A stretch of DNA of 43,056 bases, taken from positions 1 to 43,056 of the forward strand of contig JAODNN010000115.1 of NCBI GenBank assembly GCA_025465355.1, given 5' to 3'. Within the stretch, counting starts at the first letter, position 1. Every line of letters begins with the position of its first letter. The notes under the pieces were generated by a model. The model was given only the letters and a program-made list of their open reading frames with translations, had not been told where the DNA came from and ran no database searches. Positions 1 through 43,056 of this stretch are shown here, in pieces. The position numbers and the translations under genes were made by a program. The DNA is from Blastococcus sp. (lineage in GTDB: Bacteria > Actinomycetota > Actinomycetes > Mycobacteriales > Geodermatophilaceae).

Positions 1-1357
1 CGGCGGCGCCCGCGCGGGCCGCGGCCCTGCCGGCCCGGCGGTCGGCGATGCGCGCCGGGCGTCCGGTCAGCGAACGGGGGCCCTGCTGGCGCAGGCGAGC
101 TTCGACCGGGACGGGGGCGGCGTCCCAGAACGAGACCGCGGCCGGGTTCCCGCCTGGCATCGGCGCCGTCCCGGGCAGGTGGCGGGAGGAGAACAGCCCG
201 GTGGCGGCGCACCACAGCGTCCACGCCTCGGCGTCGTCGCCAGCCCGTTCCAGCCGGCTGGCCAGTGCGAGCAGCTCGGCTCGGCGGGAGACGTGCCCGC
301 CGACGGCCGCGAGGGTGCGCTGGCCGCGGACCATCGGGGCGATCGCGTCGCGCATCTGCCGGCGCAGTCGGCGAGCCTGGCTGTTGCCGCCGTCGAACCA
401 GGCGTGCAGCGTCTGCAGGGTCGCGGCGTAGGAGGCGACGAGCTCGGCGACGCGATTGTCGCCAGCGCCGGCGCCGAGGGTGTGCAGCGCCACCCGCCGC
501 CAGGCGGCCGCCTCGGCGGTGCGCAACTCCCGGACCTCGGCGGCGATCTGCACGGAGTGGGTGTCGATGCCGGCGCCCCACATGTCGACGTAGTGGCGCA
601 GCGTGGTCTGCAGCTCGGCGACCTTCTCCGGGTCGGGCGCGCCGGCGAGCGCGCCGGCGAGGCGGGCCTGCCAGCCGGCGGCGGCCGTGGCCATGCCCTG
701 CAGCGTCGGGTTGATCACGCCCCAGGCCTCGGCCGCCGCGGCCGGGTCGGTGATCACCGCCTCCCGCAGGGCGGCGAGCTGCGCGGTGAGGATCCCTGGC
801 GCCAGGGTGGCTGCCGCGGAGGCGGCGGCGTCGTGTCCGAGGGAGGTGACGGCGCGGTGGAGCTCGGCGGCGCGGGGCGTGAGCTGGTAGCGGTCGAGGT
901 TGCGCAGAAAGTCCTCATCGCGGCGAGCCCGGTCCTGCCAGACATCGACGACCCGCCAGTCGACCAGCTGCCGCATCCGCGCGGGCAGGTTGAACGCGTC
1001 GTCGTCGAGCAGCGCCGGGTCGACGCCCCGGCGCAGGACGTCGTCACGCAGGAGGCCGCGGAGTTCGTCGGCGGGGACGCCGGTCAGGGTGTGCTGCTGC
1101 TGGGCGAGCAGCACGTCGACGATGAGCCGGTACTGCGCGGCGAGCGGCCCGACGAGGTAGCTGGCCTCTACAAGGCCGCCGGGCAGCCCCGCCAACCGCC
1201 AGAGGTCGACCGCCTCAGCGTCGACGGCATGCAGCAGTGGTGGCGCGGCCGCGTTCGCCGCACCGTCGGGCTCTTCCGCTGCACGCGTCCCGGCCACCTG
1301 CACCTCCGATTGGGGCCGCAGGGTATCGGTGACCTCCGACAACTCCGAGGAACACAC
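1..1357 (-). CDS. jetA: Type III Wadjet protein JetA (DUF2397/TIGR02677), 3' end cut by window
   Basis: An open minus-strand frame of 452 codons runs off the left edge without a stop, so the C-terminus is missing (family members are usually about 500 residues). The N-terminal third has the winged-helix-like part (YLVGPLAAQYRLIVDVLL near residue 66, then an LVDWRVVDVWQD segment and YQLTP). The last visible part carries family-like patterns: WFDGGNSQARRLRRQMRDAI, RHLPG, SFWDAAPVPVEARLRQQG and GRPARIADR. In type III Wadjet, JetA is the kleisin-like subunit that works with JetB, the SMC protein JetC and the topoisomerase-VI-like nuclease JetD to cleave circular plasmids. jetA is normally the first gene of the operon, so jetBCD should lie to the left, outside this window. 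The start is GTG at 1357, chosen for a strong Shine-Dalgarno sequence. About 55 residues before the conserved part look like a low-complexity extension. Family assignment is from remembered sequence features; the system call assumes the unseen neighbours. Confidence 0.8.
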   Translation of the reverse strand, partial: MCSSELSEVTDTLRPQSEVQVAGTRAAEEPDGAANAAAPPLLHAVDAEAVDLWRLAGLPGGLVEASYLVGPLAAQYRLIVDVLLAQQQHTLTGVPADELRGLLRDDVLRRGVDPALLDDDAFNLPARMRQLVDWRVVDVWQDRARRDEDFLRNLDRYQLTPRAAELHRAVTSLGHDAAASAAATLAPGILTAQLAALREAVITDPAAAAEAWGVINPTLQGMATAAAGWQARLAGALAGAPDPEKVAELQTTLRHYVDMWGAGIDTHSVQIAAEVRELRTAEAAAWRRVALHTLGAGAGDNRVAELVASYAATLQTLHAWFDGGNSQARRLRRQMRDAIAPMVRGQRTLAAVGGHVSRRAELLALASRLERAGDDAEAWTLWCAATGLFSSRHLPGTAPMPGGNPAAVSFWDAAPVPVEARLRQQGPRSLTGRPARIADRRAGRAAARAGAA

Positions 1358-1365
1358 TGGGGTGG

Positions 1366-1372
1366 CCTCCCT
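1366..1372 (-). promoter_or_regulatory. Ribosome binding site of jetA
   Basis: AGGGAGG on the minus strand, 8 nt before the GTG at 1357. It settles the start, because the frame stays open upstream to a TGA near 1480 with only a weak TTG alternative. Confidence 0.7.
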
Positions 1373-1614
1373 GGCGGCCGGCCCGCGGCGCCGACGCCGG
1401 CGGCCGTCAGTCGCCTCGTGCAGGTGCGACGGGATTGCCCACCGTGCGGCAGCGGCCGCCCTCAACCCATGAGCTCAACCCACGAGAGCCCGGACGGGCC
1501 CGGTCAGGACGAGGCTGAGCGGTGCGAAGTGGCACGATGACCGCCGCGAAACTGCACTTCGACCAGCGGATTCAGGCAGGAACGACATGTGGCGGCACGG
1601 AACGGCACGAGCCG

Positions 1615-1794
1615 TCAGCAGGCCTCCAACACCTGGCACCAGTGGCAGGCCGCGTATCCCACACTCAGCAGGACGGGTACATCCCGGCGCCGCGCCTCCT
1701 CGAACGCCTCGGGTCCCCATTCCCACCAGTCGACCGGGTTCTCCGCGTGTTGCTGCAGGTAGGGGCTGGTGGCGGCAGCCAGGCGGTTGGTCAC
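1615..1794 (-). pseudogene. 5' stub of a YyaL-type thioredoxin-domain protein (DUF255)
   Basis: A GTG at 1794 preceded by AAGGAGGG with a 6-nt spacer begins a 59-codon frame that matches the N-terminus of the YyaL/DUF255 family: [16 protein letters not shown], then NPVDWWEWG (19-27), then [10 protein letters not shown] with the CHWC redox motif at 50-53. The frame stops at TGA (1617-1615) immediately after this motif. Full proteins are about 650-680 residues, so roughly 90 percent is gone and I see no continuation in another frame. The start region and ribosome binding site are undamaged, so a 59-residue peptide could still be made, but it would lack most of the thioredoxin fold. I read it as a truncated pseudogene left by a deletion or an insertion event between jetA and the permease. 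Confidence 0.8.
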
Positions 1795-2258
1795 GAGACG
1801 CCCTCCTTCTCACATCGAACAACTGAACCCGCGGCGCGGCCACCATGATTCGCTCACATCTGGCATTCACACGAACCACCGCCGCCGAGGGAGGTGCGTA
1901 GTTCACACTCCCAACTACCGCTGGAGACCCGGTGGTCAACGCGTCGCGTCACTGGACTGATCACCGGATCGCATCACGGACATCAGCGAGGGTGCCCCGA
2001 GGCCCCGGGCTCACCCGCGGGGCGGGAGGTGCTTTACGCCGAGACGGGGGCGACCTCGGCGAGCTCTCGTAGAGCCGAGCGGTCAGGTGTCCCCGAAGCC
2101 GTTCGCCGACAGGAACCGCTGGATGTGCTGCTCGTCCTCCGATGCCGAGGCGTACAGCCGGGCCACGGTGCCGGCACCGACGCTCATCTCCGCGCGACCG
2201 GGCCTCCGGAGGCCCGCGCACCCGGCGCTCGGCCGCGGGCCCTTCGGAGGGCTGCCTG
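1795..2258. other. Gene-poor stretch downstream of the permease
   Basis: No convincing gene. It holds one short minus-strand frame (2187 to 2083, 34 residues, SVGAGTVARLYASASEDEQH at its start after Met) with natural-looking composition but no properly spaced ribosome binding site (GGAG abuts the ATG), and the perfect 18-bp palindrome listed separately. The short frame could be a genuine small protein or the tail of a lost gene; I cannot decide. Confidence 0.4.
2199..2216. repeat. Perfect 18-bp palindrome
   Basis: CGGGCCTCCGGAGGCCCG is perfectly self-complementary with no loop. It lies 43 nt past the permease stop. It could form a hairpin that acts as a weak terminator for the permease, though there is no T-run, or it could be a dimeric protein site. 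Confidence 0.5.
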
Positions 2259-3476
2259 TCAGGTGGGAAGCGCGAGCAGCAGGCCGCCCGCGACGAGCCC
2301 GCCGGCGGCGACGGTCGCCGCCGTGGCCCAGGTGGTGCGCCAGCCGAAGGCCCGACCGACCATCGCGATCGCGGGTAGGCTAGCGGCCGGCAGGGTGAGC
2401 AGCAACGCACCCACGGTGCCCAGCGACAGGCCTGCCAGGGCCAGGGCCTGCAGGATCGGGATCTCCCCGCCAGTGGGGATGACCAGCAACGTCCCGACGA
2501 CGGCGGCGACCACCATGACGGCGGCTCCGGCGCCCAACCCGTGGCCGCCGATGGGGAACAACCAACCACGGAACGCGCCTAGTGCCAGCACCACGAGCAG
2601 GTACTCGGGCACCAGCGTGAGCAGCAGCCGCACCAGCGTGCGGACGAAGCGCTCCGGCGCCTGCGCGAACCAGTCGCCGGCCTCCGGTTCCGGCGCCACC
2701 TGGCTCACCGGCAGCTCCCGCCGTGCGGTCAGCCGGGCGACCAGCGCGCTGCCACCCACGACCACCAGGAGGCCCACGACGATGCGGGTCAGCGTCCACT
2801 GCCAGGGCGTGACGAACGCCAGGAACACCAGGACCGCCGGGTTGAGCAGCGGATTGCCCAGCCAGTAGGCGAGCGCCGCGGCCGTGCTCACCCCGTCGCG
2901 GCGTAGCGTGGCCGCGACCGGCGCGGTGCAGCAGGTGCACATCAGCGACGGGGTGCTCGCCAGCCCGCCGGCGGCTGCGGAGCGGACCGTGCCGCGCCGG
3001 TTCAGCAGCCGCAGCAGCCAGGTGCGCGGCACGAAGGCCTGCACGGCGGCGCTGATCAGCAGCGCGGCGACCAGCGCCTTCCAGATGGCGAGCACGTAGG
3101 TGGTGAAGAAGGTCGTGGCCGCGTGCCAGGTCGGGGCGTCGCCGGGGTGCACGCCGCCCACGGCGAGGATGCTGCTGCCCTTCCAGGTGTGCGTGCCGCT
3201 CAGGGTGACGGCTTTCGCCTCGTAAGGTAGCCACTTGGCCCACAGCAGGGCGGCGGCGGCGATGGTCAGCGCGAGCAGGACGCCAGCGACGGCAGTGCGC
3301 CGGGACGGGGGCCTGGTGGGCCGGTCGGTCAGGAGCCCGCGGACGGCTCCGGTGCGCAGCGCCCACGCGGAGGCCGCGGAGCGGGGGGCGGGGATCGCTT
3401 CGGCTGTGCCACCCGACCGGGCGGCGGGGCGGACCACTAGGTCCGCCGGACGGGGATGGGGACGGGCACGAGGCAC
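2259..3476 (-). CDS. ArsP/DUF318-family permease
   Basis: A 405-residue polytopic membrane protein of the PF03773 permease family. After a basic, proline-rich N-terminal 60 residues come about nine hydrophobic segments. The family signature is visible: the cysteine cluster MCTCCTAP followed by LRRDGVSTAAALAYWLGNPL, and a second half with IPTGGEIPILQALALAG. Some relatives export trivalent organoarsenicals; the substrate of this branch is not known, and the CTCC motif suggests metal or thiol chemistry. The GTG at 3476 is the only reasonable in-frame start, but a GGAGG overlaps it, so the exact start is uncertain. A DUF1775-like secreted-protein fragment sits directly upstream on the same strand, a pairing that hints at a former metal-handling operon. 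Confidence 0.75.
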   Translation of the reverse strand: MPRARPHPRPADLVVRPAARSGGTAEAIPAPRSAASAWALRTGAVRGLLTDRPTRPPSRRTAVAGVLLALTIAAAALLWAKWLPYEAKAVTLSGTHTWKGSSILAVGGVHPGDAPTWHAATTFFTTYVLAIWKALVAALLISAAVQAFVPRTWLLRLLNRRGTVRSAAAGGLASTPSLMCTCCTAPVAATLRRDGVSTAAALAYWLGNPLLNPAVLVFLAFVTPWQWTLTRIVVGLLVVVGGSALVARLTARRELPVSQVAPEPEAGDWFAQAPERFVRTLVRLLLTLVPEYLLVVLALGAFRGWLFPIGGHGLGAGAAVMVVAAVVGTLLVIPTGGEIPILQALALAGLSLGTVGALLLTLPAASLPAIAMVGRAFGWRTTWATAATVAAGGLVAGGLLLALPT

Positions 3477-3545
3477 CTCCAGGTGGATCAGGACGGTTCC
3501 TGCATCGTCGCGCGTGCGGCACCCGGTCGCGCGTCCAGAAGTCAG

Positions 3546-3764
3546 CTAGCCGCGAGGTCTACCAGCGGGCCGGTGGACGGGCTCGCCGCCGCCGTCGGCG
3601 TCGGCCTCGGCGGTGACCGTGATGGTGACCGGGCCGTCGTCCGCCCGGGCACCGGCTTCTGCCTCGACGTGGGCGCTGGCCCGTCCGGCCCCGAACAGCA
3701 CGAGCCCGGACGTGACGGCGGTGGCGAACAAGAGGCGACAGAAGTGCGAGGAGAGGAAACGCAC
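3546..3764 (-). pseudogene. DUF1775/YcnI-like secreted protein, 5' fragment
   Basis: From GTG 3764 the frame encodes a clean signal peptide (RFLSSHFC, then a hydrophobic core, cleavage after ASA) followed by HVEAEAGARADDGPVTITVT, which resembles the mature N-terminus of DUF1775 proteins, whose conserved His after the signal peptide binds copper in YcnI. After about 55 codons the sequence loses family character and ends at a TAG, giving 72 residues against about 200 for the family. I read it as a truncated pseudogene next to the permease. No ribosome binding site is clear. A frame starting at ATG 3771 overlaps it but looks like a shadow. Confidence 0.5.
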
Positions 3765-4071
3765 GGTTCATCGGACGCGCGCCGGCTCGCGCCGGTTCCC
3801 CGGGCAGGACATGTCGTCCGCCCCGTGTTCACCGGAATCGTCGCCCAGGCAACCGGCCAGGTCGTGCGCATCGAGGGTCCACGAGCGACCTGGATGCGGG
3901 ATCTGCGTGAGCACCGGGCAGGGACCCGATCGGCCTGGTCACGGTGGCCGGCCAGGCGCAGGACCTCCGCCACTCCCGCGGCGAGTGATGGTATGCAGAG
4001 CGTGGCGTGCGTGCCGGCGACGGGTCGTCGCGCCCGTCGCGTCTGCCTCTGCAAGCCGATGACGGGGAACC
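3765..4071. other. Intergenic stretch between DUF1775 fragment and P450
   Basis: Apart from the riboflavin-synthase-like fragment at 3825-3875 I find no gene. The last 60 bases serve as P450 leader, with a GGGGA just before the ATG at 4072. Confidence 0.4.
3825..3875 (+). pseudogene. Riboflavin-synthase-like 5' fragment
   Basis: GTG TTC ACC GGA ATC GTC opens a frame reading VFTGIVAQATGQVVRIE. This matches the invariant MFTGIV start of the riboflavin synthase alpha chain, after which similarity stops and the frame continues as unrelated arginine-rich sequence into the P450 gene. Seventeen codons is too little for certainty, but the MFTGIV start is very characteristic and lies in a stretch with other broken 5' ends. 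Confidence 0.4.
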
Positions 4072-5439
4072 ATGTCCGCGACCGATCTCTCACCTCACGG
4101 GCCCGGGCCGGCCGACCTGCCGCCGGCGCCCGCGGCCTCCGGTCCCGCGCGGCGCCGGCGCGGTCCCCGGGCCCTGGTCGCGGCGTGGCTGGGACGCCTG
4201 GTGCAGTGGCGGATCCGCCGCAAGGGCCTCGACCTCTCCGAGCTCGACTTCCTGCCGGAGGCGGCGCGGCTCCCCCTGCTGCGCACCGGCACAGACCCGG
4301 TGCCCGAGCTCGCCGAACTGCGCGCGCGCTGCCCGGTGCAGCGGCTCGACCTGCCGTTCGGCTTCGCCGTGCATCTGGTCACCGGCTACCAGCAGGCCCG
4401 CACCGTCCTCGCCGACGGCGACTCCTACAGCAATGACATGCGACACCTGTTCCGCGACTCGAGCGAGGGCTCGGCCGCCGACGTCGGCGGGCTCGGCTTC
4501 ACCGACCCGCCGCACCACACCCGGCTGCGCAAACTGGTGGCCCCGGAGTTCACCCGCGCCCGGCTGGGCAAGCTGGAGCCGATGATCGAGGCGATCGTCG
4601 ATCGCCGGCTCGGTGAGCTCGCGGCCGCCGGCTCGCCGGCGGACCTGGCCGCGCACGTCTCCTCCCGGGTCCCGATGGACGTGATCTGCGAGCTGCTCGG
4701 CCTCGACGACGCCGACCACGAGGCCTTCGTCCGGCTGGGCACCCAGCGCTTCGACGCCACCGGCGGCACCGCCGCGTCGCTCGGCGCGGTGTCGGAGCAG
4801 AAGACGATGCTGCTCGACGTGGTCGCCCGCCAGCGCCGCCAGCCGGGCCCCGGGCTGATCGGCCGCATCCTCGCCGCCGAGGGCGACGCCATCTCCGACA
4901 ACGACCTCGCCGGCGTGGTCGACGGCATCGTCACCGGCGGCTTCGAGACCACCGCCAGCACCATCTCGATGGGCACCGCGGTGCTGCTGCGCGACCCAAC
5001 CCACGCCGCCCTCGTCCGCGACGGTTCCCGCGCCGACGTCGAGCGCGTGGTCGAGGAGCTGCTGCGCTACCTGACGGTGGTCCAGGTGGCCTTCCCGCGC
5101 TTCGCCAAGCAGGACCTGGAGCTGTTCGGCTGCCCCGTCCGCAAGGACGACGTCGTCGCAGTGTCCCTCAGCGGCGCCGACCGCGACCCGGCCTGGGCCG
5201 GACCGGAACCCGACCGGTTCGACCCGACCCGCTCACCGGCCGGCGGCGGTCACCTGGCCTTCGGTCACGGGATGCACCGCTGCGTCGGCGCCGAGCTCGC
5301 GCGCCTGGAGCTGCGCATCGTCCTGCCCGCACTGTTCCACCGCTTCCCGGAGCTGGCCCTCGCCGTCCCGGAGGACCAGCTCCCCTGGCGGCGGCTGTCC
5401 TTCGTCTACGGCGTCGAGGAACTGCGCGTCTCCTTCTGA
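4072..5439 (+). CDS. Cytochrome P450
   Basis: A 455-residue bacterial class I P450, a haem-thiolate mono-oxygenase that needs a ferredoxin and a reductase, neither encoded nearby. Seen: I-helix GGFETTAST (the acid/alcohol pair is E-T), K-helix EELLRY (ExxR), the haem loop FGHGMHRCVGAELARLE with the thiolate Cys at 404, and DPPHHTRLRK in the C-helix region. The N-terminal about 60 residues are proline- and arginine-rich and longer than usual for soluble actinobacterial P450s. The start is ATG 4072 with a GGGGA three bases upstream, which is close; an internal start is possible. Substrate unknown; it stands alone among broken genes, so it may be part of the same acquired segment. Confidence 0.92.
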   Translation: MSATDLSPHGPGPADLPPAPAASGPARRRRGPRALVAAWLGRLVQWRIRRKGLDLSELDFLPEAARLPLLRTGTDPVPELAELRARCPVQRLDLPFGFAVHLVTGYQQARTVLADGDSYSNDMRHLFRDSSEGSAADVGGLGFTDPPHHTRLRKLVAPEFTRARLGKLEPMIEAIVDRRLGELAAAGSPADLAAHVSSRVPMDVICELLGLDDADHEAFVRLGTQRFDATGGTAASLGAVSEQKTMLLDVVARQRRQPGPGLIGRILAAEGDAISDNDLAGVVDGIVTGGFETTASTISMGTAVLLRDPTHAALVRDGSRADVERVVEELLRYLTVVQVAFPRFAKQDLELFGCPVRKDDVVAVSLSGADRDPAWAGPEPDRFDPTRSPAGGGHLAFGHGMHRCVGAELARLELRIVLPALFHRFPELALAVPEDQLPWRRLSFVYGVEELRVSF

Positions 5440-5566
5440 GCGGAATTCGCTCAGCGCTCGTCATCCGGGAGTTCGTCATCGCCCGCCGGCTCGCCATCGA
5501 CTGACCACCTTCCGGTGCCGGCGGCACCGCACGATGGGGATGGCAGGGAATGTGGAGAACCTGCCG

Positions 5567-6466
5567 TCAGGGGTGGTGTCGTGGTCGCCGCTGACCGGAG
5601 TGCCTCCTCCGCCCTTGCCACCAGTGGCTGTGCAGCGTTGGGCTGCCGGATGCGCCTGCCGGCGAGGAATCGGCTGGGAGGGCGTCAGGTCGCAGCCTCT
5701 CTGAGCGGAAGCCCGAGCGCAGCTGACGTGCCACGCTGCGCACGATCTTGAGAGTCGCGTTCGGTTGCTCCTCGGTGAAGCGCCAGCCAACGGCGAGCAC
5801 GGCCAGGCTGAACACATAGCTGGCGACCGAGCCGCCCAGAGCGACGACCAACCCCAGAGCAGCCAGAACGAGGATCACCGCGAGGACGTAGTGCGCACCT
5901 CGGCGCACGCCGTAGTCCTCGGAGATGCTCGCGTGAAGCACCCGCAACACAGCAGCGGTGGTCAGTTGCGCAGCGGCGAAGTAGCCGATCTCCGCGCCGA
6001 TGACGTCGGCCGCGTCGTGTGCGGCATGCACCATCGCGGACACACCGGTCATCGCGTAGACGCACACCAGATAGGCGAATAAGCCGACGGAGTAGTCCCA
6101 CATCCAGCGCCACGCGGCGATGGGCACGCCCCGCCTCTTGCGCTTGGAGAATAGGCGGCGACGCTTGAGGACCGCCAGGACCCCGACGGTGACGATGCCA
6201 GCCTCGAGACTCGCCTTCTGCCACCACCAGAAGCCGTCGTCCCCCGCTGCTGGCGTCCAGATCCAGACGGCCATGATCGGGCAGGCGATTCGAGCGATCC
6301 ATTGCACCCACCGCAGGTAGAAGCCCCGGGGACGCCACAGAATGGCGAGGGCCGCCCCCGCCGCGCCGATGGCCCAGCCCAGAGGACTAACCCGACTACC
6401 CGAAGCCCAGCCACGTTCAACGGCCCCCGATCCGGCGCCGGGCCGTGCGATCGGGCATGCGAGCAC
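5567..6466 (-). CDS. Unrecognised integral membrane protein
   Basis: I do not recognise this protein. The frame extends up to 6604, but the part before about 6466 is arginine- and proline-rich and unlikely to be coded; GTG 6466 is a tentative start and GTG 6307 or ATG 6274 are alternatives, none with a good ribosome binding site. The product has about seven hydrophobic segments (LGWAIGAAGAALAILW, ACPIMAVWIW, YSVGLFAYLVCVYAMTG, GYFAAAQLTTAAVLRVL, VLAVILVLAALGLVVALGG and another), a basic KRRRLFSKRKRRG loop and a hydrophilic C-terminal tail rich in Ser, His and Arg. Third-position GC looks lower than in the neighbours, which suits foreign origin. It is convergent with the P450 gene, with 127 nt between the stops. 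Confidence 0.55.
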   Translation of the reverse strand: MLACPIARPGAGSGAVERGWASGSRVSPLGWAIGAAGAALAILWRPRGFYLRWVQWIARIACPIMAVWIWTPAAGDDGFWWWQKASLEAGIVTVGVLAVLKRRRLFSKRKRRGVPIAAWRWMWDYSVGLFAYLVCVYAMTGVSAMVHAAHDAADVIGAEIGYFAAAQLTTAAVLRVLHASISEDYGVRRGAHYVLAVILVLAALGLVVALGGSVASYVFSLAVLAVGWRFTEEQPNATLKIVRSVARQLRSGFRSERLRPDALPADSSPAGASGSPTLHSHWWQGRRRHSGQRRPRHHP

Positions 6467-7021
6467 TGTGCGTCGGCGCCCTCGGCTACACGGAGGGTGC
6501 AACTGCGGCGATGGATACGTCAACGGGCCCATGTCGACATGGGATGGCAGATGACCGCCAGTTCTCCGCCGCAACCCTGCCGGGGACCTCGGCGGCGCCC
6601 GCACGGATCGGCGGCCGCCTCACAAGGCCATTCCTACGCATTGCTTGCCCTAACGGCTCCCTCCGCCCGTCCTGTTGCTCGGTCCGAACCGGACGTCCGC
6701 CGGCGGCACCCCGCTCCCACTCACGTTCGGCAAGGGGAACATTCCGGCGCCGCGCTTCGGCGAACGCCTCCTCCCCCAACTCGTGCCAGTCGACCGGCGA
6801 GACGGCTCGGCATGCACCCCACTCATCCTCGCCCGCGGCGGCAGGGCCCGACGGCACGTAGGCGTGAGTCACTGCGGAGCACGGCAACGCTGGTCGCACT
6901 GCCACGGGCATTCAGCACGGCTGGAGGCTCCCCTCGTCGGGTTCGCGTTCCTTCACCCGAAGCAGCCAGGAGGGTCAGGACGGCGGCCACCCCCCGCGGC
7001 CCGGCCGGGCGCGGCCGGCGC
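6467..7021. other. Gene-free stretch with a YyaL-like shred
   Basis: No intact gene on either strand. A 141-codon minus-strand frame spans 6486-6911, but only its middle (6732-6803) resembles a protein family. The last 30 bases next to the glycosidase stop are GC-rich and self-complementary and could fold, without a T-run. Confidence 0.45.
6732..6803 (-). pseudogene. Second YyaL/DUF255-like remnant
   Basis: On the minus strand the bases encode SPVDWHELGEEAFAEARRRN, which lines up with [20 protein letters not shown] of the stub at 1615-1794. The nucleotide match over about 70 bases is strong, including GGTCGACTGG and GCGCGGCGCCGG in register. There is no start codon or CxxC motif around it. 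It is either an old duplicate of the same gene or a piece of a second homologue. Confidence 0.5.
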
Positions 7022-9187
7022 TCAGCCGACCCCCGGCCGCGCCGGCCCCAGCGGCGGCCGGGGACGGCGGACCACCTGGACCCCCTCCGGGAGGCCCTCG
7101 AGCTCGGCCCTGTCGCCGTCGATGACGAGAGTGACCCGCCGGCCACCCAGCTGCAGGTCGTGAACCCGCAGTCGGCCGAACCGCCCAGGCCAGGCGGGGT
7201 CGAACCAGACCTCGTCACGGGGCATCCGAGGTTCCAGTCTCAGCAGGCTGCGCATGGCCTGGATCGGCGAGGCCGCTGCCCACGCCTGGGGAGAACACGA
7301 CGTCGGGTACGGGACCGGGGACGGGTACTCCCTCCGGTCGAAGCCACAGAAGAGCTCCGGCAGGCGGCCGCCGAAGCGGGTGGCCGCGTCCAACAGTCCG
7401 GTGACGATCCGCTGCGCCTCCTCGACGAAGCCGTAGCGCATGAGCCCCGTGGCGACCAGCACGCTGTCGTGCGGCCAGACCGACCCGTTGTGGTAGCTCA
7501 TCGGGTTGTAGCGGCCCATCGACGAGGCCAGTGTCCGCACGCCCCAGCCGGTGAACATCTCGGGCGACATGAGGTGCTCGGCCACCCGCGCGGCCTTGTC
7601 GTCGTCGACGATCCCGGTCCACAGGCAGTGACCGATATTGGAGGTGAGCGCGTCGACCGGCAGCTTGTGGCCGTCGAGCGCGACGGCGAACCAGCCGCGG
7701 TCGGGCAGCCAGAACTGCTCGTTGAACGCCGCCTTGATGGCGTCCGCCTTGTCCGCCCAGTACGTCGTCGCCGCGTCGTCGCCTGCGACGTAGGCGAAGT
7801 GCGAGCGCGCGACGTAGGCCGAGTACACGTAGCCCTGGACCTCGCAGAGTGCGATCGGTGTCTCGGCCAGGGCGCCGTCCGCGAAATTGATGCCGTCCCA
7901 GGAGTCCTTCCAGCCCTGGTTGGCCAATCCCGACTCGGTGCTGCGCTGGTACTCGACGAACCCGTCCCCGTCCCGGTCGCCGTACTGCTCGATCCAGGCC
8001 AGCGCCCGGTCGGCGTTGGGCAGCAGCGCATCGACCTGCTCCGAGGCGATGCTCCACCGTCGCAGCTCACCCAGCAGGACCACGAACAGCGGCGTGGCGT
8101 CGACCGTGCCGTAGTAGACGCTGCCCCCGCCGTGGACCAGGGGGAAGTCAGCGCCCATGCGGGCCTCGTGCAGGATCCGGCCGGGTTGCTCTTCGGTGCG
8201 CGGATCGACCTTCACGCCCTGCATACGCGCCAGCGTCCGCATCGTGCCCAGCGCGAGGGTCGGGTCGAGAGGCAGTGCCATGTAGGAGGACAGCAGGGAG
8301 TCGCGACCGAACAGGGCCATGAACCACGGGGCACCGGCCGCGACGGCGGGGGTTTCGGGGTACTCGGGAGCGAAGAGCCGCAGGGCTCCGAGGTCTTCCA
8401 TGCTCTGCCGGAGGGTGCTGAGCAGTTCGACGTCATCGGATTCCACGCCGGGGCTGGCCGCCCGCCAGCTGCGCAGCCGCTTCACCGGGTGCGACTCCTC
8501 GAGCGGCAGGTCGACCGGAAAGGTGGGCTGAACCTCCGCGCCGTCGACGATCGGGGTGACCATGACGGCCGTCTCCCAGTCAGTGCGCGGCGGCAGGAGC
8601 AGGTCGAACGCGAGCCCCTCCCGGTAGGCCTGGGCGCCCGGGGCCGAGATCCGCACCCCGAGGTTCAGGCTGCCGCTGCGGAAGCCGAGGACGATCGCGT
8701 TGCTGTCCACGCTGGTCGAGATCTCCCCGCGATCCTGGACCCGGCCCTCCTTGACCGCGAAGAGATCGGCGAAGTCGCTGCCGACCTCGAGCCGGAGCCG
8801 CGCGACCACCAGCTGGAGGCCGAGGTTCCGCACCCGGATGTCCTCGCGCATCCCTTCCCCGACGTAACGACGGCGCTCGACGAGCAGCTCGGTCGAGGAC
8901 GACTGTGGCGGGACACGGGCGAGGAACGTCGTCCGGAACGGTTCGTGTGGCAGCACGTCCAGCACCTGCAGCGGCCCGTCGTCCAGCCGCAGCTTCCAGG
9001 TGGAGAGCACCCGGACGTCGCGGAAGAACAACCCCTCCGGCCCGTCGGCCTTCATGTCGCCCGACCGTCCCGAGATGGCAAAGGTCGAGCCCTCGACGAG
9101 GGTGATCGGCTGCCCGGCCGGTGCGGCGGGCTCTTCCTCGGGGCCGGCGTTGACCGACCTGGCTGCAGCGGTGGACGGCTGCGTCAT
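7022..9187 (-). CDS. Glycogen debranching / amylo-alpha-1,6-glucosidase-type glycosidase
   Basis: A 721-residue cytosolic enzyme with the two-part layout of bacterial GDE-like proteins: an N-terminal beta-rich domain (about 30-230, starting ITLVEGSTFAISGRSGDMKA, the GDE_N-type motif with FFRDVRVLSTW) and a C-terminal (alpha/alpha)6 catalytic domain (about 260-680). Signature pieces are APWFMALFGRDSL, the EYQRSTESGLANQGWKDSWD segment with likely catalytic acids, and GSVWPHDSVL. Such proteins hydrolyse alpha-1,6 branch points or related glucans. The exact substrate cannot be read here. The frame is open to 9322, but ATG 9187 has GAGGAG five bases upstream, and the extra 45 residues are basic and unconserved. 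It is transcribed away from the AMIN-like gene. Confidence 0.88.
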   Translation of the reverse strand: MTQPSTAAARSVNAGPEEEPAAPAGQPITLVEGSTFAISGRSGDMKADGPEGLFFRDVRVLSTWKLRLDDGPLQVLDVLPHEPFRTTFLARVPPQSSSTELLVERRRYVGEGMREDIRVRNLGLQLVVARLRLEVGSDFADLFAVKEGRVQDRGEISTSVDSNAIVLGFRSGSLNLGVRISAPGAQAYREGLAFDLLLPPRTDWETAVMVTPIVDGAEVQPTFPVDLPLEESHPVKRLRSWRAASPGVESDDVELLSTLRQSMEDLGALRLFAPEYPETPAVAAGAPWFMALFGRDSLLSSYMALPLDPTLALGTMRTLARMQGVKVDPRTEEQPGRILHEARMGADFPLVHGGGSVYYGTVDATPLFVVLLGELRRWSIASEQVDALLPNADRALAWIEQYGDRDGDGFVEYQRSTESGLANQGWKDSWDGINFADGALAETPIALCEVQGYVYSAYVARSHFAYVAGDDAATTYWADKADAIKAAFNEQFWLPDRGWFAVALDGHKLPVDALTSNIGHCLWTGIVDDDKAARVAEHLMSPEMFTGWGVRTLASSMGRYNPMSYHNGSVWPHDSVLVATGLMRYGFVEEAQRIVTGLLDAATRFGGRLPELFCGFDRREYPSPVPYPTSCSPQAWAAASPIQAMRSLLRLEPRMPRDEVWFDPAWPGRFGRLRVHDLQLGGRRVTLVIDGDRAELEGLPEGVQVVRRPRPPLGPARPGVG

Positions 9188-9537
9188 GGCGACTCCTCGC
9201 CTGCGAATGCGGGGCGGCCGGGTCCTCCGGCGGGAGCGCCGTCTGGGGTTCCCCCTCGCCGGCTCCTCAACCGCACTGCCGGTTCCCGTCGTCCACCCGA
9301 ACGCAGCGATTCCCGGCCGCACGCCCGGTTGCCGCGATGCGGTCGGGGGTCACCGTCGGCGAGCACGGCAACACGACGTCGAAACTGCCAGGCCGCCCGG
9401 GCTGCCGTCGGCGTGGATACAGACAGCTTCTGCCGAAGAACACGCCGACGGTTCGGTGATCTGGACATTCTCGGCCCATAGTGCTAGCGGACGTGTCGGC
9501 GGATTCTGATTTATGGCGCACATCACAGGAGGCCGCC
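9188..9537. other. Divergent intergenic region
   Basis: A 350-base spacer between two divergent genes, so it should hold both promoters. I see CATAGTGCTAG around 9477-9487 and a TTTATGG near 9511, either of which could be a -10 element for the plus-strand gene. No protein-coding content is convincing. Confidence 0.4.
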
Positions 9538-10170
9538 ATGATCCGCACCCCGTTCCGCAGCCCGCTTCCCACCCTCGTCCTCGTCGCGACGTCGGCCGTC
9601 GCCGTCGTGCTCACCGCAGTCGCTCTCACCACACCCGCCCAGGCCAGACCCGGCCAGGCCACCGTCGCTCCCACCGCCGCTGCCCCGTACTGCGGCATCA
9701 CCTGGGGGTCGGCGGCCAAGCACGGGGCGGCGAACGGTCCCGTCCAGGGCGCACTGCTGACCAACGTCAGGGCCGGCCGGAACGCCTGCTTCGACCGGCT
9801 CCTGCTCGACGTCCGCGGAACCACCGCGCTGACCTCGTGGCGCGTGGAGTACGTCCCCCAGGTCATCGAGGACCCCTCGGGGAGGCCGGTGCCACTGCGC
9901 GGCGGCGCCTACCTGCAGATCGCCGTCGGCGCCTCGGACCACACCGACTCCGACGTGCCGACCTACTCCCCGCCCAACCGGCGGGAGCTGGCCGACGTGC
10001 GCGGCTTCACCACATTCCGGCAGGTGGCCTGGGCGGGGTCGTTCGAAGGGATCAGCGGTGTCGGCCTCGGCGTCCGGGCGCACCTGCCCTTCCGCGTCTT
10101 CACGATGACCGGCATCCCGGGCTCGGCCAACGGCACGCGCGTCGTCATCGACGTCGCGCACCGCTGGTAG
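9538..10170 (+). CDS. Exported AMIN-like domain protein
   Basis: A 210-residue secreted protein. A signal peptide is clear: RTPFRSP, a hydrophobic core rich in Val and Ala, and a likely cleavage after AQA near residue 37. The mature part (CGITWGSAAK, FDRLLLDVRG, GGAYLQIAVG, VRGFTTFRQVAWAGSFEG, RVVIDVAHRW) fits the AMIN-like family of actinobacterial exported proteins, small beta-rich domains thought to bind the cell envelope. Only two Cys are present in the mature protein. ATG 9538 follows AGGAGG by five bases; the frame is open 19 codons further upstream but without a ribosome binding site. Function unknown. Confidence 0.8.
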   Translation: MIRTPFRSPLPTLVLVATSAVAVVLTAVALTTPAQARPGQATVAPTAAAPYCGITWGSAAKHGAANGPVQGALLTNVRAGRNACFDRLLLDVRGTTALTSWRVEYVPQVIEDPSGRPVPLRGGAYLQIAVGASDHTDSDVPTYSPPNRRELADVRGFTTFRQVAWAGSFEGISGVGLGVRAHLPFRVFTMTGIPGSANGTRVVIDVAHRW

Positions 10171-10198
10171 GCAGAACCCCGGCGACGGCCGGCCCGCG

Positions 10199-10531
10199 TC
10201 AGCCCCTCCCGGGGCCGTCCGGCCGGTCGTCGCCCCGCGGCGGCTCGATCGCGAGGGGTGCGCGACGCAGCTGATCGAGCACGTCGGCTCCCGGCGCGCG
10301 CTCCTCCTCGAGGAGCTCCTCAGCGGTGTCGGGGATGACGACCTGCTGTGTCGACGCGTCGAAGCTGCGGGGAATCCGCTTCAGGTGCGTGGTCATCGAG
10401 CGGACCAGGAACGCGGTCGCGATCAGCAGCAGGACGATCAGCAGCAGGCCGAGCGGTCCGGCCTTCCCGACGTCCTCGGGGAGTTGGTCGCCCGCTGCGG
10501 CGAGCAGCGAGACGCGGTCATCGACGGTCAT
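10199..10531 (-). CDS. Small single-pass membrane protein after mca
   Basis: 110 residues: a short acidic N-terminus, one membrane span (about 25-45, [16 protein letters not shown]), a basic juxtamembrane [10 protein letters not shown], then a disordered acidic and proline-rich tail. I recognise no functional domain, but small membrane proteins directly downstream of mca are common in Actinobacteria. Its ATG overlaps the mca stop as ATGA, so translation is probably coupled to mca. Confidence 0.75.
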
Positions 10532-11436
10532 GGGACGGACACCTCACTCCGGATACCGGCGAACAGATCGTCCTCGGGGACCGGGGCATCCACCAGCGAC
10601 CGGGCGAGCTGGTAGTCCTCGGTCGGCCACACGCGTTGCTGGGTGTCGATGGGGCAGGCGAACCAGCGGCCCTCGGGGTCGATCTGGGTGGCGTGCGCGA
10701 TCAGCGCGGCGTCCCGGACCGGGAAGTACTCGGCGCACGGCACCCGTGTCGTGACCCGGTGCGAGATGTCGTGAGCGGGATCCCAGTTCTCCAGCCACTC
10801 CGTGTACGGCGACTCCGCCCCCGTCGCGAGGATCGCCTCGTGCAGCGCCTTCGTCCGGGGCAGCGTGAAGCTCATGTGGTAGTAGAGCTTGCTCGGCTGC
10901 CAGGGCTCGCCCAGCTCCGGATAGCGGTCGGGATCCCCGGCCGCGTCGAAGGCGTGCACCGCGATCTCGTGCGACTTGATGTGGTCGGGGTGTGGGTAGC
11001 CGCCGCGCTCGTCGTAGGTCGTGATCACCTGAGGCCGGAACCGGCGGATCAGCGCGACGAGCGGTGCCGCCGCCTCCTCCAGCGGGACCAGCGCGAAGCA
11101 GCCCTCCGGCAGCGGCGGCAGCGGGTCCCCCTCGGGCAGGCCCGAGTCGACGAAGCCGAGGAACTCCTGTTCGACCCCGAGGATCTCCCGGGCCCGCTCC
11201 ATCTCCTCCGCGCGGATCTGCGGCAGCCGCTCCCACACCTCCGGCCGGTCCATCGCGGGGTTGAGCACGGACCCGCGCTCGCCGCCGGTGCAGGTCGCCA
11301 CCAGGACGCGGGCCCCCTCGGCGATGTACCTGGCCATGGTCGCGGCGCCCTTGCTCGACTCGTCGTCCGGGTGTGCGTGGACGGCGAGCAGGCGCAACTG
11401 GTCGGGTTCGGTCACCTCCGCATTGTCCACCGGCAT
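10528..11436 (-). CDS. mca: Mycothiol S-conjugate amidase Mca
   Basis: A zinc amidase that cleaves mycothiol S-conjugates, releasing the mercapturic acid for export and GlcN-Ins for reuse: the actinobacterial detoxification route for electrophiles and antibiotics. Seen: [16 protein letters not shown] (metal-binding HAHPDDE at about 20-26), [32 protein letters not shown] with the third metal ligand, and SKLYYHMSF. Length 302 residues is normal for Mca, and the C-terminus with [10 protein letters not shown] is characteristic of Mca rather than MshB. ATG 11436 is the likeliest start; a GTG six codons later is possible. It is divergent from greA, an order common in Actinobacteria, and its presence implies mycothiol is made. 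Confidence 0.93.
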
Positions 11437-11605
11437 TCCTGACGACGGCGGACCCCCGGCCGGCCGGGCGACGTCTCGCAGGGCACACTGGAGATGCCCC
11501 ACCCCTACGGGGGAGAAATGTGCCGCCGGTCACGTGCCTATCCGGTACCGTTCCGCATCCCCGGCCGGGGCGCCCGCATCCGTGCGCCGCCGTGGACGAC
11601 GGTGT

Positions 11606-11611
11606 TAGCTT
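11606..11611 (+). promoter_or_regulatory. Putative -10 element of greA
   Basis: TAGCTT fits the actinobacterial TANNNT -10 pattern and lies 67 nt before the greA start, giving a leader of about 60 nt. No convincing -35 is visible. Confidence 0.35.
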
Positions 11612-11678
11612 GGCCGGATCGACCAACGGCCGTTCCCGGGTTCCGGGACGGCCTCCCGAGTCCCAGGAGTTCCTCCAC

Positions 11679-12182
11679 GTGTCCACCCCGACTGACGAGC
11701 ACGACCAGGGCGTCTGGCTGACCCAGGAAGCCCACGACCGGCTGAAAGCCGAGCTCGACCAGTTGGTTGCCGCCCGCCCGACGATGGCCGCGGAGATCAA
11801 CGCCCGCCGGGAAGAAGGCGACCTCAAGGAGAACGGCGGGTACCACGCGGCCAAGGACGAGCAGGGCAAGCAGGAAGCCCGCATCCGTCAGCTGACCGAC
11901 CTGCTGCACAAGGCGACGGTCGGCGAGCCGCCGAAGAAGGTCACCAACGCCGCTACCGGCACGGTGATCACCGTCCGCTTCCAGGGGGACGACGAGACCG
12001 AGAAGTTCCTGCTCGGGTCGCGGGAGATCGCCGGCAGCACCGGCCTGACCGTGTACTCCCCCGAGTCGGCCCTGGGCGCCGCGATCGTCGGCGCCAAGCC
12101 CGGCGCGACGGTGACCTACCAGGCCCCCAACGGCAAGGACATCACCGTCGAGGTCGTGGGCATCGAGCCGTTCGTCCCCTGA
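11679..12182 (+). CDS. greA: Transcription elongation factor GreA
   Basis: A 167-residue GreA: N-terminal antiparallel coiled coil (LTQEAHDRLKAELDQLVAAR, then the acidic tip EINARREEGDLKENGGYHAA, which enters the RNA polymerase secondary channel and stimulates cleavage of backtracked RNA) and a C-terminal FKBP-like domain (TVYSPESALGAAIVGAKPG, then VEVVGIEPF). The tip acidic residues E and D are intact, as needed for cleavage. Start GTG 11679 has AGGAG nine bases upstream; the frame is open further upstream without homology. Divergent from mca. Confidence 0.95.
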   Translation: MSTPTDEHDQGVWLTQEAHDRLKAELDQLVAARPTMAAEINARREEGDLKENGGYHAAKDEQGKQEARIRQLTDLLHKATVGEPPKKVTNAATGTVITVRFQGDDETEKFLLGSREIAGSTGLTVYSPESALGAAIVGAKPGATVTYQAPNGKDITVEVVGIEPFVP

Positions 12183-12189
12183 CCGGCCG

Positions 12190-12534
12190 GTGAGCGGCGG
12201 CGAGTTCGGAGGCGGGGTCCGCTCCCGGCGGGCGGAGAACACCGGCTTCGTCTGCGGGCATTGCGAGACGTCGGTGCCGGCCAGCACTGACGGGCACTAC
12301 CGCAACCACTGCCCGTACTGCCTGTGGTCGCTGCACGTCGACGACCTGCCGGGTGACCGGGCCAGCGAGTGCCGCGCGCTCATGGAGCCGATCGGGCTGG
12401 TGGAGAAGTCCGGCAAGGGCTGGCAGGTGGTGCACCGCTGCACGCAGTGCGGCCACCGCCAGCCCAACCGGCTGGTCCGTGACGGCGACGGCCCCGACGA
12501 CCTCGACCTGGTGCTCCAACTCCCCTGGTTGTGA
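12190..12534 (+). CDS. RNHCP-domain zinc-ribbon protein
   Basis: A 114-residue protein with the RNHCP motif that names the family: FVCGHCETSVP, then YRNHCPYCLWSLHVD, then VVHRCTQCGHRQPNRLV. Two CxxC pairs plus the CPYC pair suggest bound zinc. The molecular function of the family is unknown. It begins seven bases after greA, so it is probably co-transcribed with it. The GTG start has no strong ribosome binding site, in keeping with translation following greA. Confidence 0.88.
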   Translation: MSGGEFGGGVRSRRAENTGFVCGHCETSVPASTDGHYRNHCPYCLWSLHVDDLPGDRASECRALMEPIGLVEKSGKGWQVVHRCTQCGHRQPNRLVRDGDGPDDLDLVLQLPWL

Positions 12535-12566
12535 GCCGCCGTCGGCGCACAACGGCCCGCACACCC

Positions 12567-12640
12567 GTGCTTGTGGGGTGTTGTGCACGCCTGTCGAGTC
12601 GTGCAGGACCCCACGAGCGTGCACAACACCCCTGAAGCAC
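12567..12640. repeat. Long inverted repeat downstream of RNHCP gene
   Basis: Arms GGGGTGTTGTGCACGC (12575-12590) and its perfect complement (12617-12632) flank a 26-nt loop. The match resumes outside after a small bulge with GTGCTT and GAAGCAC, so the stem is about 22 pairs. There is no T-run on either side. It lies between the convergent RNHCP and peptidase genes and could end transcription from both sides, or be a mobile palindromic element. Confidence 0.7.
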
Positions 12641-12696
12641 CCAGCCGCCTCGGGGAACTGACGCCGATCGGTGCCGCAGACAGGCAGTCGGAGAGG

Positions 12697-14763
12697 TCAG
12701 GCGGCGGGGGCGAGGCCTCGACGGCGCAGAAGGGGCCCGGGATCCGCATCGCGGCCGCGGACGGCGCGGAATGCGGCCAGCGGATCGACCGAGCCACCCA
12801 CGGACAGCAGCCGACGCCGGAACATGTCGCCGTTCTCCCGGCGCAGGCCGCCGTTCTCGCGGAACCACTCCACGGTGTCGGCGTCGAGGATCTCCGACCA
12901 GATGTAGGAGTAGTACCCGGCCGCGTAGCCGCCGGCGAAGATGTGCTGGAAGTAGGCCGTCCGGTAGCGCGGCGGCACCAGCTCGGAGGAGACCCCCGCT
13001 GCCTCCAGGGCGCGCCGCTCGAACTCCTCCGGATCACCGACCTCGGTCTCGGGCGTGATCCGGTGCCAGGCCTGGTCCAGCAGGGTGGCGGCCAAATATT
13101 CGAGGGTCGCGAAGCCCTCACCCCACAACCGGGCGGCGTCCAGCGCCGCGGCGACGTCGGCCGGCAGCCGCTCCCCCGTCTCCACGTGCCGGGCGTAGTT
13201 GGCCAGCACCTCCGGCCAGAGCGCCCACATCTCGTTGACCTGGCTGGGGAACTCGACGAAGTCCCGAGGGACGCTGGTGCCGGCGAAGCGCGGATAGGTC
13301 ACCTCGGAGCTGAGCCCGTGCAGCGCGTGACCGAACTCGTGGAAGAGCGTGTTCACCTCATCGAGGGTCAGCAGGGTCGGCTGCCCCTCCGCCGCCCGCG
13401 TGACGTTCAGGTTGTTCACCACGACCGGCCGTGAGTCCAGCAGCCGCGACTGGCTGACGAAGGAGTTCATCCAGGCGCCGCCGCGCTTGCCCTCCCGGGC
13501 GTAGAAGTCACCCAGGTAGAGGCCGACCGCGGCGCCGTCGGCATCGCTGACCTCCCAGATCCGCACGTCGGGGTGGTAGCCGACCAGATCGGGGCGCTCG
13601 CTGAACCGGTATCCGTAGAGCATCTCGGCAGCGTGGAAGACGCCGTCGACCAGCACCCGGTCCAGCTCGAAGTAGGGCCGCAGGGCCGCGGAGTCGACGG
13701 CGTACCGCTCGTTGCCGACCTGCTCGCTGTAGAAGGCCCAGTCCCACGGGGCGAGCTCGACGCCGTCCCGGGCCGCGGCCTCGGCGAGCACGGCGGCCTC
13801 GGCCTCGGCATTGGCCACCGACGCCGGCACCATCGAGGCGAGTACCGCGTCGACTGCCTCGGTGGTGGCCGCGGTCTGGTCGGCGAGCACGACGTCGGCG
13901 TGGGTGTCGAAGCCGAGCAGCCGGGCACGCTCGGCGCGCAGGCCGGCGATCCGTGCGGCGATGGGACGGTTGTCGTACTCCCCCGTGGACGCCCGGCTGA
14001 TCGAGGCCTCGAACACGCGGCGGCGCAGCTCGCGGTTGCGCAGCTTGGCCAGCAGCGGCTGACGGGTGGGCAGCAGCAGCGGCAGCAGGTAGCCGTCCAC
14101 TCCGCGCTCGGCGGCCGCCGCGGCTGCGCCGGCGATCTCCTCGGCGTCGAGCCCGTCCAGCTCGGCCGCGTTGTCGACCCGGATCGCCGCGGCCTCGGAC
14201 GCCAGCTGCAGGTTCTGCCCGAATGTCGTCGAGAGCGCGGACAGCTCCTGGTTGAGCTCGGTGAGCCGCGTGCGGCCGGCGTCGTCCAGCTGGGCGCCGG
14301 CGAGCACGAAGTCCAGGTGGTACCGCTCGACCAACCGCAGCTCCTCGTCGTCCAGGCCGAGCTCGTGACGGGCGGCATGCACGGCGTCGACCCGCGCGAA
14401 CAGCGCCGGATCGAGGTGTAACGCGTCGGAGTGCGCGGCGTCCAGAGGGGCGATCTCCCGCTCGACCTCGCGTACCCGTGGCGTCGACACCGACGCGGCG
14501 AGGTTCCCGAACACCCGCCAGGCCCGGTTCAGCAGCTGCCCGGCCCGCTCCAGCGCCACGACCGTGTTCTCGAACGTCGGCGGCTCGTCGGAGCCGACGA
14601 TCTCAGCCACTTCGGCACGGTGTTCGGCCATCCCGGTGAGCAGCGCCTCCCGGCTGTGCTCGACGCTGATGTCAGCGAAGGGCGGCAGGCCGAACGGCAG
14701 CTGCGAGGGCGCCGCCAGCGGATTGTCAGCGGACAAGGGGGCAGGGGACTCGGCGGCACTCAT
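12697..14763 (-). CDS. dcp: M3 family peptidyl-dipeptidase (Dcp)
   Basis: A 688-residue zinc metallopeptidase of family M3A. The HExxH motif reads FHEFGHALHGLSS at about 472-485, with the downstream third ligand region following. The long helical N-terminal half and the C-terminal FAGGYAAGYYSYIWSEILDAD segment are typical of Dcp and oligopeptidase A. The enzyme removes dipeptides from the C-terminus of short peptides during peptide turnover in the cytosol; no signal peptide is seen. Start ATG 14763 has GGAGG ten bases upstream. It stands alone; the ABC exporter lies 36 nt upstream on the same strand. Confidence 0.92.
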   Translation of the reverse strand: MSAAESPAPLSADNPLAAPSQLPFGLPPFADISVEHSREALLTGMAEHRAEVAEIVGSDEPPTFENTVVALERAGQLLNRAWRVFGNLAASVSTPRVREVEREIAPLDAAHSDALHLDPALFARVDAVHAARHELGLDDEELRLVERYHLDFVLAGAQLDDAGRTRLTELNQELSALSTTFGQNLQLASEAAAIRVDNAAELDGLDAEEIAGAAAAAAERGVDGYLLPLLLPTRQPLLAKLRNRELRRRVFEASISRASTGEYDNRPIAARIAGLRAERARLLGFDTHADVVLADQTAATTEAVDAVLASMVPASVANAEAEAAVLAEAAARDGVELAPWDWAFYSEQVGNERYAVDSAALRPYFELDRVLVDGVFHAAEMLYGYRFSERPDLVGYHPDVRIWEVSDADGAAVGLYLGDFYAREGKRGGAWMNSFVSQSRLLDSRPVVVNNLNVTRAAEGQPTLLTLDEVNTLFHEFGHALHGLSSEVTYPRFAGTSVPRDFVEFPSQVNEMWALWPEVLANYARHVETGERLPADVAAALDAARLWGEGFATLEYLAATLLDQAWHRITPETEVGDPEEFERRALEAAGVSSELVPPRYRTAYFQHIFAGGYAAGYYSYIWSEILDADTVEWFRENGGLRRENGDMFRRRLLSVGGSVDPLAAFRAVRGRDADPGPLLRRRGLAPAA

Positions 14764-14799
14764 CGCCGTCCATCCTCCGCTCTCCTCGACCGGCGCCCC

Positions 14800-15606
14800 T
14801 CACCGGCTGGCCGTGCGCCGGTAAGCCCGGACCGACAGCGGCACGAACACGGCCAGGATCACCACGACCCAGATCAGGCTGTACAGCACCGGGTTCTGCA
14901 GTGACCACACCTCGGGGACCGGGATCGCGGCCGGGGTGTTCCCGAACAGATCACGCGCGGACTTGGCGACCGCCGACACCGGGTTCCACTCGGCGAAGGT
15001 CCGCAGCACCGGGCTGAACGTCTCCAACGGCACGAACGTGTTCGCCACGAACGTCAGCGGGAAGATCACGATGAAGCTGGCGTTGTTCACGACCTCCGGC
15101 GTGCGGACCAGCAGCCCGACCAGGGCCATCAGCCAGGAGATGGCGAAGGCGAACAGCAGCAGGATCAGGAAACCGCCGATGGCCTCGGGCACCGACGAGT
15201 GAATCCGCCAGCCGACGACCAGTCCGGTCAGCGCCATCACGGCAATCGAGATGCTGTTGGATCCGGCGTCGGCCACCGTCCGGCCGATGAGCACCGCCGA
15301 CCGCGACATCGGCAGGGATCGGAACCGGTCGATCAGCCCCTTCTGCAGATCCTCGGCGATGCTGTAACCGGTGATGGTGCTGCCGAAGACGACGGTCTGG
15401 GCGAAGATGCCCGGCAGCAGGAACTCGGCGTAGCTGACGTCGCCGGGCACCTGGATGGCGCCGCCGAAGACGTAGCGGAACAGCAGCACGAACATGATCG
15501 GCGACAGCGTCGCGAACACGAGCAGGTCGGGAACCCGCTTGACCTTGATCAGGTTGCGCCGGGTGATCGTGGCGCTGTCGGACAGCGTCTGCCCGAGGGT
15601 GGTCAT
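14800..15606 (-). CDS. ABC-2 type exporter permease (DrrB-like)
   Basis: A 268-residue permease with six hydrophobic segments (FATLSPIMFVLLFRYVFGG first; a C-terminal LIWVVVILAVFVPLSV last) and the ABC-2 signature region DRFRSLPMSRSAVLIGRTVAD. Family members pair with DrrA-like ATPases to export daunorubicin-type drugs or lipids. The ATG overlaps the ATPase stop as ATGA, showing translational coupling. The frame is open upstream into the ATPase gene, but this is overlap only. The exported substrate cannot be inferred. Confidence 0.9.
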   Translation of the reverse strand: MTTLGQTLSDSATITRRNLIKVKRVPDLLVFATLSPIMFVLLFRYVFGGAIQVPGDVSYAEFLLPGIFAQTVVFGSTITGYSIAEDLQKGLIDRFRSLPMSRSAVLIGRTVADAGSNSISIAVMALTGLVVGWRIHSSVPEAIGGFLILLLFAFAISWLMALVGLLVRTPEVVNNASFIVIFPLTFVANTFVPLETFSPVLRTFAEWNPVSAVAKSARDLFGNTPAAIPVPEVWSLQNPVLYSLIWVVVILAVFVPLSVRAYRRTASR

Positions 15607-16613
15607 CGGATGCCTCCGGTTGCGGCGGGCACCTGCGTGCCGGTCTCGTCGTCCGTCGTGCCGCCGCCGTTCTCCTCGGCGGCGTGGCCGGTGAGGGTCA
15701 GGAAGACGTCGTCGAGATCGGGACGCCGCAGGCCCAGGTCGAGGATCTCCACGTCGGTTCCCTCGAGCCGGCGCAGGCCCTCGGCGAGGGAGTCGACCCC
15801 GCCACTGACCGGCACGGTGAGCCGGCGGGTCTGCTCGTCGAGTCGTGGGGCGTCGACCGCCAGAGGGCGCAGGCACTCCGCCGCCACCGCGAGGTCGGTG
15901 CTGCGACGCACCGTCAACTCCAGCCGCTGCCCTCCGACCTGTGCCTTCAGCTCGTCACCGGTGCCGCGCGCGATCACCCGCCCGTGGTCGATCACCACCA
16001 TCCGGTCGGCCAGCCGGTCGGCCTCCTCCAGGTACTGCGTCGTGAGCAGGATCGTCGTCCCGCCGTCGGCGAGGTCGGCGATGAACTCCCACATGACAAG
16101 CCGGCTGCGCGGGTCGAGACCGGTGGTCGGCTCGTCGAGGACGAGCACCCGCGGCCGGGCGATCAGCGAGGCGGCGATGTCCAGCCGCCGGCGCATGCCG
16201 CCGGAGTAGGTCTTGGCGGGGCGATCGGCGGCGCCGGCCAGATCGAACCGCTCGAGCAGCTCGCGCGACCGGGACCGGGCATCCGCCTTCGGCAGGTGGT
16301 AGAGCCGGCCCACCATTTCCAGGTTCTCGAAGCCGGTCAGGTACTCGTCGACGGCGGCGTACTGCCCCGTGAGCCCGATCGATGCCCGCACGGCGTCGGC
16401 CTGGCGGACGACGTCGAGGCCCACCACCTCCGCGCGTCCCTCGTCGGCCAGGAGGAGCGTGGTCAGGATTCGCACCACCGTCGTCTTCCCCGCACCATTG
16501 GGGCCGAGGAGCCCCAGCACCGAGCCCTCGGCCACGGTCAGGTCCACCCCGTCGAGGGCTGTGGTGGCGCCGAAGCGCTTCACCAGCCCCTCGACGACGA
16601 TCGCGTCGGTCAT
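15603..16613 (-). CDS. ABC exporter ATPase (DrrA-like)
   Basis: A 336-residue ATPase. Walker A GPNGAGKTT (near 37-45), Q-loop GLTGQYAAVDEYLTG, signature YSGGMRRRLD, Walker B VLVLDEPTTGLDPRSR and the switch region LLTTQYLEEAD are all intact. The extra C-terminal 90 residues ending in LGLRRPDLDDVFLTLTGH are typical of DrrA/CcmA-type antibiotic exporters. ATG 16613 is the start: it sits seven bases after TAGCGT, the leaderless arrangement, and the longer frame to 16637 adds nothing conserved. First gene of a two-gene operon with the permease. Confidence 0.93.
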   Translation of the reverse strand: MTDAIVVEGLVKRFGATTALDGVDLTVAEGSVLGLLGPNGAGKTTVVRILTTLLLADEGRAEVVGLDVVRQADAVRASIGLTGQYAAVDEYLTGFENLEMVGRLYHLPKADARSRSRELLERFDLAGAADRPAKTYSGGMRRRLDIAASLIARPRVLVLDEPTTGLDPRSRLVMWEFIADLADGGTTILLTTQYLEEADRLADRMVVIDHGRVIARGTGDELKAQVGGQRLELTVRRSTDLAVAAECLRPLAVDAPRLDEQTRRLTVPVSGGVDSLAEGLRRLEGTDVEILDLGLRRPDLDDVFLTLTGHAAEENGGGTTDDETGTQVPAATGGIR

Positions 16614-16620
16614 GACGACG

Positions 16621-16626
16621 ACGCTA
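16621..16626 (-). promoter_or_regulatory. -10 element of a leaderless ABC exporter transcript
   Basis: TAGCGT on the minus strand followed by exactly seven bases (cgtcgtc) and the ATG at 16613. This matches the TANNNT-N7-start spacing of actinobacterial leaderless transcripts, and no Shine-Dalgarno sequence is present. Confidence 0.6.
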
Positions 16627-16781
16627 GGCCGGTCCACCGACAGTTCCCGACCCCTTGTCGCGGTCGGCAGAGGTGCATTCGTACGGTGGTCGACTCCACG
16701 GCTCTCCCTGTCCGGCGTCCCGACGGGACGGTTCGGAGCAGAGACCGGCGGAGCCCGCCGAACTCATCGGCACCGGGGGGA

Positions 16782-18020
16782 TCAGTCCTTGGTGACCGAG
16801 TAGCCCGCTCGGGAGAGGGCGGACAGCACCTCGTCGGCGTGATCCGGACCGCGGGTCTCGAGGACCACGAACACCTCCACCTCGCCGACGTCCAGCCGGG
16901 TCGCCGTCCGCTCGTGCTCGACCTCGAGGACGTTGGCCCCGACCGCCGCGAGCTCGGCGAGGACGGCGGCCAGCGAGCCGGGGCGGTCCGGCACCCGCAG
17001 CCGCAGGGACAGATAGCGGCCGGCTGCCGCCATGCCGTGCTGGACGACCTTGAGCAGGAGCACCGGGTCGATGTTGCCGCCGGAGACGATCGCCACGACC
17101 GGCGGCGCGAAGGCGGCGGGGTCGGCGAGCACGGCGGCGACCGCGGCCACCCCGGCCGGCTCGACGACGAGCTTGGCCCGCTCCAGGCAGAACAGCAGCG
17201 CGCGGGAGAGGTCCTCCTCGGTGACCGTGCGCACCTCGTCGACCAGCCCGCGCACGTGCGCGAGAGTGAGGTCGCCGGGGCAGGCGACGGCGATGCCGTC
17301 GGCCATCGTCGCCATGCTCGTCAGGGCCACCGGCCGGCCCGCGGCCAGCGACGCGGGGAAAGCGGCGGCCGTCTCCGCCTGCACGGCCACGACGCGGATG
17401 TCGGGACGGCGGGCCTTCACCGCCGCGGCGACGCCCGAGACCAGTCCCCCTCCCCCGGCCCCGACGACGACGGTGGCCGCCTCCGGGCACTGGTCCAGCA
17501 CCTCGAGGCCGACCGTCCCCTGGCCGGCGATCACGTCCGGGTGGTCGAACGGGTGGATGAACACCGACCCGGTGCGCTCGGAGTACTCCGCGGCGGCGAG
17601 CAGCGCTTCGGTCAGGGTCTGCCCGACCAGCTGGACCTCCGCCCCGTAGGCACGGGTGGCGGCCAGCTTCGGCAGCGGTGCGGACTCGGGCATGAACACC
17701 GTGGCCCGGGCCCCGAGGAGCCGGGCGGCGAGCGCCACACCCTGGGCGTGGTTCCCGGCGCTCGCGGCGACGACGCCACGGGCACGCTCGGCGTCGCTGA
17801 GCCGGGAGATCCGGGTGTACGCCCCGCGGATCTTGAACGAGCCGGTGCGCTGCAGGTTCTCGCACTTGAACCACACCGGGCCCCCCACCCGATCGGCCAG
17901 CCCGCGGGAGTGCCACATCGGCGTCCTCCGCACGACGCCGCCGAGCAGGGCGGCCGCGGCCTCGACGTCGGCCCCGCTGATCAGCGGCACCCCGGCAGCC
18001 GGAACGTCGGGCTCGGACAC
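16782..18020 (-). CDS. ilvA: Threonine ammonia-lyase (dehydratase) with ACT domain
   Basis: A 412-residue PLP enzyme of fold type II that deaminates threonine to 2-oxobutyrate, the entry to isoleucine synthesis or threonine catabolism. The PLP Lys lies in CENLQRTGSFKIRGAY (Lys 63); the glycine-rich phosphate loop is VVVGAGGGGLVSGV and the later SGGNIDP is also typical. Residues from about 330 form one ACT regulatory domain (LRLRVPDRPGSLAAVLAELA, then EVEVFVVLETRG). The single ACT domain and length fit the short, TdcB/IlvA1-like form, so a catabolic role is possible. GTG 18020 has GAGGA eight bases upstream; the very long frame reaching 19349 is antisense to the AAA+ gene. Confidence 0.92.
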   Translation of the reverse strand: MSEPDVPAAGVPLISGADVEAAAALLGGVVRRTPMWHSRGLADRVGGPVWFKCENLQRTGSFKIRGAYTRISRLSDAERARGVVAASAGNHAQGVALAARLLGARATVFMPESAPLPKLAATRAYGAEVQLVGQTLTEALLAAAEYSERTGSVFIHPFDHPDVIAGQGTVGLEVLDQCPEAATVVVGAGGGGLVSGVAAAVKARRPDIRVVAVQAETAAAFPASLAAGRPVALTSMATMADGIAVACPGDLTLAHVRGLVDEVRTVTEEDLSRALLFCLERAKLVVEPAGVAAVAAVLADPAAFAPPVVAIVSGGNIDPVLLLKVVQHGMAAAGRYLSLRLRVPDRPGSLAAVLAELAAVGANVLEVEHERTATRLDVGEVEVFVVLETRGPDHADEVLSALSRAGYSVTKD

Positions 18021-18079
18021 GCCGCAGATCCTCGCAGGCCGGAGCGCGCCAGGACGTGACCGGGCGGCCCTGCGCGTCG

Positions 18080-18085
18080 TACCGT
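18080..18085 (+). promoter_or_regulatory. -10 element of a leaderless AAA+/VWA transcript
   Basis: TACCGT followed by seven bases (ggctgag) and GTG at 18093. The spacing matches leaderless actinobacterial starts and decides for 18093 over the GTG at 18084, which would overlap the -10. Confidence 0.5.
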
Positions 18086-18092
18086 GGCTGAG

Positions 18093-19583
18093 GTGACGGA
18101 CCCCGCCGTACCGGCCACCGCTTCCCCAGCCACCGACGCACCAGCCACCGACGCACCCGCTCCGACGACGCTCGGCGAGCTGCGCTCGGGCGGAGCCTCC
18201 TACCGCACGGTCAAGGCCGAGATCCGCGCCAACCTGCTCGCCCGCCTCGGGCGCGGCGAGCCCACCCTCCCCGGCATGGTCGGCTTCGACGACACCGTGC
18301 TCCCCGAGTTGGAACGAGCACTCCTCGCCGGGCACGACCTCGTCCTGCTGGGCGAGCGTGGCCAGGGCAAGACCCGGCTCATCCGCACGCTGGTCGGACT
18401 GCTCGACGAGTGGACGCCTGTGCTCGTCGGCAGCGAGCTCAACGAGCACCCGCTGCATCCGGTCTCGGTGTGGGGCCGGCGGCAGATCGCCGAGCACGGG
18501 GACGCCACGCCGGTGGGCTGGTTGCACCGCACCGACCGGTTCGGGGAGAAGCTCGCCACCCCCGACACCAGCGTCGGCGACCTGATCGGCGACGTCGACC
18601 CCATCAAGGTGGCCCAGGGCCGCACGCTGGGCGACCCGGAGACGGTGCACTACGGGCTCGTGCCCCGCACCAACCGCGGCATCTTCAGCGTCAACGAGCT
18701 GCCCGACCTCGCCGAGCGGATCCAGGTGGCGCTGCTCAACGTGCTCGAGGAACGCGACATCCAGATCCGCGGCTACCGGGTGCGACTGCCGCTGGACCTG
18801 CTGCTCGTGGCCAGCGCCAACCCCGAGGACTACACCAACCGCGGGCGGATCATCACCCCGCTCAAGGACCGGTTCGGCGCCGAGGTGCGCACCCACTACC
18901 CGCTCGAGCTGGCCGACGAGATCCGGCTGCTGCACCAGGAGGCGCTGCTCTCCTGGGGCGGCGAGGCGCACGACCCCTTCCAGCACCCGATCGTCCCCGA
19001 GCACCTGGCCGAGATCGTCGCCCGGTTCACCCGCCTGGTCCGCGAGTCCAGCCATGTCGACCAGCGCTCCGGGGTCAGCGCCCGGTTCGCGATCGCGGGG
19101 CTGGAGACCATCGCCGCCTCCGCCGTCCGCCGGGCTGCCATCTCCGGCGAGACCCGACCGGTCGCCCGCGTCGTCGATCTGCCGAGCGTGATCCCGGCCA
19201 GCCGCGGAAAGGTCGAGTTCGCCGATGCCGGTGCCGATCCGGACGACGAGCGCGAGGTGGAGATCCTCGAGCACCTGCTGCGCCAGGCCACGGCGCAGAC
19301 CTTCCGGGCGCGGTGCGCCGGCCTGGACCTGACCGGGCTGCAGGAGCACTTCGCCGGTGGGGAGACCGTCGAGTCCGGCGAGCTCGTCCCCGCGCCGGCG
19401 CTGCTCGGTCAGCTGGGCACCATCCCGAAGCTCGCCGAGCTACTGGGCCGGCTGGGCGTGCCCGAGGGCGAGCACTCCGCCGAACAGGCCGCCGCCGCCG
19501 TCGAGTTCGCCCTGGAGGGGCTGTACCTCACCCGCCGGCTGGCGAAGGACACCGACGGCACCCGCACGGTGTACGGCGCCTGA
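18093..19583 (+). CDS. MoxR/ChlI-like AAA+ ATPase
   Basis: A 496-residue AAA+ ATPase. After an Ala/Thr/Pro-rich leader (about 1-25) comes the P-loop GERGQGKTR (near 87-95), a Walker B region in FSVNELPDLAERIQ, sensor-1 LLLVASANPEDY and an arginine-finger region with RIITPLKDRFGAE. This is the layout of the magnesium-chelatase I / MoxR clade, whose members act as chaperones with a VWA partner. The partner follows at once: the stop shares a base with the next ATG. Its client is not evident. The C-terminal third is helical and unassigned. Confidence 0.88.
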   Translation: MTDPAVPATASPATDAPATDAPAPTTLGELRSGGASYRTVKAEIRANLLARLGRGEPTLPGMVGFDDTVLPELERALLAGHDLVLLGERGQGKTRLIRTLVGLLDEWTPVLVGSELNEHPLHPVSVWGRRQIAEHGDATPVGWLHRTDRFGEKLATPDTSVGDLIGDVDPIKVAQGRTLGDPETVHYGLVPRTNRGIFSVNELPDLAERIQVALLNVLEERDIQIRGYRVRLPLDLLLVASANPEDYTNRGRIITPLKDRFGAEVRTHYPLELADEIRLLHQEALLSWGGEAHDPFQHPIVPEHLAEIVARFTRLVRESSHVDQRSGVSARFAIAGLETIAASAVRRAAISGETRPVARVVDLPSVIPASRGKVEFADAGADPDDEREVEILEHLLRQATAQTFRARCAGLDLTGLQEHFAGGETVESGELVPAPALLGQLGTIPKLAELLGRLGVPEGEHSAEQAAAAVEFALEGLYLTRRLAKDTDGTRTVYGA

Positions 19584-21574
19584 TGGCTACGCGTCCCCGG
19601 GGGAACCGGGGATACCGGTACGGCCGTTGGCACGGCGGCCCCGACCCGCTCGCTCCGCCGTACGACCTCGGCAACGCGGTGGACGAGATCGGCGACTCGG
19701 TGCTCGGCGGCAGCGGCGTGCGGGAAGCCCTCCGCGAGCTCCTGCGCCGTGGCACGGAAGGCCGCCGGGGGCTGGAGGAGCTGCGCCGCTCGGTGCGTGA
19801 GCGGCTGCGCCGGGCGCGCACCGCCGGACGGATGGACGGGACCCTGCAGGAGGTCCGCGAGCTCCTGGACCGCGCACTGGCCGCCGAGCGGCGGGAGCTC
19901 TTCCCGGACCCGGACGACGCCGCGCGCCTGGCCGAGGCCGAGCTCGACGCCCTGCCCGAGGAGACCGCCGGGGCCGTCCGGGCGCTCAAGGACTACGCGT
20001 GGCGCTCGCCGGAGGCCCGTGAGGCGTACGAGCAGATCGAGGACCTGCTCCGCCGTGAGGTGCTCGACAGCTCGTTCGCGTCGATGAAGAAGGCCCTGGA
20101 GAACGCGGGCGACGCCGATCTCCAGGCGGTCAAGGACATGGTCGCCGACCTGTCGCAGCTCATCGACGCGCACAACCGCGGCGAGGACACCGATCAGCAG
20201 TTCCGCGACTTCATGGACAAGCACGGCAAGTTCTTCCCCGACGACCCGCAGTCGATCGAGGAGCTGATCGACTCGCTGGCCCGCCGGGCGGCTGCCCAGG
20301 AACGCATGATGGCCGGCCTCTCCCCCGAGCAGCGGGCCGAGCTGGGCGACCTGATGGCGCAGGCGATGTCCGACATGGGGCTCGCCAGCGAGATGTCGCA
20401 CCTGCAGGACGCCCTGCGGCAGGCCCGCCCGGACCTGCCGTGGGGTCAGCGCGGGCAGGTGCCGGACGGCGAGCCGTCGCTGGGCCTCGGCGACGCCACG
20501 ACCGCGGTCGCCGAGCTCGCCGACCTGGAGGCGCTGTCCAACCAGCTCTCCCAGGGCTACGCAGGTGCCTCGCTGGCCGACATCGACGAGGAGTTGCTCG
20601 ACCGCGCGCTGGGCCGGCCGGCCGTCGACGACCTCGCGGCGCTGCGCCAGCTCGAGCGGGAGCTGGAGCGCCAGGGCTACCTCAACCGCGAGGGCGGCAA
20701 GCTGGAGCTCTCCCCCAAGGCGGTGCGCCGGCTGGGCGCGACGGCACTCCGCCGGGTGTTCGCGAAGCTGTCCGCCACCGGCCGGGGTGAGCATGACGTC
20801 GCCGACGCCGGGGCGGCCGGCGAGCTGACCGGGAGTTCGCGCGAGTGGCGATTCGGCGACGAGCAGCCGCTCGACGTCGTCCGCACCGTGAAGAACGCCG
20901 TGCTGCGGACCGCCGGCGACAGGCGCGGCGGGCACGCGCGCCGGGTCCACCTCGCCGTCGAGGACTTCGAGGTGGTCGAGACCGAGCGCCGGACGGGCGC
21001 GGCCGTCGCCCTGCTGGTCGACCTCTCCTACTCGATGGCGCTGCGCGGCACCTGGGGAGCGGCGAAGTCGACCGCGATGGCGCTGCACTCCCTGGTGACC
21101 ACGCGATATCCGCAGGACGCCATCGAGATCATCGGTTTCTCCTCGATCGCCCAGGTGCTGCGACCGGAGACCCTGGCCGAGCTGTCCGTGGACACCCTGC
21201 AGGGCACCAACCTGCAGCACGGCCTGATGCTCGCCCGGGGGTTCCTCGCCCGTCACCGGGACGCCGAGCCGATCGTTCTCGTCGTCACCGACGGCGAGCC
21301 GACGGCGCACCTGGAGGACGACGGGACGCCGTTCTTCTGCTGGCCGCCGATGCCCGAGACGATCGCCCGGACCGTGGCCGAGGTCGAGCGCGTGGCCCGC
21401 ACCGGCGCCACCGTGAACGTGTTCGCGCTGGACCCGGACCCCGGCCTCGTGCACTTCGTGCACGACCTGACCGAGCGCGCCGGCGGCCGGGTGTTCCAGC
21501 CCGACCCCGACCGGCTCGGTGAGTACGTGGTCGCCGACTACCTCCGCACCCGCCGGGGTCGTCGCGGCCGGTGA
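19583..21574 (+). CDS. VWA-domain protein, partner of the AAA+ ATPase
   Basis: A 663-residue protein. The first 450 residues are highly charged and helical (many ERR/EEL segments, likely coiled coil). The C-terminal VWA domain carries an intact metal-ion site: DLSYSMA (near 480), GTNLQHGLM and VVTDGEPTAH. No signal peptide or membrane span, so it acts in the cytosol. The ATG shares a base with the stop of the ATPase gene (TGATG), so the two are translationally coupled, as in MoxR-VWA and chelatase I/D pairs. Likely role: the VWA subunit presents clients or metal to the ATPase; the target is unknown. Confidence 0.88.
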   Translation: MATRPRGNRGYRYGRWHGGPDPLAPPYDLGNAVDEIGDSVLGGSGVREALRELLRRGTEGRRGLEELRRSVRERLRRARTAGRMDGTLQEVRELLDRALAAERRELFPDPDDAARLAEAELDALPEETAGAVRALKDYAWRSPEAREAYEQIEDLLRREVLDSSFASMKKALENAGDADLQAVKDMVADLSQLIDAHNRGEDTDQQFRDFMDKHGKFFPDDPQSIEELIDSLARRAAAQERMMAGLSPEQRAELGDLMAQAMSDMGLASEMSHLQDALRQARPDLPWGQRGQVPDGEPSLGLGDATTAVAELADLEALSNQLSQGYAGASLADIDEELLDRALGRPAVDDLAALRQLERELERQGYLNREGGKLELSPKAVRRLGATALRRVFAKLSATGRGEHDVADAGAAGELTGSSREWRFGDEQPLDVVRTVKNAVLRTAGDRRGGHARRVHLAVEDFEVVETERRTGAAVALLVDLSYSMALRGTWGAAKSTAMALHSLVTTRYPQDAIEIIGFSSIAQVLRPETLAELSVDTLQGTNLQHGLMLARGFLARHRDAEPIVLVVTDGEPTAHLEDDGTPFFCWPPMPETIARTVAEVERVARTGATVNVFALDPDPGLVHFVHDLTERAGGRVFQPDPDRLGEYVVADYLRTRRGRRGR

Positions 21575-21597
21575 TGGCGCCGGGAGACACTGCAGGC

Positions 21598-22062
21598 ATG
21601 ACCGCCGGGCCGATCGCCGTGACCGTCGAGGAGGTGCCCGCCGGGCTCACCTACCCCCTGCGGGGCGCCGTGCTGCGCCCGGGGCGTCCCGTCGAGATCG
21701 CCGGGGACGACGAGCCGGACACGTTCCACCTGGCCGCCCGCACGCCGGCCGGACAGGTCGTGGGCGTCGTCCGCTTCCATCCCGCGGCATGCAGCTGGCG
21801 CCCGGACGCGAGGGCGCCGTGGCAGCTGCGCGGCATGGCGACCGATCCCGCCGTTCGCGGTACCGGTGCCGGCCGGGCACTGGTGGCCGAGGGGCTGGCG
21901 CGGGTGGCCGCCGCCGGCGGCGACCTGGTGTGGTGCGACGCACGGGTGGCAGCGGCCGGTTTCTACGAGCGGATGGGTTTCGCGGTGGTCACGGAGCCCT
22001 ATGAGAAGGCGACGGTGGGACTCCACCTCGGCATGGTCATCCAGTTGTCGCCGCGCGGTTGA
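21598..22062 (+). CDS. GNAT-family N-acetyltransferase
   Basis: 154 residues with the GNAT core: VVGVVRFHP (beta strand 2-3), LRGMATDPAVRGTGAGRALV with the acetyl-CoA loop RGTGAG, and a C-terminal WCDARVAAAGFYERMGFAV. Substrate unknown. An alternative start, GTG 21571, overlaps the VWA stop as GTGA and would add nine residues with coupled translation; I prefer ATG 21598 because similarity begins after it. It is probably the third gene of the AAA+/VWA operon by position. Confidence 0.85.
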   Translation: MTAGPIAVTVEEVPAGLTYPLRGAVLRPGRPVEIAGDDEPDTFHLAARTPAGQVVGVVRFHPAACSWRPDARAPWQLRGMATDPAVRGTGAGRALVAEGLARVAAAGGDLVWCDARVAAAGFYERMGFAVVTEPYEKATVGLHLGMVIQLSPRG

Positions 22063-22075
22063 CGTCGCCTGCGGT

Positions 22076-22092
22076 CCGGCCGTACGGGCCGG
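22076..22092 (+). terminator. Possible weak terminator hairpin
   Basis: CCGGCC, five-base loop GTACG, GGCCGG, 14 nt after the GNAT stop. No T-run follows, so termination is only suggested. Confidence 0.3.
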
Positions 22093-22191
22093 GTCACACC
22101 TCCGGGGGATGGGGCGACAGGAAGCACCGCCACCGGCCGATAACGTGATCGGTCGGACCGGAACGGCAACGGCACCGTGAGCGGAGGGACC

Positions 22192-23214
22192 GTGACGCGA
22201 GCGACTTCGGCTCGGCGCCTGGCGACCGGCGCCGCCGTCGGTGGCGGGGGTGTCGGGCTCGTCGGTGCCGCCCTGCTGGCCCTCCTGCGCGAGGAGGCCC
22301 GCGCCGCGCGCCGCAAGGTCGAGGCGCGGACGTCCAAGGACGACCCGCCCTCGGGTGACGGGATCTACGGCCGCCGCAGGGGCAAGCCCCTCGTGCTCGC
22401 CGTCCTGGGTGACTCCAGCGCCGTCGGTCTGGGCGTGGACCGGGCGGAGCACACCCCCGGGGTGCTCGTCGCCGCGGCGCTGACCGAACTGGCCGAGCGC
22501 CCGGTCCGCCTGGTGCGGCTGGCGGTGTCCGGGGCCGTCTCCCGCGATCTGGACGCGCAGGTCGACCGCGCCCTCGCCGAGCAGCCCGACGTCGCCCTGA
22601 TCATGATCGGCGCCAACGACGTCACCTCTTTCACGCGGCCGGCCGTGTCCGTCCGTCACCTGGGCGACGCGGTGCGCCGGATGCGGGCCGCGGGGTGTGA
22701 GGTCGTCGTGGGCACCTGCCCGGACCTCGGCACCATCCGGCCGATCGCGCAGCCGCTGCGGACCTTTGCCCGCCGGTGGAGCCGGCAGATGGCCGCCGCG
22801 CAGACCATCGCCGTGGTCGAGGCCGGTGGGCGCACCGTGTCTCTTGCCTCCCTCCTCGGCCCCGCCTTCGCCTCCGACCACGGCATGTTCAGCGTGGACG
22901 AGTTCCACCCGAGCGCCGCGGGCTACGCCGCCGCGGCCGCCGTCCTGCTGCCGTCGGTCGCCGACGCCGTCGGCGTCTGGCCCGCCGCGGCCGACCGCGG
23001 ACTGCGCCCCATCCGCCGCGAGGCCGTCCGTCCCGTCGCCCGCGCGGCTGCCCGGGCCGCCAACCGGCCGGGCACCGAGGTTCAGGCAACCGAGGTCCGG
23101 GGATCGGGGACCGGGCCGCGCGGCCCGTGGGCCCTGCTCCGCCGCCGGCGTCCGTCCGACATCCCCACACCCGAGCAGGTGGCCGAGACGGCGGAGGCTC
23201 CGGTCGCCGGCTGA
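22192..23214 (+). CDS. SGNH/GDSL-type hydrolase
   Basis: 340 residues. A hydrophobic N-terminal segment (ATGAAVGGGGVGLVGAALLALL) can be a signal anchor, so the catalytic domain is probably outside the cell. The SGNH blocks are intact: block I VLGDSSAVGLG with the nucleophile Ser, the Gly region RLAVSGAVSRDL, block III MIGANDVTS and block V VDEFHPSAAGY with Asp and His. This is the fold of lipases, esterases and thioesterases; substrate unknown. The C-terminal 90 residues are Ala/Arg-rich and disordered. GTG 22192 follows GGAGG by four bases; GTG 22177 in frame is the alternative. Confidence 0.88.
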   Translation: MTRATSARRLATGAAVGGGGVGLVGAALLALLREEARAARRKVEARTSKDDPPSGDGIYGRRRGKPLVLAVLGDSSAVGLGVDRAEHTPGVLVAAALTELAERPVRLVRLAVSGAVSRDLDAQVDRALAEQPDVALIMIGANDVTSFTRPAVSVRHLGDAVRRMRAAGCEVVVGTCPDLGTIRPIAQPLRTFARRWSRQMAAAQTIAVVEAGGRTVSLASLLGPAFASDHGMFSVDEFHPSAAGYAAAAAVLLPSVADAVGVWPAAADRGLRPIRREAVRPVARAAARAANRPGTEVQATEVRGSGTGPRGPWALLRRRRPSDIPTPEQVAETAEAPVAG

Positions 23215-23233
23215 GCGGCAGACGGCAGCGGGG

Positions 23234-23239
23234 TAGTTT
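23234..23239 (+). promoter_or_regulatory. Putative -10 element of the thiolase gene
   Basis: TAGTTT fits TANNNT and would give a leader of about 50 nt; the gene then has its own GGAGG before the ATG. Confidence 0.35.
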
Positions 23240-23296
23240 CGCGGTAACGCCGTCCGGCCGAGCCGCGTCCGGAACCCGCCTGAACGTGGAGGATCC

Positions 23297-24517
23297 ATGC
23301 CCGAAGCCGTCATCGTCGCGACCGCGCGTTCGCCCATCGGCCGCGCGTTCAAGGGGTCGCTGAAGGATCTGCGTCCTGACGATCTGGCCGCGACCATCGT
23401 CCGCGCGGCGCTGGACAAGGTGCCCGCCCTGGACCCCACCGACATCGACGACCTGATGCTCGGCTGCGGCCTGCCCGGCGGCGAGCAGGGTTACAACATG
23501 GGTCGCGTCGTCAGCGTCCTGCTCGGCATGGACCACCTGCCGGGGACGACGATCACCCGTTACTGCTCCTCCTCGCTGCAGACCACCCGCATGGCGATGC
23601 ACGCGATCAAGGCCGGCGAGGGCGACGTCTTCATCTCCGCGGGCGTCGAGATGGTGTCCCGGTTCACCAAGGGCAACAGCGACTCGCTGCCGGAGACGCA
23701 CAACCCCGTGTTCGCCGACGCCGAGGGCCGCGTCGCCAAGGTCGCCGAGAGCGGCGCCGACAGTTGGCGCGACCCGCGTGAGGACGGCGGCGTCCCGGAC
23801 GTCTACATCGCCATGGGCCAGACCGCCGAGAACCTCGCGCTGCTCAAGAACGTCTCGCGCCAGGAGATGGACGAGTTCGCCGTCCGCAGCCAGAACCTCG
23901 CCGAGCAGGCGATCAACAACGGCTTCTGGGAGCGGGAGATCACTCCCGTGACGACGCCCGACGGCACCGTCGTGAGCAGGGACGACGGACCGCGGGCCGG
24001 CACGACCCTCGAGGCGCTGGCCTCGCTCAAGCCGGTCTTCCGCCCGGACGGCCGGGCCACCGCCGGCAACGCCTGCCCGCTCAACGACGGCGCCGCCGCC
24101 GTGATCGTCATGAGCGACACCAAGGCCGCCGAACTCGGGCTGACCCCGCTGGCGCGGATCGTGTCGACCGCCGTCACCGGCCTCTCGCCCGAGATCATGG
24201 GCTACGGCCCCGTCGAGGCCTCGAAGCTGGCGCTGCAGCGAGCCGGCATGAGCATCGGGGACATCGACCTGGTCGAGATCAACGAGGCCTTCGCCGCGCA
24301 GGTGATCCCGAGCTACCGCGACCTGGGCATCGACATCGACCGGCTGAACGTGCACGGCGGCGCCATCGCCGTCGGCCACCCGTTCGGCATGACCGGCGCC
24401 CGGATCACCGGCACGCTGATCAACGGCCTGCAGACCCGGGACAAGACCTTCGGCCTCGAGACGATGTGTGTCGGCGGAGGCATGGGGATGGCCATGGTTC
24501 TCGAGCGCCTCTCCTGA
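23297..24517 (+). CDS. Acetyl-CoA C-acyltransferase (thiolase)
   Basis: A 406-residue thiolase, acting in fatty-acid beta-oxidation or as acetoacetyl-CoA synthase. Start MPEAVIVATARSPIGRAFKG is the classic family N-terminus. The nucleophile is Cys 90 in TRYCSSSLQT; the other catalytic residues are in NEAFAAQV, GGAIAVGHPFGMTGAR (His) and CVGGGMGMAM (second Cys). Strong ribosome binding site GGAGG before ATG 23297. It stands alone, not next to a hydratase/dehydrogenase gene, so its exact pathway is open; fadA-like is a fair name by family. Confidence 0.92.
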   Translation: MPEAVIVATARSPIGRAFKGSLKDLRPDDLAATIVRAALDKVPALDPTDIDDLMLGCGLPGGEQGYNMGRVVSVLLGMDHLPGTTITRYCSSSLQTTRMAMHAIKAGEGDVFISAGVEMVSRFTKGNSDSLPETHNPVFADAEGRVAKVAESGADSWRDPREDGGVPDVYIAMGQTAENLALLKNVSRQEMDEFAVRSQNLAEQAINNGFWEREITPVTTPDGTVVSRDDGPRAGTTLEALASLKPVFRPDGRATAGNACPLNDGAAAVIVMSDTKAAELGLTPLARIVSTAVTGLSPEIMGYGPVEASKLALQRAGMSIGDIDLVEINEAFAAQVIPSYRDLGIDIDRLNVHGGAIAVGHPFGMTGARITGTLINGLQTRDKTFGLETMCVGGGMGMAMVLERLS

Positions 24518-24528
24518 GCCCAGGCGTT

Positions 24529-24591
24529 GTTGATCATCGGCATCTGGCTGTCCGACGCGCCGTGAGACGGAACCACATGCCGATGATCAAC
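24529..24591. repeat. Long inverted repeat downstream of the thiolase gene
   Basis: Arms GTTGATCATCGGCAT (24529-24543) and the perfect complement (24577-24591), loop of 33 nt. The arms are AT-richer than the surroundings. There is no T-run. It lies 11 nt past the thiolase stop and before a separate GC-rich terminator. Its plan (15-bp perfect arms, about 30-nt loop) is like the repeat at 12567-12640, but the sequences differ. Confidence 0.7.
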
Positions 24592-24614
24592 TGCCGGTAG
24601 ATGTCGCAGGAACG

Positions 24615-24652
24615 ACGAAGGCCCGGCCCCCTCGCGGGGACCGGGCCTTCGT
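24615..24652. terminator. Bidirectional terminator hairpin
   Basis: ACGAAGGCCCGGCCCC, loop CTCGC, then GGGGACCGGGCCTTCGT form a stem of about 16 pairs with one bulge between two convergent genes (thiolase and BAX-inhibitor-like). The AAGG/CCTT ends give a short A/T run on each side, so it can work in both directions. Confidence 0.75.
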
Positions 24653-24664
24653 GCTGCTGGGGGG

Positions 24665-25495
24665 TTACTCGCGGAAGTAGCTGAGCAGCCGCAGGATCTC
24701 CAGGTACAGCCAGACGACCGTCACGAGCAGGCCGAAGGCGATGTACCAGGCGAACTTCGCCGGGGCACCGCGCCGGATCGCCTCGTCGGCCATGTCGAAG
24801 TCGAGCAGCAGCGAGAACGCCGCCACGCCGATCACGACCAGGCTGAACACGATGGCCAGCGGGCCACCGTCACGCAGGCCGAAGCCACCCGGCGTCACGA
24901 AGCTGGCGATCAGGTTGGCCACCACCAGCACCAGCACGCCGACCAGCGCGCCCACCATCCAGCGGGTGAACTTCGGCGTGACACGGACGGCACCGGTCTT
25001 GTAGACGACGAGCATGCCGGCGAAGACACCGAAGGTGCCGATCACCGCCTGCATGACGATGCCGCCCTGGAAGACGGTGTTGAAGGCCTCGCTGACGGCG
25101 CCGAGGAACACACCCTCGACGGCGGCGTAGACGAGGGTCGCGGCCGGATTGGCGATCTGCTTGAACGAGATCACGAGGCCGAGGACCAGACCGACGAGGA
25201 CGGCCGGGAGCGCGAGGCTCCAGGCCATCGTGCCGGGCAGTGCCCAGACCGCGGCGGCGGCGAGCACTGTGACCAGGAAGGTGACACCGGTCTTGGTGAC
25301 GACATCGTCCATCGTCATGTATCGCGTCGCCGCGGTCCCATACGGGGACGGGGCGGCGTACGGGTCGTACTGGGTCGGCGCACCGTACTGGCCGGGCGCG
25401 CCGTACGGCTGGGGCGACTGGCTCCAGCCGGTGGACTGCTGGCCCATACCGGAGCGCGCGAACCCCCGGCCGAAAACCGGGTTGTTGCTGGGCAT
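24665..25495 (-). CDS. BAX inhibitor-1/YccA-family membrane protein
   Basis: 276 residues. A disordered N-terminus rich in Pro, Gly, Tyr and Gln (about 1-60, repeated YGAP-like and YDPYAAPSPYG pieces) precedes seven membrane segments (first FLVTVLAAAAVWALPGT, last FAWYIAFGLLVTVVWLYLEI). The pattern TLVYAAVEGVFLGAVSEAFN and the final DMADEAIRRGAPAKFAWY with conserved Asp are typical of the YccA/BI-1 family, which form pH-dependent calcium-leak channels or control membrane proteases. Start ATG 25495 is chosen because GAGGAG stands six bases upstream; an ATG six bases before it is too close to that site. Confidence 0.88.
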   Translation of the reverse strand: MPSNNPVFGRGFARSGMGQQSTGWSQSPQPYGAPGQYGAPTQYDPYAAPSPYGTAATRYMTMDDVVTKTGVTFLVTVLAAAAVWALPGTMAWSLALPAVLVGLVLGLVISFKQIANPAATLVYAAVEGVFLGAVSEAFNTVFQGGIVMQAVIGTFGVFAGMLVVYKTGAVRVTPKFTRWMVGALVGVLVLVVANLIASFVTPGGFGLRDGGPLAIVFSLVVIGVAAFSLLLDFDMADEAIRRGAPAKFAWYIAFGLLVTVVWLYLEILRLLSYFRE

Positions 25496-25635
25496 CGTCA
25501 TCTCCTCGAGGTGACTTGACGGTCGTGGAGCACACAGTCGTGCACTCCAGTCGATCTGGTCAACGCCGTGGCCATCAGATGCGTTCCGTGTCGCGACGAG
25601 ATCACCCGCGCGAGGGCCCCACCGCCCCGGAATAG

Positions 25636-25647
25636 TTGAAAAATCAA
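25636..25647. promoter_or_regulatory. Possible dyad operator in divergent promoter region
   Basis: TTGA-AAAA-TCAA dyad in an unusually AT-rich patch between the divergent BAX-inhibitor and dioxygenase genes, overlapping likely promoters. A TAGGTT (25649-25654) just after it could be the -10 of the dioxygenase gene. It looks like a small dimeric-regulator site (MarR- or Lrp-like in style), but no regulator gene is nearby. Confidence 0.3.
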
Positions 25648-25708
25648 GTAGGTTGACCCGGGTGCCGTCCCGATGGCCCAGTGAGCGGCTCAGCTCGAGG
25701 AGAATCCC

Positions 25709-26617
25709 ATGACCCAGCCCCATGCCCCCAGCACCACCACCGCCGCTGCGGACGCCCTGATCCCGGCGCAGCACCCGTTCGCAGCGCATCTGCACCGGGC
25801 CGCCGCCGCCGAGCTGGCAACCCCGCACCGGGTCTGGACCCCCGAGGACGGCGCGCTCCCGAGCCTGTACCTCAGCCACGGGGCACCGATGCTCTTCGAG
25901 ATGACCGACTGGATGACCCAGCTGCACGGGTGGGCACGAGCGCTCCCCAAGCCGAAGGCCATCCTGATCGTCTCCGCGCACTGGGAGTCGGCCCCGCTGG
26001 CCATCAGCAGCACCCAGCCGACCGAGCTGGTCTACGACTTCGGCGGCTTCGACCCGCTCTACTACCGGATGCGCTACGACACTCCAGCGGCCACCGACGT
26101 CGCCCGGCAGGTCGTCGGCCTGCTGCCGGACACCGAGGGCGTGCACGAGCACCGCAGCCGCGGCCTCGACCACGGCGCCTGGGTGCCGTTGAAGATCATG
26201 TACCCCGACGCCGACATCCCGGTGCTGCAGCTGAGCATGCCCACGCACGACAGCACCCGGCTGCTGGCCCTCGGCGAGCGGCTGCGGGCGTTGCGCGAGT
26301 CCGGCGTCCTGGTCATCGGCTCGGGCTACATGACGCACGGCCTGCCGTTCATCGACTGGCACAACCTGGACAAGGTGCCCGGCTGGTCGTCGGAGTTCGA
26401 CCTCTGGGCCGCCGACGCGCTGGCCCGTGGCGACGTCGAGGAGCTCGCCCGCTTCCGGTCCAGCGCCCCGGGCATGCCCTACGCGCACCCGACCGTGGAG
26501 CACTTCACCCCGCTGTTCGTCGCCCTCGGCGCGGCGACCGATCCGAGCGCCCCCGTCACCACGGCGATCGACGGTTACGCCCTCGGGCTGGCCAAGCGGT
26601 CGTTCCAGGCCGCCTGA
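25709..26617 (+). CDS. LigB-family class III extradiol dioxygenase (DODA-like)
   Basis: 302 residues, the size of the YgiD/4,5-DOPA dioxygenase group of iron/zinc enzymes that open catechol rings. Seen: LYLSHGAPML (first metal His), IVSAHWESAPL (second His), RGLDHGAWVPL (third His and active-site region) and MTHGLPFIDW near the end. Many bacterial members act on unknown catechols, so the DOPA label is only by family. ATG 25709 has CGAGGAG eight bases upstream. It is divergent from the BAX-inhibitor-like gene. An antisense frame of over 600 codons across it is a shadow. Confidence 0.88.
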   Translation: MTQPHAPSTTTAAADALIPAQHPFAAHLHRAAAAELATPHRVWTPEDGALPSLYLSHGAPMLFEMTDWMTQLHGWARALPKPKAILIVSAHWESAPLAISSTQPTELVYDFGGFDPLYYRMRYDTPAATDVARQVVGLLPDTEGVHEHRSRGLDHGAWVPLKIMYPDADIPVLQLSMPTHDSTRLLALGERLRALRESGVLVIGSGYMTHGLPFIDWHNLDKVPGWSSEFDLWAADALARGDVEELARFRSSAPGMPYAHPTVEHFTPLFVALGAATDPSAPVTTAIDGYALGLAKRSFQAA

Positions 26618-26903
26618 GCAACCCGCCTGGGTGGGCACCGCACGCTGATCAGAGATCGACGGCCAGGCGGACCGTCACCCTGTCGCCTCCCTCGAGCGCG
26701 TCCGGACCGGAGAGCGTCGCTGGAGGTCGGCCCGCGAGGCCGATCCCCGCTCCCGGTCATTGCGCTCGCGGAGCGAGGTTTCCGGGCGCCCCGGCAGGCA
26801 GGATGACCCCATGGCGCCGCCGGCACCGGGTCACGGGCCGGGCGGTCGAGGAGCAGCTCGTCGCGCGGAATCCGGATGACTCACCCCGCTTCAGGAGGAC
26901 GGC

Positions 26904-28907
26904 ATGTCGGATCGGGTCTTCCGTGACCGTCGGGACGCCGGACGTGTCCTGGCTGGTCTGCTCGACCACTACCGGGGGCAGCCCGACGTGGTGGTCCTGG
27001 GGTTGCCGCGGGGCGGTGTGCCGGTGGCCTACGAGGTCGCGCGTGCGCTGGAGGCCCCGCTGGACGTCTTCGTCGTCCGCAAGCTGGGCGTGCCCGGTCA
27101 CGAGGAGGTGGCGATGGGCGCGATCGCCACCGGCGGAGTGGTGGTGATCAACGACGACGTCGTGCGCGGCCTGGACATCACCTCGGACGTGCTCGAGCAG
27201 GTGGCCGAGCAGGAGGGGCGCGAGCTGCACCGCCGGGAGCAGGCCTACCGGGACGGACGGCCCGTGCCCGAGCTCACCGGTGCGACGGTTCTCCTCGTCG
27301 ACGACGGGCTCGCGACCGGCTCGAGCATGCGCGCGGCGATCATCGCGCTGCGCGAGCGCCAGCCCGGACGCATCGTCGTCGCGGTGCCGGCGGCGCCGAA
27401 GTCGACCTGCCAGGAGCTCGGGGCGATGGTCGACGAGATGGTGTGCGCGACGACCCCGTCGCCGTTCTTCGCGGTCGGCGTGTCCTACTGGGACTTCACC
27501 CAGACCACCGACGAGGAGGTGCGCGACCTGCTCCGGGCCGCGGCGACCTCGATCCCGGCACAGGAGCGGGTGCTCAGCGACACCGACCTGATCCGGTCCA
27601 CCGCGATACCCACCGAGGACGGCGCGCCCTCGGCCGAGGCGCTGTTCGATCTGGTCGGGGACGCCCATGTCGTGCTGATCGGCGAGGCCTCCCACGGCAC
27701 CGACGACTTCTACGCCGCGCGGGCGGCGATGACCCGGCGGCTGATCGAGGACAAGGGGTTCTGCGCGGTCGCCGTCGAGGCGGACTGGCCGGACGCCTAC
27801 CGGGTGAACCGGTACGTCCGGGGCCGGTCGGACGACTCCGGCGCCGAGGAGGCGATGCGCGGCTTCCAGCGCTTCCCCACCTGGATGTGGCGGAACGCCG
27901 TGGCGCTCGACTTCGTCGGCTGGCTGCGCGAGCACAACGACCGGCTGGGCGACGAGCGCAGCAAGGCCGGCTTCTACGGCCTGGACCTGTACAGCCTCTA
28001 CCGGTCGATCGACGAGGTGATCACCTACCTCGACGAGGTCGACCCGGAAGCGGCCCGTCGAGCCCGCGAGCGTTACGCCTGCTTCGACCACTACGGCACC
28101 GACGACGGCCAGACCTACGGCTTGGCGGCTGCTCTCGGCGCGGGCGAGACCTGCGAGGACCACGTGATCGAGCAGCTCGTCGATCTGCAGCGCCACGGGA
28201 GGGAGTACGCCCGCCGCGACGGGCTGCTCGCGGCCGACGAGCAGTTCTACGCCGAGCAGAACGCCAAGGTCGTCAAGAACGCGGCGACGTACTACCGCTC
28301 GATGTTCACCGGCCGCGTGCTGTCGTGGAACGTGCGGGACCGGCACATGGTCGACACCCTCGACGCCGTCCAGACCCACCTGTCCCGCCAGCGCGGCGAG
28401 CCGGCCAAGGTCGTCGTGTGGGAGCACAACTCCCACCTCGGTGACGCCCGTGCGACGGAGATGGCTGCTCAGGGTGAGGTGAACGTCGGCCAACTCGTTC
28501 GCGAGGGATGGTCCGGCGACTGCCGCAGCATCGGCTTCACGACCTTCACCGGGACGGTCACCGCCGCCGACGACTGGGGCGGAGAGGCACAGCGCAAGTG
28601 GGTCCGCCCGGCGCTGTCCGGCAGCATCGAGGAGCTGTTCCACCAGGTCGGCCAGAAGGAGTTCATGCTCTCCTTCGCCACGGCCGCCCAGGCGGCCGAG
28701 CGGCTTCGCGCGGCCCGCCTGGAACGTGCGATCGGCGTCATCTACCGCCCCGACACCGAACGGCAGAGCCACTACTTCCGCGCCCGGGTGGCCGACCAGT
28801 TCGACGCCGTGATCCACATCGACGACACCCGGGCGCTCGAGCCGCTGGAGCGGACCGTCGCCTGGGAGACCGGCGAGGTCCCCGAGACCTATCCGTTCGC
28901 GGTCTGA
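26904..28907 (+). CDS. Phosphoribosyltransferase / erythromycin-esterase fusion protein
   Basis: 667 residues with two domains. The N-terminal (about 1-215) is a type I phosphoribosyltransferase: [19 protein letters not shown], then the PRPP loop [14 protein letters not shown] at 129-142. From about 245 follows an erythromycin-esterase domain: [15 protein letters not shown] (255-269, catalytic Glu and His region), [24 protein letters not shown] and [11 protein letters not shown] (near 503-513). The same domain order occurs in mycobacterial proteins of the dormancy (DosR) response such as Rv2030c, from memory; the true substrate of these is unknown and macrolide hydrolysis is doubtful. Strong AGGAGG before ATG 26904. 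Starts a plus-strand run with the hydrolase three bases after its stop. Confidence 0.9.
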
Positions 28908-28910
28908 CCC

Positions 28911-29597
28911 ATGAGCGCCTCGAGCGGCACCCAGCAGAGCCTGCGGATCCAGGTCGCCGATGTCGTGCTCGACGCCGACCTCGGGCTGCCGGAGACCCCG
29001 CGCGGAGCGGTGCTGTTCGCCCACGGCAGCGGCAGCGGCCGGCGCAGCCCGCGCAATCGATATGTCGCCGACGAGCTCAACCGCGCCGGCCTGGCCACCG
29101 TGCTGGCCGACCTGCTCACCGCACAGGAGGAGCAGGTCGACCGGCGGACCGCGGCCCTGCGGTTCGACATCGACCTGCTCGCCGCGCGGCTCACGGCCGT
29201 GACCGACTGGGTGGCCGGGAGCGAGCGCACCGCGGGGCTGGGGATCGGCCTGTTCGGGGCCAGTACCGGCGCCGCGGCCGCGCTCATCACCGCCGCCGAC
29301 CGGCCGACCATCGTGCAGGCCGTCGTCTCCCGCGGTGGACGACCCGACCTCGCCGCCGTCCGCCTGCCCGCGGTGTACCAGCCCACCCTGCTGATCGTCG
29401 GCGAGCGCGATCCCCTCGTCATCGACCTCAACCGCCAGGCCGCACGGAAACTGGGCGGTCCGACGCAGCTGGTGATCGTCCCGGGCGCGACGCACCTGTT
29501 CGAGGAACCGGGAGCGTTGGAGCAGGTGGCCCACCTGGCACGGGACTGGTTCCGCGACCACCTCCGGCCGACCTCGCGCCCGGGGAACGAGGGCTGA
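28911..29597 (+). CDS. Alpha/beta hydrolase (dienelactone-hydrolase-like)
   Basis: 228 residues. Alpha/beta-hydrolase marks: LFAHGSGSGRRSPRN (oxyanion loop), nucleophile elbow LFGASTGAAAA (Ser near 118), VGERDPLV (acid) and PGATHLFEEPGAL (His near 194). It sits three bases after the fusion gene, so the two are co-transcribed and probably coupled. Related phosphoribosyltransferase and dienelactone-hydrolase-like domains are fused in single proteins in other Actinobacteria, which supports a common role here. No signal peptide. Substrate unknown. Confidence 0.88.
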   Translation: MSASSGTQQSLRIQVADVVLDADLGLPETPRGAVLFAHGSGSGRRSPRNRYVADELNRAGLATVLADLLTAQEEQVDRRTAALRFDIDLLAARLTAVTDWVAGSERTAGLGIGLFGASTGAAAALITAADRPTIVQAVVSRGGRPDLAAVRLPAVYQPTLLIVGERDPLVIDLNRQAARKLGGPTQLVIVPGATHLFEEPGALEQVAHLARDWFRDHLRPTSRPGNEG

Positions 29598-29602
29598 TCC
29601 TC

Positions 29603-29962
29603 ATGGCGGTCAGGCTGAACCAACGCGCGTTCGCGCATGCGCAGGACCTGATCGCGGCGGGCGCGTACGTGCTCGACGACCGGGACGCGTGGAGCGAGCA
29701 CCAGCCCTCCACACAGGAGGAGAACGACTTCATCGCCCGGCACGGCATCGGCGAATACGCCACGTGGCATCTCGGGATGGACGACGAGCAGGACGAGGAC
29801 AACAAGGGCCGCTACACGTTCCCCTACGGCGACTTCGAGAAGGTCCACCGCTGCGGGCTGCTGGCCGCGGAGTCGCGCGCCGGGCAGCGGAAGTACTACG
29901 ACATCGAGCTCGCGGTGGCCCACCTGCACGGCATGCTGGAGTTGCTGCGGCGCACGAAGTAG
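29603..29962 (+). CDS. Conserved hypothetical protein
   Basis: 119 residues, acidic, soluble. I recognise no named domain. Patterns that look conserved are LIAAGAYVLDDRDAWSEHQP, EENDFIARHGIGEYATWHLG and YTFPYGDFEKVHRCGLLAAE; these aromatic, His and Asp-rich stretches suggest a folded domain. Five bases after the hydrolase stop, so the third gene of the run. ATG 29603 is the only good start; the longer frame upstream is antisense-like noise. No Cys pairs, so zinc is unlikely. Confidence 0.75.
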   Translation: MAVRLNQRAFAHAQDLIAAGAYVLDDRDAWSEHQPSTQEENDFIARHGIGEYATWHLGMDDEQDEDNKGRYTFPYGDFEKVHRCGLLAAESRAGQRKYYDIELAVAHLHGMLELLRRTK

Positions 29963-30009
29963 GTGCCGGGCAGGACAGGCAGTGCAGGTCCCGAGCGAGG
30001 GAGCGAGTC

Positions 30010-30285
30010 GTGAAGCTGGTCGAGCTCACGCGGCAGGCCGAGGACGGCACCCCGGAAGTGATGGCCGCGGTCGGGCCGCTGGATGACGGGGCCGGCGAAA
30101 CCTACGCCGCCCGGCTCGGGCAGCTCATCCGCCAACGGGAGTGCGGGTGGCTCTCCGTCCGGATCACCCCGGTGGCGAGCACAAGCGGAGCCGCCGCCGA
30201 TCCGCCCGCCGACCCGGACACCCTCCTCACCACGGTGCTGGAGAGAGGGATCGGTGCGGAGGGTCAGCACGACCTACCGGAGTGA
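30010..30285 (+). CDS. Small hypothetical protein
   Basis: 91 residues from GTG 30010: KLVELTRQAEDGTPEVMAAV, then ETYAARLGQLIRQRECGWLS, then a Pro/Ala-rich segment and an acidic end. I do not recognise it. A GAGCGAGGGAGCGAG stretch precedes the start and may serve as ribosome binding site. It continues the plus-strand run 47 nt after the previous stop and ends before the tRNA. Confidence that it is coding is modest. Confidence 0.5.
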   Translation: MKLVELTRQAEDGTPEVMAAVGPLDDGAGETYAARLGQLIRQRECGWLSVRITPVASTSGAAADPPADPDTLLTTVLERGIGAEGQHDLPE

Positions 30286-30335
30286 CCCACCGATGGCTGC
30301 GGTCCGAACGCGGCCGGACAGGAGCTGTGTGACGG

Positions 30336-30409
30336 TGCCCCCGGTCGGGATCGAACCGACACTGGGACCCTTTTAAGGGGCCTGCCTCTGCCAATTGGGC
30401 TACGAGGGC
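30336..30409 (-). tRNA. tRNA with anticodon UAA (Leu by anticodon), short variable loop
   Basis: A 74-base cloverleaf on the minus strand: acceptor GCCCTCG paired with CGGGGGC, D-arm GCC/GGC with loop containing AATTGGCAG, anticodon stem GGCCC/GGGTC with loop CTTAAAA (U33, anticodon TAA, A37, A38), variable loop CCAGT of five bases, T-arm GTCGG-TTCGATC-CCGAC, discriminator A and no encoded CCA. UAA reads the leucine codon UUA, and A36-A37-A38 fits a tRNA modified at A37. Ordinary bacterial leucine tRNAs have a long variable arm, which is absent here. The opposite strand would show TTT, but D- and T-loop consensus bases fix the minus strand. Confidence 0.9.
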
Positions 30410-30421
30410 GTCGCCCGAACG

Positions 30422-31189
30422 TTAGCCGTCCTGGCCGGCCAGCTCGGTCGCGCGGGCCAGCACGGCGTCGAGCATCGGCTCGGTCAGCCTGCCGGTGAAG
30501 GTGTTCTGCTGGCTGACGTGGTAGCTCCCCAGCAGGGTGAGCGGACCGTTCGGACCCTCCAGGGTCACCTCGACGCCGTGGCCGAACGCGGGCCGCGGTC
30601 GGGGGACGGCGTACCCGGCGGCGGCCAGCACCGGCCACAGCGCCGTCCAGCCGAAGCCGCCCAGCACCACGACCACCCGCAGCCGCGGCAGCAGGGCCAG
30701 CTCGCGGGCGAGCCACGGGGAGCAGGTGTCCCGCTCCTCCGGCGTCGGCGCGTTGGCCGGGGGCGCGCAGCGCACGGCGGCGGCAACCCGGACGTCGGTC
30801 AGCTCGAGCCCGTCCCCGATGTGCGTCGACCCCGGCTGGTTGGCCAGCCCGGCCCGCCACAGCGCGGCGAAGATCCAGTCGCCGCTCCGGTCACCGGTGA
30901 AGACCCGGCCCGTGCGGTTGCCGCCGTGCGCTGCGGGGGCCAGTCCCACCACCGCGATCCGCGCGTCGGCCGGCCCGAGCCCCGGCACCGGCCGGCCCCA
31001 GTAGTCCTCCGACCGGAACGACGCCCGCTTGACCCGCGCGACCTCCTCGCGCCAGGTGACCAGCCGAGGGCAGGCCCGGCAGCCGGACACCCGGGCGTCG
31101 AGAACGGCGAGGTCGGGGCTGCTGCGCGCGGCGCGCACCACCCCGGCGGGGCTACGGGTCACCGGGAACCCGTCAGGATCGACGGCCAC
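30422..31189 (-). CDS. Family 5 uracil-DNA glycosylase (UdgB-type)
   Basis: 255 residues. The family 5 active-site motif GLAPAAHGGNRTGRVFTGD lies near 82-100, and the second motif is GSYHVSQQNTFTGRLT close to the C-terminus. Four Cys (CRAC at 37-40, then VRCAPP and RDTC) are placed as in iron-sulphur uracil-DNA glycosylases. These enzymes remove uracil, hypoxanthine and other deaminated bases from DNA, useful in a high-GC genome. GTG 31189 begins five bases after the upstream stop; the frame extends to 31288 but overlaps the preceding gene. Probably the last gene of the eno-to-udg operon. Confidence 0.9.
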   Translation of the reverse strand: MAVDPDGFPVTRSPAGVVRAARSSPDLAVLDARVSGCRACPRLVTWREEVARVKRASFRSEDYWGRPVPGLGPADARIAVVGLAPAAHGGNRTGRVFTGDRSGDWIFAALWRAGLANQPGSTHIGDGLELTDVRVAAAVRCAPPANAPTPEERDTCSPWLARELALLPRLRVVVVLGGFGWTALWPVLAAAGYAVPRPRPAFGHGVEVTLEGPNGPLTLLGSYHVSQQNTFTGRLTEPMLDAVLARATELAGQDG

Positions 31190-31194
31190 GAGGA

Positions 31195-32145
31195 TCAGCC
31201 GCGGGCGAGCCGCAGCGCGATGCCGTCGAGGATGTCGTGCTCGCTGACGACGACCTCGGGCAGGTCGAACTCCTCCATGAGCACCCACAGGATGAGCGCC
31301 CCGGCACCGATGACGTCGACCCGGCCGGGGTGCATGACCGGCATCGCGGCCCGCCGCTCGCGGGTCGCGGCCAGCAGGTCATCGGTCACCGCCCGGACGT
31401 CGGCCACGGCGATCCGTGAGCCGTGGATGGCCGCGGCGTCGTAGGCGGGGAGCTTCAGGGCGAGCGCGGCCACCGTCGTCACGGACCCGGCCAGGCCGAC
31501 CAGGCTCGCGGCGTCGGCGACCGGCACCCCGGCGGACACCTCGGCCAGCGCCGCGCGGATGTCCGCCTCGGCACGCGCGATCTCCTCCGTCGTCGGCGGG
31601 TCGCTGTGGAGGTGGCGTTCGGTGAGCCGCACACACCCGATGTCGACCGAACGGGCCGCGCGCACCCCCGCGGTGTCGCCGAGGACGAACTCGGTGGAGC
31701 CGCCCCCGATGTCGACCACCAGGAAGGGCGGCCGCGGCGGCTCGGAGCCGTGGGCCTCGGCCGCGACGTCGAGCGAGGCGGTCGCGCCGACGAAGGACAA
31801 CTCGGCCTCCTCCCGGCCGGGGACGACGTCCGGCGGCCGGCCCAGGGTGGCGAGGACCATGTCCTCGAAGTCGGCGCGGTTGGCGGCGTCCCGGGTAGCG
31901 CTCGTGGCCACCATCCGCACCGCCGTGGCACCGAGGTCGCGGGCGGCCGCGGCGTATTCGGCCAGCACGACCCGGGTGCGCTCGATCGCCTCGGGAGCGA
32001 GCCGGCCGGTGGCGTCGACGCCCTGACCGAGCCGGACGACCTCCATGCGGCGCAGCAGATCCGTGTGCCTCCCCCGCTCGGGGACATCGGCGACCAGGAG
32101 GCGGATGGAGTTCGTGCCGCAGTCGATCGCCGCGGCGCGCGTCAT
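31195..32145 (-). CDS. Ppx/GppA phosphatase family protein
   Basis: 316 residues of the actin-like ASKHA fold: AAIDCGTNSIRLLVADV (phosphate 1), RMVATSATRDAANR, VVDIGGGSTEFVLG (phosphate 2), GLAGSVTTVAALAL and a final EHDILDGIALRLA. Members are exopolyphosphatases or (p)ppGpp-type phosphatases; the short actinobacterial form lacks the C-terminal extension, so the true substrate is open. Start ATG 32145 overlaps the DUF501 stop as ATGA. Part of the operon eno, ftsB, DUF501, ppx/gppA. Confidence 0.9.
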   Translation of the reverse strand: MTRAAAIDCGTNSIRLLVADVPERGRHTDLLRRMEVVRLGQGVDATGRLAPEAIERTRVVLAEYAAAARDLGATAVRMVATSATRDAANRADFEDMVLATLGRPPDVVPGREEAELSFVGATASLDVAAEAHGSEPPRPPFLVVDIGGGSTEFVLGDTAGVRAARSVDIGCVRLTERHLHSDPPTTEEIARAEADIRAALAEVSAGVPVADAASLVGLAGSVTTVAALALKLPAYDAAAIHGSRIAVADVRAVTDDLLAATRERRAAMPVMHPGRVDVIGAGALILWVLMEEFDLPEVVVSEHDILDGIALRLARG

Positions 32146-32660
32146 GGCCTGCCCTCGCCGGACGGATCCTCCCGCGGGAGTGCGCACGGGCCCGCAACCC
32201 ACCACTCCCCCATGCCCTCGACCGCGCGGTCCCCGATCGGGTTCACCCCGGGACCGACGGCCAGGGAATGCCCGGCGAGCGCGTGCAGGCACTTGACGCG
32301 GTCCGGCATGCCGCCGGCGGTGGCGCGAGTGGGTAGCTCGTCGCGGGCGTCGCGGGCGGCCAGGTAGGACTCGTGCGCCGCGCGGTACCGCTCGGCGAGG
32401 TCCGGGTCCGTGCCCAGCTCGTCCTGCCACTCGCGCATCCGGCCGGTGGACTCCAGCCGGCTGGCGGCCGCGGTCGCCCGCGGGCACGTCAGGTAGTACA
32501 GCGTCGGGAACGGCGTGCCGTCCTCCAGCCGAGGCGAGGTCTCGACCACGTCGGGCTGACCGCACGGACAGCGGTGCGCGACGCCGACGAGAGCCCGCGG
32601 CGGCCGGCCCAGCTGCCGGCCCACGATCTCGCGGTCGGCGGGGCCGATCGGTTCACTCAC
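32142..32660 (-). CDS. DUF501 protein
   Basis: 172 residues, family DUF501, of unknown function but very constantly placed between FtsB/DivIC and Ppx/GppA in Actinobacteria. Marks: EIVGRQLGRPPRALVGVAHR, CPCGQPDVVETSPRLEDGTP with a CxC pair, TLYYLTCPRATAAASRLES and PDRVKCLHALAGHSLAVGPG. The Cys residues may bind metal. The GTG start overlaps the ftsB stop (GTGA) and its stop overlaps the ppx/gppA ATG, so three genes are chained by 4-nt overlaps. Confidence 0.9.
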   Translation of the reverse strand: MSEPIGPADREIVGRQLGRPPRALVGVAHRCPCGQPDVVETSPRLEDGTPFPTLYYLTCPRATAAASRLESTGRMREWQDELGTDPDLAERYRAAHESYLAARDARDELPTRATAGGMPDRVKCLHALAGHSLAVGPGVNPIGDRAVEGMGEWWVAGPCALPREDPSGEGRP

Positions 32661-33250
32661 TTGCCCGCGCGACCTTTCTGCACACCGGCCGGATCGCCGT
32701 CCGCCGTCGACAGCGACTGCATCAGCCCCTCGTACCAGGACGACGGCTTCGGGGCCGTGGCGGTCGACGACAGCGTGCCGGCGTCACCCTGGACCGTCTT
32801 TCCGTCCACCACCATGATCAGCCGGTCGCCGGGCAGCACGTACGTCAGCCGCTCCCGGGCCTGCCGCTCCCGGTACGCGGGGCCGGCCTCCCGGTCGAGC
32901 TGCCCGGTGAGCTCCTGCGCCTTCTGATCGAGCGCCCTGCCCTCCGCGGCGAGCCGCACCAGCTCGGCGCGGCCGGCCAGGTACTGGCGGACCGGCCCGG
33001 CCAGGGTGAGGGCGAGCAGGAGCACCAGGGCGGCCAGGAGCACCGCGCGGCCGGTGAACAGCGGGCGACGGCGGATGGCCGTCGCGGTGCGGGCGGGACG
33101 GCGTCCCCCCCGCCGCCGGCCGGGCCGGCTCGGCGCTCCCGACCGGACCCCGGTCTGCACCGGGCGCGTGTGCGAGACACGGGACGCCCGGCCGGTGCTG
33201 CGCCGCCCGTCAGCCGGCGAGCCGCCCCGCCGTCCGCGGACGTTGCTCAT
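32657..33250 (-). CDS. FtsB/DivIC-family septum protein
   Basis: 197 residues: a long basic, disordered cytosolic N-terminus (about 1-65, RGRRGG and RRPARTATAIRRR), one membrane span (68-87), then a coiled coil (about 88-125, ELVRLAAEGRALDQKAQEL) and RERLTYVLPGDRLIMV, the usual FtsB/DivIC end. With FtsL and FtsQ it forms the divisome subcomplex that activates septal wall synthesis. The place after eno is the standard one. ATG 33250 lies ten bases after the eno stop; the final low-complexity 50 residues are extracytoplasmic. Confidence 0.88.
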   Translation of the reverse strand: MSNVRGRRGGSPADGRRSTGRASRVSHTRPVQTGVRSGAPSRPGRRRGGRRPARTATAIRRRPLFTGRAVLLAALVLLLALTLAGPVRQYLAGRAELVRLAAEGRALDQKAQELTGQLDREAGPAYRERQARERLTYVLPGDRLIMVVDGKTVQGDAGTLSSTATAPKPSSWYEGLMQSLSTADGDPAGVQKGRAGK

Positions 33251-33260
33251 GTGCCGCTGC

Positions 33261-35470
<2,210 letters not shown>

Positions 35471-35474
35471 CGCA

Positions 35475-36476
35475 TCAGTTTCCGCCGGTGCCGGCGGCGG
35501 TCGTCGACGCGGCCTGAGCGAGCCTCACCACGCCCCCGTCCGAAGGCGAGAGCTGCCCGTCCTTGAGCACCCCGAAGCGAGGGTTGACCGTCACGTTCAG
35601 GCTCTTCTGGAACTCTGCGATCAGCTGGGTGGCCGCCGCGTCGGATGCCCCCGTGGCCTCCTTCTCCAGCGCGGCCCGCTCGTCCTCGAACGAGGGGTAG
35701 ACGGTGCCCGCGACGAAGCCGACGATCACGCCGCCGACCTGCTCGACCGGCAGGGTGAACCCCGTGTTGGGCTGGGCCTTCGCGACGAGGCCGGCCAGCG
35801 GCCCGGGGATCTGGCTGGGATCCCGCGCCTCGAGCGCGGGAAGCGTGTAGGGCCCCTTGTACTGGGCCGCCAGCGCGGGGTAGCTCGCCGGCCGCGCGGT
35901 CAGCTCCGCGAGCACCGCGGTGGCGGTGGCCTGGTCCGGGACGGTGATGTAGCCCAGGTCGACCTTGCCGAGGCTGGAACGGACCTGCGCGTACCGGGCC
36001 CGGAGCTCGGCCTCGCTCGTGCCGCCGGCCTTGCCCGCGGCCATGGCGATCCGCTGGCGCACCATCTGCTGGCGCACGTTCTCGAAGACGTCGTCCCTGC
36101 TGTATCCCTGCTGGGCGAGCTGGGCGTAGACGGTCGCCGGGTCGTTCGTGCCGAGCAGCTCTTTGAGCCGGGCGCGAACGGCGTCGTCGTCGACCACCAC
36201 GGAGTAGTGGGCCGCTGCGGCTGCGTAGACGTCCTCCTGCACGAGCAGGCTCAGCACCTGGCGGGTGAACCCGTCCTGCTTGCCCTTGGCGAACGCCGCG
36301 ATCTCCGGATCGGCCAGCCGCGCCGCGACCGCGCTGTCGAGGGCGGGAACGCTCACCTGCTGGTCGCCCACGTAGGCCGCGACGCCGGGCGAGGTCCGGC
36401 AGGCAGCGAGGGACGGCACCGCGAGGGCCATGAGGAGCCCCGCCACGGCCAGCCGGGGGGCGCGACGCTTCAGCAC
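35475..36476 (-). CDS. SurA-N-like lipoprotein (peptidyl-prolyl isomerase-type chaperone)
   Basis: 333 residues. Start GTG 36476 gives a lipoprotein signal (LKRRAPRLAVAGLLMALAV, lipobox LAAC near 27-30). The mature part matches the SurA N-terminal helical domain: AAYVGDQQVSVPALDSAVAA, VLSLLVQEDVYAAAAAHYSV, and a C-terminal half with YPALAAQYKGPYTLP and VEQVGGVIVGFVAGTVYPSF, where a parvulin domain would be. I do not see a complete parvulin active site, so a chaperone role is likelier than isomerase activity. Anchored outside the membrane; proposed to help fold exported proteins. Precedes mazG and eno. Confidence 0.82.
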   Translation of the reverse strand: MLKRRAPRLAVAGLLMALAVPSLAACRTSPGVAAYVGDQQVSVPALDSAVAARLADPEIAAFAKGKQDGFTRQVLSLLVQEDVYAAAAAHYSVVVDDDAVRARLKELLGTNDPATVYAQLAQQGYSRDDVFENVRQQMVRQRIAMAAGKAGGTSEAELRARYAQVRSSLGKVDLGYITVPDQATATAVLAELTARPASYPALAAQYKGPYTLPALEARDPSQIPGPLAGLVAKAQPNTGFTLPVEQVGGVIVGFVAGTVYPSFEDERAALEKEATGASDAAATQLIAEFQKSLNVTVNPRFGVLKDGQLSPSDGGVVRLAQAASTTAAGTGGN

Positions 36477-36546
36477 AGGGCCGAGGTTCCCACATCGTCG
36501 CGAAATGCCGCGGCACGGCACCCCGGGAGGAAGGCGGGAAGGGGCC

Positions 36547-37437
36547 TCACCAGGGCAGATAGGGCAACGCCGGCGACGGGTGTCCGGACGCCACGAGGAG
36601 ACCGGGCAGACAGGGGCCGGGCAGCTGGGCCGCCTTCCGGCCGCCGTGCCACGCACCCGCGAGCTCGACCATCCGGAAAGGGCTGACCCGCCGGACGAAC
36701 GTGGGCTTGCGGCTGGCTGTCGGGAACGCGGACCACCACGCCCGCAGTGCCTCCCGGGGGGTGAGCGGCTCGCCCGCACCGAGAGACACCATCGCCTCGG
36801 CCTCGCGGCTGATCCGCTCGAACATCGGCCGCAGCCCGGCCGTGCGCCGGTGCGCCATGGGGGCGCCGAGCTCGGGGGCGTAGGCGATGGTCCAGCCTGC
36901 GGCCAGCACCCGCCACGACCATTCCTTGTCCTCGCAGGCGCCGAGATCCTCCCGGAAGGGGAACTCCCGCCAGACGTCGGCCCGCCAGGTGGCCGCGTGG
37001 TTCGAGAAACCCCAGCCGGGGTCGACGACGGCGTCCTCGATGGTCTGCCAGTACGTGTCCGTGATCGGCACACCCACCGGAGTGAGCGAGCCGCCGTTCG
37101 TCCCTGCCACGTCGGACCTCGCGTAACGCCGCAGGCTGTCCTCCAGCCAGGTGTCGGATTCCGGGACGCAGTGCGCGGAGAGTGCGGCGTGCACCGGGGC
37201 CGATGCCGCCGCGGCACCCTCGTTGAGCGCGCCGCCATAGGTGAAGGCCGCAGCCGGGATCTCGATGACGCGGTCGGCCCACTTCTCGGCCAGCCGGAGC
37301 GTTCCGTCGGTGGAGCCGGAGTCCACGACGATGACCTCGGCCTCGATGCTCTGGCGACGCAGCGAAGCCAGGGTCAGCCCGATCGTGTCGATCTTGTTCT
37401 TTGCTCGAACGATGACACTGATCTGCGGCCGAGACAC
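36547..37437 (-). CDS. Family 2 glycosyltransferase
   Basis: 296 residues of the GT-A fold: ISVIVRAKNKIDTIGLTLAS, the nucleotide-binding VIVVDSGSTDGTLRLAE, an N-terminal acceptor region, and LGACEDKEWSWRVLAAGW as the ED/base region. It probably adds a sugar in surface polysaccharide synthesis, given the flippase and acyltransferase genes close by. GTG 37437 has GGGGGG three bases upstream; an ATG at 37458 is the alternative. No membrane span. Sugar donor unknown. It is divergent from the flippase gene and 70 nt upstream of the SurA-like gene. Confidence 0.88.
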   Translation of the reverse strand: MSRPQISVIVRAKNKIDTIGLTLASLRRQSIEAEVIVVDSGSTDGTLRLAEKWADRVIEIPAAAFTYGGALNEGAAAASAPVHAALSAHCVPESDTWLEDSLRRYARSDVAGTNGGSLTPVGVPITDTYWQTIEDAVVDPGWGFSNHAATWRADVWREFPFREDLGACEDKEWSWRVLAAGWTIAYAPELGAPMAHRRTAGLRPMFERISREAEAMVSLGAGEPLTPREALRAWWSAFPTASRKPTFVRRVSPFRMVELAGAWHGGRKAAQLPGPCLPGLLVASGHPSPALPYLPW

Positions 37438-37568
37438 TGTCCCCCCTTGGTGGTGCATCAGCCGGCACGGTCCCGGATGAACCCGCTCGCCGTGGTTATG
37501 CTCCCCCTCCACCCGGCCCTCGTCTGCAGGTCACCGGCTTCCCCTCCCCCAGACGAGCGAGGCACCTC

Positions 37569-39020
37569 GTGGCCGATTTCCGGACGGTGGTGGCAGCCGG
37601 CGTCGGCTGGACCGCGGCCCAGAAGTGGCTCGTCCGTATCTCCGGCGTCCTGACCTTCGTGGTGCTGAGCCGGCTTCTGAGCCCGGCCGAGATCGGCTCG
37701 GTGGCGCTGGCACTGGCCTTCCTCGGCGTTCTGGGCGTCGTCGCCGACCTCGGTGCCGCCACGTTCCTCGTCCAGACCCGGTCCTGGGACGAGACGACGC
37801 GCAGCACCACCTTCTGGACGACGCTGGCCCTGTCCGGGCTCGCGACCGCGCTCGTCGTCGTGCTCGCCGCCCCTCTGGCCGCACTGCTCGGCGAGCCCGG
37901 CCTCGCCGGGGTCTTCCGGGCGCTGGCCCCGATCCTGGTGGTGAACGCCACCTGCGCGGTGCCCTCGGCGGTCCTCCAGCGTGAGTTGCGGTTCCGGGAG
38001 CTGGCGCTGCGAGAGATGACGTCGGCCGTGGTGGCGGCACTGGTCGGCGTCGGCTGTGCCGTCGCCGGAGCCGGCGTCTGGGCCCTCGTCGCGCAGAGCG
38101 GCACCCAGGCGGCCGTGGCGGCCGTACTGGTGTGGCGCATGTCGGCGTGGCGGCCCACCCGCCAGGTATCACGGGCGGCGTTCACGGAGCTCCGTCGATT
38201 CGGTGGCCCTCTGCTGGCGATCAACATCGCGATGTCCGTCCGCGACCGGGTGGAGCAGTTCCTGCTCGGCGCGCTGCTCGGGGTGACGGCGCTCGGCTAC
38301 TGGACCGTGGCGGTCCGGCTCCTGGCGCTGCTCGCCGACGTCTCCGTCGCCGTCCTCGACAGCGTCGCCCTCCCGGTCTTCGCCGCGACCCGGGACTCGG
38401 CGGCCCGCTTCGCTCGCGCCTTCGAGTCAGCGACGTCGTCCACGCAGCTCCTCCTCGTCCCGGCGCTGGCCCTGCTTGCCGTGACCAGCCCGGTGCTCCT
38501 GCCCCTGGCCTTCGGACCGCGCTGGGACCCGGCGATCGTGCCGGCCCAGGTGCTGTGTGTGGCCTACGGCGTCGGCGGCCTGGCCTGGTTCAACCGCACG
38601 GCCCTGCTCGCCCACGGCCGGTCGGGGGTCGAGTTCCTGCTGACCGGCACGTCGCTGGCTGTGCACGTCGTCCTCGTGGTGCTCGTCGCCCCGTACGGGC
38701 TCACCCCGCTGGCATGGTCCTTCACCGGCGAGGCGCTGGTCACCGTCGCGCTCGGAGCGGTCGCTCTGCACCGCACGCTGGGCATCGGCCCGCGCATCCT
38801 CACCCGTGCCTCGCGGGTGGTCGGTTGCGGCGCGGTGGCGGCCGCCGCAGCGCTCACCGCCATGCGGTGGGCCCACCTGGGGCCGGTCGGGGGCGCCGTC
38901 CTCGGGGGGACCGTGACAGTGGTCGTCCTCGCCGCCACGCTGTGGTGGACGAACACCGAGCTGCTACGCCAGGTCGGCGACGACGTCCGCCGACTGCGCC
39001 GGGAGCCCGCCACGGTCTAG
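37569..39020 (+). CDS. Polysaccharide flippase (MOP superfamily, Wzx-like)
   Basis: 483 residues with about 12-14 membrane segments. The N-terminal VGWTAAQKWLVRISGVLTFV and LSRLLSPAEIGSVALALAFL are typical of lipopolysaccharide-type flippases of the polysaccharide transporter family, as is RRFGGPLLAINIAMSVRDR at the centre. It should move undecaprenyl-linked repeat units across the membrane. The GTG 37569 follows GAGG by six bases. TATGCT near 37496 could be the -10. Its last 57 bases overlap the 3' end of the convergent acyltransferase gene. Confidence 0.9.
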   Translation: MADFRTVVAAGVGWTAAQKWLVRISGVLTFVVLSRLLSPAEIGSVALALAFLGVLGVVADLGAATFLVQTRSWDETTRSTTFWTTLALSGLATALVVVLAAPLAALLGEPGLAGVFRALAPILVVNATCAVPSAVLQRELRFRELALREMTSAVVAALVGVGCAVAGAGVWALVAQSGTQAAVAAVLVWRMSAWRPTRQVSRAAFTELRRFGGPLLAINIAMSVRDRVEQFLLGALLGVTALGYWTVAVRLLALLADVSVAVLDSVALPVFAATRDSAARFARAFESATSSTQLLLVPALALLAVTSPVLLPLAFGPRWDPAIVPAQVLCVAYGVGGLAWFNRTALLAHGRSGVEFLLTGTSLAVHVVLVVLVAPYGLTPLAWSFTGEALVTVALGAVALHRTLGIGPRILTRASRVVGCGAVAAAAALTAMRWAHLGPVGGAVLGGTVTVVVLAATLWWTNTELLRQVGDDVRRLRREPATV

Positions 39021-39521
39021 ACCCGACCCGACCGGCAGGTCCCGGACGAACCGCGCCGGGGAGCCGGCCCAGAGGGTGTTCGGCGGGACGTCCGCGCGCA
39101 CCAGCGACCCGGCCGCCACCACCGCCCCTGCACCCACGGTGACGCCGCCCAGGACGGTGACCCCCGCGCCGAGCCAGGCGCCGTCTCCGATCACGATGGG
39201 CCGCAGGACGCGGGCACCGGCCCGGGCACGCTCGTCCCCGTACTCGTGCCCGGAGGTCAACAGCGAGACCCGGTTGCCCAGCGCCACGTTGCGCCCGAGG
39301 ACGACGTCGGCGGCGGCGTCGATCAGGCAGTCGTGGTTGACGAAGCAGCCGTCGCCGACGGTGAGCCGGCCCTCCCCGGTCACACGGAAACCGCTGAGCA
39401 GCTCCAGGTGCCGCTCGATCGAGACGTCGGCGGCGCGCAGCAGGCGGAACCGCAGCCGTCGGGGGGTCAGCACGTGGGCGGCGAGGTAGGAGCACACCTC
39501 CCGGCGGCGGGACGTGGGCAC
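38964..39521 (-). CDS. Hexapeptide-repeat acyltransferase
   Basis: 185 residues. Left-handed beta-helix pattern in the middle: LTVGDGCFVNHDCLIDAAAD, VVLGRNVALGNRVSLLTSG, then GDGAWLGAGVTVLGGVTVG and GAGAVVAAGSLVRADVPPNT. Ending SPARFVRDLP is typical of O-acetyltransferases of the WcaF/NodL group. His in LTSGHEYGDER is the usual catalytic position. It should acetylate a sugar of the surface polysaccharide. GTG 39521 has GAGGAG six bases upstream. The 3' end overlaps the flippase gene, tail to tail. Confidence 0.9.
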   Translation of the reverse strand: MPTSRRREVCSYLAAHVLTPRRLRFRLLRAADVSIERHLELLSGFRVTGEGRLTVGDGCFVNHDCLIDAAADVVLGRNVALGNRVSLLTSGHEYGDERARAGARVLRPIVIGDGAWLGAGVTVLGGVTVGAGAVVAAGSLVRADVPPNTLWAGSPARFVRDLPVGSGLDRGGLPAQSADVVADLA

Positions 39522-39655
39522 GGCGTGCTCCTCAGCTCGGCGGGACGACGCGGTCGACCCCGCGAGGCTAAGGGCGGCCCCGCCTCTGCTGCCGGTGCCG
39601 AGCCGGAAAATCGCGCCCGGACGCCCGGAAACACCCCCGAGGGGTGAGTGCGGTG

Positions 39656-42600
39656 CTACGAGGCGGCGGCGACCGGCTGCTCGAGGACCGAGACCAGCAG
39701 GGCGTCCAGGTTCTCCAGGAGCGCGATGTCGCGCAGCGGGGTACGGCGGTCCGGGCCGACCGGCACCTTCAGCGCGATCGCCTCCACCGCCGCCTTGTAC
39801 GAGGCCCCGTCGGCCAGCCTGGCCAGCCGCATCTGCTGCGACTCCCGCAGCGGCACCGGGCTGATCCGGATGGTGCGGCCCTGCAGGGACACCTCGGTGA
39901 TGCCCAGGCCGCGCATCGCGGCGCGGAACCGGGCGACCGCGAGCAGGTTGAGCACCGGCGCGGGCGGGGCCCCGTAGCGGTCGGTGAGCTCGTCGAGCAC
40001 CGCCTGTGCCTGCGCGTCGTCCTGCACCGAGGCCACCTTCCGGTAGGCCTCCATGCGCAACCGCTCCCCCGGCACGTAGTCGTGCGGCAGGTGCGCGTCG
40101 ACCGGCAGGTCGACCCGGACCTCCAGCGGCTCGACCGGCGCTTCCCCGCCCCCGATCTGTGCGCGGTAGTCGGCCACCGCCTCGCCGACCAGCCGGACAT
40201 AGAGGTCGAACCCGACGCCCGCGATGTGCCCGGACTGCTCACCACCGAGCAGGTTGCCGGAGCCGCGGATCTCGAGGTCCTTCATCGCCACGGCCATGCC
40301 GGCGCCCAGATCGGTGTTGTGCGCGATCGTGGTCAGCCGGTCGACCGAGGTCTCGGTGAGCGGCCGGGTCGGGTCGTAGGTGAAGTAGGCGTAGGCCCGC
40401 TCACGGCCACGGCCCACGCGCCCGCGGATCTGGTGCAGCTGGGAGAGACCGAAGGTGTCGGCGCGGTCGACGATCAGGGTGTTGGCATTGGGAATGTCCA
40501 GGCCCGACTCGACGATCGTCGTCGCCACCAGGACGTCGTACTCCTTCTCCCAGAAACCGACCATGATCCGTTCGAGCTCGTGCTCCCTCATCTGCCCGTG
40601 GCCGACGGCGACCCGCGCCTCCGGCACCAGCTGACGGATCTTCGCCGCGGCCTTGTCGATCGACTGCACCCGGTTGTGGATCACGAAGACCTGACCGTCG
40701 CGCAGCAGCTCCCGGCGGATCGCGGCGGCCATCTGCTTGTCGTCCCACGCGCCCACGTAGGTCAGCACCGGGTGCCGCTCCTCGGGCGGCGTGAGGATCG
40801 TCGACATCTCACGGATGCCGGTGAGGCTCATCTCCAGCGTGCGCGGGATCGGGGTGGCCGACATCGAGAGGACGTCGACCGCCGTCCGCACGCTCTTCAG
40901 GTACTCCTTGTGCTCGACCCCGAAGCGCTGCTCCTCGTCGACGATGACCAGGCCAAGATCCTTGAACCGGGTGGTCGGCTGCAGCAGCCGGTGGGTGCCG
41001 ACGAGGATGTCGACCTCGCCGGCCGCCAGCTCGCGCAGGATCTCCGCGCTCTCGGCGTCGGACTGGAAGCGCGAGAGCACCCGCACCTTCACCGGGAACT
41101 GCGCCACCCGTTCGGAGAACGTCTTGAAGTGCTGGTTGGCCAGCAGCGTCGTCGGCACCAGGACGGCGACCTGCTTGCCGTCCTGCACCGCCTTGAACGC
41201 CGCCCGGATCGCGATCTCGGTCTTCCCGTAGCCGACGTCGCCGCTGATGATCCGGTCCATCGGGACCGGCTGCTGCATGTCGGCCTTGACCTCGTCGATC
41301 GCGGCCAGCTGGTCGGGGGTCTCGTGGAACGGGAAGGCGTCCTCCAGCTCCCGCTGCCAGACCGTGTCGGGGCCGAAGGCGTGCCCCTTGCTCGCCATCC
41401 GCGCCGAGTAGAGCCGGATGAGCTCGGCGGCGATCTGCTTGACCGCCTTGCGGGCCTGGCCCTTGGTCTTCTGCCAGTCGGAGCCGCCGAGCTTGGAGAG
41501 CGCGGGGCTCTCACCGCCGACGTAGCGCGTGAGCTGATCGAGCGCGTCGGTGGGAACGAAGAGCCGGTCCGGCGGCTGGTTCCGGCGGGACGGTGCGTAC
41601 TCGACGATCAGGTAGTCCCGCTGGCCGCCGTTGACCGTGCGGCTGACCATCTCGATGTAGCGACCGATCCCGTGGTGGTCGTGCACCACGAGGTCGCCGG
41701 GTTGCAGCTGCACCAGGTCGACGGCGTTGCGCCGGCGGGCGGGCAGCTTCGTCGCGTCGCGCATCGACGTGCCGCGCTGGCCGGTCAGGTCGTGCTCGGT
41801 GAGCAGTGCCAGGCCGATCCCGGGGAACGCGAACCCCGACTCCAGGGTGCCCTGGGTGACATGGGTGAGCCCGGCTTCCGGGGCGCTCGCGACGTCGGGC
41901 ACCAGCCGGACGCCGAGGTCGGCCTCGGTCAGCTGGTCGGCCGCGCGCTGCGCCGGCCCGGGCCCGGCAAACGTGAGGACGACGCGCCACTCGTCGCGGC
42001 CCCACTGCCGCAGCTGGCCCAGCGCACGCTCCTGGTCGCCGTGGAACCGCTCGACCCCGGTCGCATCCAGGGTGACCTGGCCCTCGTCGTCCTCTGTCTG
42101 CAGTGTGAAGCCGCCGGTCGTCCACCAGGGCAGGCCCCGGGCTCGAGCGGCGGCCTCGACGTCGGCCAGGTCGCGGAAGCTCGACGCCCCGAGGTCGATC
42201 GGCGCCTGGCCCGCCTCGGCGGCCGTCGACCAGGACGCCGCCAGGAACTCCTCGGCCGTGCGGACCAGGTCGGCCGCCCGGCTGCGCACCCGCTCCGGCT
42301 CGCAGACCAGCACATGCGTGCCCCGCGGCACCAGGTCGGTGAGCAGCTGCATCTCCGCGCCGCCGATCAGTGCCGGGATCAGCGACTCCATGCCTTCGAC
42401 GGCGATCCCCTCGGCCAGCTTGCCCAGGATCTCGGCCAGCTCGGGATGCTCCACCGCCAGCGCGGCGGCCCGCGCGCGCACCTCGTCGGTGAGCAGCAGC
42501 TCGCGGACCGGCGAGGCCCACAGCCGCTCCGGCCGCTCCTCGAGCGAGCGCTGGTCGGCGGCGGAGAAGTACCGCAGCTCGTCGACCTCGTCGCCCCAGA

Positions 42601-43056
42601 ACTCCACCCGCACCGGATGCGGCTCGGTGGGCGGGAAGACGTCGAGCAGGCCGCCGCGCAGGGCGAACTCGCCACGCTTCTCGACCAGGTCCACTCGGGT
42701 GTAGGCCGCGTCGACGAGCGCACGGGCGACGTCGTCCAGCTCCGCGGTGTCTCCCGGCTTCAGCTCCACCGGGGCCAGGTCACCCAGGCCGGGGGCCAGC
42801 GGTTGCAGCACGCTGCGCACCGGCGCGATCAGGATGTCGATCGGTGGGTTGTCGCCGGGGTGGGTCAGGTCACGGAGCACCGCCAGCCGCCGGCCGACCG
42901 TGTCGGCGCGGGGGCTCAGCCGCTCGTGCGGCAGCGTCTCCCAGGCGGGAAAGGTCTCGATCCGGCGGTCCGGGACGAAGGAGCGCAGGAGGTCCGCGAC
43001 CTGATCGGCGTCCCGCTCCCCCGCTGTGAGCACCAGGACCGGCACCCCGGCCGCAC
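39656..43056 (-). CDS. mfd: Transcription-repair coupling factor Mfd, 5' end cut by window
   Basis: 1133 codons are visible and the frame stays open to the right edge. A GTG at 43045 is internal, because family proteins have about 60-80 residues before the SWETLPHERLSPR-like motif seen here as AWETLPHERLSPRADTVG. Domains in order: UvrB-like N-terminus, the RNA-polymerase-interacting (CarD-like) domain LQPGDLVVHDHHGIGRYIEM, DEAD-type helicase with Walker A GDVGYGKTEIAIRAAF, DEEQRFG, SATPIPRTLEMSL, then the second RecA lobe VESGLDIPNANT and HQIRGRVGRGRERAYAY, and the C-terminal TRCF domain. Mfd removes stalled RNA polymerase from lesions and recruits UvrA. Confidence 0.95.
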   Translation of the reverse strand, partial: AAGVPVLVLTAGERDADQVADLLRSFVPDRRIETFPAWETLPHERLSPRADTVGRRLAVLRDLTHPGDNPPIDILIAPVRSVLQPLAPGLGDLAPVELKPGDTAELDDVARALVDAAYTRVDLVEKRGEFALRGGLLDVFPPTEPHPVRVEFWGDEVDELRYFSAADQRSLEERPERLWASPVRELLLTDEVRARAAALAVEHPELAEILGKLAEGIAVEGMESLIPALIGGAEMQLLTDLVPRGTHVLVCEPERVRSRAADLVRTAEEFLAASWSTAAEAGQAPIDLGASSFRDLADVEAAARARGLPWWTTGGFTLQTEDDEGQVTLDATGVERFHGDQERALGQLRQWGRDEWRVVLTFAGPGPAQRAADQLTEADLGVRLVPDVASAPEAGLTHVTQGTLESGFAFPGIGLALLTEHDLTGQRGTSMRDATKLPARRRNAVDLVQLQPGDLVVHDHHGIGRYIEMVSRTVNGGQRDYLIVEYAPSRRNQPPDRLFVPTDALDQLTRYVGGESPALSKLGGSDWQKTKGQARKAVKQIAAELIRLYSARMASKGHAFGPDTVWQRELEDAFPFHETPDQLAAIDEVKADMQQPVPMDRIISGDVGYGKTEIAIRAAFKAVQDGKQVAVLVPTTLLANQHFKTFSERVAQFPVKVRVLSRFQSDAESAEILRELAAGEVDILVGTHRLLQPTTRFKDLGLVIVDEEQRFGVEHKEYLKSVRTAVDVLSMSATPIPRTLEMSLTGIREMSTILTPPEERHPVLTYVGAWDDKQMAAAIRRELLRDGQVFVIHNRVQSIDKAAAKIRQLVPEARVAVGHGQMREHELERIMVGFWEKEYDVLVATTIVESGLDIPNANTLIVDRADTFGLSQLHQIRGRVGRGRERAYAYFTYDPTRPLTETSVDRLTTIAHNTDLGAGMAVAMKDLEIRGSGNLLGGEQSGHIAGVGFDLYVRLVGEAVADYRAQIGGGEAPVEPLEVRVDLPVDAHLPHDYVPGERLRMEAYRKVASVQDDAQAQAVLDELTDRYGAPPAPVLNLLAVARFRAAMRGLGITEVSLQGRTIRISPVPLRESQQMRLARLADGASYKAAVEAIALKVPVGPDRRTPLRDIALLENLDALLVSVLEQPVAAAS

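Follow-up and report, generated by a model that had tools for sequence, protein, structure and literature searches.

A type II Wadjet jetA gene cut off by a contig end in a Blastococcus genome, probably inserted in a DUF255 gene, and close relatives that often lack a whole nuclease gene

In this work we asked what gene runs off the left end of a contig of Blastococcus sp., to which type of system it belongs and where the rest of its operon might be. The contig (C8), which was analysed along its entire length of 43,056 bases and is called the window below, is part of a draft genome of 4.9 Mb in 195 contigs, estimated to be 95.35% complete with 3.11% contamination; the left edge of the window is the contig end and no sequence is readable further left. 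Wadjet systems are divided into three types, of which type I has received most of the work, and their components are described as a kleisin (JetA), a KITE protein (JetB), an SMC protein (JetC) and a protein carrying a Toprim domain (JetD) in PMC10586767 (for general background see also PMC10123090, PMC10740426 and PMC8954581). On the minus strand of the window a reading frame stays open from position 1465 down to base 2, where it leaves the contig. Its start codon may be the GTG at 1357, with GGGAGG 8 nt upstream, which gives jetA the extent 1..1357, or a second GTG at 1297, with GGAGG 5 nt upstream, which lies nearer the conserved part and leaves a shorter non-conserved leader. Both have a good ribosome-binding site, and the 5′ end of the gene lies within the window, as the initial annotation had proposed. 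Its recognition of the frame as a DUF2397 JetA was likewise correct: PF09660 (DUF2397) matches with 288.1 bits (E 1.7e-85; cut-off 28.5), and the PADLOC JetA2 model PDLC00534 matches profile positions 6-410 of 511 with 620 bits (E 7e-187). TIGR02677, which had been named together with DUF2397 as the pattern of this frame, reaches 97 bits (E 9.6e-28) and stays below its curated cut-off of 165.85. The frame is uninterrupted across 405 profile positions and, in an alignment with two relatives, the homology extends to within a few residues of the contig edge. About 100 C-terminal residues are absent because the contig ends inside the gene, and roughly the 5′ four fifths can be read. Judged by its sequence, the frame is a genuine, incomplete Wadjet JetA gene.

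The gene had been filed under type III Wadjet, and this assignment has to be given up. All six PADLOC hits of the frame are JetA2, with no other PADLOC model matching up to E 1. When a profile of 15 JetA proteins was compared with solved sequences, the single match at E up to 1 was chain 9qe0_E (E 8e-14), from an entry entitled ‘Neobacillus vireti Wadjet-II JetABC dimer’. A Foldseek search with the predicted structure of the window JetA also gave 9qe0_E as the best match (E 1.5e-8, TM-scores near 0.3), followed by 9qe1 and then by chains of MukBEF or MukF entries, while E. coli JetABC chains appeared only at E 0.6 and above; the predicted model is weak (mean pLDDT 65, pTM 0.42) and the type call leans on sequence. 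Sequence and fold both point to type II, and the window JetA is a type II protein; the uniformly JetA2 hits and the match to the type II entries 9qe0 and 9qe1 led us to reject type III. The solved structures are of the type II Wadjet of N. vireti LMG 21834 (nvJET), and Wadjet-II from this bacterium is reported to cleave circular DNA (PMC12647877). The JetC of a near relative of the window gene also matches the N. vireti system by sequence (9qe0_A, E 9e-33). However, the window gene, readable only in part, stands on a distant actinobacterial branch; unlike nvJET, most of its closest relatives have no jetD, and the JetD of one locus of the close group (L112) matched none of the solved chains.

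How is this gene distributed? A JetA match was found in six of 112 genomes of the family, this genome included, and the other five proteins are 29-33% identical to that of the window, while within the genus the 15 other genomes gave no match. This patchy distribution in genus and family gives the gene an acquired look. In a sample of the class, PDLC00534 matched in 86 of 394 genomes, with only four, again counting this one, above 400 bits. Scanning named genomes with the complete frame gave 31 pattern matches and no relative, whereas an alignment-based scan found 29 relatives among 53 pattern matches; viral contigs gave 23 pattern matches without a relative, and a comparison of jetA with plasmid records gave no match. 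Fourteen of the 29 loci (L109-L121 and L133), all from Micromonosporaceae, carry a JetA 62-69% identical to that of the window, and the remaining fifteen one that is 37-48% identical. These closest relatives are operons of the PDLC00534 family in Actinomycetota, among them Winogradskya, Actinoplanes and Micromonospora, and have the gene order jetA-jetB-jetC. In the JetA tree the window protein is sister to all 14 Micromonosporaceae proteins and so branches outside every one of them, with moderate support (90/68) that is below the program's mark for firm branches. The five rows nearest to it by path all come from loci without jetD, although the group is mixed.

The gene next to jetA is broken, as had been noted, and it can be identified as DUF255 (Thioredox_DsbH). 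In genus relatives the intact gene has about 665 codons on the minus strand; it is present at the corresponding place in seven of the ten relatives fetched, whole (665 codons) in three and cut by a contig end in four, and absent there in the other three. The window holds its first 59 codons followed by an early stop (1615..1794, minus strand), with homology to about codon 56, the codons up to 56 being carried by 1626-1793. The match of the window to one relative (G034, 88%) takes in about 60 nt upstream of the DUF255 start, so this 5′ fragment is the native copy. The 3′ part, of 601 codons, starts with codon 65 at base 1 of another contig of the assembly (G000:C56); it is 88% identical at the protein level, and the DNA downstream of it matches the next genes of a genus relative. 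The two breakpoints are thus about 24 nt, or about eight codons, apart. Between the DUF255 stop and jetA, which is read in the same direction, lies a spacer of 257 nt (1358..1614, minus strand) that presumably holds the operon promoter. The Wadjet operon probably interrupts the chromosomal DUF255 gene, which was most likely split by the insertion itself. An insertion whose far part is absent from the assembly is the simplest reading; it rests on synteny and on the two breakpoints, with no read or contig joining C8 to C56. In this respect the window differs from the 29 fetched loci, which carry no trace of DUF255. A second, more diverged scrap of the DUF255 N-terminus, 26 codons long, was seen at 6732..6809 (minus strand), where two queries matched with 62-65% identity and E of 0.007 and 2e-4. 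It lies inside the frame 6486-6911, 5 kb away from the first fragment, and may record an earlier insertion or duplication at this site.

On the readable side of the locus we found little that would fit the defence island suggested in the initial annotation. Nine of the ten frames scanned with PADLOC between 1.5 and 16.6 kb had no match of any kind. The tenth, 15603-16637, matched five models, with mad3 the best at 95 bits, and is an ABC-transporter ATPase in Pfam, so that no defence system was recognised in this stretch and a defence island up to 16.6 kb is not supported. The other neighbours include, according to Pfam, an ArsP-type permease, a cytochrome P450 and a glycogen-debranching-type enzyme, and further along the window there are an enolase and a TRCF/mfd-type helicase. 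Genes for AMIN-like, PIG-L and peptidase M3 proteins, which occur near DUF255 in genus relatives, lie in the window from 9.5 kb on. A frame at 26904-28907 on the plus strand fuses a phosphoribosyltransferase domain with an erythromycin-esterase-family domain.

It had also been expected that jetB, jetC and jetD would follow to the left. When the PADLOC JetC, JetB and JetD models were run on nine genomes, none of the three was detected in this assembly, whereas all eight control genomes, picked for carrying a JetA, were positive for each. NCBIfam models TIGR02680, TIGR02678 and TIGR02679 also found nothing in the contigs of this genome, a result of little weight for TIGR02678 and TIGR02679, which were silent in all controls as well. 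A miss through divergence is unlikely, since the PADLOC models recognise the proteins of near relatives (two of each) with 565-582 bits for JetC, 534-624 for JetB and 207-215 for JetD. Contig C8 ends inside jetA, ahead of any position where jetB or jetC could stand. The first 160 bases of C8 gave no overlap-like match to other contigs among the 40 of 249 candidates that were scored, the matches being weak (79-90% over 30-52 bases). Assembly breaks in these operons recur: in another genome of the family (G085) a type II operon is split inside jetC over two contig ends (L042 on G085:C76, and G085:C73). The relatives support the expectation only in part. When the four proteins of locus L040 (G343) were used in tblastn, jetB and jetC followed jetA in 28 of the 29 named loci, the exception (L137) having just a 60-codon scrap of jetA, while jetD was found in 19 of the 29. 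Within the close group it occurs in five of 14 loci (L111, L112, L113, L119 and L121); the other nine have jetA-jetB-jetC without a whole jetD, and therefore the presence of jetD in the operon of the window cannot be assumed.

Could the nuclease gene have been overlooked in these relatives? A JetD profile built from 18 jetD-bearing loci was searched, up to E 1, against six-frame translations of the window and of the 29 loci; it recovered its 18 source loci and pieces in L132, an Actinokineospora spheciospongiae locus whose operon genes are in pieces, and beyond these nothing but a jetD stump in L116, about 100 residues long. When the nine jetD-less loci were searched by tblastn with five JetD proteins from the close group, the picture was the same, and the additional matches were weak (E 0.1 or more) and did not lie behind jetC. 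The absence is not due to contig ends, since the fetched loci reach about 4 kb past jetC. The stump, at 17024-17254 of the Virgisporangium ochraceum locus (L116), stands behind an open jetC frame as a visible trace of the loss of the nuclease. Spacing was examined in eight jetD-bearing loci, and in each of them, on assumed start codons, jetD and the end of jetC overlap. Behind jetC in eight jetD-less loci no common replacement gene was seen, the next frames varying in strand and distance, and the N-terminus of JetB showed no obvious difference by eye between jetD-bearing and jetD-less loci among 16. On the JetA tree of 29 rows, from which L137 was left out and in which L116 was scored as jetD-less, at least four changes of jetD state are needed, and the same number results when only well-supported branches are counted. 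To what extent is the remaining complex kept? JetC is a single open frame in eight of the nine jetD-less loci and broken in L117 (Salinispora mooreana). Simple ATPase motif patterns gave nothing useful, and the sites were instead read from 16 aligned JetC proteins, eight of them from jetD-less loci and none from L117 or L121, where JetC is broken; Walker A (GxNxxGK) and the WLDEA motif, which we take to be Walker B, are kept in all 16. In the locus of S. mooreana, where no jetD was found, frames with the same N-terminus stand before jetA (2510-2908) and just after the broken jetC (16913-17683), and are perhaps copies of a mobile element.

Rates of substitution suggest that most of these jetD-less operons are under constraint. 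For the jetD-less pair L109/L133 dN/dS is 0.15 for JetA, 0.18 for JetB and 0.11 for JetC, with 0.10 and 0.08 for two neighbouring genes; the values for JetA, JetB and JetC are 0.08, 0.12 and 0.27 in L118/L120, 0.14, 0.18 and 0.31 in L115/L116, and 0.41, 0.37 and 0.45 in L110/L114. The jetD-bearing pair L113/L119 gives 0.13, 0.12 and 0.23 for the same proteins and 0.24 for JetD, and L113/L121 gives 0.25 for JetB and 0.40 for JetD. Values are thus low (0.08-0.27) in the two closest jetD-less pairs, and by this measure most jetD-less pairs appear about as constrained as a jetD-bearing one, while L110/L114 is less constrained and gives a less clear sign of function. No report of a jetD-less type II Wadjet was found in the titles and the opening parts of abstracts of open-licence literature. 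A comparable case is MksBEF of Pseudomonas aeruginosa, an SMC complex of Wadjet kin that is thought, according to PMC10586767, to have arisen by loss of JetD; the jetD-less relatives described here differ from it in being type II and actinobacterial.

With this background, we think it likely that the frame in the window is the start of an acquired type II Wadjet operon standing in the chromosomal DUF255 gene, the rest of which falls into the assembly gap between C8 and C56. An operon of jetA, jetB and jetC, with or without jetD, would have been acquired by this species and inserted in DUF255, and its remaining genes would lie between base 1 of C8 and base 1 of C56. It counts against this explanation that this genome could have lost jetB, jetC and jetD by deletion, and that dN/dS of the window jetA against five relatives is 0.33-0.44, higher than in the two closest jetD-less pairs, although the comparisons with the window gene are the deeper ones. 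Is jetA then a relic, left behind after deletion of the other operon genes in a cell with no working system? All three are missing from an assembly estimated to be 95% complete, and decay is seen elsewhere in the family, as in L137 and in G360 (L041), where all four operon genes are in pieces, other JetC2 copies with long open frames being found elsewhere in that genome. However, the frame of the window is unbroken over the profile and homologous almost to the last base, and the 1357 bases read show no mobile element. With a G+C content of 93%, the start of C8 (its first 60 bases) is a likely spot for an assembly break and fits an interruption of sequencing, and the far side of the gap stops just at the DUF255 junction, as would be expected of a missing insert. 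For these reasons we regard a relic as rather unlikely. It is far less probable still that the contig end is a contamination or misassembly and jetA foreign to this genome. The contamination estimate of 3.1% and the Micromonosporaceae origin of the nearest JetA proteins found might suggest this, but the sequence runs on without a gap from jetA to the native 5′ end of DUF255, and from about 9.7 kb on C8 follows the gene order of genus relatives, mostly at 78-87% identity.

What would an acquired operon of this kind do in the cell? By analogy with what has been published for other Wadjet systems, two JetC SMC motors would be linked by JetA as the kleisin, and the JetABC complex would extrude loops of DNA and recognise small DNA circles. 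With jetD in the operon, the plasmid would then be cut by the Toprim nuclease that jetD encodes; without jetD, JetABC alone could only hold, compact or organise DNA. We suggest, tentatively and with more doubt than conviction, that the window jetA belongs to a type II lineage which has repeatedly shed its nuclease while the SMC motor stayed under selection, and that its own operon is possibly a nuclease-free JetABC, derived from a machine of plasmid defence, which compacts DNA or organises the chromosome, or relies on a nuclease encoded at another place in the genome. Taken alone, the window adds one more, incomplete, type II Wadjet, and this matters little. The relatives are of more interest. 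In the current view of Wadjet an SMC motor arms a nuclease, and in the jetD-less relatives the motor is kept without it. Such a lineage offers natural cases in which what the motor does by itself can be studied separately from DNA cutting, as well as a type II counterpart of the origin proposed for MksBEF.
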